Of a stretch of DNA of 64,000 nt, positions 1-64,000 are shown in pieces. The notes below the pieces were generated by a model, which made no database searches, was not told where the DNA came from, and saw only the letters and a list, made by a program, of their open reading frames with translations. The stretch lies in assembly GCF_001025155.1 (NCBI RefSeq), contig NZ_AP012322.1, forward strand, positions 930,001 through 994,000. The letters run 5' to 3'. Made by a program: the position numbers and the translations under genes. How positions within the stretch are numbered: the first letter of the stretch is position 1; every line of letters starts with the position of its first letter. Source of the DNA: Bifidobacterium angulatum DSM 20098 = JCM 7096. GTDB taxonomy: Bacteria; Actinomycetota; Actinomycetes; Actinomycetales; Bifidobacteriaceae.

Positions 1-762
1 CCAGGTGGAATGGAAGTTGCCACGGCAGATATGCGTGTTGATGGCCAGATCGGCAGGCTGATCGGCAATCACCGCGTTAATCACATCGAGATTCTCCTGC
101 TGCAGGCGCAGCGCATCCTCATCGCTCCAACCAAGGCGCTCGCGTACGCTCTTGTCGCACAGACGCGTCCACGTGCAGTCGTCGAACTGCACATTGCGGC
201 AGCCCGCCGCATACAGGTCGGCGATGACCTGGCGGTAAGCGGCAACGATATCAGCGGTCAGCTCGTCATCATCCTTGTAGAACTCGTCATACGGGTAGGC
301 GCTCGCATTGCCGGTGAGCACGAATCGGGTCTGTGCGGGGGACGGCATGGTCTGACGCGCCACGGTGTCCTCATCCTCGAACTGCTTGACGAACTTGAAA
401 TGCTCGACGAACGGATGGTTCTCACCGGAGATCCTGCCGGTCACAATGGCGGTATCGGCCGGAGTGACCTCGTCGTGGAACGCAACACGATGCGCGGCGG
501 CAGCATGATCCACACCGTTGAAGCCCCACATGAAATCGAAATGCCACCAGCCGCGACGGAACTCGCCATCGGTAATGACATGCAGACCCGCGGCCTTCTG
601 CTTGGCCACAAGCTCGGTGATAAGCCTGTCCTCGACAGCCTTCAACGCCGCGGCATCGATGGCGCCGGCGGCAAAATCGGCACGCGCCTGCTTCAACTCG
701 GCCGGACGCAGATAGGAACCGACCACATCGGCGCGGAACGGCGCATTATGCGAATATGTCAT
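1..762 (-). CDS. MetE C-terminal-domain family methyltransferase (5'-partial gene product, runs off left edge)
   Basis: The first 254 residues are visible; the gene continues past base 1. The protein begins MTYSHNAPFRADVVGSYLRP and contains TDGEFRRGWWHFDF, which fits the short cobalamin-independent methionine synthase-like proteins (YxjG/YxjH type) that transfer a methyl group to homocysteine or a related thiol. The HIC triplet at residues 244-246 matches the His-x-Cys zinc ligands of MetE. The remaining zinc ligands lie outside the window. The ATG at 760-762 follows a GAAGGAG ribosome site at good spacing. It is divergent from the GtrA gene. The family is clear; the exact methyl donor is not shown by the sequence. 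Confidence 0.85.
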   Translation of the reverse strand, partial: MTYSHNAPFRADVVGSYLRPAELKQARADFAAGAIDAAALKAVEDRLITELVAKQKAAGLHVITDGEFRRGWWHFDFMWGFNGVDHAAAAHRVAFHDEVTPADTAIVTGRISGENHPFVEHFKFVKQFEDEDTVARQTMPSPAQTRFVLTGNASAYPYDEFYKDDDELTADIVAAYRQVIADLYAAGCRNVQFDDCTWTRLCDKSVRERLGWSDEDALRLQQENLDVINAVIADQPADLAINTHICRGNFHSTW

Positions 763-941
763 TGTTTTTCTCCTTCGACATGTTCAAGGTGGCCCGACGG
801 CCACACGACAAAACCAACAGCAGACTACCCGATGCCCACGAAACCACGGCATGCGCATCGGCGATACCCGAACACGCCCAATACCCGCGAACACGCCTAT
901 ACTAAGCAAACGACCGTGGCAAACCACACGAGGTGCATGCG

Positions 942-1376
942 ATGAACAACACACACGACAAGGCGAACAGACGGCAGGAACATGCCGACGACGGCATCAC
1001 ACAGAACCCGCGACGCAGAACGCTGCTGCCATACCTGATGGTCTCCGCCACGCAGACCCTCGTCGAATTCGGATCGTTCACCCTCCTGCACCTGCTGACA
1101 GTGCCATCCACCATCGCCAACGCCGTCGCCATCGTGCTGTCAGCGTCCTACAACTTCCTCATGAACCGCAACGTGACCTTCAAATCATCCAGCAACTTCA
1201 CACGAAGCGTCATACTGTTCATCACACTATGGGCATGGAACTACCTCTTCGGCTCAACCATGCTCACCTGGCTGCCCCAGAATCTCGGCTGGAACGCAAT
1301 CCTCGTGAAATTCCTGACCATGGGATGCCAATTCGCATGGGGCTACCCGCTATGCAAGCACGTCATCTTCCGCTAG
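942..1376 (+). CDS. GtrA family membrane protein
   Basis: This 144-residue protein has a charged N-terminus of about 30 residues followed by four hydrophobic segments, and an FLMNRNVTFK motif between segments two and three that is typical of GtrA/DPMS-like flippases. Family members translocate polyprenyl-linked sugars or assist cell-surface glycosylation. I chose the ATG at 942, eight bases after GAGG; a GTG at 933 in the same frame sits too close to that site. Third positions are rich in A and C, unlike genes further right. It is followed by the SGNH hydrolase gene in the same direction. Confidence 0.8.
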   Translation: MNNTHDKANRRQEHADDGITQNPRRRTLLPYLMVSATQTLVEFGSFTLLHLLTVPSTIANAVAIVLSASYNFLMNRNVTFKSSSNFTRSVILFITLWAWNYLFGSTMLTWLPQNLGWNAILVKFLTMGCQFAWGYPLCKHVIFR

Positions 1377-1443
1377 CATCCCAAACCCGAACAGCACAAC
1401 AGCGCAACATGGCGCATCCGGCAACAACAGAAAAGGAACACGC

Positions 1444-2154
1444 ATGAACATCCTTGCACTGGCCGAAGCATGGTGGGCACAGCACAGCATCCACCTCGAC
1501 CCCGAACCCGAAGGAGAACGACACGGTTCAATAGGCGTCGCAACCAATCAAACGACGCCATTACGGTTCGTAACAGTCGGTGACTCCATGATCGCCGGAT
1601 GCGGCGTCGACAACCAAGCCCAAGGATTCACCCCAGACATGGCAGCCGAATTCTCAAACATACTGAACAAACCCATCGACTGGGAAGCGCACGGCAAACT
1701 CGGCGCAACCATGCGACGGGTACGCTACCGTCTCCTACCCGAAGTACACGGAACAGCGGACCTGCTCATCCTATGCGCCGGATCCAACGACCTTATGGCC
1801 AGACGAAGCCTTGCGGAATGGAAGACCGATCTCGCCGCCACACTGGACGAAGCACAAGCCATCAGTGACAACATCATCGTATTCAGCGCAGCGCAACTCT
1901 ACCGCAGCCCATCACTGGGAGCCTCACTACGCAAAGTCATCGAAACCATGACCGACGACCAAACCAAAGCCAGCAAAACCATATGCAGCCAAAAAGGCGC
2001 GCTATTCCTCGACATGACCCACGAAGGCATCCACGCTGACCAAGCACGCTTCTACGCACACGACCGATTCCACCCAAGCGACTACGGCTACCGGTACATG
2101 GCCAAACAAGTCGGCACACTCATCGGCCCATGGCTCAAGGAACGCCTAGGCTGA
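1444..2154 (+). CDS. SGNH/GDSL hydrolase
   Basis: A 236-residue protein carrying the SGNH blocks: GDSM with nucleophile Ser48, GSND with Asn115, and DRFHPSDYG with the Asp207-x-x-His210 dyad. Such enzymes are esterases or lipases; bacterial relatives often remove acetyl groups from glycans or lipids. There is no signal peptide, so a cytoplasmic role is likely. It lies 67 bases after gtrA and ends about 50 bases before the MerR operator. Codon use is A/C-ending, like gtrA. The substrate cannot be read from the sequence. Confidence 0.85.
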   Translation: MNILALAEAWWAQHSIHLDPEPEGERHGSIGVATNQTTPLRFVTVGDSMIAGCGVDNQAQGFTPDMAAEFSNILNKPIDWEAHGKLGATMRRVRYRLLPEVHGTADLLILCAGSNDLMARRSLAEWKTDLAATLDEAQAISDNIIVFSAAQLYRSPSLGASLRKVIETMTDDQTKASKTICSQKGALFLDMTHEGIHADQARFYAHDRFHPSDYGYRYMAKQVGTLIGPWLKERLG

Positions 2155-2202
2155 CCTCCCACCGAACCGCTCAGAACACCCCCACCACGCAACACTCCGA
2201 CA

Positions 2203-2236
2203 CTGGACTTCGAGCACTCGAAGTCCATAGAGTGCG
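2203..2236 (+). promoter_or_regulatory. MerR-type operator/promoter with perfect 10-bp palindrome
   Basis: Bases 2205-2226 form a perfect inverted repeat (GGACTTCGAG, CA, CTCGAAGTCC). It lies between a -35-like TGGACT at 2204-2209 and a -10-like TAGAGT at 2229-2234, giving a 19-bp spacer. The overlong spacer with a central dyad is the hallmark of MerR-activated promoters. The predicted transcript start falls on or next to the merR ATG at 2241. Confidence 0.75.
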
Positions 2237-2240
2237 AACC

Positions 2241-2711
2241 ATGGGTAACACAACACACGCCTGGCACACAATACGGCAAGCCTCAATGATCTCAGGACTG
2301 CCCGAAACGACACTACGCTACTACGAGCAGATCGGCATCATCACACCAATCGCCCGCGACCCCAGCTCCGGTCACCGCATGTACTCGGACGACGACCTGC
2401 AATCACTCACCACCATCTCCTGCCTCTCCGCAACCGGCATGCCACTAGACGCCATGCGAGAATACCTCGCCAACGCCACAGACGGGCAGGAAGGCGCTCG
2501 CAGGCAGATGGAATTGCTGGACGAACAGGCATTGCGTTTGGCGGCCAAGGCGGAGAGCATCCGTATGCAGCAGGCGTATGTGTCGTTCAAGACCCTGTAC
2601 TGGAGGGCGGTCGCGGAAGGCCACCAGGATGAGGCGGAACGTTTGCTGGAGGAGAACCGAGACATTGTCGAGGTGGTCAAACGCCAACAGCATGGTTCCC
2701 ATGTGGCGTGA
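2241..2711 (+). CDS. MerR family transcriptional regulator (AdhR/NmlR-like)
   Basis: The 156-residue product has the MerR winged helix near its N-terminus (ETTLRYYEQIGI at about residues 22-33, then GHRMYSDDDLQ) and a coiled-coil dimerisation helix from about residue 85. It has no cysteine cluster that would indicate metal sensing. A longer in-frame extension upstream was rejected because the operator/promoter lies inside it. No Shine-Dalgarno site precedes the ATG at 2241, which fits a leaderless mRNA. The next gene is an alcohol dehydrogenase, the classic partner of AdhR-like aldehyde or electrophile sensors. Codon style changes abruptly near base 2480, inside this gene. Confidence 0.85.
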   Translation: MGNTTHAWHTIRQASMISGLPETTLRYYEQIGIITPIARDPSSGHRMYSDDDLQSLTTISCLSATGMPLDAMREYLANATDGQEGARRQMELLDEQALRLAAKAESIRMQQAYVSFKTLYWRAVAEGHQDEAERLLEENRDIVEVVKRQQHGSHVA

Positions 2712-2777
2712 TACCTTGCATGCGCAGTGTTACCTGATCGGATAGTTGTTGGAGTCTTTCCTATGAAGGAGTGGAAC

Positions 2778-3827
2778 ATGAAATCAGCAATCTATAAGGG
2801 CATTAAGACCATGGCCTGTGAGGAACACGCCAAGCCGACGCTCATCGAATCCGATGACGCGATTATCCGCGTGGTGCGTGCCTGCGTGTGCGGTTCGGAC
2901 CTATGGTTTTTCCGCGATGGCTGTGAAGCCGATACGCAGACCGGTCATGAGGCCATCGGCGTGGTTGAATCCGTCGGCGGTGATGTCACCATCGCCAAAC
3001 CCGGCGATTTCGTCATCGTGCCGTTCCCATACTCGTGTGGCGAATGCCCGGTATGCAAGGCCGGATTCGAATCATCCTGCCCACATGGCGGTTATTTCGG
3101 TGGCGAGGGATTGGGCTGTCAGGCGCAGTATCTGCGTGTGCCCCACGCCAATGGCACGCTTGTTGTGGTGCCTGGCGAAGCGAAGTCCTTCACCGATGAA
3201 CAGCTTGCCGACTTGCTGGCCTTGTCTGATGTGATGCCGACTGGGTACCATGCGGCCGCCTCCGCCGAAGTCAAGCCGGGGGACACCGTCGTGGTGTTCG
3301 GTGACGGCGCGGTGGGGTTGTGCGGCGTGCTGTCCGCAAAGATCCGTGGAGCCAGGCGCATCATCGCCATGAGCCGTCATGCCGACCGTCAGGCGCTGGC
3401 CCGTGAATTCGGCGCGACCGACATTGTCGAAGAGCGTGGCGACGAAGCTGTGGCACGCGTTATGGAGATGACCGATGGCTATGGTGCCGATGCGGTGCTT
3501 GAATGCGTGGGCTCCGCACTGTCCAATGACACAGCCATGAAGGTCGCCCGCTGTGGTGCCGTTGTCGGGCGCGTCGGCCTACCGCATGGCGTCGAAGCCG
3601 ATATTCCGGGACTGTTCTACCGCAATGTCGGTTTGCGTGGCGGTCCGGCTCCGGTGCGTCATTATGACACCGCGGTCGATCACCTGCTCGACCTGGTGCT
3701 CAATGGAGAGATTCACCCGGGTCGTGTGTTCACCGCGGAATTCACGCTGGATGACATCCAGGCCGCATACGATGCGATGGATCAGCGCAAGACCATCAAG
3801 TCGCTGCTGCGCGTAAGCGAAGTCTGA
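2778..3827 (+). CDS. zinc-dependent alcohol dehydrogenase (MDR superfamily)
   Basis: A 349-residue medium-chain dehydrogenase. CVCGSDLW and GHEAIG supply catalytic zinc ligands, the cysteines of SCGECPVCKAGFESSC form the structural zinc site, and VFGDGAVG is the nucleotide-binding loop. Such enzymes reduce aldehydes or oxidise alcohols with NAD(P)H. The start at 2778 follows AAGGAG; upstream in-frame methionines lack a ribosome site. The preceding MerR gene suggests aldehyde or electrophile-induced expression and a detoxification role, by analogy with AdhR-controlled genes. The physiological substrate is not known. Confidence 0.9.
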   Translation: MKSAIYKGIKTMACEEHAKPTLIESDDAIIRVVRACVCGSDLWFFRDGCEADTQTGHEAIGVVESVGGDVTIAKPGDFVIVPFPYSCGECPVCKAGFESSCPHGGYFGGEGLGCQAQYLRVPHANGTLVVVPGEAKSFTDEQLADLLALSDVMPTGYHAAASAEVKPGDTVVVFGDGAVGLCGVLSAKIRGARRIIAMSRHADRQALAREFGATDIVEERGDEAVARVMEMTDGYGADAVLECVGSALSNDTAMKVARCGAVVGRVGLPHGVEADIPGLFYRNVGLRGGPAPVRHYDTAVDHLLDLVLNGEIHPGRVFTAEFTLDDIQAAYDAMDQRKTIKSLLRVSEV

Positions 3828-3919
3828 TTGCCGTTCCGGCTTGCCGACGTTGCGGTGCGTCTCCTTCCGGTTGGGGGAGACGCACTTGCCATTGAGGGAG
3901 CAGAAGAGAGCAAGGCGGG

Positions 3920-3944
3920 TTTCCATGTGACGTGTGCATGGAAA
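3920..3944. promoter_or_regulatory. palindrome TTTCCATG-N9-CATGGAAA upstream of CMD gene
   Basis: Two perfect 8-bp arms (3920-3927 and 3937-3944) flank nine bases. The outer ten bases on each side are identical to a second copy at 41147-41171 upstream of the cupin gene. It lies in the 250-bp gap between the alcohol dehydrogenase and the CMD gene. It may be an operator or, less likely, a transcript hairpin. No other element is evident in this gap. Confidence 0.45.
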
Positions 3945-4077
3945 GGTATCGACCGGGCTTATTTGAAGAGCGAACCAGCCGGGCATAAGGTATAGGGGAG
4001 CGTAGGCGGTCGAACATCTGACGATTGCCGGGCGAATTAGTGGATGAGCAGCCAAACGCGAGGAAAGGTTGGCATAT

Positions 4078-4827
4078 ATGTTCGGCAAGAGGAACGGATT
4101 GTTCTCCGACGGCAAGATCACACTCGAACAGGGCGATTCCGAATTCATCGAATTATTCTCTCGTTTCGCCTACGACGAGGTGGTGAACGAGCCTGGCGCG
4201 CAGCATCCCGATCTTGACGATGCCACCCGTTCCATGGCGATTCTCGCCACGCTGATCGGCTGCCAGGGCGTCGACGCCTACGAGATGATGCTGCCCGTCG
4301 CCCTGGAGACGGGCGTCACCCCGGTGCAGGTGAAGGAAGTGGTCTATCAGGCCGTCGCATATCTGGGATTCGGACGTGTGCTTCCGTTCCTGAAAACGAC
4401 CAACGAGGTGTTCATCGACAAGGACATCAATCTGCCGTTGGAAGGCCAATCCACCACCACGCCCGAGACCCGTGCCGCTGCCGGCGAACAGGCGCAGATC
4501 GACATCTTCGGCGAGAACATGCGCGGTTTCGCGCAATCGGGGCCGGAAGAGACCTGTCATATCAACAAGTGGCTGGCCGACAACTGTTTCGGCGACTACT
4601 ACACGCGCAACGGTCTGACCATCCGCGAACGCGAGATGATCACCCTGTGCTTCCTGGCAGCTCAAGGCGGCTGCGAGCCGCAGCTCGTGGCGCATGCGAA
4701 GGCGAATCTGGCCGTGGGCAACGAGAAGCCGTTCCTTATCGCGGTAGTGTCCCAATGCATGCCGTATATCGGTTATCCGCGTACGCTGAACGCCATCCAC
4801 TGCATCAATGAGGCAGCGCAGTCCTGA
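4078..4827 (+). CDS. carboxymuconolactone decarboxylase (CMD) family protein
   Basis: A 249-residue protein with two tandem CMD-like helical domains. The first (about residues 25-115) contains LIGCQGVDAYEMMLPVALE, the second (about 170-245) LCFLAAQGGCEPQLVAHAKA. CMD proteins include gamma-carboxymuconolactone decarboxylases and AhpD-like thiol peroxidase partners. In gut bacteria they often accompany cupins and short dehydrogenases of unknown substrate. The ATG at 4078 follows GAGGAAAGG; a TTG nine bases earlier lies too close. The palindrome at 3920 is shared with the cupin gene at 41263. The exact reaction is unknown. Confidence 0.8.
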   Translation: MFGKRNGLFSDGKITLEQGDSEFIELFSRFAYDEVVNEPGAQHPDLDDATRSMAILATLIGCQGVDAYEMMLPVALETGVTPVQVKEVVYQAVAYLGFGRVLPFLKTTNEVFIDKDINLPLEGQSTTTPETRAAAGEQAQIDIFGENMRGFAQSGPEETCHINKWLADNCFGDYYTRNGLTIREREMITLCFLAAQGGCEPQLVAHAKANLAVGNEKPFLIAVVSQCMPYIGYPRTLNAIHCINEAAQS

Positions 4828-4951
4828 TCCGCAGTCGTTTCCCCGTCCTCGGCGGGCGGCCTAGACGCATGCGGAATGTGGAGGGTCGGGTGTTGCTATA
4901 GTATTCCCTTGGCTTAAGTAACACACGATATCGGAAAGAGAAGGGCGAAGC

Positions 4952-6553
4952 ATGGCGATTGAGGCAAAGGGTCTGGAGATTCAGATCGGTGCGCGTACGT
5001 TGCTTCATCCCACCGACTTCCATGTGTCAAAGGGGGATAAGATCGGTCTGGTCGGCCGCAACGGCGCAGGCAAAACCACATTGACCCGTGTGATTACCGG
5101 TGACATGCTCCCTACCGCGGGCAAAGTGCGTGTTTCCGGAAAGCTCGGGTATCTTCCGCAGGACACTCATGCCAGCGACCCGACGCAGACTGCGCTCGAC
5201 CGCATGATGAGCGCCCGAGATATCGCTTCGATCATCAGCCGCATGCGCAAGGCCGAAAAGGATATGACCGATCCCGACCCGGATGTGATGACCAAGGCCA
5301 TGAACCGCTACGACAAGGCCATGCAGGATTTCGACAAAGCCGGTGGCTACGCCGCGCAGTCCGAGGCCATCACCATGGCCGCGTCCCTTGGCCTGCCGCA
5401 GGATGTTATGGAACAGCAGCTCGGCACGCTGTCCGGTGGTCAGCGACGTCGTATCGAGTTGGCCAGAATCCTGTTCTCCGATGCCGACACTCTGATCCTC
5501 GACGAGCCGACCAACCATTTGGATGCCGACTCCATTGAATGGTTGCGCGGATACCTCAAGAAATATGAAGGTGGCTTCCTGGTCATCTCTCATTCCACGG
5601 AGCTGCTGGATGAAGTGGTGAACAAGGTGTGGCATTTGGACGCGCAGCTCGGCCAGATCGACATGTATTCCCTCGGTTGGAAGGCCTATCTGCATCAGCG
5701 CGTAGTCGATGAGGAGCGTCGTCGCCGCGAACGCGAAGTGGCGGAGAAGAAGGCCGAACGTCTGATGAAGCAGGGCATTCGTCTGCATGCCAAGGCCACC
5801 AAGGCCGTGGCCGCTCAGAACATGATGCGTCGTGCCGAAAAGCTGCTCGAAAACACCTCAGAGGCGCAGAAGGCGGAGAAAGTCGCCGATATTCGTTTCC
5901 CCGAGCCGGCCCCCTGCGGCAAGACCCCCATCATGGCAAAGGACATCTCCAAGGCGTATGGCTCGAACATCGTGTTCGCCGGCGTGAATCTTGCCATCGA
6001 CAAGGGGTCTCGTGTGGTGATTCTTGGCTACAACGGCGCCGGTAAAACCACTACGTTGCGTCTGCTGGCCCATATCGAAAAGCCCGATACCGGTTCCGTC
6101 GAGTATGGGCATGGGTGCAAGATCGGCTATTTCGCTCAGGAGCACGACACTCTCGATCTTGATGCGACTGTTCTGCAGAACCTGGTTCACGTCGCTCCGG
6201 AACTCGACGACACCCAGGCGCGCAGCATTCTGGGCTCGTTCCTGTTCTCCGGCGACGATGCCATGAAGCCTGCCCGCGTGCTTTCCGGCGGTGAGAAGAC
6301 GCGTCTGGCCTTGGCCACGTTGGTCACGTCGAGGGCGAATGTACTGCTGCTTGATGAGCCGACCAACAATCTCGATCCAGCGTCCCGTGATGAGATCCTC
6401 AAGGCCATCGCCAAATATGAGGGCGCCATCGTGCTGGTCACGCACGATGAGGGTGCGGTGCAGGCGCTCAATCCCGAGCGTGTGCTGCTGATGCCCGATG
6501 GCGACGAGGATCTGTGGAACGATTCCTATCTTGATCTGGTCGCCGAGGAGTGA
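4952..6553 (+). CDS. ABC-F family ATPase
   Basis: A 533-residue soluble protein with two ATP-binding cassettes and no membrane segment. Cassette one has GRNGAGKTT, LSGGQRRRIELARIL and LILDEPTNHLD; cassette two has GYNGAGKTT, LSGGEKTRLALATLV and LLLDEPTNNLD. The charged helical linker at about residues 245-300 is the P-site tRNA interaction motif of ABC-F translation factors. Members act on stalled ribosomes, and some give ribosome protection against antibiotics. It belongs to an actinobacterial ABC-F subtype; whether it is housekeeping or resistance-related is open. A purine-rich GGAAAGAGAAGGG segment precedes the ATG. Confidence 0.9.
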   Translation: MAIEAKGLEIQIGARTLLHPTDFHVSKGDKIGLVGRNGAGKTTLTRVITGDMLPTAGKVRVSGKLGYLPQDTHASDPTQTALDRMMSARDIASIISRMRKAEKDMTDPDPDVMTKAMNRYDKAMQDFDKAGGYAAQSEAITMAASLGLPQDVMEQQLGTLSGGQRRRIELARILFSDADTLILDEPTNHLDADSIEWLRGYLKKYEGGFLVISHSTELLDEVVNKVWHLDAQLGQIDMYSLGWKAYLHQRVVDEERRRREREVAEKKAERLMKQGIRLHAKATKAVAAQNMMRRAEKLLENTSEAQKAEKVADIRFPEPAPCGKTPIMAKDISKAYGSNIVFAGVNLAIDKGSRVVILGYNGAGKTTTLRLLAHIEKPDTGSVEYGHGCKIGYFAQEHDTLDLDATVLQNLVHVAPELDDTQARSILGSFLFSGDDAMKPARVLSGGEKTRLALATLVTSRANVLLLDEPTNNLDPASRDEILKAIAKYEGAIVLVTHDEGAVQALNPERVLLMPDGDEDLWNDSYLDLVAEE

Positions 6554-6578
6554 GCCTACGCGACTCGCCGTCGGGCCC

Positions 6579-6603
6579 GGCTCCGATGGTTATGGTCGGA
6601 GCC
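6579..6603 (+). terminator. hairpin after the ABC-F gene
   Basis: GGCTCCGA (6579-6586) pairs with TCGGAGCC (6596-6603) across a nine-base loop, 26 bases after the stop codon. No T-run follows, so it is a weak terminator or an mRNA-stabilising hairpin. Confidence 0.35.
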
Positions 6604-6699
6604 TGACGGTTGCCGTCCGATGCGGCGAATACCCAGAGCGGGTAGGAGACATGGCATGCGCCAGCTGATTTGTATCCGCCGTGAGGTAGCAATAGGGGT

Positions 6700-8553
6700 A
6701 TGGCTGAACATACAGATCAGAAGACGAACTCGACCACTATGGTCGAAAAGTTCACCAATCCGCTGAACACACCGATTGATAACGACATCAATCTGTTCGA
6801 TTTGCTTGATGGCCGTGCGCAGCGCGACCCTGAGGGCTCGATGGTGGAATACAAGGACGAGGAAGGCCGGTGGCATTCCTTCACCGCCCGCGAGTTCCGT
6901 CAGAAAGTCATTGACATCGCCAAAGGTCTGATCGGTTGGGGCATCACAAAAGGCGACGCCGTGTCCATCATCGCCCGCACCTGCTGGGAGTGGACGGCTC
7001 TTGATATGGCCATTATGGCCGTTGGCGCGATTACCGTTCCGGTCTATGAGACCAATTCCGCACAACAGATCAGGAACATCTTCAACGATTCGAAGGTGGC
7101 GCTTGCCATTGCGCAGGATGATACGCAGCGCGACAAGATCGAAAGCATCAAGGACGAAGCGCCAAGTCTGCGTGAAGTCTTCATGATGGAGGCCGGCGCC
7201 GTCGACGCGATTATCGCCTTCGGCACGGATGTCAGCGATAAGGAGTTCTGGGACCGCAAGAATGCCGTGCATGGCGATGCTCTGGCGACCATCGTATACA
7301 CGTCAGGCTCCACGGGGACGCCCAAGGGTGTGGAACTCAGCCATGGCAATTTTGCGTTCCTGTGCCTGTCCGCAAAGCAGTACATGCCTGGTGTGGTTGA
7401 TGCGCCCGGTCGTCGTCTACTGCTGTTCCTGCCGTTGAGTCACGTGTTCGCCCGTTATATGTCGCTGCTCAGCTATGCCGGCACGCTGACACTTGGATTG
7501 AGTTCGAGCATGAAGACCATTGTCAAGGATTTCGAGGGGTTCGGTCCGACCCTGCTGCTTGCCGTGCCGCGTGTATTCGAGAAGGTCTACAATGCCGCTT
7601 CCCAACGTGCCGGTTCGGGTGTTGCGGGCAAGCTGTTCGCCCGTGGCGCGAAGGTCGCTCGCGAATGGTCCCATGTGCAGCAGTCCGGTATGCGCCCGTC
7701 GCTGCGCCTGAGTCTGGCTCACGCTGTGTACGAGAAGCTGGTCTATAAGAAGATCCGCACCATTTTCGGTCCGAACGCGCAATGCGCCATTACCGGCGGC
7801 GCTCCGATGGATGCCGAACTGTCCCACTTCTTTAACGGCATCGGCATGCGGCTGCTGGAAGGCTACGGCATGACGGAGACCTGCGGGCCCGTATGCGTGA
7901 GCCTTCCGGAAGACAACCGGATCGGCACCATCGGCAAGCCGTTGAACGGTGTGACCGTCGGCATTGCCGAGGACGGCGAGCTGTGCATCAGCGGCTCGCT
8001 GGTATGTAAGGGTTACCATAATCAGCCTGAAGTCACCGAGCAGCAGATCACCGATGGCTGGCTGCATACAGGCGACTTGGGCAGCATCAGCGAGGATGGT
8101 TTCGTGACCATCACCGGGCGCAAGAAGGATCTGATCATCACCGCCGGCGGCAAGAACGTGTCTCCCGGTATTCTTGAAGCGGCCGTCATGACGTCTCCTG
8201 TAGTGAGTCAGTGCCTGGTCATCGGCGACAAAAAGCCGTTCGTCGCCGCTCTGGTCACGCTGGATCTTGCGGATGCGAATGCGTGGCTTGCCTCCCAGGG
8301 CGCTCAGGGGGAGCCTGATCGTGAGGCGTTGGCGAAGAACCCCATCGTCCATGCCGAAGTCGAGCGTGTGATCAATGCGGCGAACGAGGGAGTATCCCGT
8401 GCCGAGTCCATTCGCAAGTTCGAGATTCTGCCCGATGAGTTTACCGAGGCCAACGGCATGCTGACGCCAAGTTTGAAGACTCGGCGTGTGCAGATCATCA
8501 ATCATTACCGCGAATTGATCGATACCGTCATCTATGTTCCGCGCAAGAAGTAG
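6700..8553 (+). CDS. fadD: long-chain acyl-CoA ligase (AMP-forming)
   Basis: A 617-residue adenylate-forming enzyme. The ATP-binding motif is YTSGSTGTPKGVELSH (about residues 200-215), followed by the GYGMTETCGP motif, the TGDLG motif and the catalytic ITGRKKDLIITAGGKNV segment near residue 470. It activates fatty acids to acyl-CoA or acyl-AMP. Bifidobacteria lack a beta-oxidation pathway, so the likely job is recycling exogenous fatty acids into lipids. A second, longer paralogue lies at 34054-36087. The start is supported by an upstream GAGGT and AGGGG, at less than ideal spacing. Confidence 0.92.
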   Translation: MAEHTDQKTNSTTMVEKFTNPLNTPIDNDINLFDLLDGRAQRDPEGSMVEYKDEEGRWHSFTAREFRQKVIDIAKGLIGWGITKGDAVSIIARTCWEWTALDMAIMAVGAITVPVYETNSAQQIRNIFNDSKVALAIAQDDTQRDKIESIKDEAPSLREVFMMEAGAVDAIIAFGTDVSDKEFWDRKNAVHGDALATIVYTSGSTGTPKGVELSHGNFAFLCLSAKQYMPGVVDAPGRRLLLFLPLSHVFARYMSLLSYAGTLTLGLSSSMKTIVKDFEGFGPTLLLAVPRVFEKVYNAASQRAGSGVAGKLFARGAKVAREWSHVQQSGMRPSLRLSLAHAVYEKLVYKKIRTIFGPNAQCAITGGAPMDAELSHFFNGIGMRLLEGYGMTETCGPVCVSLPEDNRIGTIGKPLNGVTVGIAEDGELCISGSLVCKGYHNQPEVTEQQITDGWLHTGDLGSISEDGFVTITGRKKDLIITAGGKNVSPGILEAAVMTSPVVSQCLVIGDKKPFVAALVTLDLADANAWLASQGAQGEPDREALAKNPIVHAEVERVINAANEGVSRAESIRKFEILPDEFTEANGMLTPSLKTRRVQIINHYRELIDTVIYVPRKK

Positions 8554-8579
8554 TGGAAGCGAGAAAGACGAATGATGTT

Positions 8580-8607
8580 GTAAGGCCGCCCATGGGGGCG
8601 GCCTTAC
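8580..8607 (+). terminator. hairpin terminator after acyl-CoA ligase gene
   Basis: A perfect 12-bp stem (GTAAGGCCGCCC at 8580-8591 with GGGCGGCCTTAC at 8596-8607) and a four-base loop, 27 bases beyond the stop codon. No long T-run follows. Confidence 0.6.
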
Positions 8608-8644
8608 GGCGTTTAGGCATACCATGGAGCCGCAACGCCGCAGG

Positions 8645-8658
8645 CGAACATCTGTTCG
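8645..8658 (+). promoter_or_regulatory. LexA-type SOS box upstream of uvrA
   Basis: CGAAC-ATCT-GTTCG is a perfect match to the actinobacterial SOS consensus CGAAC-N4-GTTCG. It lies 68 bases before the uvrA start and overlaps the -35 position expected for a TATTCT -10 element at 8679-8684. LexA binding here would block uvrA, and probably uvrC, until DNA damage. Confidence 0.8.
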
Positions 8659-8725
8659 AAAAAACCGTTGGATTGAGGTATTCTAAGTCAAGCACAGCGA
8701 ACGCTCAACGTATGAGGAGACGTGT

Positions 8726-11719
8726 ATGGCCAGATCAAACGGTGGTAGCCACGGCAGGAACGGTGAAGTCGTCGTTGAAAAAGTGATGACCAGCGACTCC
8801 TTTCTTTCCAGGGAGATAGCGAAGGCTCCGCTTGTGGAACGCAACGGCTGCCTTGTAGCGGATATCTCGCATATCCCCAATGATCTGAAGATCACCATTC
8901 AAGGCGCGCGAGAGCATAATCTCAAGAATGTGGATCTGTCCATTCCCCGGAACCGTATGGTGGTGTTCACCGGCTTGTCCGGCTCGGGGAAATCCTCGCT
9001 GGCGTTCGATACTTTGTTCGCCGAAGGGCAGCGCCGTTATGTCGAGTCGTTGTCGGCCTATGCACGCCAGTTCCTTGGCCAGATGGACAAGCCGGATGTC
9101 GATTTCATCGAAGGACTGTCGCCGGCGGTGTCCATCGATCAGAAGACCACCAATCGTAATCCGCGCTCCACGGTCGGCACCATCACCGAGATCTATGATT
9201 ATCTGCGATTGCTGTTCGCGCGTACCGGCGTACCGCATTGCCCCGAATGCGGTGAGCTGGTGCAGGCGCAGACCCCGCAGCAGATCGTGGATACCCTGCT
9301 TGCCAAGCCGGAACGCACACGATTCCAGATTCTTGCGCCCGTGGTCAAAGGTCGTAAGGGTGAATTTGTGGACATGCTCGAGCTGCTGCGTTCCGACGGC
9401 TACGCCCGTGCACTGATCGACGGCAAGATGTGCCAGCTGTCCGACGATATCAAACTTGCGAAGACCCGTAAGCACACCATCGAAGTCGTGGTGGACCGCC
9501 TGGTGGTCAAAGATGGTGTGCGCCAGCGGCTTACCGATTCCGTCGAAACCGCGTTGCGTCTCGCCAACGGCAGCATCGTCATCGACTACGTGGACGAGGA
9601 GGAAGGCAGTGCGGCGCGGCGGCAGCCATTCTCCGAACACCGTTGCTGCCCTAACGGCCATACGCTTGAACTGGACGAGATCGAGCCGCGCACGTTCTCC
9701 TTCAACGCACCGTATGGCGCCTGCCCGGTGTGCACCGGCCTTGGTTTCAAATTGGAGATCGATCCGGAACTCGTCATCGCCGACCCCGACAAGTCGTTGA
9801 ATGAGGGTGTCATCGAGCCGTGGTCGAATACCAAGATGACGTCCCAGTATTATCGGCATGTGCTTGAAGGCTTGGCTGAAGACATGGGCTTCTCCATGGA
9901 CACCCCGTGGAAGGATCTGCCGGAGAACGTACGGCATGACATCCTGTTCGGTCATGATTTCAAGGTCAACGTCTCCTATCGCAATCGTTGGGGGCGTCTG
10001 CGCGAATACTCCACCGGTTTTGAGGGAGTGGTACGCACATTGATGCGTCGCCATGAGGAAACCGATTCCGAGGCGATGAAGCAGTACTACGAGTCCTACA
10101 TGCGTGAGGTGCCGTGCCAGGAGTGCAAGGGGCGCAGACTCAAGCCCGAAGTGCTGGCCATCACCGTCGACGGGAAGTCCATTTTCGATGTGTGCGATAT
10201 GCCCGTGGTGCGGGAATTGGAATGGGTGCGTGGCCTGAAGCTCACCGGCTCCGCGGCGTTGATCGCGGGCGAGGTGCTCAAGGAGATCAAGGCGCGTCTT
10301 GGCTTCCTGAACGATGTCGGTCTTGATTATCTGACGCTGTCGCGTGCCGCAGCCACGCTGTCCGGCGGCGAAGCGCAGCGTATCCGTCTTGCCACGCAGA
10401 TCGGCTCCGGTCTGGTCGGCGTGATGTATGTGCTGGATGAACCGTCCATCGGATTGCATCAGCGTGATAACGAGCGTCTGATCGAGACGCTGCATCATCT
10501 GCGGGATCTCGGCAATACGCTTATCGTCGTCGAACATGATGAGGATACGATTCGTGAGGCCGATTGGCTGGTCGACATTGGACCGGGCGCCGGCGAACAT
10601 GGCGGTGAGGTCGTCTATTCCGGCCCTGCCAAGCAGTTGACGAGGGCCAAGCGATCGATTACCGGAGACTATATCGCCCATCGGCGTGAGATTGCGGTGC
10701 CGAAGCGTCGCCGTAAGGTGCGTAAGACCGCGCAGCTGCGCGTGGTCGGTGCACGCGAAAACAACTTGAAGAACATCAATGTCAATTTCCCGCTTGGTGT
10801 TTTCACCGTTGTCTCCGGCGTCTCCGGATCCGGCAAGTCGTCGCTGGTCAACACGATTCTGTACCCCGTTCTGGCCGACAGGCTCAACGGTGCGCGCATT
10901 GTACCGGGCAAGCATACGCGTGTGGAAGGCCTCGACCAGGTGAAGAAGGTCATCCACGTCGATCAGAACCCCATCGGGCGTACGCCTCGTTCGAATCCGG
11001 CCACATACACCGGCGTATGGGATAAGATCCGCGCCCTGTTCGCCAAAACGCCAGAGGCCCAGGTGCGTGGCTATGGCCCCGGCCGCTTCAGCTTCAATGT
11101 CAAGGGCGGGCGCTGCGAGGCCTGCCATGGCGATGGCACATTGAAGATCGAAATGAACTTCCTGCCCGACGTCTACGTGGAATGCGAAACCTGCCACGGC
11201 AAGCGCTATAACCGTGAGACCCTCGAAGTGACGTACAACGGCAAAACCGTTGCAGACATCCTCGACATGCCCATCGAGGAGGCCGCCGAGTTCTTCAAGG
11301 CGTACACCGGCATCTCGCGTTATCTGAACACGCTTGTGGATGTCGGGCTCGGCTATATTCGTCTCGGTCAGCCTGCCCCGACGCTTTCCGGCGGTGAATC
11401 GCAGCGCGTCAAGCTTGCCACCGAACTGCAGCGACGTTCCGATGGCAAAACCGTGTATATACTCGACGAACCGACCACCGGTCTGCACTTCGAAGACGTC
11501 AATAAGCTGCTCAAGGTATTGCAGGGACTGGTCGATAAGGGCAATACGGTTATCGTCATCGAGCACAACCTCGATGTGATCAAATCCGCCGACTGGGTGA
11601 TCGATCTTGGACCGGAAGGCGGCGACGGCGGCGGCACGGTCATTGCCGAGGGCACGCCTGAGCAGATTGCCCAGTGTGAGGGATCCTGGACCGGTAAGTT
11701 CCTGAAAACGATGCTATGA
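8726..11719 (+). CDS. uvrA: excinuclease ABC subunit A
   Basis: A 997-residue damage-recognition ATPase of nucleotide excision repair. It has two ABC modules: Walker [10 protein letters not shown] near residue 82 and GVSGSGKSS near 698. Cysteine pairs (CPECGE near 172, and CEACHGDG with CETCHGKR near 796-823) mark zinc modules, and [12 protein letters not shown] and [12 protein letters not shown] are the signatures. The product is about 50 residues longer at the N-terminus than the usual 940-950; GAGGAG six bases before the ATG at 8726 supports this long start. It overlaps uvrC by four bases (ATGA), so the two are translationally coupled. The SOS box at 8645 points to damage induction. Confidence 0.97.
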
Positions 11720-14022
11720 GTTCGATATTTGAGAAACACAGTCCCGACGAATGGCAAAAGACGGCCTCGGCCTTGCTGCATGAGCAGCGGAGTCAGCGCC
11801 CAGGAACCGAGGAAGGCAGGGGAGTGAATAGGAACGGTGCGCCCCTGCTGGGTGACACGCGTGATCTGTTCCGGCCGAAGACCTCCGATATTCCGGCCGA
11901 GCCGGGCGTCTATAAATGGCGCGATGGCGAAGGGCGTGTCATCTATGTCGGCAAGGCGAAGAACCTGCGCAATCGTCTGACCAATTATTTCCAGCCGCTG
12001 TATCAGCTGCATCCACGCACGCAGACCATGGTGCTTACCGCCCGCAGTTTGGAATGGACCGTGGTCGGTAGCGAGCTGGAATCGCTGACATTGGAATATA
12101 CGTGGATCAAGGAGTTCGATCCACGGTTCAATGTGCAGTTCAAGGATGATAAGACCTACCCGTATCTGGCGGTGTCCATCGGCCAGGATTATCCACGCGT
12201 ATGGGTGACGCGCAGTCGCAACCGCAGGGATAGCAGGTATTTCGGCCCGTATGCCAAGGTGTGGCCGATGCGGCATAGTCTTGACGCGCTGCTGCGCACC
12301 TTCCCTGTCCGCACCTGCAACAACAACGCGTTCCATAAGGCCGAGCTGACAAATCGTCCATGTCTGCTTGCATCCATCGGCAAATGCTCTGCGCCATGTG
12401 TCGGGCGTATCGGCAAGGCGGAGCATCGTCGCATGGTCGAGCAGCTGGTGGGGGTGATGACCGGGCGTATTGGCAAATCCTATATCGCGCAACTCACCCG
12501 CGACATGAAGTCGGCCAGTGCCGACCTGGAATTTGAGAAGGCCGCGCGTCTGCGCGACGAGATCCAGCTGTTGTCCACGGTGGTGCAAAGCAATGCCGTG
12601 GTGATGGACGATCAGGTCGACGCCGACGTATTCGGATTCGCCACCGATGAGCTTGAGGCATCCGCGCATGTCTTCTTCGTTCGTGCGGGTTCGATTCGCG
12701 GCGAGCGTAATTGGAGCGTCGAACGCGTCGAGGACATCGATGATGCCGATCTTATGGCCGATCTTATGGTGCGTGTGTATGCGGAGTCTGTCGGTGCTGA
12801 CGAATCGGGATTTTCCACTGTCGACGCCGGCACGCGTATCGTCACATCGCGAGATGCGCTGGCGCCTACGCAGACGGTTACCGCTACGGATGCCGTATCC
12901 CGTGCGCAGGCAACACGCGAACGGAACCAGCGGCAGGAACAGACGGGGCGTGCCGATCTGCTGGCGCCGGTGGCTCCCGTGCCACGTGAGGTCATCGTTC
13001 CCATTGAACCGAATCGGCGCGAGGAGATCGAACAGTGGCTGACGGACTTGCGTGGGGGAACGGTATCGATACGTGTCGCCGTGCGCGGTGATAAGAAACA
13101 GCTCATGGATCGTGCGAACGAGAACGCCTCACAGGCGTTGCAGCGTGCGAAGATGAGTCGTGTCAGCGATATGGGCGCCCGCACACGCGCCATGAACGAG
13201 GTGGCGGAGGCCTTGGGTTTGGAGGAGGCGCCGCTGCGTATCGAGTGCTACGACATCTCGAACACGGTGGGCGGTGCATTCCAGGTTGCCTCCATGGTGG
13301 TGTTCGAGGACGCGGTCGCGAAGAAAAGCGAATATCGGCGTTTCGCCATACGAGGCGATGACGGCAAGGGTGCGCTCGATGATCTTTCCGCATTGTATGA
13401 GACTCTGACCCGACGATTCCGCCACGGCAATATCGCAGGCGATTCGGGGGAAAGCATGGAGGCGGAGCGTGCGGTTGCCGGCGCTACCGGTGGCACGAAG
13501 GCCGGGCAAGACGGTCTGGATGATGAAGCGGAGGTCGTGCGACAGAATCCGGATCGGCGTCATTTCGCCTATAAGCCGAATCTTGTGGTGGTCGATGGCG
13601 GCAAGCCGCAGGCCATGGCCGCGGCGAAGGCCCTTAAGGATTGTGGGGTCACGGATGTCGCGGTCTGCGGACTGGCCAAGCGTCTCGAAGAGGTCTGGGT
13701 CCCCGACGATGACTATCCGATTATTCTCAAGCGTCAGTCCGAGGGAATGTATCTTCTGCAGCGCGTACGTGACGAGTCACACCGATTCGCCATCACCTAT
13801 CATCGTCAGATGAGAAGGAAGGGCTCGCTGCGCAGTGCGCTTGACGGCATCCCCGGTATCGGCGAGCAGTATCAGAAACGTCTGCTTGCGCAGTTCGGTT
13901 CCGTCAAGGCCATGCGTTCGGCCAGCGTCGAGGATTTCGAAGCGGTCAGGGGCATCGGACATGCCAAGGCGCAGGCGTTGTATGATGCTCTGCATGCCGG
14001 TGAATCGGCTGATGATCGCTGA
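11716..14022 (+). CDS. uvrC: excinuclease ABC subunit C
   Basis: A 768-residue dual-incision nuclease. The GIY-YIG domain (about residues 57-135) cuts 3' of the lesion. The UVR helix pair ([16 protein letters not shown] near 270) binds UvrB. The RNase H-like domain ([19 protein letters not shown] near 509, VVVDGGKPQ near 625) cuts 5', and paired HhH motifs near 712-760 bind DNA. It is longer than the typical 610 residues because of low-complexity insertions near 380-400 and 575-605. It starts inside the uvrA stop region (ATGA overlap) with no separate ribosome site. Confidence 0.97.
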
Positions 14023-14092
14023 GGGGCGAACGGCGGCACGGTATGGGCGTGTGGTGACGCTACCATGGAGGCAGAGAGAAGGAGATAAGGGT

Positions 14093-15040
14093 ATGACCAT
14101 TATCAACCATCGCTGTGCCGTACTGGGCAAGCCCATCGCGCATTCGTTGTCGCCGGTGCTGCATAATGCGGCGTACCGTGCTATGGGTCTTGACGATTGG
14201 CATTACGGCAAATACGAGGTGGGCGAAGGCGATCTCGAGGGGTTTCTGCGGTCTCTTGATCCCCAGTGGGCCGGGTTGAGCCTGACCATGCCGTTGAAAA
14301 AGACGATTCAGCCGTATGGGGAACCGTCGAACATGTGGGCGAAGGAGCTCAATGTCGCCAATACCGTCGTGTTCGACTGGGCAGCCCCGCATCCCTCAGG
14401 TATTTCCGGTATTCCGGCGATCAGGCTGTACAACACCGATGTGCTGGGCATCCAACTTGCCTTCGAGCACGCCTATGGGGTTCGTGGGGTTGTCATCCCA
14501 GGCGATCGATCGAGAGAGGCCGTCATTATCGGCAACGGCAACACGGCGACCTCGGCGCTGGCCGCCTGCACGATGATGCCGGATATCGGCCATGTGACGG
14601 TCATGGCCCGCCATCCGGGCAAGAATCCCGATCTCGAACCGTTGGCGCGCAAATTCCTGCCGGGCGAGCACCCCATCGATATCGTCGGCATGGACGATGC
14701 CGTTGGCGTGCTGAGCAAGGCGGATGTCGTCATCAACACCATTCCCGGTCATGCGGCCGACGGCATCGCCCAGGAACTGTCTGATGCCGTCTCGTCCGTG
14801 ACGGGAACATTGCTGGATGTCGTGTATGATCCGCGTCCCACCGATCTGATGAAAGCCTGGAAGGGGCACGGCGGTGCGATCATAGGCGGTGAGGAGATGC
14901 TGCTGTACCAGGCCATGATCCAGGTGTGGCTGATGACCGGCGTATGGGATGGTGACCCGCCGAGTGAGGCAATGGATGATTCGAAACGTGACAGTGCGCT
15001 GGAATCGGCCATGCGCAAAGCGCTAGAGGAGGCGTTGTGA
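14093..15040 (+). CDS. aroE: shikimate dehydrogenase family protein
   Basis: A 315-residue protein matching shikimate dehydrogenases: LGKPIAHSLSPVLHNAAYRA near the N-terminus binds shikimate, LTMPLKK carries the catalytic lysine, and IIGNGNTATSALAA near residue 145 replaces the usual GAGGA nucleotide loop. It would reduce 3-dehydroshikimate with NADPH. The altered loop and the insertion between uvrC and rapZ suggest it could be an accessory AroE paralogue. The start at 14093 follows AGAAGGAG; a longer frame overlapping uvrC was rejected. Its stop overlaps the rapZ start. Confidence 0.85.
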   Translation: MTIINHRCAVLGKPIAHSLSPVLHNAAYRAMGLDDWHYGKYEVGEGDLEGFLRSLDPQWAGLSLTMPLKKTIQPYGEPSNMWAKELNVANTVVFDWAAPHPSGISGIPAIRLYNTDVLGIQLAFEHAYGVRGVVIPGDRSREAVIIGNGNTATSALAACTMMPDIGHVTVMARHPGKNPDLEPLARKFLPGEHPIDIVGMDDAVGVLSKADVVINTIPGHAADGIAQELSDAVSSVTGTLLDVVYDPRPTDLMKAWKGHGGAIIGGEEMLLYQAMIQVWLMTGVWDGDPPSEAMDDSKRDSALESAMRKALEEAL

Positions 15041-15996
15041 TGAACGATGGGTTCACGAATGCGATGCAGCCAACCATCAGCGAGGCGAATCTGCCTGCGC
15101 CGGCCAGCACATTCGAAGTGCTGCTTATCACAGGCATGTCGGGGGCTGGGCGTTCCCATGCGGCGGATTGTCTGGAGGATATGGGCTGGTATGTGGTCGA
15201 TAACCTGCCGCCCAAGCTGTTGGTGCCGCTTGTCGACATGATGACCAATGCGGCCGGGCCTTCGACGAAGGTCTCCGATAACGCCGCCGTCCACAAGTTG
15301 GCTGCCGTGATCGATGTGCGTTCCCGCGCCTACTTTGACGATCTGAACGAAGTGCTCAGCCATCTCGACGATCTCGGCGTCCGCACGCGGATCCTGTTCC
15401 TTGATGCCAATGACGATGTGCTGGTGACCCGATACGAGAAGGTGAGGCGTCCGCATCCGCTGCAGCACGGCAATAGCCTTATCGACGGCATCAAGGAGGA
15501 ACGCCAGCTGCTGCAAGGGCTTAAAGAACATGCCGATATGACCATCGACACCTCTCGGTTGAATATCCATCAGCTGTCTACGAAACTGTACGAGGCGATG
15601 GTTGGCTCGGGGCCGTCGACGGTGTCCGTTCATATCTTCAGCTTCGGCTTCAAATACGGAACTCCCACGGATGCCGATTTCGTTGCGGATGTGCGGTTCC
15701 TGCCCAACCCGTACTGGGTGCCGAGCCTACGTGAGTTGAATGGACAGGATAAGGCGGTGTCCGATTACGTGCTGTCCAGCAGTGGGGCGATGGAATTCCT
15801 TGATGCGTACGAGAAGGCGCTGATGATCGCCATCGACGGCTACGCGAAGGAAGACAAGCATTTTGTGACCATTGCGGTCGGGTGCACCGGCGGGCAGCAC
15901 AGATCCGTGGCAATGAGCGAGGCGTTGGCGAAACGGTTGCGTGCCCATGGGCTTGAGGTCAGTGTTTCCGCGCGTGAGCTGCGTCGCCGCCGTTGA
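15040..15996 (+). CDS. rapZ: RapZ/YvcJ family nucleotide-binding protein
   Basis: A 318-residue P-loop protein (GMSGAGRS, residues 32-39) with the conserved C-terminal GCTGGQHRS near 281. In proteobacteria RapZ adapts RNase E to GlmZ to control amino-sugar synthesis; in Gram-positives YvcJ binds and hydrolyses GTP. The ATG at 15040 follows AGAGGAGG at seven bases and overlaps the aroE stop by one base; a GTG at 15037 is an alternative. Most Gram-positives place yvcK between rapZ and whiA; here it is absent. Confidence 0.93.
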   Translation: MNDGFTNAMQPTISEANLPAPASTFEVLLITGMSGAGRSHAADCLEDMGWYVVDNLPPKLLVPLVDMMTNAAGPSTKVSDNAAVHKLAAVIDVRSRAYFDDLNEVLSHLDDLGVRTRILFLDANDDVLVTRYEKVRRPHPLQHGNSLIDGIKEERQLLQGLKEHADMTIDTSRLNIHQLSTKLYEAMVGSGPSTVSVHIFSFGFKYGTPTDADFVADVRFLPNPYWVPSLRELNGQDKAVSDYVLSSSGAMEFLDAYEKALMIAIDGYAKEDKHFVTIAVGCTGGQHRSVAMSEALAKRLRAHGLEVSVSARELRRRR

Positions 15997-16090
15997 CGGT
16001 CTCATCGCGCATTGGCAATAATGCTCACATGGCGAGACGAGTGGTTTTAAAATAGCGAAATCTGAGAGAGTCTTGTCCAAGTAGGTCGGT

Positions 16091-16121
16091 ATCACAGAAC
16101 TTCGGTGAAGTCGTGTGTGAT
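16091..16121 (+). promoter_or_regulatory. dyad-symmetric leader element upstream of whiA
   Basis: ATCACA at 16091-16096 and TGTGAT at 16116-16121 enclose a smaller perfect hairpin (ACTTC, GGT, GAAGT). The element lies in the 180-bp gap before whiA. It may be an operator or a structured 5' leader; I cannot decide which. Confidence 0.3.
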
Positions 16122-16176
16122 TCCCGCGACAGGTCTGCATAGAGCAATGGAACAGAAGAATTGAGGAGGTCTGCTC

Positions 16177-17124
16177 TTGGCGTTTATCGATGATGTGAAG
16201 AGCGAGCTTGCTGAGCTGGAAGATGAGAAGGTGGACGCCCGTAAGGCGCAGGTCACTACTATGATTCGCTTCGCAGGCGGCTTTATGAATAACGCCCAGA
16301 AGCAGATCGTCATGCTTGCCACGTTTGATTCTCTGATTGCGGCTCAGTGGTTGAAGAACAACATCGAAGAGCTGTACAACCTTGAGGCGCATCTTGCCAC
16401 GTCCACGCGCACCACGCCTAAGGGGACGCATCAGTACCATGTCGTCAAGGTCGAGCGCGGAGCGGTGAACCTTGCTGTCGCCACCGGTCTTATCGACCGC
16501 AACAGGGCCGTCCGCGGACTGCCGGCAAAAATCGTGCAGGGTAAGATCGCCCAGGTGCGTGCCGCATGGCGTGGTGCCTTCATGGCCAGAGGAATCCTCT
16601 CCGATCTCGGCAAGAATCCCTATATGGAGATCATCTGCCCCAGCAATGAGGCGGCTATGGCGTTGGCCGGCTTGGCTCGGCGTCTCGGCATCACCGCGAA
16701 ACCGCGTCAGCTCAGCAAATCCTTCCGTGTGACGCTCACCGACCCGGATTCCATCGAGCGTATGCTCAATTCCATGGGCGCAGTGCATTCGTCCCGTGAC
16801 TGGACCGGAAAACGATCCGATGGCGAAACCCGTTCCAAGGCCAATCGACTGGCCAATTTCGATGATGCGAATATGCGCCGAAGCGCCAAGGCCGCAGCCG
16901 AGGCGTGCGACAAGGTTCGTCAGGCCTTCGACATGTTCGAGAAGAATGGCATCGATGTACCGGAGAACCTGCGCGTGGCCGGTAAGCTTCGTCTTGAGCA
17001 TGGCGATGCCAGCCTTGAAGAGCTGGGGCGTCTTGCCGAACCCCCGATTTCCAAGGACGCCATCGCCGGCCGTATCCGTCGTCTGCTTCAGCTGGCGGAA
17101 AAGACATCCCGTTCGCTTTCCTGA
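16177..17124 (+). CDS. whiA: sporulation/cell-division regulator WhiA
   Basis: A 315-residue protein with the N-terminal degenerate LAGLIDADG homing-endonuclease fold (about 1-200) and a C-terminal helix-turn-helix ([18 protein letters not shown]). In streptomycetes WhiA activates sporulation septation; in non-sporulating Gram-positives it influences division and chromosome segregation. The TTG start at 16177 is chosen because GAGGAGG lies seven bases upstream and the family begins at this residue. It follows rapZ and precedes pgk, as in many Gram-positives. Confidence 0.95.
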
Positions 17125-17161
17125 ACGGTTCAGAAAAATTTTGAGGTAAATCCTCTGTTTC

Positions 17162-17184
17162 AGGCCCACCCGAGTGGTGGGTCT
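17162..17184 (+). terminator. terminator after whiA
   Basis: AGGCCCACC pairs with GGTGGGTCT (one G-T pair) around a five-base loop, 37 bases after the whiA stop and followed by TGTTGTATT. It separates whiA from pgk. Confidence 0.5.
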
Positions 17185-17249
17185 GTTGTATTATGCGAAG
17201 TGGTAAGAACTCGCCGCTTTCCGCGTTACGCGGTTAGGAAAGGATACAC

Positions 17250-18455
17250 ATGAAGACACTCAAGGATCTTGGAGATCTCAAGGGCAAGCGCGTTCTGGTT
17301 CGCGCTGATTTCAACGTCCCGCTGGACGGCACCACCATCACCGACGACGGTCGCATCAAGGCCGCTCTGCCGACCATCAAGGCCCTGCGCGAAGAAGGCG
17401 CCAAGGTCATCCTGATGGCTCACCTCGGCCGTCCGAAGGGCAAGGTCGTTCCGGAGCTGTCCCTGGCTCCGGTTGCCGCTCGCCTTGGCGAACTGCTTGG
17501 CGTTGAGGTTCCGCTGGCAGCCGACACCTATGGTGAGGATGCACAGGCCAAGGTCGCCGCAATGAACGACGGTGACGTTGTGCTGCTGCAGAATGTGCGC
17601 TTCAACCCGGAGGAGACCAGCAAGGATCCGGAAGAGCGCGCCGCATACGCCAAGAAGATCGCCGCTCTCGGCGAGGCTTTCGTGTCCGATGGCTTCGGTG
17701 TCGTGCACCGTGCCCAGGGCTCCAACTACGATGTGGCCGCTGATCTGCCGGCCGCCGCTGGCCTGCTGGTCGAGAAGGAAGTCAAGGCTCTGTCCCGCGC
17801 CACCGAGAACCCGGAACGCCCGCTGACCGTTGTGCTTGGCGGTTCCAAGGTCTCCGACAAGCTCGGCGTGATCGACAACCTGCTGGACAAGGCCAATCGT
17901 CTGGTCATCGGCGGCGGCATGGCCTACACCTTCCTCAAGGCCAAGGGCTATGAGGTCGGTACTTCCCTGCTGGAAGAGGATCAGATCGAAACCGTCAAGG
18001 GCTACATGGAGCGCGCCGAGAAGAACGGCGTTGAGCTTGTACTGCCGACCGATGTCGTGCTGAACCCGGTCTTCCCGAAGTCCGACGAGGACATCGCTCC
18101 GGAAGTCGTGGCAGCCGACGCCATTCCGGCCGACAAGATGGGTCTGGACATCGGCCCGGAGTCTCAGAAGCTGTTCCACGACAAGATCGTCGATTCCAAG
18201 ACCGTCGTGTGGAACGGCCCGATGGGCGTGTTCGAGGTCCCGACCTTCGCCGAAGGCACCAAGGCCGTGGCACAGGGCCTGGTCGACGCTACTGCCGCCG
18301 GCGCATTCACCATTGTCGGTGGCGGCGATTCCGCTTCCGCAGTGCGCAACCTCGGCTTCCCCGAGGACGGCTTCTCCCACATCTCCACTGGTGGCGGCGC
18401 TTCCCTCGAGTTCCTTGAAGGCAAGGAACTGCCTGGTCTGAAGGTGCTCGACTGA
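17250..18455 (+). CDS. pgk: phosphoglycerate kinase
   Basis: A 401-residue glycolytic enzyme that makes ATP from 1,3-bisphosphoglycerate. Conserved motifs include [10 protein letters not shown] near residue 18, [10 protein letters not shown] near 54, [11 protein letters not shown] near 214 and the [11 protein letters not shown] nucleotide loop near 353. Codons are strongly biased to C-ending forms, as expected for a highly expressed gene. GGAAAGGA precedes the ATG. The gap gene that often precedes pgk is not in this block. Confidence 0.98.
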
Positions 18456-18492
18456 GAGAACGGTTCTTTCTGGAACCATTGATGTGATTGGT

Positions 18493-18524
18493 TGAGGGGC
18501 GGCTCTGTGAGGAACTGCCCCTCA
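18493..18524 (+). terminator. hairpin between pgk and tpiA
   Basis: TGAGGGGC (18493-18500) pairs with GCCCCTCA (18517-18524) across a 16-base loop, followed by CCCTTTA. It may terminate or attenuate pgk transcription and so lower tpiA expression. Confidence 0.45.
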
Positions 18525-18549
18525 CCCTTTACGATAAGGAGTCGTGCTT

Positions 18550-19344
18550 ATGGTAGCGAAGCGCAAGCCGCTGGTGGCAGGCAACTGGAAGATGAATTTC
18601 GATCATCTCGAAGCCACATATTTTGTACAGAAGCTTGCCTGGCTGCTGAGAGATGCGCGATTCAACTATAGGCGTTGCGAGGTCGCGTTATTCCCGTCGT
18701 TCACTTCGCTGCGCAGCGTTCAAGTGCTTGTCGAAGCCGACAAGCTGCATATCAAATATGGCGCCCAAGCGGTTTCCGTGACGAATCAGGGTGCCTTCAC
18801 CGGCGATATCTCGGCTGACATGCTCGCCCACCTCGGATGCACATATGTGATTATCGGCCATTCCGAGCGGAGAAAATACCATCCTGAGGATGATGCCAAT
18901 ATCGTCGATCAGGTACGTGCGGTACTGGCTGCGGGGATGCGTCCGATTCTGTGCGTGGGGGAGAGCTTCGAGGAGCGTCGTCAGGGCATTGAGCTTGATT
19001 TCGCGGTCGGTCAGGTGCGTGACGTTACCCGTGATCTGAACGAGGACGAGGCTGCCAAACTGATCGTCGCCTACGAGCCGGTGTGGGCTATCGGCACCGG
19101 CATGGTCGCTACGCCGGATTCCGCACAGGATGCCGCACAGGCGATCCGTGCCGATCTCAAAGAGACGTTCCAGTCGAAGGTAGCCGATAGCGTACGTATT
19201 CTTTATGGCGGTTCGGTGACTTCGAAAAACGCCGCGGAACTCATCGCGGAGCCTGACGTGGATGGCTTCCTGGTGGGCGGGGCTTCGCTTGACGCAAATG
19301 AATTCGCCAAGATATGCCGTATCGCAGACGGGTCGAACGCGTAA
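18550..19344 (+). CDS. tpiA: triosephosphate isomerase
   Basis: A 264-residue TIM-barrel enzyme interconverting dihydroxyacetone phosphate and glyceraldehyde 3-phosphate. GNWKMN carries the catalytic lysine, IIGHSERR the histidine, VAYEPVWAIGTG the glutamate and flexible lid, and LYGGSV the phosphate loop. The ATG at 18550 follows AAGGAG at eight bases; a GTG six bases earlier is too close. Codon bias is weaker than in pgk. Confidence 0.97.
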   Translation: MVAKRKPLVAGNWKMNFDHLEATYFVQKLAWLLRDARFNYRRCEVALFPSFTSLRSVQVLVEADKLHIKYGAQAVSVTNQGAFTGDISADMLAHLGCTYVIIGHSERRKYHPEDDANIVDQVRAVLAAGMRPILCVGESFEERRQGIELDFAVGQVRDVTRDLNEDEAAKLIVAYEPVWAIGTGMVATPDSAQDAAQAIRADLKETFQSKVADSVRILYGGSVTSKNAAELIAEPDVDGFLVGGASLDANEFAKICRIADGSNA

Positions 19345-19442
19345 GACCGTTCGTTCCCACCATGTAAACCGCAATATGGTCTTCTCAAGACGTTGCGCTA
19401 TGCTATAGCACAGTTGTATTGAAACCCGGAGGTAATTGACTC

Positions 19443-19691
19443 GTGACTGCTGTCAAGATCGCACTTGAGATTGTTGTTGTGCTGCTCAGCTGCTTGCTGA
19501 CGCTGCTTATTCTTATGCATAAGGGCAAGGGCGGCGGCCTCTCCGACATGTTCGGCGGTGGTCTTACTCAGAACGCGGGTACTTCCGGCGTGGCAGAGAA
19601 GAATCTGAATCGTTGGACGGTTATTATTGCGCTGCTCTGGGTCGCGATCATCATCGCTCTTGGATTGCTGAGCAAGTTCGGTCTTATCTGA
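19443..19691 (+). CDS. secG: preprotein translocase subunit SecG
   Basis: An 82-residue protein with two membrane helices (about residues 5-25 and 58-78) separated by a Gly-rich loop (GKGGGLSDMFGGG), the standard SecG layout. It assists SecYE-SecA protein export. The GTG start follows GGAGGT. The position after tpiA is conserved across Gram-positives. Confidence 0.92.
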   Translation: MTAVKIALEIVVVLLSCLLTLLILMHKGKGGGLSDMFGGGLTQNAGTSGVAEKNLNRWTVIIALLWVAIIIALGLLSKFGLI

Positions 19692-19778
19692 GTCATCCGT
19701 GTGCGGCGTCGGTTCATGGTGAATACCATGGGCCGGCGTTTTTGTTTATCCTTGATTTTTTGGGAAAGGGACATCACG

Positions 19779-20729
19779 ATGGTTTCCGTGAACAGTAATA
19801 AGGTTGTTGTGGTCGGCACCGGCCAGGTTGGTTCGACCACGGCGTTCAGCATCATCACGCAAGGATTGTGCAATGAGCTGATACTGATCGATCCGGCTCA
19901 GAGCAAGGCGATGGGCGAGTGCAGGGATCTTGATGATGGCAGCGAATTTCTGAATCGTCATGTCAAGGTGCGTGTAGGCGACTATTCCGATTGCGGTGAC
20001 GCCGATGTCGTTGTCATCACCGCTGGTCGTCGCCCGCCGAAGAACGCCGATCGAATGGGGGAGCTGCAATTCACGTTGGGTATCATCGGAGACATCACCG
20101 ATGGCATCATGTCCAGCGGTTTCGATGGCGTGATCGTGGTGGTGTCCAATCCGGTGGATGTAATCTCATGGTACGTGTGGAAGCGCAGCGGACTGTCACG
20201 CACCCAGGTGCTGGGTACCGGAACGGCGCTTGATACCTCTCGACTGAAGACCATTATCGGCGAGGAGACCGGGCTGGACCCGCGTAACGTCGGCGGTTTC
20301 GTCATGGGGGAGCATGGTAACTCCCAGTTTGTCCCCTGGTCGGCCGTTTCGCTCGGCGGCAAACCGTTCGCCCAATTCCTTGCCGACAACAGGAATCGGT
20401 TCTCTTCCGTTTCCACCGATGATCTGGAATCCAAGACGCGCGATCGCGGCAATGTCATCAAAGATGCCAAAGGCGGAACGAATTTCGGTATCGCTTCCAC
20501 GGTTGCCGGGATCGTTCAGACGATTCTGTGGGACGAGCGGCGTATTGTTCCCGTCTCCACATTGCTCGACGGCGAATACGGCGAGCATGATGTGTTCCTG
20601 GGCGTACCCACCGAGCTACGCGCCAATGGTGCCAACGAGATCGTCGAATTGACATTGACCGATGAAGAGCAAGCCAAGTTGCACCATTCCGCGCAGATCG
20701 TGCGCTCGTATTGCGAGGGGCTGCTGTGA
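19779..20729 (+). CDS. aldh: L-lactate dehydrogenase paralogue, probable aromatic lactate dehydrogenase
   Basis: A 316-residue NAD-dependent LDH/MDH-family enzyme. It has the VVVGTGQVGSTTA Rossmann loop, VVVSNPVDV, and GEHGNSQF with the catalytic histidine. The substrate loop reads AGRRPPKNADRMGEL, so the specificity residue that is Gln in lactate and Arg in malate dehydrogenases is Pro. In infant-type bifidobacteria the type-4 LDH (Aldh) encoded with a HAD gene and an aminotransferase reduces phenylpyruvate, hydroxyphenylpyruvate and indolepyruvate to aromatic lactates. The same trio occurs here, so that function is inferred. The ATG at 19779 follows GGGAAAGGG. Confidence 0.85.
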   Translation: MVSVNSNKVVVVGTGQVGSTTAFSIITQGLCNELILIDPAQSKAMGECRDLDDGSEFLNRHVKVRVGDYSDCGDADVVVITAGRRPPKNADRMGELQFTLGIIGDITDGIMSSGFDGVIVVVSNPVDVISWYVWKRSGLSRTQVLGTGTALDTSRLKTIIGEETGLDPRNVGGFVMGEHGNSQFVPWSAVSLGGKPFAQFLADNRNRFSSVSTDDLESKTRDRGNVIKDAKGGTNFGIASTVAGIVQTILWDERRIVPVSTLLDGEYGEHDVFLGVPTELRANGANEIVELTLTDEEQAKLHHSAQIVRSYCEGLL

Positions 20730-21583
20730 TGCATAACGCAAAGGCCGGTGATGACCGTATGCCGACATCGATGCTGATCGCCGATCTTGATGGCACGCTG
20801 TTGCATGACGCACAGGTATTCGAGGATCGTTTCATCACGCAGCGTTCCATCGATACGATTCGTCGTATGCATGACACAGGGGTGAAGTTCATAGTCGAGA
20901 CCGCCAGACCGGTGAGTACTGGGTATCGGTTCGTCGAGCAGCTTCCTGTAGATGGCGTGGCGTATCTGAATGGCGCGCTGATTGATATCGACCCGGCACT
21001 GTCGGATTACGACATGCTCACGAGTGGGGTGATGCCATCCGACGGACACCTGATGAAAATAGGCTTCTCGTCAGGCCGCGCATGCGAGGTATGCCGATTC
21101 CTGTTGGACGAGATGCCGGGATTGAAGATCGGCATCGTGATGGACGATGTGCGGTATACGAATTTCGATGTCAGCGTGTATTGGAAAACACAGACTTGGC
21201 GGTATACCGATTTCAAGGATGTTCCCGATGGCATCAGCGATAAGATCATCATGTTTCCGGAGCCCGAGCAGTGGGCTCGTCTGCGTACGCTGATCCCCGC
21301 CGATTTCGATGTCCATATTTCCGAAGGATCGTTATGGATGCTGATGAATCCCCAGGCGAACAAGAAGCATGCGCTTGATGTTTTCGCCGACTGCTTCAAC
21401 GTGCCTGTATCGCGGACGGCGTCCTTCGGTGATGATTTGGTCGATATCGACATGCTTCAACGTTCCGGCAGGGGAGTGGCTGTGGCCAATTCCAATCCGG
21501 AGGTTCTGAAGATCGCCGATGAGGTCTGTCCCGCCAATAACGAGGATGGCGTGGCACAGTGGATTGAATCGCGTCTGCTATAG
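20729..21583 (+). CDS. HAD superfamily hydrolase (Cof-like)
   Basis: A 284-residue phosphatase-like protein. DLDGTLL near residue 18 is HAD motif I and SFGDDLVDIDML near 233 is motif IV; a large C2 cap lies between them, as in Cof-type sugar phosphatases. The start overlaps the aldh stop by one base with GAGGGG upstream, so it is cotranscribed and coupled. In known bifidobacterial aromatic lactate loci a HAD gene sits in this position, with no established role. Confidence 0.85.
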   Translation: MHNAKAGDDRMPTSMLIADLDGTLLHDAQVFEDRFITQRSIDTIRRMHDTGVKFIVETARPVSTGYRFVEQLPVDGVAYLNGALIDIDPALSDYDMLTSGVMPSDGHLMKIGFSSGRACEVCRFLLDEMPGLKIGIVMDDVRYTNFDVSVYWKTQTWRYTDFKDVPDGISDKIIMFPEPEQWARLRTLIPADFDVHISEGSLWMLMNPQANKKHALDVFADCFNVPVSRTASFGDDLVDIDMLQRSGRGVAVANSNPEVLKIADEVCPANNEDGVAQWIESRLL

Positions 21584-21603
21584 GAAAGCCGTTCGTCATG
21601 GTA

Positions 21604-21645
21604 CCGACGTAAGTTCAAAATCGAATGAAATTGAACTTGCGTCGG
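21604..21645. promoter_or_regulatory. 15-bp dyad, terminator of the aldh unit or operator of the aminotransferase gene
   Basis: CCGACGTAAGTTCAA (21604-21618) pairs with TTGAACTTGCGTCGG (21631-21645) with one T-G pair and a 12-base loop. It starts 21 bases after the HAD stop. It lacks a T-run. Its inner arms contain the TTGAAC box that recurs downstream, which favours an operator role. Confidence 0.5.
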
Positions 21646-21667
21646 AACTGTTTGCATAAATGTTACA

Positions 21668-21744
21668 TTCAAGATTGAACTTTTCATAGGACTGTCGGCC
21701 GGGCGGTGTTAGACTTTGAACCAGTGTTTCCGTCAAATTGAACT
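21668..21744 (+). promoter_or_regulatory. cluster of TTGAAC boxes before the XRE-aminotransferase gene
   Basis: TTGAAC begins at 21675, 21716 and 21738, plus the copy at 21631 inside the preceding dyad, giving steps of 44, 41 and 22 bp, close to whole helical turns. The copy at 21668-21679 is a palindrome (TTCAAGATTGAA), and the last copy sits just before the ribosome site. This layout suggests cooperative binding by a DNA-binding protein, plausibly the XRE domain encoded immediately downstream. Confidence 0.5.
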
Positions 21745-21755
21745 GGAGGGACGGT

Positions 21756-23288
21756 ATGGCTGAAGATTCGTTTGCTGCCCGGCTCAATGAGATCATGGCG
21801 CTTCGGGGAATGAAGCAAATTGATTTCGTGCATGAGGCCGAACGGTATGATGTTAAGCTCGGCAAGAGCCATATGAGTCAATACGTGAGCGGCAAGACAG
21901 TACCCCGACCAGACATCGCTCATTTTCTTGCCGCAGTGCTGCGGGTGAACGAGCAATGGCTGATGGGAGAGGACGTTCCCATGGAACACGATATCGCCTC
22001 ATTGCCTGAACGGGATGAGCGGACGAACGAATCGCAGGAAACAACAATGCCGCAATCGGAGGAACATAAGCCAATGCGTACTTTTACCAAATCTCACAAA
22101 CTCGATAATGTACTCTATGATGTCCGCGGGCCGGTCGTAGACGAGGCGGATCGTATGGAAGCGGCCGGCACTCATATTCTGAAACTCAATATCGGCAACC
22201 CGGCTCCCTTCGGATTCCGTACCCCCGACGAAGTGGTATACGATATGGCGCAGCAGCTGTCTGATACGGAGGGGTATTCTCCGTCAAAGGGTCTGTTCAC
22301 CGCACGCAAGGCGATTATGCAGTATGCCCAGCTGAAGAATCTGCCTAATGTCAGCATCGATGGCATCTATACCGGCAATGGCGTCAGCGAGCTCATCAAT
22401 CTCAGTATGTCCGCCTTGCTCGATAACGGTGACGAGGTTCTTGTACCGGCGCCGGATTACCCGCTATGGACAGCATGCGTGAACCTGGCCGGAGGCACCG
22501 CCGTGCATTATGTCTGTGATGAGGAATCCGAATGGTATCCGGACATCGACGATATGAAGGCCAAGATCACCGATAAGACCAAGGCCATCGTGATCATCAA
22601 CCCGAACAATCCGACCGGCGCATTGTATCCGAAGGAGGTGCTGGAGCAGATCGTCCAGGTCGCCAGGGAGCATCAGCTCATCATCTTCTCCGATGAGATC
22701 TACGATCGCCTGGTTATGGACGGCCTCACCCATACCTCCATTGCGTCTTTGGCACCGGATCTGTTCTGTGTGACGTTCTCCGGGCTGTCCAAGTCCCATA
22801 TGATTGCTGGATATCGTGTCGGCTGGATGGTGCTCAGCGGTAATAAACGTATAGCGAAGGACTATATCGAGGGGCTGAACATGCTGACCAACATGCGTAT
22901 CTGCTCGAATGTACCGGCACAGTCGATTGTGCAGACTGCCCTGGGCGGGCATCAGAGCGTGAACGACTATATCGTTCCCGGTGGTCGAATCTATGAACAG
23001 CGCAACTACATCTATGAGGCGCTGAATTCCATCCCGGGGGTGTCCGCTAAAAAGCCGAAGGCCGCGTTCTACATCTTCCCGAAAATCGATGTGAAGAAAT
23101 TCAATATCACCAATGACGAGCAGTTCGCCCTTGATCTGCTTAGGGATGAGCATCTTCTGGTGGTGCACGGCGGCGGGTTCAACTGGAAGAATCCCGATCA
23201 TTTCCGCGTGGTCTACCTGCCGCGCATCGAAGTGCTTAAGGATGCCATCGGAAAGCTCACCGACTTCCTGGAGTACTACCACCAGTGA
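21756..23288 (+). CDS. araT: XRE-type helix-turn-helix domain fused to class I/II aminotransferase
   Basis: A 510-residue fusion. Residues about 5-75 form an XRE/Cro-like domain (FAARLNEIMALRGMKQIDFV, then SHMSQYVSGKTVPRPDIAHF). A disordered acidic linker (about 80-110) leads to a PLP-dependent aminotransferase of the alanine/aromatic type, with INPNNPTGALYP, FSDEIYDRL and the lysine motif FSGLSKSHMIAGYRVGW. It would convert aromatic amino acids to 2-oxo acids for the upstream dehydrogenase. The ATG at 21756 follows GGAGGG and the ribosome-proximal TTGAAC box. The fusion resembles MocR regulators in concept but uses an XRE instead of a GntR domain. The aromatic substrate is inferred from the locus. 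Confidence 0.88.
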   Translation: MAEDSFAARLNEIMALRGMKQIDFVHEAERYDVKLGKSHMSQYVSGKTVPRPDIAHFLAAVLRVNEQWLMGEDVPMEHDIASLPERDERTNESQETTMPQSEEHKPMRTFTKSHKLDNVLYDVRGPVVDEADRMEAAGTHILKLNIGNPAPFGFRTPDEVVYDMAQQLSDTEGYSPSKGLFTARKAIMQYAQLKNLPNVSIDGIYTGNGVSELINLSMSALLDNGDEVLVPAPDYPLWTACVNLAGGTAVHYVCDEESEWYPDIDDMKAKITDKTKAIVIINPNNPTGALYPKEVLEQIVQVAREHQLIIFSDEIYDRLVMDGLTHTSIASLAPDLFCVTFSGLSKSHMIAGYRVGWMVLSGNKRIAKDYIEGLNMLTNMRICSNVPAQSIVQTALGGHQSVNDYIVPGGRIYEQRNYIYEALNSIPGVSAKKPKAAFYIFPKIDVKKFNITNDEQFALDLLRDEHLLVVHGGGFNWKNPDHFRVVYLPRIEVLKDAIGKLTDFLEYYHQ

Positions 23289-23338
23289 TATCCATGATTG
23301 TATGAGTCGTCGATACCGGTGATCGGACGGACGACAGA

Positions 23339-23391
23339 AGCGATGGTTCCGTTCCCTACCATGCATCGGTTGGTGGAGTGGAACCACCGCT
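23339..23391 (+). terminator. imperfect hairpin after the aminotransferase gene
   Basis: AGCGATGGTTCCGTTCC (23339-23355) pairs imperfectly with GGAGTGGAACCACCGCT (23375-23391), followed by TTCGTTTG. It likely ends the plus-strand transcript. Confidence 0.45.
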
Positions 23392-23460
23392 TTCGTTTGC
23401 GCTGACGTGGCATGATCGAACGGTCGCGCTGATGACTGCGTTGAGTCAGCTGTCTGCTAC

Positions 23461-23498
23461 GAAGAATCCCCGCCATCTGATGATGACGGGGATTCTTC
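23461..23498. terminator. bidirectional hairpin between convergent genes
   Basis: A perfect 12-bp stem (GAAGAATCCCCG and CGGGGATTCTTC) with a 14-base loop lies between the aminotransferase gene and tal. Confidence 0.65.
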
Positions 23499-23538
23499 TA
23501 GCTATATACCGTTGAACGGTGCTGTATCAGCGAATGAT

Positions 23539-24642
23539 TCAGCCGTTGACGCGGTCGATGCCAGCCTGGACGTCAGCGAGAACGGTGTCCCAGGACTTGA
23601 TGAAGGCGGCAACGCCGTCGGCTTCCAGCTTGTCGGTGACATCCTTGATGTTGATGCCGAGCTCAGCCAGCTTGTCCATGATGGCGTGGGACTCTTCGTA
23701 GGTGCCCTGGATGGAGGCAGCGCCGTTGCCGTGATCGGCAAGAGCGTTCAGGGTCTTCTCCGGCATGGTGTTGACGACGAACGGGGCAACCAGCTCGTCG
23801 ACGTACTTGCAATCGGAGTAGGCGGCGTTCTTGGTGCCGGTGGAGGCCCACAGCGGACGCTGCTTCTTGGCACCCTTGGCTTCGAGCTCAGCCCAGCGCG
23901 GATCGTTGGCGAACTTGTTCTCGAACAGTTCGTAAGCGAGACGAGCGTTGGCGACGGCAGCCTTGCCTTCGAGGGCCTTGGCCTCGTCGGAGCCGTTGGC
24001 TTCCAGCAGCTTGTCGACGGCGGTGTCCACGCGGGAGACGAAGAAGGAAGCGACGGAGCCGATGTGCTTCAGATCGTGGCCGTTGGCGGCAGCCTGGGCG
24101 ATGCCCTCGATGTAGGCGTCGATGACCTGCTCATAGCGCTCCAGGGAGAAGATCAGGGTGACGTTCACGGAGATGCCCTTGGCCAGGGTGGCGGTGATGG
24201 CCGGCAGGCCTTCGAGGGTTGCCGGGATCTTGATCATGGCGTTCGGACGATCGACCTTAGCCCACAGTTCCTCAGCCTGCTTCTCGGTGGCTTCGGTCTC
24301 GTGAGCCAGGCGCGGGTCGACCTCGATGGAGACGCGACCGTCAACGAAGTCGGTCTTCTCGGCGATCTCGCGGAAGATGTCGGTGGCGTTGCGCACGTCG
24401 GTGGTGGTGAGTTCGCGTACGGCGGTCTCAACGTCAACCTTGCCCAGTTCCTTCAGCTGCGGGTCGTACGGGCCGACCTCGTGCAGAGCCTTCTGGAAGA
24501 TGGACGGGTTGGTGGTGACGCCGACGACGTTCTTGTTGGCGATCAGGTCCTGCAGGGAGCCGGACTCGATGCGGGAGCGGGACAGGTCGTCCAGCCAGAT
24601 GGAAACGCCGGAATCGGACGTGCGCTGAGTTGCTTCAGTCAT
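23539..24642 (-). CDS. tal: transaldolase
   Basis: A 367-residue enzyme that transfers a dihydroxyacetone unit between sugar phosphates in the bifid shunt. GVTTNPSIF near residue 41 and MIKIPAT near 135 (Schiff-base lysine) identify the family, together with VNVTLIFSLERY and SVASFFVSRVD. Strong C/G-ending codon bias indicates high expression. AAGGAGAAAAAACA precedes the ATG. It lies downstream of tkt on the same strand, so the two non-oxidative pentose phosphate enzymes are coexpressed. Confidence 0.97.
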   Translation of the reverse strand: MTEATQRTSDSGVSIWLDDLSRSRIESGSLQDLIANKNVVGVTTNPSIFQKALHEVGPYDPQLKELGKVDVETAVRELTTTDVRNATDIFREIAEKTDFVDGRVSIEVDPRLAHETEATEKQAEELWAKVDRPNAMIKIPATLEGLPAITATLAKGISVNVTLIFSLERYEQVIDAYIEGIAQAAANGHDLKHIGSVASFFVSRVDTAVDKLLEANGSDEAKALEGKAAVANARLAYELFENKFANDPRWAELEAKGAKKQRPLWASTGTKNAAYSDCKYVDELVAPFVVNTMPEKTLNALADHGNGAASIQGTYEESHAIMDKLAELGINIKDVTDKLEADGVAAFIKSWDTVLADVQAGIDRVNG

Positions 24643-24692
24643 TTGTTTTTTCTCCTTATATTCCGTTATGGAACAAATCTGTTATATCAGGG

Positions 24693-24724
24693 GGAGGGAC
24701 GCCGATATGCTGCGACGTCCCTCC
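24693..24724 (-). terminator. hairpin between tkt and tal
   Basis: GGAGGGACG and CGTCCCTCC form a 9-bp stem with a 14-base loop just after the tkt stop. No T-run follows in the minus direction, so partial termination or mRNA processing is more likely than a full stop. Confidence 0.45.
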
Positions 24725-24730
24725 GTGGAA

Positions 24731-26839
24731 TCACTTTGCGGCTTCGACTTCGGCGATGGAGGCCTTGGCGGCTTCCACCACATGCTCAGCGGTGATGCCC
24801 AGATCGATCATGTTCTGAGCGCCATCGCCCTGCAGGCCGAACTGCTCGATGGACACCGGCTTGCCGTAGGAGCCGAGGTACTTGTACCACGGCATGGCAA
24901 CGCCGGCCTCGACGGACACGCGAGCCTTGACGGCGGACGGCAGCACTGCCTCCTTGTATTCGGCGTCCTGCTCCTCGAACCATTCGACGCACGGCACGGA
25001 CACGACGCGAGCCTTGATGCCCTCGCCGGCCAGAGTCTTGGCAGCGGCCACGGCCCACTGGACTTCGGAACCGGTGGCCATGATGATGACGTCCGGGGTG
25101 CCCTCGGTGTCGATGAGCACGTACGCGCCCTTCTTCACGCCGTCCTTGGCCTTCTCGGCGGTCTCGGCGAGCACCGGGACGCCCTGACGGGTCAGAACCA
25201 TAGCGGTCGGCAGGGTGTTCTTCTTCTCGAAGAAGTAGCGGTAGGCTTCGGCGGTCTCGTATGCGTCGGCCGGACGAGCGACCTCGAGCTGCGGGACGGC
25301 GCGGAAGGAAGCCAGGTGTTCGACAGGCTGATGGGTCGGGCCGTCTTCGCCGACTGCGACGGAGTCGTGGGACCACACATACAGGTTCGGAATCTGCATG
25401 AGGGCGGCCAGACGTACGGCGGAACGCTCATAGTCGGAGAACATGAAGAAGGTGCCGCCGTACGGACGGGTGTGGGAACCCAGCAGGATGCCGTTGGTGA
25501 TGGTACCCATGGTGAACTCGCGCACGCCGAAATGCAGCTGACGGCCGTACGGGCTGCAGACCGGCCACTGCTTGGTGGCGCACTTCGCCGGGGCGAAGGT
25601 CTCAGCGCCCTTAAGATCGGTCTTGTTGGAACCACCGAGGTCGGCGGAGCCGCCCCAGAGTTCCGGCATGACGGCGGCGATGGCGTTCAGCACGGAGCCG
25701 GAGGCGCCACGGGTAGCAATGTTCTTGCCGACTTCGAAGGTGTCCTCGAGATCGTCGAGAGCCTTGTCGAAGCCTTCCGGCAGCTCACCGGCCTTGATGC
25801 GGTCGTACAGAGCGGCCTTGTCCGGGTTGGCCTTACGCCATGCGTTGTACTTCTCATCCCATTCCTTGTGGGCTTCCAGGCCACGCTCGGCAACCTTGCG
25901 TGCGTGAGCCAGGGCTTCTTCGTCCACATGGAAGGACTCTTCCGGATCGTAGCCGAGGAGTTTCTTGAGGCCGGCGACGGCTTCGGCGCCCAGCTTGGAA
26001 CCGTGGGAGGAGGGATCGTTGGTCTTGCCCGGAGTCGGCCATGCAATCAGGGTATCGACCTTGATGAGCTTCGGCTGGTTCGGGGCGGCCTTCTGAGCCT
26101 TGGCGATGGTGTCGGCCAGGCCCTCGACGTCCTCCTTGTAGGAGCCGTCGGGCTGGATGAAGCTGAACTCGTCGGTGTACCAGCCGTAGGCCTGGAAACG
26201 CTTGAGCACGTCTTCGGCCAGCACCAGGTTGGTATCGCCTTCGATCTGGATGCGGTTGGCATCGAAGATCACGGTCAGGTTGCCGAGCTCCTGGTTGGCG
26301 GCAAGGGATGCAGCTTCGCCGGAGATACCCTCTTCGATATCGCCTTCGCCGCAGATGACCCAGATCTTGTGATCGAACGGGGATTCGCCTGCCGGGGCCT
26401 CCGGGTCGAGCAGACCGCGCTGGTAGCGCTGGCCGTAGGCGAAGCCGATGGCGGAAGCGAAGCCCTGGCCCAGCGGGCCGGTGGTCATTTCGATGCCGGG
26501 GGTCAGACCGTATTCAGGATGGCCCGGAGTACGGGTGGCAGCGCCGCCACGGAAGTTCTTCAGGTCGTCCAGGGTCAGGCCATAGCCGGAGAAGTAGAGC
26601 TGAACGTACTGGGTGAGGGAGGCATGACCGCCGGAAAGAATGAAACGGTCGCGGCCTTCCCAGTTGGGATCGTTCGGATCATGCTTGATGAAGTGCTGAT
26701 ACAGCGTGTAGGCAATCGGCGCCAGAGAAACGGGGGAGCCGGGGTGGCCGTGTCCCGCACGTTCAACCGCGTCAGCAGAGAGGACCTTGGCCATCTTGAT
26801 GGCACGCTCGTCGAGCTCGGTCTCCTTGAATTCGGTCAT
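24731..26839 (-). CDS. tkt: transketolase
   Basis: A 702-residue thiamine-diphosphate enzyme that moves two-carbon units between sugar phosphates. [13 protein letters not shown] is at the N-terminus, [13 protein letters not shown] near residue 157 is the thiamine-binding motif, and [12 protein letters not shown] near 490 and the C-terminal domain are as in other transketolases. With transaldolase and phosphoketolase it forms the fructose-6-phosphate shunt of bifidobacteria. Codon bias indicates very high expression. GGAAGGAAAG precedes the ATG. Confidence 0.97.
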
Positions 26840-27025
26840 GGATTACTTTCCTTCCAATTGGTCGGGCCGCGTATCCGGCTTGTGCCGGGCGCATGACGCC
26901 CTCACATTGCGGTTCCTATGCTAGCGTCGCGATGCGACGTTACGTGCAATATCGTGCATTATTTGGCGTGTTTTGGTAATTCATGTTCTGTTAGCGTTCT
27001 CGTTTGTGGCGTACTTCGCTGCGAA

Positions 27026-27057
27026 CGAACTTTTCCGTATGGCAGTGAAAAAGTTCG
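27026..27057. promoter_or_regulatory. inverted repeat CGAACTTTT-N14-AAAAGTTCG before hrcA
   Basis: Nine-base arms at 27026-27034 and 27049-27057 lie about 40 bases before the hrcA start, next to a -10-like TACAAT at 27060-27065. It does not match CIRCE, HAIR or the SOS box as I know them. It may bind a stress regulator. The rest of the 257-bp tkt-hrcA divergent gap shows nothing definite. Confidence 0.4.
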
Positions 27058-27096
27058 CTTACAATGAACGATGGTTTATGTACTGAGGAGGTATGC

Positions 27097-28266
27097 ATGC
27101 AGCAATCACGCAGACTGTTGGTGCTGCGTGCCGTCGTCGAGGATTACATTCGTTCGCAGGAACCCGTCGGCTCGAATGCGATTGCCCGCAAGCATGATCT
27201 TGGCGTGAGCTCGGCTACGGTGCGTAACGACATGGCCGCGCTGGAGGATGAGGGGTATCTTACCCAGCCTCACACTTCGGCCGGTCGTGTGCCCACGGAA
27301 AAAGGGTATCGGTATTTCGTGGATCAGCTGGCCACGGTGGTGCCGCTTTCCGAAGCGCAGCGTCGTGGTATCGGGGAGTTCCTGTCGGGATCGGCAAATC
27401 TGCAGGATACCTTGCAGCGAGCTGCCCGCCTTCTTGCTCAGATTACCGGTCAGGTTGCCGTGATCGCCTCGCCGTCGCTGTCGAAATCGACGTTACGCCA
27501 TGTGGAGCTTGTGCCGGTTTCTATGAATGTATTGCTTGCCGTGGTGGTCACCGATACCGGCAGGGTCGCACAGCATACCTTGCAGGTATCGGTTATGCCG
27601 TCGTCGGACGCCATCGCGCGTTTCACCGAGGCGTTGAACGCGGCATGTTCCGAACTGTCGTTCGCACAGGCCGCGCAGCGGATGCAATCGTTGGAGAACG
27701 ATCAGCGCTTCATCGGATTCAAGGCATTGACGATGCAATTGGAGCATGCGTTCGTTTCGATGGCCGACGATGAGAACGCCAGCGAGTTATATATGTCCGG
27801 GGCCTCGCATCTGGCCCATCAGCATTCGGCTGCTGATATGGCTCCACTGTTCGATGCGCTTGAGGAGCAGGTGGTTCTTATGAAGCTGATGAGCGCATTG
27901 AGCGAGGAGTCGCTTCGGGGCGATGGCGTCAATGTCGCCATCGGGTCGGAAACCCATACGCCGGGATTGCTGAACGCCGCCGTGGTGACCAGTGGGTACG
28001 GTCATGCGGGTCATACGGGAGCGGCCGTTGCCGAAACGCCCGGGGACGAGAACGGTGTGGCGGAGCACTCCGATAAGCGTGATGACGTCGATGGCGAAAC
28101 ATCGCAGTCGACCATGACCGCGGTCCATGACGCCACGGGCGATCCGGTGGCCTTCGTCGGTTCGATCGGCCCGACCCACATGGATTATGCGACCACCATC
28201 TCCGCGGTACATGCCGTTGCGAGGTATCTGACGTCCTTTCTGGCGCATGAGGAACTGGGCAAGTGA
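27097..28266 (+). CDS. hrcA: heat-inducible transcription repressor HrcA
   Basis: A 389-residue repressor. The N-terminal winged helix (SNAIARKHDLGVSSATVRND, then LEDEGYLTQPHTSAGRVPTEKGYRYFVD) binds CIRCE elements that control groE and sometimes dnaK. The ATG at 27097 follows GAGGAGGT. A poorly conserved, acidic insertion at about residues 280-350 makes it longer than the 340-residue norm. It is followed 60 bases later by dnaJ, as in many actinobacteria. Confidence 0.95.
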   Translation: MQQSRRLLVLRAVVEDYIRSQEPVGSNAIARKHDLGVSSATVRNDMAALEDEGYLTQPHTSAGRVPTEKGYRYFVDQLATVVPLSEAQRRGIGEFLSGSANLQDTLQRAARLLAQITGQVAVIASPSLSKSTLRHVELVPVSMNVLLAVVVTDTGRVAQHTLQVSVMPSSDAIARFTEALNAACSELSFAQAAQRMQSLENDQRFIGFKALTMQLEHAFVSMADDENASELYMSGASHLAHQHSAADMAPLFDALEEQVVLMKLMSALSEESLRGDGVNVAIGSETHTPGLLNAAVVTSGYGHAGHTGAAVAETPGDENGVAEHSDKRDDVDGETSQSTMTAVHDATGDPVAFVGSIGPTHMDYATTISAVHAVARYLTSFLAHEELGK

Positions 28267-28325
28267 CCTTGCCTTGTGACAGAATTACCCGCTAGCAACC
28301 GAAAAGAGCAAAGGAACTGAGTAGA

Positions 28326-29468
28326 GTGGCAGACTATTACGAGGTACTGGGCGTTGACCGCAACGCAAGCGAGGATGAGATCAAGAAGGCCTATCGCAAG
28401 ATGAGCCGTAAATACCATCCCGATATCGCCGGCCCGGAATTCGAGGACAAGTTCAAAGAGGTCAACAACGCCTACGAGGTGTTGGGCAATGCCGAGAAGC
28501 GCCGCATGTACGATTCCGGCGTCGACCCGAACAACCCGAATGCCGGTGGGTTCGGCGGCGGCTTCGATATGGGCGATATGGGCGATGTGTTCAGCTCGTT
28601 CTTCGGTGGTTCGTTCGGGGGATCCCAAGGTCCTGTTCCGCGTATGCAGCCGGGCCGTGATGCCCTGGCCAGCATGACCATTGAGCTGAAGACCGCGGTA
28701 TTCGGTGGTACCGAGCAGGTGCGCGTCAACACGTTTATTCTGTGTCCGCAATGTTCCGGCACCGGTTCAGCCGATGGTTCCAAGCCCACTCCATGCCCCG
28801 ACTGCCAGGGGCAGGGTATGCGACAGAAGGTTGTACGCACCATGCTCGGCCAGATGATGACCACGGCGCCGTGCGAACGTTGCGAGGGGCACGGCAATAT
28901 CATCACCAACCCGTGTGCTTCCTGCATGGGGCACGGTCGTGTGCGCACCACACGAAGCATCGGCGTGCATGTGCCGGCTGGCATTCGCGACGACTCCCGT
29001 ATTCGCTTGGCAAGTCAAGGCGAAGTGGGTGAATGCGGTGGTGCCGCAGGCGACCTGTATGTGGACATTCATATCAAGGCCGACAAGCAGTTCACTCGTG
29101 ATGGCGACGATTTGCACTGCTGGGTACGCGTGCCGATGAGCTGGGCGGTGCTTGGCCACGAGATCGACATCGAAACGTTCGATGGCACCAAGAACCTGGA
29201 GGTGCCGGCGGGCTGCCAGCCGGAAGACACCGTAACGCTCAAGGGGCTTGGCGCAGGGCGCATGCGTGACGATGGCGAGCGTGGCGATCTGGTGGTGCAT
29301 GTCGCTGTGGAGATCCCGACCAAGCTTTCCGATGACGAACGCGAATTGATGGAGCGGTTCGCCGATTCCCATGATGCCGATGCAAGCCATGTCGCACAAA
29401 GCTCTCGTCCTGCTGCCGCAAAGGGCAAGAAGGGGTTTTTCTCTAAGCTGAAGGATGCGTTGGGCTGA
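28326..29468 (+). CDS. dnaJ: chaperone DnaJ (DnaJ2 type)
   Basis: A 380-residue type I Hsp40. The J domain spans about 1-66 with YHPDIAG, a Gly/Phe-rich region follows (about 72-105), and four zinc-binding repeats ([32 protein letters not shown]) lie at about 140-205. The C-terminal substrate domain ends in a basic tail. It stimulates DnaK ATPase and hands over unfolded proteins. Pairing with hrcA rather than dnaK-grpE marks it as the actinobacterial DnaJ2. The GTG start lies 11 bases downstream of AAGGAA. Confidence 0.96.
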
Positions 29469-29517
29469 GATCGCCGTATGGGCCTGAATGCCGTGCGTTA
29501 TAAGGTGTGCGGGCATG

Positions 29518-29569
29518 ACAATGAATAGGGGGCCTCCCGCCGACTAGCGGGAGGCCCCCTATTCATTGT
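29518..29569. terminator. 23-bp perfect bidirectional terminator
   Basis: Arms 29518-29540 and 29547-29569 are perfectly complementary over 23 bp around CGACTA. It lies between the convergent dnaJ and uppP genes and should stop transcripts from both sides. Confidence 0.85.
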
Positions 29570-29580
29570 CTATGAAAAGC

Positions 29581-30495
29581 TCATCCTGCCATGGATGGGT
29601 CGATGGCAGGCAGTTTGCCGGTGATAAGCAGCAATGCGACGATTACGGCAAGTACAATGCGGTAAATGGCGAATGCCTTATAGGAGAAGGAGCTGACGAA
29701 CTTCAGGAAGGCGATGATCACGATATACCCGATGAAGAACGCTACAATGGTTGCGGCAATGGTGGCGCCCCAGCCGGGGAAGGCTCCGATTGCGGCGCAG
29801 GCGTCGGCGGCTTTGGTCGCGGAGCATGCGCTGACGTCCTTCACCGCTGATACCGCTTCAAGAATACCTGCGCCGAATACGGCAGGAATGGCCATCAGGA
29901 AGCTGGTGCGTACTGCGGCTTCACGGGTATAGCCCATAGCGCGGCCGAAGGTGATGGTACCGCCGGAACGGGAAACGCCTGGAATAAGGGCGAGCATCTG
30001 TCCTACACCGAAAATCAGCGCGTCTTTGGCGGTCATGTCGTCCATTGTCTTGATCTGCTTGGATCGGGAATCGAACACCCACAGCAGCACGCCGAAGAGG
30101 GCAAGCACGGTGACGGTAATCCACAGGTTCCTCAGTGTCGTTTCGATGACATCCTTGAACAGCAGACCGGCGACCAGAATCGGCAATGTGCCGATAATGA
30201 TGAACCAGCCCATCTGGGTGTCCCTGTTATGCGCACCGAGGCGTGATTTCCAGTCCTTGCCTTCCTTGCCGAATAGCGAGCCGAACCATGATCCCAGAAT
30301 GCGGATGATGTCGCGTCGATAGTACAGGATCACCGCCAGTTCGGTGCCGATCTGGATGATGGCGGTGAATGCGGCTCCAGGGTCGCGGCCGATCATCAGG
30401 TCGCCGACGATGCGGATATGTGCGCTGGATGAAACGGGCAGGTATTCGGTCAGCGCCTGCACGAGTCCAAGAAAAATCGCTTGGAAAAAATTCAT
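29581..30495 (-). CDS. uppP: undecaprenyl-diphosphatase (BacA/UppP)
   Basis: A 304-residue membrane enzyme that dephosphorylates undecaprenyl pyrophosphate to recycle the carrier for peptidoglycan and glycan synthesis. GLVQALTEYLPVSSSAH near residue 10 contains the catalytic Glu and Ser residues and PGVSRSGGTITFGRAMG near 165 the second active-site motif. About eight membrane helices are visible. An insertion near residues 215-235 (VSACSATKAADACAAIG) is unlike most homologues. Such enzymes also confer bacitracin tolerance. Confidence 0.95.
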   Translation of the reverse strand: MNFFQAIFLGLVQALTEYLPVSSSAHIRIVGDLMIGRDPGAAFTAIIQIGTELAVILYYRRDIIRILGSWFGSLFGKEGKDWKSRLGAHNRDTQMGWFIIIGTLPILVAGLLFKDVIETTLRNLWITVTVLALFGVLLWVFDSRSKQIKTMDDMTAKDALIFGVGQMLALIPGVSRSGGTITFGRAMGYTREAAVRTSFLMAIPAVFGAGILEAVSAVKDVSACSATKAADACAAIGAFPGWGATIAATIVAFFIGYIVIIAFLKFVSSFSYKAFAIYRIVLAVIVALLLITGKLPAIDPSMAG

Positions 30496-30667
30496 GATGT
30501 CGTTATATTCCCTAGTTCACTTCCGTGAATTATGAATGGTTACTGGTATTGACTGTTGCCACTTTACTCAGCGAATGCCACCAGGCGTAACTTTTGCCCA
30601 TATCGTTCCGATTGTCTTACGCGATGCACACAATAAGGCCATCGACCGTTCAGAAAAAGGAGTCGTA

Positions 30668-31459
30668 ATGGCGACATATCGTAAGCACAGGGCGTTTGCT
30701 CCGAAAGGTTTTTTCGAGTGCGAGGGACGTGGTCTGCAATGGTTGGGTGAAGCTCAATCCCAGGGTGGTTCTCGCGTCGTTGATGTGTTCGGCTGGTCAG
30801 ACGGCTATCTTGACATCGAACGGGTCGATGCTGCCATGCCGACCATCGAGGCTGCCCGTTCATTTGGCGCGTCCCTGGCGAGGATGCATGATGCAGGCGC
30901 ACCGTATTTCGGGTCTGCCCCTGACGGTTATGAAGGGACTTGCTATTTTGGTCCACTGCAGGATCCTGTGCCGATGGATACCGGCGAATGGGATGACGTG
31001 GCGACGTATTATGCGCAAGGTCGCCTGCGCCCCATGGTTGATCTTGGTGTGAAACGTGGCGAACTCGACCAGTATGACGTCGAGCTCACGGAGGATGTGA
31101 TTGCCGCGCTGCCGGATCTGCTTGGACGAGCCGCTGCCGATAAGCCTGCGCGAGTACATGGTGACTTATGGAGCGGCAATGTCATGTGGACCGCGGATCG
31201 AGGCAAAACCGAAGCCGTGCTTATCGACCCAGCCGCACATGGCGGGCATCGTGAGGAAGACCTGTCTATGCTTGCCTTGTTCGGCATCACCTATTTCCGG
31301 GATATTATCGAAGGCTATCAATCCGTGCATCCGTTGAAGACCGGATGGCAGGAGCGTCAGACATTGTGGCAGCTGTATCCGATCGCCGGCCACTGTGTCT
31401 TCTTCGGAGGAGGATATGTGAGCCAATACCGTTCCATGTGCAGATCGCTGCTACGCTGA
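30668..31459 (+). CDS. fructosamine kinase family protein
   Basis: A 263-residue aminoglycoside-phosphotransferase-like kinase. RVHGDLWSGNVMW near residue 162 is the catalytic loop and VLIDPAAHGGHREEDL the metal-binding motif. Bacterial members phosphorylate fructosamines or ribulosamines on glycated proteins or amino acids so the sugar can be removed. The ATG at 30668 follows AAAGGAG; the 44-codon upstream extension was rejected because it lacks a ribosome site. It is monocistronic, ending at the terminator at 31480. Confidence 0.88.
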   Translation: MATYRKHRAFAPKGFFECEGRGLQWLGEAQSQGGSRVVDVFGWSDGYLDIERVDAAMPTIEAARSFGASLARMHDAGAPYFGSAPDGYEGTCYFGPLQDPVPMDTGEWDDVATYYAQGRLRPMVDLGVKRGELDQYDVELTEDVIAALPDLLGRAAADKPARVHGDLWSGNVMWTADRGKTEAVLIDPAAHGGHREEDLSMLALFGITYFRDIIEGYQSVHPLKTGWQERQTLWQLYPIAGHCVFFGGGYVSQYRSMCRSLLR

Positions 31460-31479
31460 TCCGCATCGACCAAGAGTAC

Positions 31480-31511
31480 GGGGCGTCCAGGTTGTTGTAT
31501 CCGGACGCCCC
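31480..31511. terminator. bidirectional terminator
   Basis: GGGGCGTCC pairs with GGACGCCCC, with an additional GG-CC extension past one unpaired base, between the convergent fructosamine kinase and PAC2 genes. Confidence 0.7.
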
Positions 31512-31553
31512 ATGATTATGGCTGTGTGTAATTTATCGATGGCATTGCACCGG

Positions 31554-32381
31554 TCAGAATCTCTTCAGGAATTCCTCCGCTTCGTGGACCAGCTGATCGG
31601 CTTTGCGCGGATCTTCGGCGGATGCCTCGTCCTTGGCCTGCTTTGCCTTGTCCCAATCCTCTTCAAGATGGTGTACGTAATCTTCCAGTTGATTGCTGCA
31701 TCGAACGAGCATGGAAGCTTTGGCCTGCCATTCCTGCGTTTCCTTGGCAAGCCCTGCGGTCTCGAATGTCGTGCCTAGTTTCCGTTCCAGCGTATTGAGT
31801 AACGCCAACGTTCCCATGGGGCAGTCGTCGTTACCCATATATTGGGGCACGGAAACCCATATTGACGTTCCCGCGAAGGAGTGGTCCCTAGCCATGGCCT
31901 CCAGAATGGTGGTGATGCCGACGGGGCCATTGTATTCGCCGCAATCGCATTCGCTGTTGCAGTCCATATCGTCGCACACGCCGATAGGGAGAGGCCTGGT
32001 ATGAACGCAATCGGCGAACATGGATCCGAGCGTGATGATGCGGTTCACGCCAAGCTCCTCGGCGATGTGCAGACTTTCCCTGCAGTATTCGCGCCACCGA
32101 TAGTTTGGCTCCGGGGCCAGCATTACAAGGCAATGCTTGGTGGGGGAGAGCGGAATATCGTAGAACGTGGTCTGCGGCCAGACAATACGCGCATGCCCGT
32201 TGACCCGGCATAAGGTCGGGCGTGATACCTGATAGTCGTAGTAGCCCTCGCAGCTGATGTGTTGGACTTCGCGCGCGTCATAGGCGTCAATGAGCTGATG
32301 AATGGCGTTTGTCGCTGCTTGGCATGCGTCGTTCCAGCCGCTGAATGCCGCAAGCATCACGGTTTCTCGTTCTTCACTCAT
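31554..32381 (-). CDS. PAC2 family protein
   Basis: A 275-residue protein with the PAC2 fold (proteasome assembly chaperone 2-like): AAFSGWNDACQAATNAI near the N-terminus, LMLAPEPNYRW-like and NRIITLGSMFADCVHTRPL motifs, and a charged helical C-terminus. Actinobacterial PAC2 proteins are often linked to ATP-grasp or proteasome-like functions, but bifidobacteria lack a clear proteasome here. Its role is unknown. It may alternatively bind small molecules, as related nucleoside-phosphorylase-like folds do. Confidence 0.85.
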   Translation of the reverse strand: MSEERETVMLAAFSGWNDACQAATNAIHQLIDAYDAREVQHISCEGYYDYQVSRPTLCRVNGHARIVWPQTTFYDIPLSPTKHCLVMLAPEPNYRWREYCRESLHIAEELGVNRIITLGSMFADCVHTRPLPIGVCDDMDCNSECDCGEYNGPVGITTILEAMARDHSFAGTSIWVSVPQYMGNDDCPMGTLALLNTLERKLGTTFETAGLAKETQEWQAKASMLVRCSNQLEDYVHHLEEDWDKAKQAKDEASAEDPRKADQLVHEAEEFLKRF

Positions 32382-32468
32382 ATTTGGTAAGCATAGTCCG
32401 GAAATTCCGGGTTAGGTGCTGATATCATGCCGTTTACGCCGCAGGCGAGCAGACGCGACACGCCGGGT

Positions 32469-32496
32469 TTGCAAATCGGGCGGGAAGTACTATAGT
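32469..32496 (+). promoter_or_regulatory. sigma-A-type promoter of the tRNA cluster
   Basis: TTGCAA (32469-32474) and TATAGT (32491-32496) are separated by 16 bp, 43 bases before the first tRNA. Confidence 0.65.
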
Positions 32497-32538
32497 AATT
32501 ACTCGTGCTCAGGCAGGAACGACTGCTGGGAACACAAG

Positions 32539-32611
32539 GCGGACATAGCTTAGTTGGTAAAGCGCAACCTTGCCAAGGTTGAGACCGCGGGTTCGAGTCC
32601 CGTTGTCCGCT
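32539..32611 (+). tRNA. tRNA-Gly(GCC), copy 1
   Basis: Complete cloverleaf of 73 bases; acceptor GCGGACA pairs with TGTCCGC, anticodon loop TTGCCAA (GCC), T loop TTCGAGT. CCA is not encoded. It is identical to the copy at 32957. Confidence 0.95.
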
Positions 32612-32640
32612 CTAGGTCCGAAGAGTTGACAGACCTTTAC

Positions 32641-32711
32641 GGTGGGTTAGCCAAGCGGTTAGGCAGCGGCCTGCAAAGCCGTATAGACGAGTTCGACTCT
32701 CGTACCCACCT
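32641..32711 (+). tRNA. tRNA-Cys(GCA)
   Basis: Complete 71-base cloverleaf; acceptor GGTGGGT pairs with ACCCACC, anticodon loop CTGCAAA (GCA), T arm CGAG-TTCGACT-CTCG. Confidence 0.95.
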
Positions 32712-32720
32712 CTCGGACTG

Positions 32721-32743
32721 AGGCGGCATGCCGCCTATTTTTT
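32721..32743 (+). terminator. intrinsic terminator after tRNA-Cys
   Basis: GGCGG-CATG-CCGCC followed by TATTTTTT, nine bases before tRNA-Val(GAC). Confidence 0.65.
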
Positions 32744-32751
32744 GCAGACCT

Positions 32752-32823
32752 GGGCGGTTGGCGCAGAGGTAGCGCACTTCCCTGACACGGAAGGGGTCAC
32801 AAGTTCGAATCTTGTATCGCCCA
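32752..32823 (+). tRNA. tRNA-Val(GAC)
   Basis: Complete 72-base cloverleaf; acceptor GGGCGGT pairs with ATCGCCC (one G-T), anticodon loop CTGACAC (GAC). Confidence 0.95.
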
Positions 32824-32862
32824 CTCAAGCTGTAAAAAGGCTGGAGATAATTGAAGAGTTAT

Positions 32863-32935
32863 GGGTGATTGGCGCAGCGGCTAGCGCACTTCCTTCACAC
32901 GGAAGGGGTCGTAGGTTCGATTCCTACATCACCCA
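32863..32935 (+). tRNA. tRNA-Val(CAC)
   Basis: Complete 73-base cloverleaf; acceptor GGGTGAT pairs with ATCACCC, anticodon loop TTCACAC (CAC). Confidence 0.95.
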
Positions 32936-32937
32936 CG

Positions 32938-32956
32938 AAATCCTTCGAGGATTTTT
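32938..32956 (+). terminator. small intrinsic terminator before tRNA-Gly copy 2
   Basis: AAATCCT-TCG-AGGATTT followed by TT, three bases after tRNA-Val and directly abutting the next tRNA. Confidence 0.5.
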
Positions 32957-33029
32957 GCGGACATAGCTTAGTTGGTAAAGCGCAACCTTGCCAAGGTTGA
33001 GACCGCGGGTTCGAGTCCCGTTGTCCGCT
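32957..33029 (+). tRNA. tRNA-Gly(GCC), copy 2
   Basis: Identical over all 73 bases to the copy at 32539. It is the last tRNA of the cluster and is followed by a strong terminator. Confidence 0.95.
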
Positions 33030-33035
33030 CGATTG

Positions 33036-33061
33036 AACCCCGTTTTATACGGGGTTTTCTT
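33036..33061 (+). terminator. rho-independent terminator of the tRNA cluster
   Basis: AACCCCGT-TTTAT-ACGGGGTT followed by TTCTTG, seven bases after the last tRNA. Confidence 0.85.
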
Positions 33062-33251
33062 GTATTCGTATTCGCCCATCGATGAGCAGCCTTTGACGCG
33101 ATGACTGAGCCGTTTTCCTTTGACTTGCCATTTGTAATGAATTTGTGAAAAACCGAGAGGGTACTATCCACATTTTCCGTATGACTGGACATTGATTATC
33201 CGCATCCATCATGGTGGACTGACAAGGTCTTTGCCAGCAAAAGGAGATGAG

Positions 33252-33938
33252 ATGACGACCGGGTATGGGTGCGACGGGGGAAAGACGCGACGAAGAATAT
33301 GGGCGCATGTGGTCGAAGGTCGTGCGCGACTGATCAGGGTCTCTGTAGCATGCCTTCTGATCGTATTGGCGGCATCGACGCTATGTCTGGTTCAGACGGG
33401 ACAAGGCAGTACGGTGGCGGTGGAGAGCAATGCATGCGATATGCGGCAGAAAGCTGCGGTAAGTGACGCGGATACGGGACATGAGGGGTATGTGGCGGTG
33501 ATCTCCGCATGGGGAGACACCTGTCATGCTGTGTTCGACTGGCCATTGCGCAAACCGGTCAGTGTGCTGAAGGCATACGATGGGCCGGCGCAGCCGTGGC
33601 TTTCAGGGCATCGAGGCGTTGATCTGCAGACGCGGACGGGTGAGGAGATCCTCGCCCCTGGTGATGGGATGGTTTCGTTTACCGGAAAGGTGGCAGGCAA
33701 AGATGTGGTGAGCATTAAGTATGGGGACATGGCCTTGACTTTTGAACCGGCCATTACGGACATTGGCGTAGGGGCATCGGTACGTCGCGGGCAGCCCTTT
33801 GCCAAGGTGGGGGAGAGCTCCGACCATTGCGATAACGTATGCCTGCATTGGGGAATTCGCAGTGGTGAGAAAACATATCTTGACCCGGCATCCATGGTGT
33901 CTGCGTACCGCATTGTACTGAAGCCAAAGGCCGAGTAA
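33252..33938 (+). CDS. M23 family (LytM-type) metallopeptidase, membrane-anchored or secreted
   Basis: A 228-residue protein with one hydrophobic segment near residues 32-52 (VSVACLLIVLAASTLCLV) and a C-terminal M23 domain. GHRGVDLQ provides the His-x3-Asp zinc ligands. The second motif reads CLHWGIR, so the usual HxH has Cys at the first histidine, as in several actinobacterial relatives. Such enzymes cut peptidoglycan cross-bridges or regulate amidases. AAAGGAG precedes the ATG at 33252; the upstream extension lacks a ribosome site. The altered motif could mean an inactive regulatory domain. Confidence 0.88.
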   Translation: MTTGYGCDGGKTRRRIWAHVVEGRARLIRVSVACLLIVLAASTLCLVQTGQGSTVAVESNACDMRQKAAVSDADTGHEGYVAVISAWGDTCHAVFDWPLRKPVSVLKAYDGPAQPWLSGHRGVDLQTRTGEEILAPGDGMVSFTGKVAGKDVVSIKYGDMALTFEPAITDIGVGASVRRGQPFAKVGESSDHCDNVCLHWGIRSGEKTYLDPASMVSAYRIVLKPKAE

Positions 33939-33992
33939 GGAAGTTGGTCGCTGCTGCGGGTATATGCCATGAGTGCAACCTGGTCATATGGC

Positions 33993-34023
33993 GAGGGGAT
34001 GCCGAAACAAACGGCATCCCCTC
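33993..34023. terminator. bidirectional terminator
   Basis: GAGGGGATGCCG and CGGCATCCCCTC form a perfect 12-bp stem with loop AAACAAA between the convergent M23 and acyl-CoA ligase genes. Confidence 0.75.
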
Positions 34024-34053
34024 GTATGAGCCCGCATGAAAATACGCTGTCGA

Positions 34054-36087
34054 CTACTTCTTCTTGGTATACATCTGCGTATTCAGCAAAGTGGCGTAAT
34101 GCTTGATGACCTTCGGGCGGATAACCTTCATCGAAGCGGTCATCAGACCATTCTCCTGAGTGAATTCCTCAGGAAGGATAATGAACTTGCGTACGGATTC
34201 GGCGCGTGAGACGCCTTCGTTCGCCTGATCGACCCACTTCTGCACCTCGGCGCGTACCGCGGCATTGGACGCTGCCTCTTCCATGCTCATATGCTCGTCA
34301 AGTCCCTTGCTGGCGAGCCACGGGCGAAGCGAGGTCTCATCCAGAGTGATCAAAGCGGAAATGAACGGACGCTTGTCGCCCAGAACCAGCGCCTGCGATA
34401 CGAACTCGCAGCGCTGAATGACCTCTTCGATCGGGCCGGGGGCGACGTTCTTGCCGCCAGCGGTGATGATGAGATCCTTCTTACGGCCGGTGATATACAG
34501 GAAGCCGTCATTATCGATACGCCCCAGATCGCCGGTGGCGTACCAGCCATCCTCGGTGAAGGCGGATTCGGTGGCCTCCTCGTTCTTGTGATACCTGGGG
34601 AATACGGAGGTACCTTTCACCTGGACTTCACCGTCTTCGGCGATGCGCAGGGAGAACCCGGGGAATGCCGTACCGACGGAACCCTGGTGGAAGGTCTCTC
34701 CGGGCACGGTAAAGGAGCATGGCGCGGTAGTCTCGGTCAGACCGTAGCCTTCATACACCGGTACGTTCGCGCCGCGGAAGAACTCGAGCAGTTTCGGATC
34801 CAACGGCGCGCCGCCGGCCACGATCCACTTGGCTCGTCCGCCGAGCACCTCACGCAACGGTGCATAAACCATCGGATCGAAGGCGGCACGCCGTGCACGC
34901 ACCGTCAGGGATGCCTTGCCCTTCTCGCTGATCTCCTGCATATAGGTCTGCGCGGCAACCACGGCAGAGGCAAAGGCCAGCCCCTTGGCTCCATGACCGG
35001 CCTTCTGGGAGGCGGCGTTATACACCTTCTCAAGCACGCGCGGCACCACGATCATCACCGTAGGCTTGGCGACCTGCAAATCGGCGGTCAGTGTCTTGAT
35101 GCCCTGCGCGATATAGATACGCAGTTCGCTGGCTACGCAGATGTAGTTGATGGCTCGTGCGAAGGAGTGTGCCTGCGGCAGGAACAGCAGCACGGTATTG
35201 CGCTTATCGCTCAACATCTCCGGCATGAAATCGGGAAGATTAAGCGCGGTGGCACAGTAATGCTCGTGCGTCATCTCCACGCCCTTCGGCGCAGCGGTGG
35301 AACCGGAAGTGTATACGATGGAGCACAGGTCGGTCTTCTTGACCGATTCGATGCGTTCGTCGAGTTCCTCATCGGTCACGCCTGCGCCGTAGGCCTTGAG
35401 CTCGTCCAGGCCGCCGGTATTGATGGTGATGATATGCTCCAGCGACGGGCATTCCTCGATGGCCCCATCGGCCTTCTCGCGCATATCGGTGTCCTGCACG
35501 ATAAGCAGCCTGGCATCGGAATTGTTCACGATGTTGCGAATCTGCTCCGCGGAATCAGTGTCGTAGATGGTGGCCAGCACGCCGCCGACGGCCATGATGG
35601 CAGCGTCGGTGAGATTCCATTCGTAGCAGGTACGGCACATGAACGCCACACCGTCGCCCTTCTTCAGGCCGTATTTCATCAGTCCCTTGGCGATGGCGCG
35701 GGTCTCGGCAAGAAACTCATTGGCGGTCCGGTCTATCCATTCGTTGCCGTCCTTGTAGGTGTACAGAATGTCGTCTCCGCGCCGCGCCGCGCGATCGGCA
35801 TACAAGTCGTAGATTGAGGTTCCCTCGTCCAGCGGCGGGTTGCCTTTGGTGGTGGAGGTCAGCAGACCTGTTTCGGGATCGATGTCGGTGATGGTCGGAC
35901 GGTCGTGGCCCCATTCGTCGGTGTGGGGGAGCGTGATGCCGCTTTCGTCCTTGATGCCAATGCTTCCAGCGTAATCGGGCTGGTCTCCGGAGCTGCCGCT
36001 TCCCGGGTGCACGAAATCCGTACCAAGCTTCAGCGCTTTTCGAGTAAGATTGGTGGTCTGCTGCTTCAACGAAGAGATAACGGACAC
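34054..36087 (-). CDS. fadD: long-chain acyl-CoA ligase (AMP-forming), second copy
   Basis: A 677-residue adenylate-forming enzyme. YTSGSTAAPKGVEMTH is the ATP-binding loop (Ala-Ala where copy 1 has Gly-Thr), GYGLTETTAP and ATGDLG follow, and ITGRKKDLIITAGGKNV carries the catalytic segment. About 70 extra N-terminal residues distinguish it from the ligase at 6700. The start is GTG with GGAG upstream. It is divergent from pntAA across a 269-bp gap in which I see no clear operator. It may activate different chain lengths from copy 1. Confidence 0.92.
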   Translation of the reverse strand: MSVISSLKQQTTNLTRKALKLGTDFVHPGSGSSGDQPDYAGSIGIKDESGITLPHTDEWGHDRPTITDIDPETGLLTSTTKGNPPLDEGTSIYDLYADRAARRGDDILYTYKDGNEWIDRTANEFLAETRAIAKGLMKYGLKKGDGVAFMCRTCYEWNLTDAAIMAVGGVLATIYDTDSAEQIRNIVNNSDARLLIVQDTDMREKADGAIEECPSLEHIITINTGGLDELKAYGAGVTDEELDERIESVKKTDLCSIVYTSGSTAAPKGVEMTHEHYCATALNLPDFMPEMLSDKRNTVLLFLPQAHSFARAINYICVASELRIYIAQGIKTLTADLQVAKPTVMIVVPRVLEKVYNAASQKAGHGAKGLAFASAVVAAQTYMQEISEKGKASLTVRARRAAFDPMVYAPLREVLGGRAKWIVAGGAPLDPKLLEFFRGANVPVYEGYGLTETTAPCSFTVPGETFHQGSVGTAFPGFSLRIAEDGEVQVKGTSVFPRYHKNEEATESAFTEDGWYATGDLGRIDNDGFLYITGRKKDLIITAGGKNVAPGPIEEVIQRCEFVSQALVLGDKRPFISALITLDETSLRPWLASKGLDEHMSMEEAASNAAVRAEVQKWVDQANEGVSRAESVRKFIILPEEFTQENGLMTASMKVIRPKVIKHYATLLNTQMYTKKK

Positions 36088-36356
36088 GTGATGCTCCTTG
36101 ATACTGATCTGTTCTTGACTATCCAGTTCTCAAAGAAGCCAGTTTAATCCTCTTACCGCGACACGTCACCTTACGGTAGCGTAGGGAAACGGCCGCGTCA
36201 AACGTTACCAATATAAGCATTGGACTTCTGGGCCGATGGCGGCTGCGGCATGGTTCAGCTCAGTTGGTGGGAAAGACCATTCGGCCTTTTCGATTATTGA
36301 CTACACTGATGCGACGTAGGAAAAAAAGGCAAGGCCAATAGCTAGAAAGGGCTCTT

Positions 36357-37505
36357 ATGGCTGAACAGAAGGAAGCCACGGTGACCTTCGGTGTGCTCAA
36401 CGAGACGTCGGATACTGAATCCCGCGTCGCGCTGACACCCGATATCGTCACCAGGCTCGGCAGGAATGGTATTTCCTGCATCATTGAAAGCGGCGCGGGC
36501 AACGCCGCCGAATATACGGATGAAGATTACCAGGACGCCGGCGCGACCGTTGCATCTCGCGATGAGGTTATTGCGACCGCGGATGCTTTGGGCTTTATCG
36601 ATCGTCCGTCTGCGGAAACCGTCGCCAAGCTCAAAGCCGGTCAGTGGGTGATCGGCATGCTTGGCTCGTTCACCGACACCGCATATGTCGAATCGCTGTC
36701 CAACGCGGGTCTTGTGGGCGTCGCCATCGAAAAGCTGCCCAGGCAACTCAGCTCCGCCCAGTCCATGGACGAGATGACCTCCCAGAATTCCGTAATGGGC
36801 TACAAGGCCGCCATTACCGCAGCCAACGCCTACGGTGCGTTCCTGCCGATGATGACGACCGCCGCAGGCACCATTCGTCCCGCCAAGGCATTGGTGCTGG
36901 GCGCGGGCATCGCCGGCCTGCAGGCCATCGGCACCCTGAAGCGTCTCGGCGCGGTTGTCACGGCGTATGATGTGCGCCCCGCTTCCAAGGGCGAAGTCGA
37001 ATCCCTGGGCGCCAAGTTCCTCGACCTTGGTCTTGATTTCTCCAAGGGTCAGGGTGAAGGCGGCTACGCACGTGCGCTGAGCGCCGAAGAGCAGGCTCAG
37101 CAGCAGGCGGCCGTCGATGAGAAGGCCTCCGGTTTCGACATCGTCATCACCACTGCCAAGGTTCCCGGTCGCAAGCCCCCGGTTCTGCTGACCAAAGCCG
37201 GCGTCAACGGCCTGCATCGCGGCGCCGTGATCGTCGATTGTGCTGCATCCGACCTTGGCGGCAACGTCGAAGGCTCCGCCGTAGGCGAACAGGTCACCGA
37301 AGGCGGCGTCAAGCTGATCGGCGCCCCGTATCTCGCCAGCGGCGTGGCGACCACCGCATCCAACCTGTTGAGCCGTAACGTGGCCGATGTGCTGAGCCAC
37401 TTCGTACGTGACGGCAAGCTGGGCATGGATCTGACGGAAGAACTCGATAATGCGCTGGTCGTAGCCGGTCGAATCGAGACTGCAGAGAAGAAGGAAGAGA
37501 AGTAA
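36357..37505 (+). CDS. pntAA: proton-translocating NAD(P) transhydrogenase subunit alpha, part 1
   Basis: A 382-residue soluble NAD(H)-binding domain (dI) related to alanine dehydrogenase. The N-terminus (FGVLNETSDTESRVALTPD) and VLGAGIAGLQAIGTLKRLGA near residue 180 are characteristic. It contacts the membrane partners encoded next and couples hydride transfer between NADH and NADP to proton flow, supplying NADPH. In this split arrangement the membrane part of PntA is a separate gene, as in Rhodospirillum and many actinobacteria. GAAAGGG precedes the ATG. Confidence 0.95.
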   Translation: MAEQKEATVTFGVLNETSDTESRVALTPDIVTRLGRNGISCIIESGAGNAAEYTDEDYQDAGATVASRDEVIATADALGFIDRPSAETVAKLKAGQWVIGMLGSFTDTAYVESLSNAGLVGVAIEKLPRQLSSAQSMDEMTSQNSVMGYKAAITAANAYGAFLPMMTTAAGTIRPAKALVLGAGIAGLQAIGTLKRLGAVVTAYDVRPASKGEVESLGAKFLDLGLDFSKGQGEGGYARALSAEEQAQQQAAVDEKASGFDIVITTAKVPGRKPPVLLTKAGVNGLHRGAVIVDCAASDLGGNVEGSAVGEQVTEGGVKLIGAPYLASGVATTASNLLSRNVADVLSHFVRDGKLGMDLTEELDNALVVAGRIETAEKKEEK

Positions 37506-37508
37506 CCC

Positions 37509-37814
37509 ATGCCTACTCTTGTTGTATCCATCACACTGTTTGTTCTGGCGTTGCTCATCGGCATCGAGGTCATCGGCAAGGTCCCTGCGACCCTGCATAC
37601 CCCACTGATGTCCGGCGCAAACTCCATCCACGGCATCGTCATTGTCGGCGTCGTGATCGTGGCGGCCGAAGCCAACTCGCCGCTGGCCTACGTGTTCATC
37701 TTCCTGGCCGCCGTGCTGGGCACGATGAACGTCGTCGGCGGTTATGTGGTCACCGACCGCATGCTTGAGATGTTCAAGTCCAACAAGAACGAGAAGAAGG
37801 GCGGGGATAAGTGA
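37509..37814 (+). CDS. pntAB: NAD(P) transhydrogenase subunit alpha, part 2 (membrane)
   Basis: A 101-residue protein with three membrane helices (about 2-20, 37-56, 60-80) and a basic tail, corresponding to the C-terminal membrane segment of PntA. It begins three bases after the pntAA stop and its stop overlaps the pntB start, so all three subunits are coupled. Confidence 0.93.
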   Translation: MPTLVVSITLFVLALLIGIEVIGKVPATLHTPLMSGANSIHGIVIVGVVIVAAEANSPLAYVFIFLAAVLGTMNVVGGYVVTDRMLEMFKSNKNEKKGGDK

Positions 37815-39241
37815 TGCAGACCGCAACCACTGCAGGCGCCATTGATATCGTCGCCTGGTTCGTCTACCTGTTCTCGGCCGTCATGTTCGTCGTCGGCCTA
37901 CATTTCATGAATTCCCCGAAGACCGCCCGCAAGGGTAACCGTCTGTCCGCATTCGGCATGGTCGTCGCCGTGATCATGGCCTTCGTTGTGCTGTTCGCCA
38001 AGGGATTCGTTAACGTCGTTGCCATTGTCGTGCTGGTGGCTGGCATTCTGATCGGCGCCATCGCCGGTGTGGTTTCCGCCAAGAAGGTCAAGATGACCGA
38101 CATGCCGCAGCTTGTCTCCGTGTTCAACACGGTGGGCGGTGGCGCCGCCGCGCTTGTCGCGCTCAACGACGTGCTCACCAAAGACGGCACCCCGGATCTT
38201 GTGGTGCTGATCACCGCCGGGCTCGGTATGCTCATCGGTTCCGTCACCTTCACTGGCTCGCTCATCGCCGCCGGTAAGCTTCAGGGCATCAAGTGGGTCA
38301 AGAAGCTGAGCATCCCGGGCAAGGGCGTATGGAATGTGCTGTTCGCGGTACTCGCCATCGCCTCCCTGGTCATGCTGTGCGTGCAGCCGCAGCAGCGCCT
38401 GCTGTGGTCGGTTCTGACCACCGTGTTCGCGCTGTGCTATGGTCTGGTCTTCGTCATTCCGATCGGCGGCGCCGATATGCCCGTCGTGATCTCCGTGCTG
38501 AATGCCTGCACGGGTACCGCGGTCGCCATGAGCGGTCTGGCCATCGATAACGTTGCCCTGATCGTCGCCGGTGCACTTGTCGGTTCCGCTGGCGTGACCC
38601 TGTCCATCCTCATGGCCCAGGCCATGAACCGTCCGCTGCTTTCCGTCCTTGCCGGCGGTTTCGGCGGCGGTTCCGGTTCCGCCGCCGCTGGCGACGGCCC
38701 TGAAGGCACCATGAAGGAGACCTCCGCCGACGATCTGGCGGTGCAGCTGGTCTACGCCGACAAGGTCATCTTCGTGCCGGGCTTCGGTTTGGCGCAGGCA
38801 CAGGCGCAGCGCGAACTGGCCGATCTGGGCGAACTGCTCAAGGGTCATGGCGTGGAGGTGTCCTACGCGATTCATCCGGTGGCAGGTCGTATGCCTGGCC
38901 ATATGAACGTGCTGCTCGCCGAGGCCAACGTGCCCTATGAGGAGCTGGTCGATCTCGATGAGATCAACCCGCAGTTCCCGCAGGCCAACGTGGCTTTGGT
39001 CGTCGGTGCGAACGATGTGACCAACCCTGCCGCCCGCAAACCGGGCACTCCGGTCTCCGGCATGCCGATCCTCGACGTCGACAAGGCGCAGAACGTGGTC
39101 GTCATGAAGCGTGGCCGCGGTACCGGTTATGCCGGCATCCAGAACGAGCTCTACTTCGAGGACAACACCCAGATGCTGTTTGGCGATGCGAAGAAGAGCC
39201 TGCAGGCCGTGATCGCAGCCGTCAAGGAGCTGCTGAACTGA
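37814..39241 (+). CDS. pntB: NAD(P) transhydrogenase subunit beta
   Basis: A 475-residue protein with about nine membrane helices (residues 12-280) and a C-terminal NADP(H)-binding domain (dIII): VIFVPGFGLAQAQAQ near 317, SYAIHPVAGRMPGHMNVLLAEANVPY and GANDVTNPAA. A Gly/Ser-rich linker near 280-300 joins them. The ATG at 37814 overlaps the pntAB stop; a GTG at 37811 is an alternative. The operon ends at the terminator at 39289. Confidence 0.95.
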   Translation: MQTATTAGAIDIVAWFVYLFSAVMFVVGLHFMNSPKTARKGNRLSAFGMVVAVIMAFVVLFAKGFVNVVAIVVLVAGILIGAIAGVVSAKKVKMTDMPQLVSVFNTVGGGAAALVALNDVLTKDGTPDLVVLITAGLGMLIGSVTFTGSLIAAGKLQGIKWVKKLSIPGKGVWNVLFAVLAIASLVMLCVQPQQRLLWSVLTTVFALCYGLVFVIPIGGADMPVVISVLNACTGTAVAMSGLAIDNVALIVAGALVGSAGVTLSILMAQAMNRPLLSVLAGGFGGGSGSAAAGDGPEGTMKETSADDLAVQLVYADKVIFVPGFGLAQAQAQRELADLGELLKGHGVEVSYAIHPVAGRMPGHMNVLLAEANVPYEELVDLDEINPQFPQANVALVVGANDVTNPAARKPGTPVSGMPILDVDKAQNVVVMKRGRGTGYAGIQNELYFEDNTQMLFGDAKKSLQAVIAAVKELLN

Positions 39242-39288
39242 TGGCGTAGACCATTAGTCGCAGGTCACCTTCCGGATGAATGATCTTC

Positions 39289-39323
39289 AGCCCCTTTCCC
39301 TTAGCGTTGGGAAAGGGGCTTTT
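39289..39323 (+). terminator. rho-independent terminator of the pnt operon
   Basis: AGCCCCTTTCCC and GGGAAAGGGGCT form a perfect 12-bp stem with an eight-base loop, followed by TTTT. Confidence 0.88.
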
Positions 39324-39473
39324 CCATATTCGCCCCAACGCCGCAAAGAGGATAACCGGTTAGTTTCCCGAATGCTGGACATGGCATATCTCCGGGTTGA
39401 CTCTACAACAATGGTAGGGTTTACCGTTCCTGGTGGAAGACGAAGATCCGAGTAGGAGGGCGACTGGCAAGCC

Positions 39474-40826
39474 ATGGAAAAGAATCTGACGACGGGCAAT
39501 GTCCTGAGAACCATCATTGTTTTTGCATTGCCGTACCTGTTGTCGTATTTTCTGCAGACGCTGTATGGTATGGCCGATCTGTTCATTGCCGGCCAGTTCA
39601 TCGGGGTCGACGGCATCACCGCTGTGGCGAACGGAAGCCAGGTACTGTACATGCTCACCGTGGTCATCGTGGGTCTGGCCATGGGGGCCACTGTCACCAT
39701 CGGCCGTGCGATCGGTGCGAACAGGCTTGACCGCGCGGCCAGAGCCATCGGCAATGTCATCACGCTGTTCGCGGGCATTGCACTTGTGCTGACGGTTGTT
39801 CTGCTGCTGAACGTGCGCAACATCGTCTCGCTTATCGGTGTACCTGAGGAAGCCGCTGAGGGAACCGTCCAATACCTGACCATTTGCTATATCGGCATTC
39901 CATTCATCGTCGCCTACAACATCATCAGCTCGGTGTTCCGCGGGCTGGGGGATTCGAAGAGCCCCATGTATTTCATCGCGGTCGCATGCCTGTGCAATAT
40001 CGCGTTCGACTACCTGTTCATGGGATGGCTGCACCTTGGCCCGTCCGGCGCGGCTCTGGGAACCACCCTGGCGCAGACCGTCAGCGTGATAGTGGCGTTG
40101 GCCGCGATTCGTTGCAGGCATACGGGCGTCAGACTCAGGCTCAGCGATCTTCGGTTCGATAAGGGAATATTGGGCAGCATACTCGGCGTCGGTGTGCCGA
40201 CCGCAGTGCAGGATGGCTGCATTCAGATCGCCTTCATCATCATCACGGTTATTGCCAACTATCGCGGGCTCGACGATGCGGCGGCGGTCGGTGTGGTCGA
40301 AAAGGTGATCAGTGCGCTGTTCCTCGTGCCATCGTCCATGCTGGCGACGGTATCCGCTGTTTCGGCGCAGAATATCGGCGCCGGTAAAACGCAACGCGCG
40401 ACGCAGACATTACGGTATGCCACGGCGATCACCGTTGCCTATGGTATTGCCGTATCGATTGTCGTGGAACTGACGGCAGGTTCCATAGTCGGCCTGTTCA
40501 CTACCGATGCCACGGTGATTGTGCTGGGAACCCAATATCTCCGCAGCTATATCGTCGACAGCATCTTCGCCGGCGTCCATTTCTGCTTCAGTGGGTTTTT
40601 CGCCGCATGCGGACGCTCCTACATCGGCTTCATCCACAATATCGTGGCCATCACCTTGGTACGTGTACCGGGGGCGTATCTGGCTTCCAAGCTGTTCCCG
40701 GATACGCTGTTGCCCATGGGCATTGCGGCTCCCGCGGGTTCGCTGCTTTCCGTGCTGATTTGCCTGGGCTTCTATGCGTGGCTCAAGCGTCGCGGCATAA
40801 TTGCCGTGAAGGGGACTGCGCTGTAA
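39474..40826 (+). CDS. MATE family efflux transporter
   Basis: A 450-residue protein with twelve membrane helices in two homologous halves. The N-terminal half shows YLLSYFLQTLYGMADLFIAG and IGVDGITAVANG, and the second half IGAGKTQRATQTLRYA, all typical of the NorM/MepA multidrug and toxin extrusion family. It probably exports cationic drugs or metabolites with Na+ or H+ antiport. The best ribosome site (TAGGAGGG) is about 14 bases from the ATG, which is long; the start is otherwise well placed against the family. Confidence 0.9.
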   Translation: MEKNLTTGNVLRTIIVFALPYLLSYFLQTLYGMADLFIAGQFIGVDGITAVANGSQVLYMLTVVIVGLAMGATVTIGRAIGANRLDRAARAIGNVITLFAGIALVLTVVLLLNVRNIVSLIGVPEEAAEGTVQYLTICYIGIPFIVAYNIISSVFRGLGDSKSPMYFIAVACLCNIAFDYLFMGWLHLGPSGAALGTTLAQTVSVIVALAAIRCRHTGVRLRLSDLRFDKGILGSILGVGVPTAVQDGCIQIAFIIITVIANYRGLDDAAAVGVVEKVISALFLVPSSMLATVSAVSAQNIGAGKTQRATQTLRYATAITVAYGIAVSIVVELTAGSIVGLFTTDATVIVLGTQYLRSYIVDSIFAGVHFCFSGFFAACGRSYIGFIHNIVAITLVRVPGAYLASKLFPDTLLPMGIAAPAGSLLSVLICLGFYAWLKRRGIIAVKGTAL

Positions 40827-40886
40827 TGGGCGGGCACAAGGGAACGGTTGGCGAATCACGCGGTGGCGGCAGATTATTCCGTATAG

Positions 40887-40988
40887 GCGAAGTCGACCGG
40901 TTTCTCCCGTGAGGTCACGCTGATCGACAACGGACTGACTTCGGATCCGCGCCAGTTCGTCACCGAAATCGGCATCCCGGTCCGGTAG
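40887..40988 (+). pseudogene. possible C-terminal gene remnant
   Basis: About 33 codons in frame read like the end of a conserved protein (EVTLIDNGLTSDPRQF, then GIPVR and a stop), with a bifidobacterial codon pattern. An in-frame TAG at 40884 separates it from RLANHAVAADYSV upstream. I do not recognise the parent family. It could equally be chance. Confidence 0.25.
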
Positions 40989-41140
40989 CTGTAGCCATAC
41001 AGGCCATCTTGGAACCAGGATGCCGCTTATTTGACCGCTCGGGCGTATTCTGCTCGGCGCTATGTGGTGGTCTCTTTGCGGTTCCGTCTTCGAACAGCCG
41101 ACGATTGGTGCCGTCACGCCTTTGGCCCAATGCCGCACAA

Positions 41141-41177
41141 CACGTCTTTCCATGTGTTTTATGCATGGAAAGACGTG
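41141..41177. promoter_or_regulatory. palindrome upstream of cupin gene, shared with 3920-3944
   Basis: Perfect 14-bp arms (CACGTCTTTCCATG and CATGGAAAGACGTG) flank nine bases. The core TTTCCATG-N9-CATGGAAA, including the same outer loop bases, recurs before the CMD gene. It ends 85 bases before the cupin start. Confidence 0.5.
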
Positions 41178-41262
41178 CTGTGTATTCATTGGACATTCCT
41201 TTTGCATAAGCGTTGAATAGGTGCCATATATTCAAGAAGGCATGGGAAAGGACGAATCGACC

Positions 41263-41670
41263 ATGGAGAATCCGAGCGCGTTCCCGATGGGGGAGCCGAA
41301 CGATGGCTTTGCACAGTACTTTGTCGGGCAGAGCTATCTCGCCCCGGTGCTTGAATCGCCGCAGATCGCCATCCACAACGTGACATTCGAGCCGGGATGC
41401 CGCAATAACTGGCATATCCATCACCATGCGGCACAGGTGCTCATCGCTGTTGGCGGGCGCGGCTATTACCAGATCGAAGGACAGGAGCCCAAGGAGCTTA
41501 AGGCAGGTCAGGCCGTCTGCATTCCCGCCGATACGAAGCATTGGCACGGTGCCGCCCCCGATGAGGCGTTCTCGCATCTGGCGTTTATGGTGCCGGTGGG
41601 TGATCCGTCGCTGATGGGCAATGAATGGCTTGAGCCAGTGGACGCCGAAGCCTACGGCAAGCTCGACTGA
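41263..41670 (+). CDS. cupin domain protein
   Basis: A 135-residue single-domain cupin. The first motif is NNWHIHHHAAQVLIAVGGRG and the second PADTKHWHGAAPDEAFSHLAF, together giving several His ligands for one metal ion. Related proteins stand beside CMD-family proteins and short dehydrogenases and have unknown enzymatic roles. GAAAGGA lies ten bases before the ATG at 41263; earlier in-frame GTG and ATG codons have poorer spacing. The shared palindrome suggests joint control with the CMD gene at 4078. The downstream TetR gene may also regulate it. Confidence 0.85.
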   Translation: MENPSAFPMGEPNDGFAQYFVGQSYLAPVLESPQIAIHNVTFEPGCRNNWHIHHHAAQVLIAVGGRGYYQIEGQEPKELKAGQAVCIPADTKHWHGAAPDEAFSHLAFMVPVGDPSLMGNEWLEPVDAEAYGKLD

Positions 41671-41694
41671 ATAGCGGTTTTCCGGATTGTGCAC

Positions 41695-41733
41695 AACGCC
41701 ATGCCCGAAATGGGCGTGGCGTTCCTTCGTTTT
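41695..41733 (+). terminator. terminator after the cupin gene
   Basis: AACGCCATGCCC pairs with GGGCGTGGCGTT (one T-G pair) across a five-base loop, followed by CCTTCGTTTT. Confidence 0.6.
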
Positions 41734-41802
41734 ACGGTATGTCGATGTATTGGCGCTTATTATCATGTGTATTGCTAACGGGTTTTAGCCAAGGAGGGTG
41801 TC

Positions 41803-42429
41803 ATGAGAAGAAGCGATACACGCCAGAGGATTATCGAAGAGTCGCTGCATCTGTTTGCCTCCAATGGATACGATGCGGTCAGTGTTTCGCAGATCGCGCA
41901 GGCGGTAGGTATCAAGGCGCCCTCACTGTACAAGCATTTTGCCAGCAAACGCGCCATATTCGAAGCGATTGTGGACTATATGCATCGCATCGATGTCAAG
42001 CATTCGCAAGAGGCGGAAGTGCCGGAACGGGACGTCGATGCGGACGATGGCCCGCATGATGCCGTCGATCCGAAGAAATTACGCGTATACATGGTCGAAC
42101 AGTTCCGCTACTGGACGGAGGATGATCTGGCCCGCGATTACCGGCGTATGCTGACGGTCGAACAGTACACGTCCGCCGAAGGCATGGCCATGTATCAGAA
42201 AGTGCTGGGCAGCGGCCCGGTCGCGTATATCGAGGATATGATCGGCGTGATGCTTGACGAGGGGACTATGCGTGGCGATGATCCGAAGCGTATGGCGATC
42301 GAATTATATGCGCCTTTCTTCCTGCTGCTCAGCGCCGCGGATGCCGTTGCGAGCAATCAGGCGCGTCGCCGGGTGCTAGACGTTTTCGCGAATGGTGTGG
42401 ACGCCTTCATGGACCGATATCGGGCGTAA
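41803..42429 (+). CDS. TetR/AcrR family transcriptional regulator
   Basis: A 208-residue regulator with the N-terminal HTH (RQRIIEESLHLFASNGYDAVSVSQIAQAVGIKAPSLYKHFASK, residues 7-50) and an all-helical ligand-binding C-terminal domain. AAGGAGGG precedes the ATG. It lies between the cupin gene and the fluoride exporters. Likely targets are its neighbours, such as the cupin or the MATE transporter, but no matching operator is visible. Confidence 0.88.
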   Translation: MRRSDTRQRIIEESLHLFASNGYDAVSVSQIAQAVGIKAPSLYKHFASKRAIFEAIVDYMHRIDVKHSQEAEVPERDVDADDGPHDAVDPKKLRVYMVEQFRYWTEDDLARDYRRMLTVEQYTSAEGMAMYQKVLGSGPVAYIEDMIGVMLDEGTMRGDDPKRMAIELYAPFFLLLSAADAVASNQARRRVLDVFANGVDAFMDRYRA

Positions 42430-42495
42430 TCGGAAACGGTATTGTTCGCATGCCGGTCAAGGAGCATGGAACATGCCGCGGCGGTGAATACACTT

Positions 42496-42572
42496 ACCGG
42501 TGGCGATGGGACTCGCCTGGGGCCTGCAAGGATTCCCGAACCGCAATTCCGCTGATGGTTCCTATTGACGCG
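42496..42572 (+). promoter_or_regulatory. fluoride riboswitch (crcB motif)
   Basis: The core features of the fluoride aptamer are present in order: GGCGATGGGACTCGCC as stem one with the conserved GAUG, then AACCGC, then CCGCTGATGGTTCCTAT with the invariant GCTGATG and UCCUA. GGGA in the first loop and TTCC downstream can form the pseudoknot. It lies about 95 bases before the first crcB gene, so fluoride should turn on the exporter genes. The GC-rich segment after it is the likely expression platform. Confidence 0.85.
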
Positions 42573-42665
42573 TGGGTGTGTGGTATCGCATGCGTTCGGC
42601 GGATGCGGTGCCGCCGTTGACGCCGGTCGACATGTTTGCGGCACCCCGCCGAAAAGAGGGTAAAT

Positions 42666-43097
42666 ATGGCACGACAACCTATTGTTCGTCTTGATCTCAT
42701 ATGCGTGGCGTTCCTAGGGGGGTGCGTCGGTACGGCGCTGCGATACGCGCTTTCCGCGATTCCGGAGTCCGGAACGTTCCACATCGGCACGTTTGCCGCC
42801 AATATGCTGGCATGCCTCTGCTACGCGGCATTATCCGCGTGGCTGGGCGGCACGCGTAAGATCGCCGGTCGTGCGAAGGAGTACGTGAACCGGGGGTTTG
42901 GCATGGGCATGTGCGGCGGGCTGTCCACCATGTCCACGCTTGCCCTGGAGGAATTCATGCTGATGCGTGACGGCAGCATCGCGGGAAGTGCGGTGTATTG
43001 CTGCGCGACATTCGTCGTCGGCTTCGCGCTGGCGTATGCCGGGGCCACCATCGGCGATCATATCGCCTCCGCCGAGCATAAGGGGGCGAACCGATGA
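42666..43097 (+). CDS. crcB: fluoride ion channel CrcB/Fluc, first subunit
   Basis: A 143-residue protein with four membrane helices and the motifs GGCVGTALRYALS, FAANMLAC and GMCGGLSTMSTLALEE. Fluc proteins export fluoride as dual-topology dimers. Paired genes as here encode heterodimers with opposite insertion. The start at 42666 follows GAGGGT; an upstream extension was rejected because it would run through the riboswitch platform. It overlaps the next crcB by four bases (ATGA). Confidence 0.93.
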   Translation: MARQPIVRLDLICVAFLGGCVGTALRYALSAIPESGTFHIGTFAANMLACLCYAALSAWLGGTRKIAGRAKEYVNRGFGMGMCGGLSTMSTLALEEFMLMRDGSIAGSAVYCCATFVVGFALAYAGATIGDHIASAEHKGANR

Positions 43098-43465
43098 ACG
43101 TGATTATTCCCATGCTGGTCTGCCTGTGCGGCGGTCTCGGCGCCAGTGCGCGGTACGTCTGCGATTCTTATATCAAGGCCGCGTGGTGCAAGGACTTCCC
43201 GATGTCCACGTTCGTCATCAACGTCGTGGCAGGTCTGCTGGCGGGAATCGTAGCCGGATTGTATGTGCATTCGACCATATCGGGTTCGGCACGCCTGCTG
43301 TTGGCGACGGGATTCCTCGGTGGTTTCTCCACGTTCTCGACCATGATGAACGAGTCCGTCACAGCATTGCGTGCCGGGAAATCAGCTGTGTTCGCCGGAT
43401 ACATGGCAGTGTCGATAATCGTTCCTGTAACGGCTGTGGCGTTTGGATACTGGATCGTCCCCTGA
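43094..43465 (+). CDS. crcB: fluoride ion channel CrcB/Fluc, second subunit
   Basis: A 123-residue four-helix protein with CGGLGASARYVCDS, TFVINVVAG and GFLGGFSTFSTMMNE, the Asn and Phe motifs lining the fluoride pore. It overlaps crcB copy one (ATGA) and shares its riboswitch control. Its shorter termini and different charge distribution fit an oppositely inserted partner. Confidence 0.93.
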   Translation: MNVIIPMLVCLCGGLGASARYVCDSYIKAAWCKDFPMSTFVINVVAGLLAGIVAGLYVHSTISGSARLLLATGFLGGFSTFSTMMNESVTALRAGKSAVFAGYMAVSIIVPVTAVAFGYWIVP

Positions 43466-43505
43466 ACGGCATCTGCGGAAGAGACAAGAGACGGAGGCGA
43501 TTGTA

Positions 43506-44060
43506 TTGCAGATGACGCATGTGGAGCATGGATTCGGGCCGGTATGGGATGACAAGTCCCAAGTGCTGGTGCTCGGATCCATGCCCAGTCCGAAGTCCCG
43601 TGAGATGAGGTTCTATTACGGCCACAAGCGCAATCGGTTCTGGCCGGTTATGGCAGCGGTGTTTCATGATGACACCTGCCTGTGCGAGGGGATGGACGCC
43701 GAATCGACGGTGGCCGAACGCAGGGATTTCGCATTGCGGCATCATATGGCGTTATGGGATGTGATCGCGTCCTGCGATATCGCCGGTGCCAGCGATGCCT
43801 CCATCCGCAATGTCGTCGCCAACGATCTTGCCCCGCTCATCGGCGCTTCGCATATCGACCATATATTCACCACCGGCGCTAAAGCTGCTCAGCTGTATCG
43901 CAGACTGTGCGTTCCGGCGCTTGCACGCTCTGGCTGCAGGCGGCCTGCCATGACCCAGCTTCCGTCTACGAGTCCGGCCAATGCCGGCATGAGACTGTCC
44001 GATCTGATCGATGCCTATACGGTCGTGGCACAGGCCGCCGGTGGGTCTTCGGCAGATTGA
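43506..44060 (+). CDS. UDG-superfamily DNA glycosylase (DNA-deoxyinosine glycosylase type)
   Basis: A 184-residue protein. VLVLGSMPSPKSREMRFYYG and RNRFWPVM match the small uracil-DNA-glycosylase-like family that removes deaminated bases such as hypoxanthine; LWDVIASCDIAGASDASI and FTTGAKAAQLYRR follow. TTG at 43506 is chosen because GGAGG lies eight bases upstream; ATG at 43512 is the alternative. It follows crcB closely but is not functionally related. Stop is followed by the convergent PucR-type gene. Confidence 0.85.
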   Translation: MQMTHVEHGFGPVWDDKSQVLVLGSMPSPKSREMRFYYGHKRNRFWPVMAAVFHDDTCLCEGMDAESTVAERRDFALRHHMALWDVIASCDIAGASDASIRNVVANDLAPLIGASHIDHIFTTGAKAAQLYRRLCVPALARSGCRRPAMTQLPSTSPANAGMRLSDLIDAYTVVAQAAGGSSAD

Positions 44061-44081
44061 CGGGCGGCCGCGGTTGTTGTG

Positions 44082-45245
44082 TCACATCATGTCCATAAGC
44101 ATGTAGCCCAGCATGATTTGCAGCCGGTCATCCAGGCTTGACAGATCCATGCATAGGATCTGACCGGCTTTGGCGATTTTGTAATTCACGGTATTGCGGT
44201 GGACGAACAGGTTCTCCGCGGTGTCCTTGACGCTGCCGTTATGATCGAGATAGCTGCGCAGCACGTCGGTGAGATCGGAATCGTTCTCCCGGTCGTATTC
44301 GACGAGCGGTCCCAGCACCTGCCTGTAGTATTCCTGCGATATTTCGGGGTCTTCCACACCGAGCAGCACACGGTACGCGCCCAGATCGTCGAAGAAGTTG
44401 ATTCGATCGTTCAGCTTGCCGCGTGCATGTAATTTGAGGATGGATTCGGCTTGTCGGTGGCTTTTGCAGATGCATCGGATGCTTTGCGTCAATTTGCCGA
44501 CGCCGATGGAAGCGGTCTCCGGCCCGCGTAACGCGCGTTGCACGACATCCAGTACGCCTTGCCCGACATTGCGTAGCTCTTCGGGGTTCTCGCAATGCAC
44601 GACGGCGACGATCTGCTCCCATTCGCCATATGTCGCACTGAATCGAATGCGTTTGCGCAGATACTTTTTGATGGTCTCATTGACCATGTCAATGCGACGA
44701 TAGGGGTCTTCGACGAAATCGTCGATTCTGACGACAATGACGGCATACCGCCATTCGATTTCGAAATGGAACTCGGAGAGCGCGGAAATGTACAGTTCCT
44801 GCCGTTCGGGAAACGAGACGGCGTTTCTGAAGGCTTCGCCGATCATGCGGTCGTGGGTCTCCTCGTCGATAAGGCGACGGCATAGCGGGCGCACGATGCT
44901 TTCGAAGGGAACGTCGCGGGGGATGGCGAATAGGGGGAAGGCGTGCTCCTCGCAGAACGTCGTTACCGTTTCGGGGATTTCGGCGATGTAATGACCTGTG
45001 TCTATGGCCACTCCGGCTACGCCTTTCGCGTAGAGGGCCCTTACGTAGGAAAGCAGGTCCGCGTCGTCGTGCAGCGCTACACCGGTGGTGAGGATCAGCT
45101 CGTCGCCGCCAAGATAGTCACTCAGCATGGTGGACTCCAGCACATGCACCCAAGTGATCCGGTGTGACAATCCATCGCTTCCGGCCAGCAGTTCGAGCCC
45201 TGTCTCGGGGCAGTCACCAAGAAGCTCCTGCAGTTCCAATGCCAT
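44082..45245 (-). CDS. PucR family transcriptional regulator
   Basis: A 387-residue regulator. The N-terminal PucR-like domain (about 1-125, with LAGSDGLSHRITWVHVLES and GGDELILTTGVAL) probably senses a ligand; the C-terminal HTH_30 domain (LRSYLDHNGSVKDTAENLFV, then HRNTVNYKIAKAGQIL) binds DNA. The ATG at 45245 follows AGGAG; a 29-codon upstream extension lacks one. It is divergent from the aminotransferase operon across 299 bp, so it is the likely activator of that operon. Relatives control purine, proline and GABA catabolism. Confidence 0.88.
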   Translation of the reverse strand: MALELQELLGDCPETGLELLAGSDGLSHRITWVHVLESTMLSDYLGGDELILTTGVALHDDADLLSYVRALYAKGVAGVAIDTGHYIAEIPETVTTFCEEHAFPLFAIPRDVPFESIVRPLCRRLIDEETHDRMIGEAFRNAVSFPERQELYISALSEFHFEIEWRYAVIVVRIDDFVEDPYRRIDMVNETIKKYLRKRIRFSATYGEWEQIVAVVHCENPEELRNVGQGVLDVVQRALRGPETASIGVGKLTQSIRCICKSHRQAESILKLHARGKLNDRINFFDDLGAYRVLLGVEDPEISQEYYRQVLGPLVEYDRENDSDLTDVLRSYLDHNGSVKDTAENLFVHRNTVNYKIAKAGQILCMDLSSLDDRLQIMLGYMLMDMM

Positions 45246-45544
45246 GTGTAATCTCCTGGAAACATTGATGTAACGACGTTTTCGGTGTTGTTGCGCACTG
45301 TGGCGGCTATACAAACAGCGTATCGGCGGCAATATGCGGTTTGTCGCCTTGGTTCATATATCGGTATGGGAAAGTGTGCTACTTCGGCAACGCGAATTGT
45401 GCTCGGGCACATTTGTTTTTGGGTCGAGACGGCTGGAAGAACAATTCAAAAGCAAAGATACTGAAGTCAGTTCAAGCCGAACAAGCCAGCTGAACAGACC
45501 GTGGTTCACGGCCTACGCCATAGCATCGCAAGGAGGACAGCATC
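45246..45544. promoter_or_regulatory. divergent regulatory region of the omega-amino acid locus
   Basis: This 299-bp gap holds the promoters of the PucR gene and the aminotransferase operon. A short palindrome TGTGC-TCGG-GCACA is at 45398-45411. I see no longer repeat or RNA element. Confidence 0.4.
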
Positions 45545-46762
45545 ATGAAGCTGCAGGATACCGGACTGACGTTCGAAGACATCAAGGGCAAGGTCAACAA
45601 GTACATGATCGAGACCTATGAGCGTTTCGATTTTCTGGCGGACCATGCCAAAGGCGTCTACATGTACGACGAGAACAACACCCCGTATCTTGATTTCTAC
45701 GCAGGCATCGCGGTCAATGCGGTCGGCAACTGCAATGAGAAGGTCGTCAAGGCGGTGCAGGATCAAGCCGCCACGCTGATGCAGACCTTCAATTACCCAT
45801 ACACCGTTCCGCAGGCGCTGCTCGCCGAGAAGATCTGCACGGCCATCGGCATGGACAAGATCTTCTATCAGAATTCCGGTACCGAGGCCAATGAAGCCAT
45901 GATCAAGATGGCCCGTAAATACGGTGTGGAAAAGTACGGCCCGGAAAAGTACCATATCGTCACCGCCCGTGAATCCTTCCACGGCCGCACCTTCGGTGCC
46001 ATGTCCGCAACCGGCCAGCCTGACAATGCATGCCAGATCGGCTTCGGGCCGATGACCGAAGGCTTCTCCTATGCGCCGTTCAACGATCTTGAGGCATTCA
46101 AGGCGGCATGTACCGAGAACACCATCGGCATCATGGTCGAGCCGGTGCAGGGCGAAGGCGGCGTGCACCCCGCAACCCAGGAATTCCTGCAGGGTCTGCG
46201 CGAGTTCTGCGACGAAAAAGGCATCCTGCTGCTGCTCGATGAAGTGCAATCCGGTTGGGGCCGTACCGGCGCGCTCATGTCCTACATGAACTATGGCATC
46301 AAGCCCGATATCGTCTCCATGGCCAAGGCCATGGGCGGCGGCATGCCGATCGGCGCCATCTGCGCCACCGAAGAGGTGTCCAAGGCGTTCACCATGGGAT
46401 CGCACGGCACCACCTTCGGAGGCCACCCGGTCTGCTGCGCAGCCTCGCTCGCCGCCGTCACCGAAATCATCGACCGCGACCTGCCGGGCAATGCCAAGAA
46501 GGTCGGCGCATACTTCATCGACAAGCTTTCCAAGCTGCCTCACGTCAAGGAGGCCCGTGGCCAGGGCCTGTTCGTCGGCGTCGAATTCGACGGCACTATC
46601 AACGCCGTCGATGTCAAGCACGGCTGCTTCGACCGCAAGCTGCTGATCACCGCCATCGGCAAGGATGTCATCCGCATGGTTCCGCCGCTGATCATCACCG
46701 AAGAGGACGTGGACAAGGCCGTCGCCATCATCGCCGACACGATCGACTCCCTCTCCAAGTGA
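45545..46762 (+). CDS. class III aminotransferase (4-aminobutyrate/omega-amino acid type)
   Basis: A 405-residue PLP enzyme. YQNSGTEANEAMIKMARKYG, ESFHGRTFGAMSATGQ, MVEPVQGEGG and LLLDEVQSGWGRTG are class III motifs, and Lys261 in IVSMAKAMGGGMPIG is the PLP lysine. It could act on GABA, beta-alanine, putrescine products or acetylornithine. The context (amino acid permease fused to a semialdehyde-type reductase, PucR regulator) favours an omega-amino acid over arginine synthesis. AAGGAGGACAGC precedes the ATG. It is first in a three-gene operon. Confidence 0.9.
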   Translation: MKLQDTGLTFEDIKGKVNKYMIETYERFDFLADHAKGVYMYDENNTPYLDFYAGIAVNAVGNCNEKVVKAVQDQAATLMQTFNYPYTVPQALLAEKICTAIGMDKIFYQNSGTEANEAMIKMARKYGVEKYGPEKYHIVTARESFHGRTFGAMSATGQPDNACQIGFGPMTEGFSYAPFNDLEAFKAACTENTIGIMVEPVQGEGGVHPATQEFLQGLREFCDEKGILLLLDEVQSGWGRTGALMSYMNYGIKPDIVSMAKAMGGGMPIGAICATEEVSKAFTMGSHGTTFGGHPVCCAASLAAVTEIIDRDLPGNAKKVGAYFIDKLSKLPHVKEARGQGLFVGVEFDGTINAVDVKHGCFDRKLLITAIGKDVIRMVPPLIITEEDVDKAVAIIADTIDSLSK

Positions 46763-46808
46763 ACTCCGGCCCGACCGGAGGTGCACAGCGCATAAAAGGC
46801 GGAACGAT

Positions 46809-47399
46809 ATGAAGCACATGGTCATCACCATCGGATGCGAATATGGCGCAGGAGGCCCCGAAATCGGCAAGATGCTCGCGCAGGCACTCGGCATCGAATA
46901 CTACGACCGTGATCTGGTCGACAAAATCGTCAATGATCTGGACGTGGACAAGGAACTCGTGGAGAAGGCGGATAAGGCGACGAACGTCCCCTACACCTTT
47001 GAAACGACGCTCGGCCCCCGATACGCGAACCTGACGAATAGGGTCATCTCGCTGCAATACCAGGCCATGCACAAAATGGCCGAGAAATCCTCCTGCGTCA
47101 TCATCGGACGCAGCGCGAACTATCTGCTGCACGACAGAGACGATCTGATCAACATCTTCATCTATGCGCCGGAAGAGGACCGAATCCGCGCGGTGATGGA
47201 GCATCAGTCGGTAAGCGAAGCCAAGGCGCGCGAAATCATCAGCTATAACGACGAGCGCAACCGCAGCAGGCATCAGTACATCACCGGCACGAATCGCGGC
47301 GATCGCAGCCAGCGTGATCTGCTGATCAACAGCAGCATGCTGGGCTGGGAGAAAACCTGCCAATACCTGCTGCTTCTGGTGGAAATGATGAACGAATAA
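46809..47399 (+). CDS. cytidylate kinase-like P-loop family protein
   Basis: A 196-residue protein with the modified P-loop ITIGCEYGAGGPEIGKMLA near the N-terminus, YYDRDLVDKI, and CVIIGRSANYLL near residue 97, as in the cytidylate-kinase-like AAA family of unknown substrate. These small kinases are common beside permeases and metabolic genes in gut Firmicutes and Actinobacteria. It is 46 bases after the aminotransferase gene, in the same operon. Its role in the pathway is not known; it could phosphorylate a metabolite or have a regulatory function. Confidence 0.85.
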   Translation: MKHMVITIGCEYGAGGPEIGKMLAQALGIEYYDRDLVDKIVNDLDVDKELVEKADKATNVPYTFETTLGPRYANLTNRVISLQYQAMHKMAEKSSCVIIGRSANYLLHDRDDLINIFIYAPEEDRIRAVMEHQSVSEAKAREIISYNDERNRSRHQYITGTNRGDRSQRDLLINSSMLGWEKTCQYLLLLVEMMNE

Positions 47400-47408
47400 C
47401 GCGAAATC

Positions 47409-47447
47409 GCCGTGCGGGCCGCAGGGGAGTGAAACGGCCCGCACGGC
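47409..47447 (+). terminator. 13-bp hairpin between kinase-like and fusion genes
   Basis: GCCGTGCGGGCCG and CGGCCCGCACGGC pair perfectly around 13 bases, ten bases after the stop. There is no T-run, so partial termination or mRNA protection is more likely than a full stop. Confidence 0.5.
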
Positions 47448-47486
47448 ACTGCGCCATCGCGCAGAACGTATTCGGAAGGAACGACG

Positions 47487-50159
47487 ATGGAAACGCACAC
47501 AAGAACAACTTCGAAATTCAATAAGGCCTTCAGCTCCATGGATATTCTGATGATCGCCTTCGGCGCCATGATCGGATGGGGCTGGGTCGTCTCCACCGGC
47601 GACTGGATAGGGACAGCCGGTGTTATCGGCGCCATGCTGGGATTCATCCTTGGCGGCGTGATGATCTTCTTCATCGGCATGACCTACGCCGAGCTCACCC
47701 CCGCCATGCCGGAATGCGGCGGTGAGCATGTATTCAGCATGAGAGCCATGGGGCCTGTCGGCTCATTCGTCTGCACATGGGCCATCATCCTGGGCTATGT
47801 CAGCGTCGTGTGTTTCGAGGCATGCGCGCTGCCTACCATCATCACCTATGTGTGGCCGCAGTTCCTGCAAGGCTACCTGTACACCGTCGCAGGATTCGAC
47901 ATCTACGCCACTTGGCTGGCCACGGCCATCGTCTTCGCGATATTCATCACCGTGATCAATATCATGGGCGCGAAGACCGCGGCCAAGCTGCAGAACATTC
48001 TGACCCTCGCCATCGGCGCCGCGGGCATCCTGCTTATCGCGGCATCCGTTGTCACCGGCAACCCCTCGAATCTTGACGGGCAGATGTTCGCCGGCAGCGG
48101 CATGCAAGGCATGATGGGCACCATCATCAAAGTGGCCGCCGTCAGCCCGTTCTTCTTCATCGGATTCGATGTCATCCCGCAGGCCGCCGAAGAGATCAAC
48201 GTGCCGTTGAAGAAAATCGGCAAGATCCTCATCCTTTCCATCGTTCTGGGCGTCACCTTCTACGCATTGATCATCTTCTCCGTGGGCTATGTCATGAACA
48301 GCGGCCAGATCGCGGCATCCTATAACGGCAGTGGATTGGTCACCGCCGATGCCATGGCCAACGCCTTCCACAGCACCATCATGGCGAAAGTGCTGATCCT
48401 GGCCGGCATGTGCGGCATCATCACCAGCTGGAACTCGTTCATGATCGGCGGCAGCCGCGCCATGTACTCCATGGCCGAGTCCTATATGATTCCACGATTC
48501 TTCGCGAGGCTGCATCCGAAGACCAACACCCCGTACATCGCCATTCTCGTCGTCGGTCTGCTCAGTGTGCTCGCCCCGTTCGCCGGCCGCAAGATGCTCG
48601 TCTGGATCGTGGATGCCGGCAACTTCGGCTGCATTCTCGCATACTGCATGGTGTCGTCGTCCTTCATCATCCTGCACGTGAAGGAACCGACCATGCCCCG
48701 TCCGTACAAGGTGAAGCATTGGAAGTTCATCGGCGCCATGGCAGTGCTCATGTCGGCCATCATGATCATGCTGTATGTCTTCCCGGGCACTGGTGTGACG
48801 CTCGTTCCGCAGGAATGGGCGATGGTCGCCGGCTGGACGCTGCTTGGCGTGGTGTTCTTCGTCTTCAGCAAGCTTGTCTACAAGGAGAAGTTCGGCTATT
48901 ATGCCCAGCTTGCCGTAAGCGAATCCGCCAAGACCGAAGAGCAGGAGGAAACGACTGCGGCAGCACGTGCCACAAGCGCGATCATGGCCGCCGAAGTCAG
49001 CGGTCTGGACGAATGGAGCCGTGGTTTCGACTACTTCCTGCCGATCAACCTGGTTTTCGGGCAAGGCAAGGTCGAACAGGTCGGCAAGATCGCCGCCGCA
49101 CATGGCACCACCGCGATGATCGTCACCGGAGGCAGCTCCGTCAAACGCACTGGAACCTACGACAGGGTACGTGCACTGCTTGAGCGTGAAGGCATGCATA
49201 CCGTACTGTTCGATCAGGTCACTCCCAATCCGCTGACCACCACGGTGGAGGAAGGTGCGAAACTGGCCATAGCGCAGCATGCCGATGTCGTCATCGGACT
49301 TGGTGGAGGCAGCGCGATGGACGCGGCCAAGGGCATCGCCTTTATGGCGTGCAACGAGGGCGGCGTATCCGAGTACATCTATGGCGATCGATCTTCCAGC
49401 AAGGCCCTCCCGATCATTCAGGTGCCCACCACTTTCGGCACGGGATCGGAATCCAACGGGTTCGCGGTCATGACCAATCCCGATAACGGTGACAAGAAGT
49501 CGTTGCGAAGCCCGGCGCTCGTCGCCACGGCATCCATCGTCGATCCCGATCTCATGCGCACCATGCCCAGCAGCGTCATCGCCGCCAACGGATGCGACAT
49601 GCTCTGCCACTGCATCGAGGCGTTCACCGCCAACAATGCGCAGCCGTTCACCGATGCCCTGGCGTTGTACGCGATTCCGCTGATCGCCAACAACATCGTA
49701 AGCCTGTATCGTGGCGAAGGCACGGACGAGCAGTGGTCCAAGGTCTGCCTGGCCGGCACCATCGGCGGCATGGTGATCAACACCGCAGGCATCACGCTGG
49801 GGCATGCCATGGAGCATCCGGTCAGCGGCCTGAAGGACATCACCCACGGTCGGGGGCTTGCAGCCATCGAGCCCGTGGCAATCGAGGCCACTTACCGTTA
49901 TAACCGGTTCAAGTTCGGGCGCATCGCCAGAATGCTGGGCGGATTCACCGCAGAGGATTGCGCACCGCGTATGCGGACCTTGCTCAAGAGCCTCGACCTT
50001 GATGTGACATTGGGCGATCTTGGAATCGGAAAGAAGGATATTCCATGGTTGGCGCGGAACGCGAGAAAGGTTTCCCCAGGCAATCTGGTCAACACTCCGG
50101 GCTCTGAATCCACAACCTCCGAGGAATCCTTGGAGGACCTGTACGCTTCGATGATCTGA
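47487..50159 (+). CDS. amino acid permease (APC family) fused to iron-type alcohol dehydrogenase
   Basis: An 890-residue two-domain protein. Residues about 15-470 form a twelve-helix APC permease (FGAMIGWGWVVSTGDWIG, GGEHVFSMRAMGPVG, FIGFDVIPQAAEEINVPLKK). A charged, Ala-rich linker (about 475-510) leads to a complete group III alcohol dehydrogenase (about 513-890). This has GLGGGSAMDAAKG, PTTFGTGSESNGFAVM, and metal ligands in CDMLCHCIEAF (Asp, His), GHAMEHP (His) and DITHGRG (His). The reading frame runs unbroken through the linker. With the upstream aminotransferase it could import an omega-amino acid and reduce the resulting semialdehyde at the inner membrane face. GGAAGGAACG precedes the ATG. 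Confidence 0.93.
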   Translation: METHTRTTSKFNKAFSSMDILMIAFGAMIGWGWVVSTGDWIGTAGVIGAMLGFILGGVMIFFIGMTYAELTPAMPECGGEHVFSMRAMGPVGSFVCTWAIILGYVSVVCFEACALPTIITYVWPQFLQGYLYTVAGFDIYATWLATAIVFAIFITVINIMGAKTAAKLQNILTLAIGAAGILLIAASVVTGNPSNLDGQMFAGSGMQGMMGTIIKVAAVSPFFFIGFDVIPQAAEEINVPLKKIGKILILSIVLGVTFYALIIFSVGYVMNSGQIAASYNGSGLVTADAMANAFHSTIMAKVLILAGMCGIITSWNSFMIGGSRAMYSMAESYMIPRFFARLHPKTNTPYIAILVVGLLSVLAPFAGRKMLVWIVDAGNFGCILAYCMVSSSFIILHVKEPTMPRPYKVKHWKFIGAMAVLMSAIMIMLYVFPGTGVTLVPQEWAMVAGWTLLGVVFFVFSKLVYKEKFGYYAQLAVSESAKTEEQEETTAAARATSAIMAAEVSGLDEWSRGFDYFLPINLVFGQGKVEQVGKIAAAHGTTAMIVTGGSSVKRTGTYDRVRALLEREGMHTVLFDQVTPNPLTTTVEEGAKLAIAQHADVVIGLGGGSAMDAAKGIAFMACNEGGVSEYIYGDRSSSKALPIIQVPTTFGTGSESNGFAVMTNPDNGDKKSLRSPALVATASIVDPDLMRTMPSSVIAANGCDMLCHCIEAFTANNAQPFTDALALYAIPLIANNIVSLYRGEGTDEQWSKVCLAGTIGGMVINTAGITLGHAMEHPVSGLKDITHGRGLAAIEPVAIEATYRYNRFKFGRIARMLGGFTAEDCAPRMRTLLKSLDLDVTLGDLGIGKKDIPWLARNARKVSPGNLVNTPGSESTTSEESLEDLYASMI

Positions 50160-50204
50160 TTGCGACTGGAAAAGCGCCAGGTAGGGTTCGCTTGAACCTT
50201 GGAG

Positions 50205-50245
50205 GGTGGCTGTCGTGTCGAACCGGCACGACAGCCACCCTTTTG
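50205..50245 (+). terminator. rho-independent terminator of the omega-amino acid operon
   Basis: A perfect 14-bp stem (GGGTGGCTGTCGTG and CACGACAGCCACCC) with a nine-base loop and TTTT. Confidence 0.88.
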
Positions 50246-50348
50246 CATGCGGTTCGCGCTATGCCCCAGAGTGGTGGGGCAGTCATGACGATGGGAGGGT
50301 TGGCCGATGCGTCGGTATGCTATGACAAGGTTTCGAAAGGACAACCCA

Positions 50349-51026
50349 ATGTACATTCACTCAAGAGCGGCATCCGTCGTCTATAAAATCATCCTGGCAT
50401 TGGTCGGCATTTCGGCATTGCTATACGAGGTCGGCTTTGGCTACGGATATTTCAGAAGCGTGTTCTTCTGCTATTTCACCAATCTCAGCAACATCGCCGT
50501 AGTCGCATACCTGTGGGCCGCCGCTGTGGCGGCGCTGCGTAAGGACTCCACGTGGCCGGAGCCCTGGCAGCCAAAGCTCAAGCATGCGCTTATGCTCGCC
50601 ATCACCGTCACATGGCTGGTTGCGCATTTTCTGCTCGACCATGGCGGCGTTTTCAAAGGCGGAACGTTCCACTGGACTTCCCTGGTGCTGCACTACATCG
50701 TTCCGATCGGCATGATTCTCGATTGGCTGCTGTTCGACCGCAAGGGCACGATGAGCAAGTTCGAACCGCCATGCTGGATTGCCTTCCCTTTGGCGTATCT
50801 GGCGTGCATCATGGTCGGCGTATGGTGCTTCGGCCTGTATGTCAGAGTCGATGATCATAGTCGCTGGCCCTATGACTTCATCGATTTCGACAAGCATGGC
50901 GTTCCCGGGGTGGCGTTGACGGTGCTGCTGCTGATCGTCGGTTTCGTCATTCTGGGCTACGTATACATGCTCGTCGATCATCTGATGGATCGTACGGCGT
51001 CGAATACCCTGCCAGCGAAATCCTGA
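50349..51026 (+). CDS. Pr6Pr family membrane protein
   Basis: A 225-residue protein with six membrane helices and the conserved FFCYFTNLSNI near residue 38, FHWTSLVLHYIVPIGMILDW and RWPYDFID motifs of the Pr6Pr (FAR-17a/AIG1-like) family. Its function is unknown; eukaryotic relatives hydrolyse lipid esters. The ATG at 50349 follows GAAAGGA; an upstream extension lacks a ribosome site. It lies 82 bases before bsh in the same direction and may share its transcript. Confidence 0.82.
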   Translation: MYIHSRAASVVYKIILALVGISALLYEVGFGYGYFRSVFFCYFTNLSNIAVVAYLWAAAVAALRKDSTWPEPWQPKLKHALMLAITVTWLVAHFLLDHGGVFKGGTFHWTSLVLHYIVPIGMILDWLLFDRKGTMSKFEPPCWIAFPLAYLACIMVGVWCFGLYVRVDDHSRWPYDFIDFDKHGVPGVALTVLLLIVGFVILGYVYMLVDHLMDRTASNTLPAKS

Positions 51027-51108
51027 TTTCTGGCCATGCGAACCGGCGTAGCATGGCTTCCACCAGGCGAATATGGTCGCCACGTCCAGTCGATAGAAGG
51101 AGTTTCTC

Positions 51109-52053
51109 ATGTGCACTGGCATTCGTTTCATTGACGCCGAAGGCAATATGGTATTCGGGCGTAATCTTGATTGGAGTTTCTCGTATGGCGAGTCCATTCT
51201 GGTGACGCCGCGTGGATTCTCCTGCGACTACACCTACGGTGGAACCGACAAGCATCCCGCCGCCGTAATCGGCGTCGGCGTGGAGATGAACGGCATGCCC
51301 ATGTATTTCGATTGCGCCAACGAAAACGGTCTTGCCATAGCTGGGCTGAACTTCCCCGGCTATGCATCGTTCGCTTCCGAGCCGGAACAGGGGCGCGTCA
51401 ACATCCTCACCGGCGAGTTCCCGCTATGGGTCGCGCGTAATTTCAATACGGTTGATGAGGTCGAACAGGCGTTGGCAAACGTCACACTTGTATCGCCGGA
51501 CGATCCCAAGCGCCCCAAGTCGTTCCTGCACTGGCTGATCGGCGATGCCAAGCGCAGCATCGTTGTCGAGCAGATGGCGGACGGCATGCACATCCATCAT
51601 GATGACATCGATGTGCTTGCCAACCAGCCGACGTTCGATTGGCACATGGAGAATCTGCGCAACTATATGAATGTGGGCAGCGATATGGCCGAGCCCACCG
51701 CATGGGGCAAGCATACCCTTACCGCATGGGGAGCCGGCGTAAGCATGCATGGCCTTCCCGGCGATGTGAGTTCGCCCTCCCGTTTTGTGCGTGTGGCCTA
51801 TGCTAATACTCATTACCCGGTGCAGAGCGGTGAAACCGCGAACATCGCGCGTCTGTTCCACACGCTCGCCTCCGTGCAGATGGTCGAGGGCATGGCGAAG
51901 ATGGCGGACGGCAAGTACGAGAGGACGCTGTTCACCAGCGGCTACTATGCCAAGACCAACGCCTACTATATGAACACCTATGAGGATCCCGCCATCCGGA
52001 AGTACGCCTTTGCCGACTACGATCTCGAATCGGCGGAACTCATCAGGGCGTAG
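51109..52053 (+). CDS. bsh: conjugated bile salt hydrolase (choloylglycine hydrolase)
   Basis: A 314-residue Ntn hydrolase that splits glycine or taurine from bile salts. After removal of Met1, Cys2 is the nucleophile; Arg18, Asp21, Asn81, Asn172 and Arg225 align with the other catalytic residues of the Bifidobacterium longum enzyme. The sequence MCTGIRF and GRNLDWSFSYGE are diagnostic. GAAGGAG precedes the ATG. It supports survival in bile. A strong terminator follows at once, then a broken LysR gene that may once have regulated the locus. Confidence 0.96.
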   Translation: MCTGIRFIDAEGNMVFGRNLDWSFSYGESILVTPRGFSCDYTYGGTDKHPAAVIGVGVEMNGMPMYFDCANENGLAIAGLNFPGYASFASEPEQGRVNILTGEFPLWVARNFNTVDEVEQALANVTLVSPDDPKRPKSFLHWLIGDAKRSIVVEQMADGMHIHHDDIDVLANQPTFDWHMENLRNYMNVGSDMAEPTAWGKHTLTAWGAGVSMHGLPGDVSSPSRFVRVAYANTHYPVQSGETANIARLFHTLASVQMVEGMAKMADGKYERTLFTSGYYAKTNAYYMNTYEDPAIRKYAFADYDLESAELIRA

Positions 52054-52083
52054 AGCTGTTCATTCAGACGCTTCCCCTGTTGT

Positions 52084-52137
52084 GGTGGTCGGTTTGGACG
52101 AAAACAGACTCGTTTTCGTCCAAACCGACCACCTTTT
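52084..52137 (+). terminator. 22-bp perfect terminator after bsh
   Basis: Arms 52084-52105 and 52112-52133 pair perfectly around AGACTC and are followed by TTTT. Confidence 0.9.
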
Positions 52138-52178
52138 CGTTTGGCATGAGAGATTGGCATGAGAGAAAGGACGGCACC

Positions 52179-52665
52179 ATGACATTGCAGCAGTTGCGCT
52201 ATCTGATTGCGGTGGCCGAAAAGGGGTCGATAACCGAAGCCGCGAAATCGTTGTTCATCTCTCAGCCGAGTCTGTCCAATGCGATCAGGGAAGTCGAGCA
52301 GAGCATCGGCTTCCGCATCTTCAATCGGCATCGAACCGGCGTCACATTGACTGCGAAGGGCGTGGATTTTCTCGGCCACGCTCACCAGGTTGTATGGCAG
52401 ATGGACGCGCTGGAATCGAAATACGGTGATTCGCAGGAGACCAGGCAACGGTTCTGTGTTTCGACGCAGCACTACACGTTTACGGCCAATGCCTTCGTCG
52501 AGCTTGTGAAGGATCGGGGGACAGGGACAATACGATTGTGTGCTGAACGAAACCCAGACGCATCAGGTCGTCGAAGATGTATGTGGGAGGTTCGGCGATC
52601 TGGGAGTGCTTTATCTGAGCCGAATCGGCGTAGGCCCCGCCACGTTGCGTATGCTCAGAGCTTGA
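52179..52665 (+). pseudogene. LysR family regulator, frameshifted and truncated
   Basis: The first 112 codons encode a normal LysR winged helix (TLQQLRYLIAVAEKGSITEA, LFISQPSLSNAIREVEQSIG) and the start of the effector domain. The frame is lost in a run of five G at 52516-52520. Removing one G restores GQYDCVLNETQTHQVVEDV and continues to GDLGVLYLSRIGVG and TLRMLRA before a stop at 52663. Even then the product has only about 160 of the usual 290-300 residues. The end overlaps the convergent hydrolase gene. AGAAAGGA precedes the ATG. Confidence 0.85.
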
Positions 52666-53653
52666 AGGTGCGGCGGATGAATCCTTCCATCGTGCGCCAA
52701 TACAGATCGGGGTCCTTGCCGGAGCTTTCCATATGGTTGGCGCCGGGGACCAGCAGCTTCTCCCTGTCGAGACTGGAACATGCGGCATAGTTCATGGCGA
52801 GGAATCTTGGGCTCACCAGGCTGTCGGCGCCGCCGTGGATGAATAGCATCGGAATAACCGTGCGCCGCAACGATCTTAGGCATGAGGCTTCCGTGAAATC
52901 GTAGCCCGCGCGGTGTTTGCAGATCAGGCCGGCGGCATCGACGCATGCCGCAGCGGCCAGCCGGGGCAGATGGAACATGGAATGGGCCATGTCCACGAAT
53001 TCGTCGCGTGCCGAGGCGAAACCGCTCTCCGCGATACCTGCCACCACGTTGCGTGGCAGTCTTGGATCTCCCACAGTGCTCATAACAGTGCTTGCGCCCA
53101 TCGATCCACCATAGAGCAGGATTCGTGCCTCCTTATCGCTGTCGGTAATAAGTTGGATCCAACTCAGCAAATCGTTGCGCTCAAGCCATCCCATGCCCAC
53201 ATAGCGCCCTTCGCTAAGTTCATGAGCACGCTGCGCGGGAACCAATACGGTGAATCCAAGGCGAGCGTACCGATGTGCCCATTTCGCCATTTCGGCAGGC
53301 TCTCCGGTGTAGCCATGCACGCAGATCGCATAGGCGTGCGGGACGGGGGAGACGCAATCCGGGTCGAACAGCCAGCCATGCAGACGCAGGCCGTCGTAGC
53401 TGTTCAATGTCAATGGCTGTTTGGCGTGTTCGAACCATTCTCCGGCTTCCCGGGCTTCCCCCACGCTCATTTTCTCGGCGCGATCCGGAGCGATGATGCC
53501 TTTGCGGAATATGGAATTCCTGGATTGGGTGTCGATGGCGAAGCGGAACATTCCGTCGGCTGTTGCGGCGAGCAGACCCGCGGTTGCAAGCGTTGCGGTT
53601 CCAGCTATGATGCTGGACATGCGGACGATGTCACGATGGTCGGAGTGCGTCAT
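52655..53653 (-). CDS. alpha/beta hydrolase, membrane-anchored
   Basis: A 332-residue protein with an N-terminal hydrophobic segment (about 12-33), the oxyanion motif ICVHGYTGEP near 111, the nucleophile elbow LLYGGSMGAST near 180, and a catalytic Asp and His in FIHGGADSLV and GANHMES. It resembles YqkD/YtmA-like hydrolases of unknown substrate. A TGAGGC site precedes the ATG. It is convergent with the broken LysR gene, whose 3' end it overlaps, suggesting a rearrangement removed the rest of that gene. Confidence 0.88.
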   Translation of the reverse strand: MTHSDHRDIVRMSSIIAGTATLATAGLLAATADGMFRFAIDTQSRNSIFRKGIIAPDRAEKMSVGEAREAGEWFEHAKQPLTLNSYDGLRLHGWLFDPDCVSPVPHAYAICVHGYTGEPAEMAKWAHRYARLGFTVLVPAQRAHELSEGRYVGMGWLERNDLLSWIQLITDSDKEARILLYGGSMGASTVMSTVGDPRLPRNVVAGIAESGFASARDEFVDMAHSMFHLPRLAAAACVDAAGLICKHRAGYDFTEASCLRSLRRTVIPMLFIHGGADSLVSPRFLAMNYAACSSLDREKLLVPGANHMESSGKDPDLYWRTMEGFIRRTFKL

Positions 53654-53879
53654 TTCTGCCTCATTTCAGACATGCGTTATCTTCCATATAGCTTACCTTT
53701 CTTTGTCCGTCTGCTTGCGTCGGGAGGTTTGTCCTTCGTCTGTGTATGATGTAAAAGGCTTTGGCGAGGGAAGGCGCAGACGCGCACTTCCGTAATCGAC
53801 TCGGCGTATCTCACTCTCCTTGGAGTGGTATTCGGCGCGTCGTGGCGCCAATCGGAACACTACTAAGGAGCATTTACAC

Positions 53880-54494
53880 ATGGCTAACACCATCTCCCTG
53901 AACGGCGAAGCACGTAACGAGTTCGGCAAGGGCGTTGCCCGTCGTCTGCGCGTTGCCGGCAAGATCCCGGCGACCATCTACGCCGGCGGCACTGAGCCTG
54001 CATACCTCGCTCTGCCGATGCGCGAGACCACTCTGGCTCTGCGTCACACCAACGCCCTGTTCAGCATCTCCTTCGATGGCCAGAACAAGATGGCCGTTGT
54101 CAAGGATGTGCAGAAGAACCCGGTGAAGCGCATCATCGAGCACATCGACTTCCTCGAGGTCAAGGCCGGCGAGAAGATCGACGTCGAGGTGCCGGTGTTC
54201 GTCGAAGGCCAGCCGAAGGGTGCCGCCGTGGCATTCGTCGACATTCAGGAGCTCAAGGTTCGCGCCGATGTCGCTAACCTGCCTGAGAAGATCGTCGTGA
54301 ACGTCGAGGGTCTGACCGATGGCACCAAGGTTCTGCTGAAGGACGTGCAGATGCCGGAAGGCGCTGAGCTCGACATGGACGATCTGGAAGAGTCCGTTGT
54401 CACCGTCGAGGTGCCGGAAGACGCCACCGAGTCCGCCGAGGCTGCCGCTCCGGCCGCAGCCGAGGCTGCCGCTCCGGCCGCCGACGCCGAGTGA
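53880..54494 (+). CDS. rplY: 50S ribosomal protein L25 (CTC/TL5 type)
   Basis: A 204-residue protein binding 5S rRNA. The N-terminal L25 domain (about 1-95) starts ANTISLNGEARNEFGKGVAR, the C-terminal beta domain (about 96-180) follows, and an Ala-rich acidic tail ends the protein. Codon bias is that of a highly expressed gene. AAGGAG lies nine bases before the ATG at 53880. It is followed by a strong terminator. Confidence 0.96.
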   Translation: MANTISLNGEARNEFGKGVARRLRVAGKIPATIYAGGTEPAYLALPMRETTLALRHTNALFSISFDGQNKMAVVKDVQKNPVKRIIEHIDFLEVKAGEKIDVEVPVFVEGQPKGAAVAFVDIQELKVRADVANLPEKIVVNVEGLTDGTKVLLKDVQMPEGAELDMDDLEESVVTVEVPEDATESAEAAAPAAAEAAAPAADAE

Positions 54495-54532
54495 GCAATG
54501 CCGTCCAAGGCGTGATCACGCAATGATCGTCC

Positions 54533-54573
54533 CAGTGGGGGCTCGTGTTTCATCACGGGCCCCCACTGCTTTT
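54533..54573 (+). terminator. rho-independent terminator after rplY
   Basis: CAGTGGGGGCTCGTG pairs with CACGGGCCCCCACTG (one T-G pair) around six bases, followed by CTTTT. Confidence 0.8.
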
Positions 54574-54696
54574 CACGATGTGAACCTTTTCCACGTCGGA
54601 TTGTCGTACTGTGAGAAAGTAATCATCAGCGTCCGCCACAAGCAGACAAACAGAACAACGGCCGTCTAACGGCCATCGAAGCCAAGAAGAAGTGAA

Positions 54697-55824
54697 ATGA
54701 CTGAAAACACACATCACGACCCCGCAGCTTTGGATAAGCTGACCGAGGCCTTCACCGTTCTGCCCAACGAAAACCCCGCTTCTGATGCCAAGCGCAATGA
54801 GCTGATCGACAAGCCGGCGTTCGGCCAGGTCTTCTCCGACAATATGGCGCATATGACCTGGACCAAGGGCGAAGGCTGGGGCGATCGCCGTATCGAGCCG
54901 TACGCACCGCTGAAGATGGACCCGGGCGCTTCCGTGCTGCATTATGCGCAGGAATGCTTCGAAGGTCTTAAGGCATATCGTCATGCCGATGGTTCCACCT
55001 GGCTGTTCCGTCCGGATGCCAACGCCGAGCGTTTCCAGAACTCCGCCAAGCGTCTGTATCTGCCTGAACTGCCGATCGACGATTTCATCGGTTCCGTGGC
55101 AGCGCTGGTCAAGCGTGATGTGAACTGGGTTCCGTCCCGCCGCGAGTACACGCTGTACATGCGTCCGTTCATGTTCGCCTCCGAGCCGTTCCTGGGTGTA
55201 CGTGCCCCGCAGGAAGTCGATTACTGTGTGATTGCATCCCCGTCCGGCCCGTACTTCCCGGGTGGCGTCAAGCCCGTCAGCATCTGGGTTGAAGACAAGT
55301 GGTTCCGCACCGGCCCCGGCGGCACCGGCTTCGCCAAGTGCGGCGGCAATTACGCCGCATCCCTGCTCGGCGAATACACCGGCATCGATCACGGCTGCCA
55401 GCAGGTGTGCTTCGTCGACGCCGCCACCAAGACCTATCTCGAGGAGCTCGGCGGTATGAACATGATGGTCGTGCACAAGGACGGCCACGTGGAGACCCCG
55501 TCCCTGACCGGCAACATTCTGCCGGGCGTGACTCGTCGCTCCCTGATCCAGCTCATTCAGGACAATGGCCACGACGTGGTCGAGACCATGATCGCCCTGA
55601 AACAGCTGCTCGAAGACATCAAGTCCGGTGAGGTCACCGAGGTCTTCGCCTGCGGTACCGCCGCCATCATCACACCGATCGGCCGCTTCAAGTCCGAGAA
55701 GTTCGATGTGACCGTTGCGGACGGCGGCTCCGGCGAATTCACCATGGCGCTGCGTAACCAGCTGCTCGGCATTCAGCTTGGCGAGATCGAAGATCCGCAC
55801 AACTGGATGTGGAAGGTCTGCTGA
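54697..55824 (+). CDS. ilvE: branched-chain amino acid aminotransferase
   Basis: A 375-residue fold-type IV PLP enzyme making Leu, Ile and Val from their 2-oxo acids. YAQECFEGLKAYRHADGS, RFQNSAKRLYLP, the PLP lysine in GFAKCGGNYAASLLG, and EVFACGTAAIITPIG are diagnostic of the class II BCAT group. A small GGCCGT-CTA-ACGGCC hairpin lies in its leader at 54660-54674. AAGAAGAAG precedes the ATG. It is monocistronic, ending at the hairpin at 55859. Confidence 0.96.
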   Translation: MTENTHHDPAALDKLTEAFTVLPNENPASDAKRNELIDKPAFGQVFSDNMAHMTWTKGEGWGDRRIEPYAPLKMDPGASVLHYAQECFEGLKAYRHADGSTWLFRPDANAERFQNSAKRLYLPELPIDDFIGSVAALVKRDVNWVPSRREYTLYMRPFMFASEPFLGVRAPQEVDYCVIASPSGPYFPGGVKPVSIWVEDKWFRTGPGGTGFAKCGGNYAASLLGEYTGIDHGCQQVCFVDAATKTYLEELGGMNMMVVHKDGHVETPSLTGNILPGVTRRSLIQLIQDNGHDVVETMIALKQLLEDIKSGEVTEVFACGTAAIITPIGRFKSEKFDVTVADGGSGEFTMALRNQLLGIQLGEIEDPHNWMWKVC

Positions 55825-55858
55825 TTCGCGACTAGTCGAACATAATCCCGATTCTCAT

Positions 55859-55905
55859 CAGACAGGCGGGTGGCATACGTTTCTTGTATGCCACCCGCCT
55901 GTCTG
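55859..55905. terminator. 20-bp perfect hairpin after ilvE
   Basis: CAGACAGGCGGGTGGCATAC (55859-55878) and its complement at 55886-55905 flank seven bases. It lacks a long T-run but is very stable. Confidence 0.75.
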
Positions 55906-55995
55906 TCTGATACATGGCCATATTCGAGGATAAGGTTGTGTGTTTGTCTTCGGTTACGAGATCGGTATATGAGGTTCAAGAGGGGAGGGTCTGCC

Positions 55996-56682
55996 GTGCA
56001 GATCGCATGGGCGAACAATACCTTTTTGCAGGTTATCGAATATATTGCGGTGTTCTGCTGTGGCATGGTGGGCGGTTCTGCGACCGTCCGCAGGGGATAT
56101 GACATCACCGCCATCATCATCGCGTCCTGGCTGACCGCGCTGGGCGGTGGCATCATCCGTGATGTCATGCTTGGAGTTCCGCCGGTGGGTGTCAACGATA
56201 AAGGACTGGTGCTTACCGCTCTCGCCTCCGGAATCGCCATGGCGTTCATCTATCCGGAGGTGGACGAGCTGCGATGGTCGATGCTGACGCTGGACGCATT
56301 GGCCATGGCCCTGTTCGCAGTGGAGGGGACGGCCAAGGCCCTTACTTTGGGATCTTCCGGCATGACGGCCGCCTTCATGGGCATGTTCACCGCGTTGGGA
56401 GGCGGATTGATCAGGGATACGCTCATCAATAAGGTGCCGATGATCATTGCGGACAAGCATTGGTATTTTGTGCCGGCTGCGGTTGGGTGCGTGTGCACCG
56501 TCGGCATATGCCGCATGACGCAGCATGGGATCATCGGCATCCAAGCCGAGATGGCGCTGGAACTGGTGACTGTGGCATTGGTGGTGACTCTGCGTCTGCT
56601 ATCCGTCAAATTCGACATTGCCGTGCCAGGGGCGATCACGCGTAGCCACGTGTATCTTCCTGGCGAGGACCATAGGCGCTGA
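55996..56682 (+). CDS. TRIC cation channel family (YadS/UPF0126) membrane protein
   Basis: A 228-residue protein with seven membrane helices made of two tandem repeats, each ending in a matching motif: ALGGGIIRDVMLG and ALGGGLIRDTLIN. Prokaryotic TRIC proteins form trimeric cation channels; some members are linked to glycine or other small-molecule transport. GTG at 55996 is chosen because GGGGAGGG lies six bases upstream; an ATG at 55969 has no good site. Confidence 0.88.
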   Translation: MQIAWANNTFLQVIEYIAVFCCGMVGGSATVRRGYDITAIIIASWLTALGGGIIRDVMLGVPPVGVNDKGLVLTALASGIAMAFIYPEVDELRWSMLTLDALAMALFAVEGTAKALTLGSSGMTAAFMGMFTALGGGLIRDTLINKVPMIIADKHWYFVPAAVGCVCTVGICRMTQHGIIGIQAEMALELVTVALVVTLRLLSVKFDIAVPGAITRSHVYLPGEDHRR

Positions 56683-56715
56683 CAAGCGGAATCGTGCTTG
56701 TACCATCGCTATACG

Positions 56716-56751
56716 AAAAAGTCCCCGCACACCATGATGATGTGCGGGGAC
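56716..56751 (-). terminator. rho-independent terminator of rpsT
   Basis: GTCCCCGCACA and TGTGCGGGGAC form an 11-bp stem with a nine-base loop. In the minus direction it is followed by TTTTT (AAAAA at 56716-56720), and it may also stop the convergent TRIC gene. Confidence 0.8.
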
Positions 56752-56779
56752 TTGCCTTATAGCCTTATTGGCGTACGGC

Positions 56780-57040
56780 TCACAGAGCGTTGATCGCCAC
56801 GGCGAGACCGGACTTGCGGTTGGCAGCCTGGTTCTTGTGGATCACGCCAGCGCCGGCGGCCTTGTCGAGCTTCTGGGCAGCGACCTTGTAGGCGGCCTCA
56901 GCAGCAGCCTTGTCTCCAGCCTCGATGGCCTTGCGGGTGGCGCGGATGGCGGTCTTCAGACCGGACTTCACGGCCACATTGCGCTTGTGCGACTTCTCAT
57001 TGGTGAGAACGCGCTTCTTCTGCGACTTAATGTTTGCCAC
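56780..57040 (-). CDS. rpsT: 30S ribosomal protein S20
   Basis: An 86-residue basic helical protein ([20 protein letters not shown], then [19 protein letters not shown]) that binds 16S rRNA. Codon bias is strong. It is divergent from lepA, the usual neighbour of rpsT in actinobacteria. Confidence 0.97.
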
Positions 57041-57206
57041 GTTTACTCCAAACGATGTGTATTACAAGGACATACAAAAATTAGAGGATAGCATGGGGGA
57101 TGGAAAAAATCGTGATGGCACGCCGAGAACGACTAGGGCGGAACGGGAAACACGCCCTCACTGCTACACTAGGGGAAGTTTGAGCATTCGTCAGGAGGCA
57201 TATTCG

Positions 57207-59087
<1,881 letters not shown>

Positions 59088-59095
59088 ACACGTCC

Positions 59096-60298
59096 GTGAC
59101 ATTTGAAGTCTACGTTCACGTTCCGTTCTGCCTGCGCCGCTGCGGGTATTGCGATTTCAATACCTATACCGCAACCGATATGGGGGCGGGCGCATCGCGC
59201 GGCAACTATGCCAACATGGTGGTTCGTGAGATGCGCTTGGTGCGGGACTGGCAACGGGAGCACGGCATCGACGAGCCCGCAGCGTCCACCGTGTTCTTCG
59301 GTGGAGGAACGCCCACGGTGCTTCGAGCAGCCGATCTGGTGAAAATGCTTGATGCGATTCGTGAGCTGTGGGGAATTGCCGACGATGCGGAGATCACCAC
59401 CGAGGCGAATCCGGATACGGTGGATGCCGATTATGTGAAGGAACTGGCCGATGGCGGGTTTAACCGTATTTCCTTCGGCATGCAGTCGGCGGTGCCGTCT
59501 GTGCTGAAGACGCTTGACCGAACGCACACTCCGTCCAATGTGGCGGCCGGAGTCGAGGCGGCGAACGCCGCGGGCATGCGTTCCAGCGTGGATCTGATTT
59601 ACGGAGCGCCGGGGGAGAGCCTCGACGATTGGCGTACTTCCGTGAGCACCGCCATTGATTTGGGCGTGAACCATATTTCCGCATACGCATTGACCATCGC
59701 GCCGCATACGAAGATGGGTCGTCGAATCGCTGCGGGAACGTTGCCCACTCCGGACGACGATGATGAGGCGAACAAATACGAGATCGCCGATGACCTGTTG
59801 AGCGCAGCCGGGCTCGAATGGTATGAAATCAGCAATTGGGCACGCCCAGGCTACGAATCGCGGCACAACCTCGGGTATTGGCGTAACGTCGACTGGGCGG
59901 GGCTTGGACCGGGGGCGCACAGCCATTACAACCGGTGCCTTGCGGATTCCTCCGGTGAAACGGGGGAGACGACATCTTCGCCGCTCGGCCTGCGCAGTTG
60001 GGATATCGCGCATCCGAAGCTGTGGGGCCAGTCCATTATTGACGGCAAGGTGCCATGGGATGGAAGTGAACGGATCTCCCACGAGGAGCATCTTGAGGAA
60101 ACCATCATGCTCGGCCTGCGCCTTCGTGGGGGATTGGATTTGGCGCTCCTGGGCGACACGGTCGACATGACCCGCATCCGCCCCATGGAGAATGAGGGGC
60201 TGATCACGATCCACGGCGGTAGGGTGGTTCCCACGCGCACCGGTCGTCTGCTCAACGACACCGTCATCGAACGTTTCTTCGACGCCTGTTCGTTATAA
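59096..60298 (+). CDS. hemW: HemW family radical SAM protein
   Basis: A 400-residue radical SAM protein. Cys12, Cys16 and Cys19 (CLRRCGYC) bind the iron-sulfur cluster, FFGGGTPT is the SAM-binding motif, and RISFGMQS and DLIYGAPGE follow. HemW is a heme-binding chaperone, formerly annotated as coproporphyrinogen oxidase. The start is GTG with a weak ribosome site, nine bases after lepA, so it is probably coupled to lepA as in many bacteria. In heme-poor bifidobacteria its client is unclear. Confidence 0.93.
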   Translation: MTFEVYVHVPFCLRRCGYCDFNTYTATDMGAGASRGNYANMVVREMRLVRDWQREHGIDEPAASTVFFGGGTPTVLRAADLVKMLDAIRELWGIADDAEITTEANPDTVDADYVKELADGGFNRISFGMQSAVPSVLKTLDRTHTPSNVAAGVEAANAAGMRSSVDLIYGAPGESLDDWRTSVSTAIDLGVNHISAYALTIAPHTKMGRRIAAGTLPTPDDDDEANKYEIADDLLSAAGLEWYEISNWARPGYESRHNLGYWRNVDWAGLGPGAHSHYNRCLADSSGETGETTSSPLGLRSWDIAHPKLWGQSIIDGKVPWDGSERISHEEHLEETIMLGLRLRGGLDLALLGDTVDMTRIRPMENEGLITIHGGRVVPTRTGRLLNDTVIERFFDACSL

Positions 60299-60371
60299 CG
60301 CCGATGATCCTCTGACGAATTGGTTTTAGACAGTCCATCTTGGTATGGGCGGATACAGTGTGTAGATTGAA

Positions 60372-60407
60372 CGAGCCTCGGATGCAGGTTGTTGCATTCG
60401 AGGCTCG
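60372..60407. terminator. bidirectional hairpin between hemW and SDR genes
   Basis: CGAGCCTCGGATGCA pairs with TGCATTCGAGGCTCG (one G-T pair) around six bases. A third, competing copy (GAGCCTCGAATGAGGCT) follows at 60416-60432. Confidence 0.6.
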
Positions 60408-60450
60408 ATGGCATAGAGCCTCGAATGAGGCTGTCTCCGGATGTTCGCAA

Positions 60451-61248
60451 TCAGCGCATCGTGAGGCCGCCATCGACATGCAATGTCTGTCCGGTGATGA
60501 AACGTGCGTCCTCACCCACCAGCATCGCTACGCCCCCTGCGACGTCATCGGCGGTGGCGAGACGCCCCAAAGGCGTCTGTTCGATGATATGTTCGCGAAT
60601 ATCTTCAGTAGTGGCACGACTTGAATCCGTGCCTACGGTCAGACCTGCGGCGATGGCATTCACCGTGATGCCCCACGCACCGGCTTCCTGCGCCAGCGAG
60701 CGCGTGAGTCCGATGAGTGCGCCTTTGGCGGCTATGTAGTCGTGATAGGGGACGATGGGGCTGTCGACGAGGTTGCTGGAGATGTTGACGATACGTCCCC
60801 ATGATTGGCGTCGCATGTATGGCAGTGTGGCTGTGCAGGTGTTGTAGGTGCCTTTGAGGCATCCTTCGAGTTGGGTTGCATAGTCGTTCCAGCCGGTGTT
60901 GTCGAAAGTACTGCGGTTGCGCGGATCGAACGAGTAACGATTGAGTGCGTTGTTGACGAGGATGTCGATGCCGCCGAAAGTGTTGGCTGTGGTTTGCGTG
61001 AGTTCGTTGACTTGGTTTAGGTCGGTCACGTCTGCTTTGCATACGATGATGCGTCCTTGCGCTGCGGCGTCGTGTTCGATGCGTTGCGCGGTCTGTTGTG
61101 CGCGTTCGTTGTTGCTCAGGTAGTCGATGGTCACGTTGGCACCGAGTTGTGCGAGTCTGAGTGCGATTGCGGCACCGATGCCTCGGCTTGCTCCGGTGAC
61201 GATGGCTGTTTTGCCGGTGAGCGGTCGGCTCGTATGTTGCTGGTTCAT
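60451..61248 (-). CDS. short-chain dehydrogenase/reductase (FabG-like)
   Basis: A 265-residue Rossmann-fold reductase. TGASRGIGAAIA is the cofactor loop, ILVNNALNRY the NNAG-like motif, and Ser in VNISSNL with Tyr and Lys in DYIAAKGAL form the active site. It resembles 3-oxoacyl-ACP reductases. It lies 16 bases after the LuxC-like gene, in the same operon, so it may act on acyl or aldehyde products of the LuxE/LuxC pair. Codons end in A and C, unlike luxE. Confidence 0.88.
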   Translation of the reverse strand: MNQQHTSRPLTGKTAIVTGASRGIGAAIALRLAQLGANVTIDYLSNNERAQQTAQRIEHDAAAQGRIIVCKADVTDLNQVNELTQTTANTFGGIDILVNNALNRYSFDPRNRSTFDNTGWNDYATQLEGCLKGTYNTCTATLPYMRRQSWGRIVNISSNLVDSPIVPYHDYIAAKGALIGLTRSLAQEAGAWGITVNAIAAGLTVGTDSSRATTEDIREHIIEQTPLGRLATADDVAGGVAMLVGEDARFITGQTLHVDGGLTMR

Positions 61249-61264
61249 GGGGTTTCCTTAGGGA

Positions 61265-62767
61265 TTATTCGTAGTCGATGTCGAAGGTGTCGGAGTAACG
61301 GTCGGTGTTGCGTTCGATGTCAACGGCTCTGACAAGATCGAGGATGTTGAATCCGCCATCGTGGTGCCATCCGGATTTCGCACGGTTCATTTCGCCGATG
61401 GGGCAGATGCGGTCGATGCCGTATTCGCCCACATGTTGCGCAAGTGTGAACAGTCTGGATGAGCTGGCGGCGATCGCGCAGGTCTGCAGCCAAGCGCGAT
61501 ATGGCTTCAGTGCTGGCAGTGCGTCTTCGAGCTGGTCCACGGCGACGAGGTTGATGGTGCGGTTGAGTGGGGTTGCCAATGAGGTGAGACTGTCGGTATT
61601 GGGGAAGTAGAGCACGGTCCAGTTGGTGCCTTGCGGCGATTCGATGACGAATGGTGCCTGTGGGTCGTTTTGGGCTGCGGAACCGCCTGGTGCCGGAGCC
61701 GCCATGAACAGCGCTTTCATCTCGGTTTCTGAACGCGCTCTGCGTATGGCGAGCGATTCTTCATCGGAGGGGACGGATCTTGGGTATTTGCGCTGCTGCG
61801 AGTCGAGTTCGCGGGCAAGCAATTCGGCGGTTTGCGCGGGGGAGATGGCTCCGCCTCGTTCCACGAAGATGGTTTGCGGTGCCAAGCAGCTTTGTTGGTC
61901 GTAGGTGGCCACGTCCACGGCCATGCGGTGCACGGTTTGCACATGCGTGTCCGCGCGCAACGCTTCGCGGCCAATCAGTGAGAAGCCGATGCGAGCACCA
62001 TAGCTGAGGAACGGTTTGCCGGTGCCGACGCGTGGACGGATGGCTTCGGTGGTGTGCGAAGAGCCGTAGGCGATCACGGCATTCGCTTCGCCGATCGCCA
62101 TGTCTTCAAGTTCCACAGTGCCGCCATGCCATGGCACCACGGCCAAAGCGTCAGCAAGATCCGGATCGATTTGCGCCAAGGAGCGCGCGAAGAGCACGGG
62201 CATCAGCGGCTCGTCGAATGAGGATTTGCCGATAATCGCGCTTTTCGTCAGCAGACTCATGGTCATGCTCCATACGGGAATGCCGGGAACGTTGCTGGAG
62301 AACACGTGGAACGTCAGATCCGGTCCGTACAGGCGCGTGTACCCGCCGGACTTGTTCGGACGGTATTCGTCCAGCATACGCGGACTTGACAGCTCATCGT
62401 CGAGAAAACGCAACAGCTCGCGTCTACGGAACATGCGCATGTAGCGTTTCAACTCGATGCGCGTCATCGTCGCATCATAGCCGGTAATGGCGGGAATCAA
62501 CGATTCGGCAAGTAGACGTTCCTCATAATCGGGATCCGTCCACAATTCCACAGCCTTACCGATAACATCCACAATGCGTTCGACGGAATATGCCGACAGT
62601 GCCTGCAGCCGATTGCGACGTACCGTCCCGCACAAATCGCGGATTATCTCCGCAGTGAGCACCGGATATCGTAACGTGACCTCACCATGATCGGTGACGA
62701 TGCCGCGCGTTTCGAAATCCTGAAACACGAAACCGCGCGGCGCATGGAAAATATCGATGACGTTCAT
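61265..62767 (-). CDS. LuxC-like acyl-CoA/acyl-protein reductase
   Basis: A 500-residue member of the LuxC family, which reduces activated fatty acyl groups to aldehydes with NADPH. SSNVPGIPVWSM, a conserved Cys in YDQQSCLAPQTIFVERGG near residue 295 (aldehyde dehydrogenase-like nucleophile), and a C-terminal histidine-containing HVGEYGIDRICPIGEM segment support the call. Its ATG overlaps the luxE-like stop (ATGA). No luxA or luxB luciferase genes lie in view. It could make an aldehyde for a cell-surface or secreted lipid. Confidence 0.88.
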   Translation of the reverse strand: MNVIDIFHAPRGFVFQDFETRGIVTDHGEVTLRYPVLTAEIIRDLCGTVRRNRLQALSAYSVERIVDVIGKAVELWTDPDYEERLLAESLIPAITGYDATMTRIELKRYMRMFRRRELLRFLDDELSSPRMLDEYRPNKSGGYTRLYGPDLTFHVFSSNVPGIPVWSMTMSLLTKSAIIGKSSFDEPLMPVLFARSLAQIDPDLADALAVVPWHGGTVELEDMAIGEANAVIAYGSSHTTEAIRPRVGTGKPFLSYGARIGFSLIGREALRADTHVQTVHRMAVDVATYDQQSCLAPQTIFVERGGAISPAQTAELLARELDSQQRKYPRSVPSDEESLAIRRARSETEMKALFMAAPAPGGSAAQNDPQAPFVIESPQGTNWTVLYFPNTDSLTSLATPLNRTINLVAVDQLEDALPALKPYRAWLQTCAIAASSSRLFTLAQHVGEYGIDRICPIGEMNRAKSGWHHDGGFNILDLVRAVDIERNTDRYSDTFDIDYE

Positions 62768-63888
62768 GCGTTCGCCGCCATCACCTCATCGACGGCAATG
62801 GAGCAACCGCGTGCCTCCGCACCCTTCGCACGACCATTGAGTTCGTAACCGGAAGCGGTGCGCACGCCAAGATCCTCCGTCAAAATCGCCAGGCAGGAAT
62901 TCCAATTCGCCAAATCGTAATGCGCGATCACACCCTGCTTGCCATTGGGAACAGGCATGAGGGTCGACGGATCGAGAAACACGGAACGAACCCACGACGG
63001 CGTGGCCTTCAGATAATTCGACGAGCCGTCCGTATAGTACGACAGCAGATTCTGGTCGTAAATCTGTGAACTCAACTCCGTCATGCCATACATGTTCACA
63101 CAGTGCGTGCGGGCGACGCCGAACACCTCAGAGAACCTCGCATACAGGTCATCGACCGTCATATCGGTTTTTGTGCTCTTGAATCCACCGGTATCGAACA
63201 CACGCGAATCCTTTGCCAAGGCATAGGTCTTGCCCTGCTTGGCAAGATAGTCGAGCAGATACAGGTATGCGGACGAGGCGCCCATCAGCATCACCGGCTC
63301 GCCATCGGCCACCGCCTGATCGAGGAATCTCTCCACGCCTGCGAAGTCCAAACCATCCTCATGGAAGAAGAAGCCGCTGCCTGCGCTGCCGCACTGCTCC
63401 AGCGCACGCGTCAGATAACGGGCCAACGAACCATTATGGTTCATCTCCCAAGCGGGGGAGAGCACTGCGATGCGTATACGCTCGCGATCAGGCATGATGA
63501 AATGACGGAATGGGCCGATCATCGAAGCGTCCCACACCTCAAGATCAGGATGATAGTTGCGTCCACGCTGGCCGGGATGCGTGGTGCCGCTGGTCATAAA
63601 CACGGCCTCGCACTCCGTTTCGGGAATCGAAGTGAGCGTCAGCATCTTGAACCCATCCACCGGCATCGGTGGAATATCCATCCAGTTGGACAACGTCTGC
63701 GGAGTCACCCTGCGAGACATGCAATACGTGCGATACTGCATGTTATGAGCGTACTGAAAAGTGAAAATCTGGCGTGCGAGCGCGTCGAACGCCTCATCCG
63801 GCGCGGTTTCGCATCCGTACTTTTCGATGAACTCAAGCACATCTGCCTTGACCTGCTGAGCTTCAGTGTTTAGCGACATCGATGTCAT
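62764..63888 (-). CDS. LuxE-like acyl-protein synthetase
   Basis: A 374-residue adenylate-forming enzyme of the LuxE family, which activates a fatty acid as acyl-AMP and passes it to LuxC through a cysteine. FMTSGTTHPGQRGRN is the nucleotide loop, VNMYGMTELSSQ the acid-substrate motif, and Cys362 in GCSIAVDEVM stands where LuxE carries its acyl-accepting cysteine. It overlaps the LuxC-like gene by four bases. AAAGGA lies upstream of the ATG. An unidentified gene precedes it beyond a 51-bp gap. Confidence 0.88.
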   Translation of the reverse strand: MTSMSLNTEAQQVKADVLEFIEKYGCETAPDEAFDALARQIFTFQYAHNMQYRTYCMSRRVTPQTLSNWMDIPPMPVDGFKMLTLTSIPETECEAVFMTSGTTHPGQRGRNYHPDLEVWDASMIGPFRHFIMPDRERIRIAVLSPAWEMNHNGSLARYLTRALEQCGSAGSGFFFHEDGLDFAGVERFLDQAVADGEPVMLMGASSAYLYLLDYLAKQGKTYALAKDSRVFDTGGFKSTKTDMTVDDLYARFSEVFGVARTHCVNMYGMTELSSQIYDQNLLSYYTDGSSNYLKATPSWVRSVFLDPSTLMPVPNGKQGVIAHYDLANWNSCLAILTEDLGVRTASGYELNGRAKGAEARGCSIAVDEVMAANA

Positions 63889-63939
63889 GATGCAATGTTC
63901 CTTTCCTATGTTGAATTTTCGGTAATGGTTGACCGTGAA

Positions 63940-64000
63940 TCAAGCTTGTGCCTGATCCTCGGCATTGCCCGTGCCTGTTTTGCGACGATTGATCAGATTC
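63940..64000 (-). CDS. 3' end of an unidentified gene (partial)
   Basis: Only the last 19 codons are visible, reading NLINRRKTGTGNAEDQAQA before a TGA at 63940-63942. The basic then acidic tail would fit the cytoplasmic end of a membrane protein, but this is a guess. It is upstream of luxE on the same strand and may be the previous gene of that operon. Confidence 0.45.
   Translation of the reverse strand, partial: NLINRRKTGTGNAEDQAQA

What the first reader, a model, noticed from the sequence alone, without database searches (positions are those of the whole stretch)
47487..50159. Amino acid importer covalently fused to an Fe-type alcohol dehydrogenase
One unbroken 890-codon frame joins a twelve-helix APC permease to a full-length group III alcohol dehydrogenase with all four metal ligands. 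I know of no characterised protein with this order. The fusion would place a semialdehyde reductase at the inner mouth of the importer, which could channel an unstable or toxic aldehyde made by the aminotransferase encoded upstream.
Basis: partly seen in the sequence, partly recalled or inferred. Interest (0 to 1): 0.88.

Follow-up and report, generated by a model that had tools for sequence, protein, structure and literature searches.

The report
Importer fused to an aldehyde reductase
A gut bifidobacterium makes one long protein that joins an amino acid importer to a metal-dependent alcohol dehydrogenase; the join is real, shared with other gut anaerobes, and most likely serves to strip nitrogen from small amino acids such as 5-aminovalerate or GABA and dispose of the leftover aldehyde as a hydroxy acid.

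Summary
47487-50159 is one 890-codon frame: APC permease (residues 19-450), disordered linker (477-512), complete Fe-dependent alcohol dehydrogenase (520-860) with all four metal ligands. It is no sequencing error: all 120 listed database hits carry both halves, and the fusion is in 9 of 91 genomes of the genus and 14 of 397 Lachnospiraceae-type genomes. NCBI already names such proteins 'bifunctional amino acid transporter/iron-containing alcohol dehydrogenase'; four searches of the held library showed no characterisation.

The gene belongs to a conserved module: aminotransferase, cytidylate-kinase-like gene, permease-ADH. Unfused relatives of the ADH and the aminotransferase often lie together, several right behind D-proline reductase genes (product 5-aminovalerate). 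Best reading: an omega-amino acid (5-aminovalerate or GABA) is imported, transaminated to glutamate plus a semialdehyde, and the tethered ADH reduces that to an omega-hydroxy acid.

Bifidobacterium probably acquired the fusion twice (p-AU 0.0003).

The parts
44082..45332 (-). PucR-type transcriptional regulator, divergent from the module; likely its regulator (inferred)
   Evidence: Pfam PucR + HTH_30; a PucR-type gene lies at 7 of 14 fused Lachnospiraceae-type loci and 5 of 9 Bifidobacterium loci. The start codon is uncertain (TTG).
45545..46762 (+). Class III aminotransferase 'AT405' (405 aa), related to ArgD but not the housekeeping ArgD; proposed omega-amino acid:2-oxoglutarate aminotransferase
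   Evidence: Pfam Aminotran_3; NCBIfam argD subfamily 429 bits (cut-off 410), no equivalog cut-off met among the 25 families shown. The genome's other class III aminotransferase (near 1363167, 39% identity) passes an acetylornithine transaminase equivalog, 578 against 457, where AT405 has 384.
46809..47399 (+). Cytidylate-kinase-like protein (CK, 196 aa), role unknown
   Evidence: Pfam Cytidylate_kin2; beside the permease in 24 of 24 fused loci examined and fused to the permease in L080.
47487..50159 (+). Fusion gene: APC permease - linker - Fe-dependent alcohol dehydrogenase, 890 aa
47487..48893 (+). Permease part, residues 1-469
   Evidence: AA_permease_2 19-450; helices in the model; border set by conservation
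48894..49025 (+). Ala/Glu-rich linker, residues 470-513
   Evidence: pLDDT under 50 at 477-512; 41-105 residues long among 60 sequences; mean commonest-residue frequency 0.36 against 0.82 and 0.78 in the flanking domains
49026..50156 (+). ADH part, residues 514-890
   Evidence: Fe-ADH and ADH_Fe_C; the 50 listed Foldseek matches are mostly solved Fe-ADHs
49596..49847 (+). Span of the four metal-ligand codons D704, H708, H773, H787
   Evidence: conservation; assignment by spacing to E. coli FucO (recalled)

Best explanation
The module is an importer - aminotransferase - reductase unit for nitrogen salvage from an omega-amino acid, most likely 5-aminovalerate or GABA. The permease half brings the amino acid in (inferred). 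The separate aminotransferase at 45545-46762 passes its nitrogen to 2-oxoglutarate, giving glutamate and a semialdehyde (inferred from family and neighbours). The ADH half, tethered to the membrane by a flexible linker, reduces glutarate or succinic semialdehyde to 5-hydroxyvalerate or 4-hydroxybutyrate with NAD(P)H, removing a reactive aldehyde and re-oxidising cofactor (inferred). Shown here: the fusion, its conservation, its constant partners, unfused relatives in the same kind of gene cluster, and that no semialdehyde dehydrogenase was found in this genome. Fusion probably gives fixed stoichiometry and co-location at the membrane rather than a rigid channel (inferred).
For: (1) All 24 fused loci examined have one of three amino-acid enzymes near the fusion: AT405 in 17, the GABA-aminotransferase-like AT450 alone in 4, an OCD-family gene in 3. 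(2) ADH-half search of 391 genomes of the class of G149: 8 match at E 1e-100, the fused centre genome and 7 unfused; 5 of these 7 have AT405 or AT450 within the 19 kb fetched. (3) AT405 search of the order of G872: 21 of 225 genomes; prdA (D-proline reductase) lies in the stretch fetched in 7 of 21 and the ADH in 11 of 21. G872 was chosen as centre because its locus L111 already showed both; without it the counts are 6 of 20 and 10 of 20. L152 shows prdC and a prdA piece at a contig end. In L111, L150, L157 and L158 the order is prdC-prdA-prdB-racemase-ADH-AT405; PrdA (883 against 700) and PrdC (634 against 490) of L111 pass NCBIfam cut-offs, the racemase does not (502 against 556), and PrdB is my label by position. 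Proline reduction to 5-aminovalerate, and its deamination to 5-hydroxyvalerate by Clostridium viride, stand in PMC8473912 (passages). (4) L094: putrescine aminotransferase (672 against 612 in one model, 476 against 659 in another) - unidentified 458-aa gene - aldehyde dehydrogenase family gene - CK-like - AT450 - ADH (59%), which fits putrescine to GABA to succinic semialdehyde to 4-hydroxybutyrate. (5) In the window's genome the aldehyde dehydrogenase family rings in two genes only: an AdhE-like 958-residue frame and ProA. A glutamate decarboxylase is present (631 against 380). (6) 14 of 14 ADHs of this subfamily compared, 4 fused and 10 unfused counting L154 and L153, share GSE[GS]N, DKKS[LI][RK] and H[AG][ML]EHP, which 6 of 6 other Fe-ADHs compared lack.
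Against: No activity has been measured. AT405 is ArgD-like by score and passes no GABA, ornithine or putrescine aminotransferase equivalog among those shown, so ornithine or a diamine is not excluded. The prd link would also fit an aminotransferase that supplies proline from ornithine, and PMC4113996 in one passage names the D-proline reductase product otherwise (2-keto-5-aminopentanoate; passages). In L144, L151 and L161 AT405 stands in a prd cluster without the ADH; in L145, L155, L156, L159 and L160 it has neither ADH, PERM nor prd nearby. Three fused loci have an OCD-family gene instead of an aminotransferase, which does not obviously make a semialdehyde. The ADH is far below the 4-hydroxybutyrate dehydrogenase equivalog (169 against 500). 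L115 and L116 have the ADH without either aminotransferase. AguB at L077 and PotA at L084 hint at diamines. Permease specificity rests on context alone.
Confidence: 0.6

Rival explanations
1. Diamine route: the permease imports putrescine (or cadaverine), AT405 makes 4-aminobutanal, and the ADH half reduces it to 4-amino-1-butanol.
For: AT405 follows N-carbamoylputrescine amidase (467 bits, cut-off 410) and an aldehyde dehydrogenase family gene in L077; a PotA-subfamily gene (387 against 356; PotA equivalogs not met) lies upstream in L084; a HTH-cupin regulator, which reminds me of PuuR (recalled), is in 16 of 44 AT405 loci.
Against: In L094 the putrescine step has its own aminotransferase and the ADH lies next to the GABA-AT-like gene; four Bifidobacterium genomes pair the fusion with AT450 and have no close AT405; prd clusters make 5-aminovalerate, not a diamine.
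Confidence: 0.15
2. Taurine route: taurine import, transamination to sulfoacetaldehyde, reduction to isethionate, as proposed for Bifidobacterium kashiwanohense.
For: Same logic (importer, aminotransferase, metal-dependent ADH, same genus; PMC6616044, part 1 of 5, one short section and passages read); its sulfoacetaldehyde reductase is among the structure matches (6jko).
Against: That enzyme is only 28% identical to the ADH half; SarD equivalog 182 bits against cut-off 700; AT405's nearest solved structures are acetylornithine aminotransferases.
Confidence: 0.05
3. Ornithine or another alpha-amino acid: AT405 is an ornithine delta-aminotransferase, the OCD-family gene replaces it, and the ADH has an unrelated role.
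For: ArgD-subfamily score of AT405; proline reductase neighbourhood; OCD-family gene in three fused loci.
Against: Glutamate semialdehyde cyclises and I know of no Fe-ADH step for it (recalled); AT405 scores 299 against 378 for ornithine aminotransferase; the OCD-family gene fits 'tyramine oxidase subunit B' (531 against 362) and is weak for ornithine cyclodeaminase (44 against 350); AT405 and ADH are paired with no prd in the stretch fetched in L146, L148, L149, L153 and L154.
Confidence: 0.1
4. The joining itself has no functional effect: the halves act independently, perhaps also as a free ADH from an internal start. This can hold together with the best explanation.
For: Variable, disordered linker; unfused equivalents in the same kind of cluster.
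Against: The fused form persists in 14 Lachnospiraceae-type genomes of the sample and was kept after what look like two separate transfers into Bifidobacterium.
Confidence: 0.35

Closest known systems
Database class 'bifunctional amino acid transporter/iron-containing alcohol dehydrogenase' (NCBI) or 'alcohol dehydrogenase class IV/amino acid transporter' (JGI)
   Same: Same two domains; the 119 listed hits other than the window's own cluster show 61-95% identity over 86-100% of the query (only some of them carry these names)
   Different: Nothing structural that I saw; the class is a name without a function, and this report adds the gene cluster and pathway inference
5-Aminovalerate to 5-hydroxyvalerate in Clostridium viride (PMC8473912, passages)
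   Same: Proposed deamination followed by reduction to the hydroxy acid
   Different: There the product goes on to valerate; none of the six window genes annotated is a CoA-activating enzyme, and here the reductase is tied to the importer. The C. viride genes were not compared.
B. kashiwanohense taurine nitrogen assimilation with TauF (PMC6616044, partly read)
   Same: Nitrogen salvage by aminotransferase plus metal-dependent ADH in the same genus
   Different: TauF is a stand-alone ADH, 28% identical; the IsfD pathway that it is likened to has a separate importer and a putative exporter
Other transporter-enzyme fusions such as SulP-carbonic anhydrase and LplT-Aas (recalled, not tested)
   Same: A membrane carrier covalently tied to an enzyme of its pathway
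   Different: Different carrier and enzyme families

Membership tests
APC-type amino acid permease (PF13520) | Full-length AA_permease_2 domain | tested here: met
   residues 19-450, profile 5-421 of 427, 119 bits against 27
APC-type amino acid permease (PF13520) | Twelve membrane helices | tested here: inconclusive
   helices listed in the model can be read as twelve, but no membrane-topology program was run
Group III Fe-dependent alcohol dehydrogenase (PF00465) | Both domains present | tested here: met
   Fe-ADH 520-687 and ADH_Fe_C 699-860; Foldseek E 1.0e-24 to 5yvm
Group III Fe-dependent alcohol dehydrogenase (PF00465) | Asp-His-His-His metal ligands and GGGS..D motif | tested here: met
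   D704, H708, H773, H787, G606-S609, D612 conserved
Group III Fe-dependent alcohol dehydrogenase (PF00465) | Metal-dependent NAD(P)H oxidoreductase activity | not testable with these tools
   needs the protein
4-Hydroxybutyrate dehydrogenase (NF058672) | Equivalog score cut-off | tested here: not met
   168.7 bits against 500; so works-like only
Sulfoacetaldehyde reductase SarD/TauF | SarD equivalog cut-off; close identity to the B. kashiwanohense enzyme | tested here: not met
   181.9 bits against 700; 28% identity to 6jko
ArgD acetylornithine aminotransferase (window AT405) | Equivalog cut-off | tested here: not met
   subfamily models met (429 against 410; 412 against 372), equivalogs not met (384 against 457; 376 against 496); the genome's other aminotransferase does meet one (578 against 457)
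GABA aminotransferase (TIGR00700), for the neighbour AT450 of L083 and L100 | Equivalog cut-off | tested here: not met
   463.6 and 473.1 bits against 506.65, somewhat below
5-Aminovalerate aminotransferase | Activity on 5-aminovalerate | not testable with these tools
   context only

The most novel reading that the evidence does not exclude
The permease is an exchanger whose export substrate is the product of its own fused enzyme: it takes in 5-aminovalerate or GABA and sends out the omega-hydroxy acid that the tethered ADH makes. That would explain why the last enzyme of the pathway, not the first, is joined to the carrier, and why I recognised no separate exporter gene that recurs in the module (the membrane protein behind the window's fusion has a relative in only two of the 67 other loci compared).
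Probability: 0.12. Interest if true: 0.75.

Novelty: new variant of a known kind. Interest (0 to 1): 0.5.

Why it matters
If right, it gives a function to an unexplained protein class of gut anaerobes, ties some Bifidobacterium species to the use of proline- or glutamate-derived omega-amino acids (5-aminovalerate, GABA), and offers a natural test of whether tethering a detoxifying reductase to an importer changes flux or aldehyde leakage, since fused and unfused forms exist in the same type of gene cluster.

Tried and rejected
Taurine/sulfoacetaldehyde was my first lead because of the B. kashiwanohense enzyme in the same genus; identity (28%) and the SarD cut-off spoke against it. Sequencing error, frameshift and chance open frame were rejected by conservation in independent assemblies. 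A housekeeping ArgD role for the window aminotransferase was set aside because another gene passes that equivalog. NCBIfam could not name the ADH: the best of the 25 families shown (26 found), ErcA, scored 231 against 550. In the pocket alignment the row for AdhE was read in a wrong frame and was dropped; a row for fused L099 that I meant to include was not picked up by the script. My simple ORF caller hid the fusion in L096 behind a longer antisense frame, so L096 is missing from the trees, as is L143, which was fetched later; both count as fused in the locus table (L096 is G051, 890 residues without stops; L143). The trees are quick ones with several unresolved forks. The four actinobacterial loci L118-L121 (permease 42-43% identical) showed none of the module genes and are left out of the later table. 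Literature searches were judged by their listings (64: 25 of 29 papers, 71: 12 of 14 listed); none showed a paper on the fusion. The library holds open-licence papers only.
Full report
What is there. Pfam finds AA_permease_2 at residues 19-450, Fe-ADH at 520-687 and ADH_Fe_C at 699-860, each above its cut-off. AlphaFold on an alignment of 60 sequences, window included (60 of the 121 proteins P0001-P0121), gives mean pLDDT 83.1 and pTM 0.53, with one long uncertain stretch at 477-512, the linker. The linker is Ala/Glu-rich, 41 to 105 residues long and poorly conserved (commonest-residue frequency 0.36, against 0.82 in the permease and 0.78 in the ADH). The metal ligands D704, H708, H773 and H787 are kept in 60, 60, 59 and 60 of 60; their assignment by spacing to FucO is recalled. 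Foldseek ranks solved Fe-ADHs first.

Where it occurs. The window lies in a 2.02 Mb single-contig genome. Its nearest named relatives at this locus are Bifidobacterium erythrocebi, pongonis, merycicum and moukalabense, all fused. In the genome search the fusion is in 9 of 91 genomes of the genus, own genome included (G000, G056, G051, G012, G024, G069, G074, G035, G060). In a sample of the family of G149 (the genome of a record titled uncultured Lachnospiraceae bacterium), 31 of 397 genomes match at E 1e-140 or better. 14 of these are fused permease-ADH, one (G530) is a permease-CK fusion, and 16 have the permease as its own gene. In a sample of 391 genomes of the class of G149 with the ADH half as query, 8 match at E 1e-100; one is the fused centre genome, the other 7 are unfused. 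So the fusion is uncommon even in the groups that have it. Of 2207 protein hits the best 120 are listed and all have both halves; some carry the names 'bifunctional amino acid transporter/iron-containing alcohol dehydrogenase' or 'alcohol dehydrogenase class IV/amino acid transporter'. The architecture is therefore known as an annotation; the listings of four searches of the held library showed no paper on it.

The module. I fetched 71 stretches of 6 to 19 kb and mapped shared genes in 67 of them plus the window; the four actinobacterial stretches L118-L121 carry a permease at 42-43% identity and none of the other module genes. In the window the order is PucR regulator (divergent), aminotransferase AT405, cytidylate-kinase-like gene CK, fusion. 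Over the 24 fused loci (window, L063-L075, L078, L095-L102, L143) CK lies beside the fusion in 24 of 24. AT405 is present in 17, the other aminotransferase AT450 without AT405 in 4, and an OCD-family gene in 3. AT450 scores somewhat below the GABA aminotransferase cut-off (464 and 473 against 507). In Bifidobacterium the two aminotransferases swap cleanly: AT405 at 94-100% identity is in 5 of 5 genomes of one group and in none of the other 4 or of 5 control genomes (best there 43% or less). AT450 at 98-100% is in 4 of 4 of the second group; 4 of 5 genomes of the first group have 43-45% relatives elsewhere, and the window's genome has none above 40%.

Split forms. In L083 an ADH of the same subfamily (55%) lies in the cluster AT450-ADH-AT405-CK-permease. 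In L154 permease, ADH and AT405 are neighbouring separate genes, permease and ADH 93 bases apart, a plausible state before fusion. In L076, L077, L079, L082 and L084 a different Fe-ADH (about 30% identical to the window's) sits directly behind the permease. In L080 the permease is fused to the CK-like domain (709 residues). These cases suggest that permease, ADH and CK belong together functionally whether or not they are joined. Against that, the more distant permeases of L085-L087 and L089-L093 stand without ADH or either aminotransferase.

History. In the ADH tree (38 rows, quick method) the 22 fused rows nest among unfused ADHs from similar clusters; the label needs 2 changes. In the permease tree it needs 3. 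L096 and L143 are not in these trees. A tree of the joined domains of the 22 fused proteins puts the two Bifidobacterium groups in different places among the Lachnospiraceae-type sequences; holding them together is rejected (p-AU 0.0003). So the genus probably received the fusion twice; the direction of transfer was not tested.

What it acts on. Two searches did not use the whole fusion as query. The ADH search found 7 unfused relatives; 5 of 7 have AT405 or AT450 in the 19 kb fetched, L115 and L116 have neither. The AT405 search in the order of G872 found 21 of 225 genomes. prdA, a D-proline reductase gene, is in the stretch fetched in 7 of 21 (L111, L144, L150, L151, L157, L158, L161), and L152 shows prdC and a prdA piece at a contig end; the ADH is in 11 of 21, with a further piece at a contig end in L147. 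G872 was chosen as centre because its locus L111, found with the ADH, already showed prd and AT405; without it the counts are 6 and 10 of 20. A random 17-19 kb stretch of a genome of 2.5-6.5 Mb would hold a given single gene in under 1% of cases (arithmetic). In L111 PrdA and PrdC pass their curated cut-offs (883 against 700, 634 against 490); the proline racemase falls short of its own (502 against 556); ADH and AT405 follow. D-proline reductase makes 5-aminovalerate, and Clostridium viride deaminates that to 5-hydroxyvalerate (PMC8473912, passages); PMC4113996 names the first product otherwise in one passage. L144, L151 and L161 have prd and AT405 but no ADH; L145, L155, L156, L159 and L160 have AT405 with neither. 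In L094 a putrescine aminotransferase (672 against 612 in one model, 476 against 659 in another), an unidentified gene, an aldehyde dehydrogenase family gene (no equivalog met), a CK-like gene, AT450 and the ADH stand in line: this fits putrescine to GABA to succinic semialdehyde to 4-hydroxybutyrate. Plant and mammalian 4-aminobutyrate transporters are said to take 5-aminovalerate too (PMC4980613, passages); they are not shown to be close to this permease. AguB upstream of AT405 at L077 and PotA at L084 keep a diamine substrate possible.

The window's genome. Aldehyde dehydrogenase family matches fall in two genes only, an AdhE-like 958-residue frame and ProA, so no semialdehyde dehydrogenase was found at that sensitivity and reduction is the likely exit. 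A glutamate decarboxylase is present (631 bits against 380), so GABA may also arise inside the cell. The only other class III aminotransferase found passes an acetylornithine transaminase equivalog (578 against 457), where AT405 has 384; AT405 is thus free for another task.

Pocket. In an alignment of 14 ADHs of this subfamily, 3 fused relatives and the window among them counting L063 and L078, with 6 other Fe-ADHs (three type-2, two type-3, one stand-alone enzyme of the window's genome), GSE[GS]N, DKKS[LI][RK] and H[AG][ML]EHP are in 14 of 14 and 0 of 6. K671 and R674 are invariant in the 60 sequences and could hold a carboxylate; that is inference. G548 stands where FucO has the Asp that favours NAD, so NADPH is possible (recalled).

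Judgement. The best reading is an importer-linked reductase in an omega-amino acid nitrogen-salvage module. Confidence is about 0.6 for this pathway class and lower for choosing between 5-aminovalerate and GABA.

Noticed in passing
window 46809-47399; L080:7151-9280: A cytidylate-kinase-like gene of unknown role is the most constant neighbour of this permease and is fused to it in L080; more distant CK-like genes also lie in L112 and L114 beside ABC-transporter-like genes and the unfused ADH.
   Followed up: partly
L009:471-6295 and L063-L065: A fused-locus variant in which an OCD-family gene (NCBIfam 'tyramine oxidase subunit B', 531 bits, cut-off 362) replaces the aminotransferase; in L009 FAD genes resembling sarcosine oxidase subunits (below cut-offs) are divergent from it.
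   Followed up: partly
L111, L150, L157, L158: D-proline reductase clusters continue into an Fe-ADH and an ArgD-like aminotransferase, which suggests onward conversion of 5-aminovalerate in proline fermenters.
   Followed up: partly
window 47763-49847, - strand: A 694-codon open frame lies antisense to the fusion; it is most likely a shadow of the coding strand in G+C-rich DNA.
   Followed up: no
window 51109-52053: A choloylglycine-hydrolase-family gene (CBAH, 306 bits; possible bile salt hydrolase) lies downstream of the module.
   Followed up: no
window 50307-51026: A membrane protein of the Pr6Pr family directly follows the fusion; a relative was found in only 2 of the 67 other loci compared (L095, L096).
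   Followed up: partly
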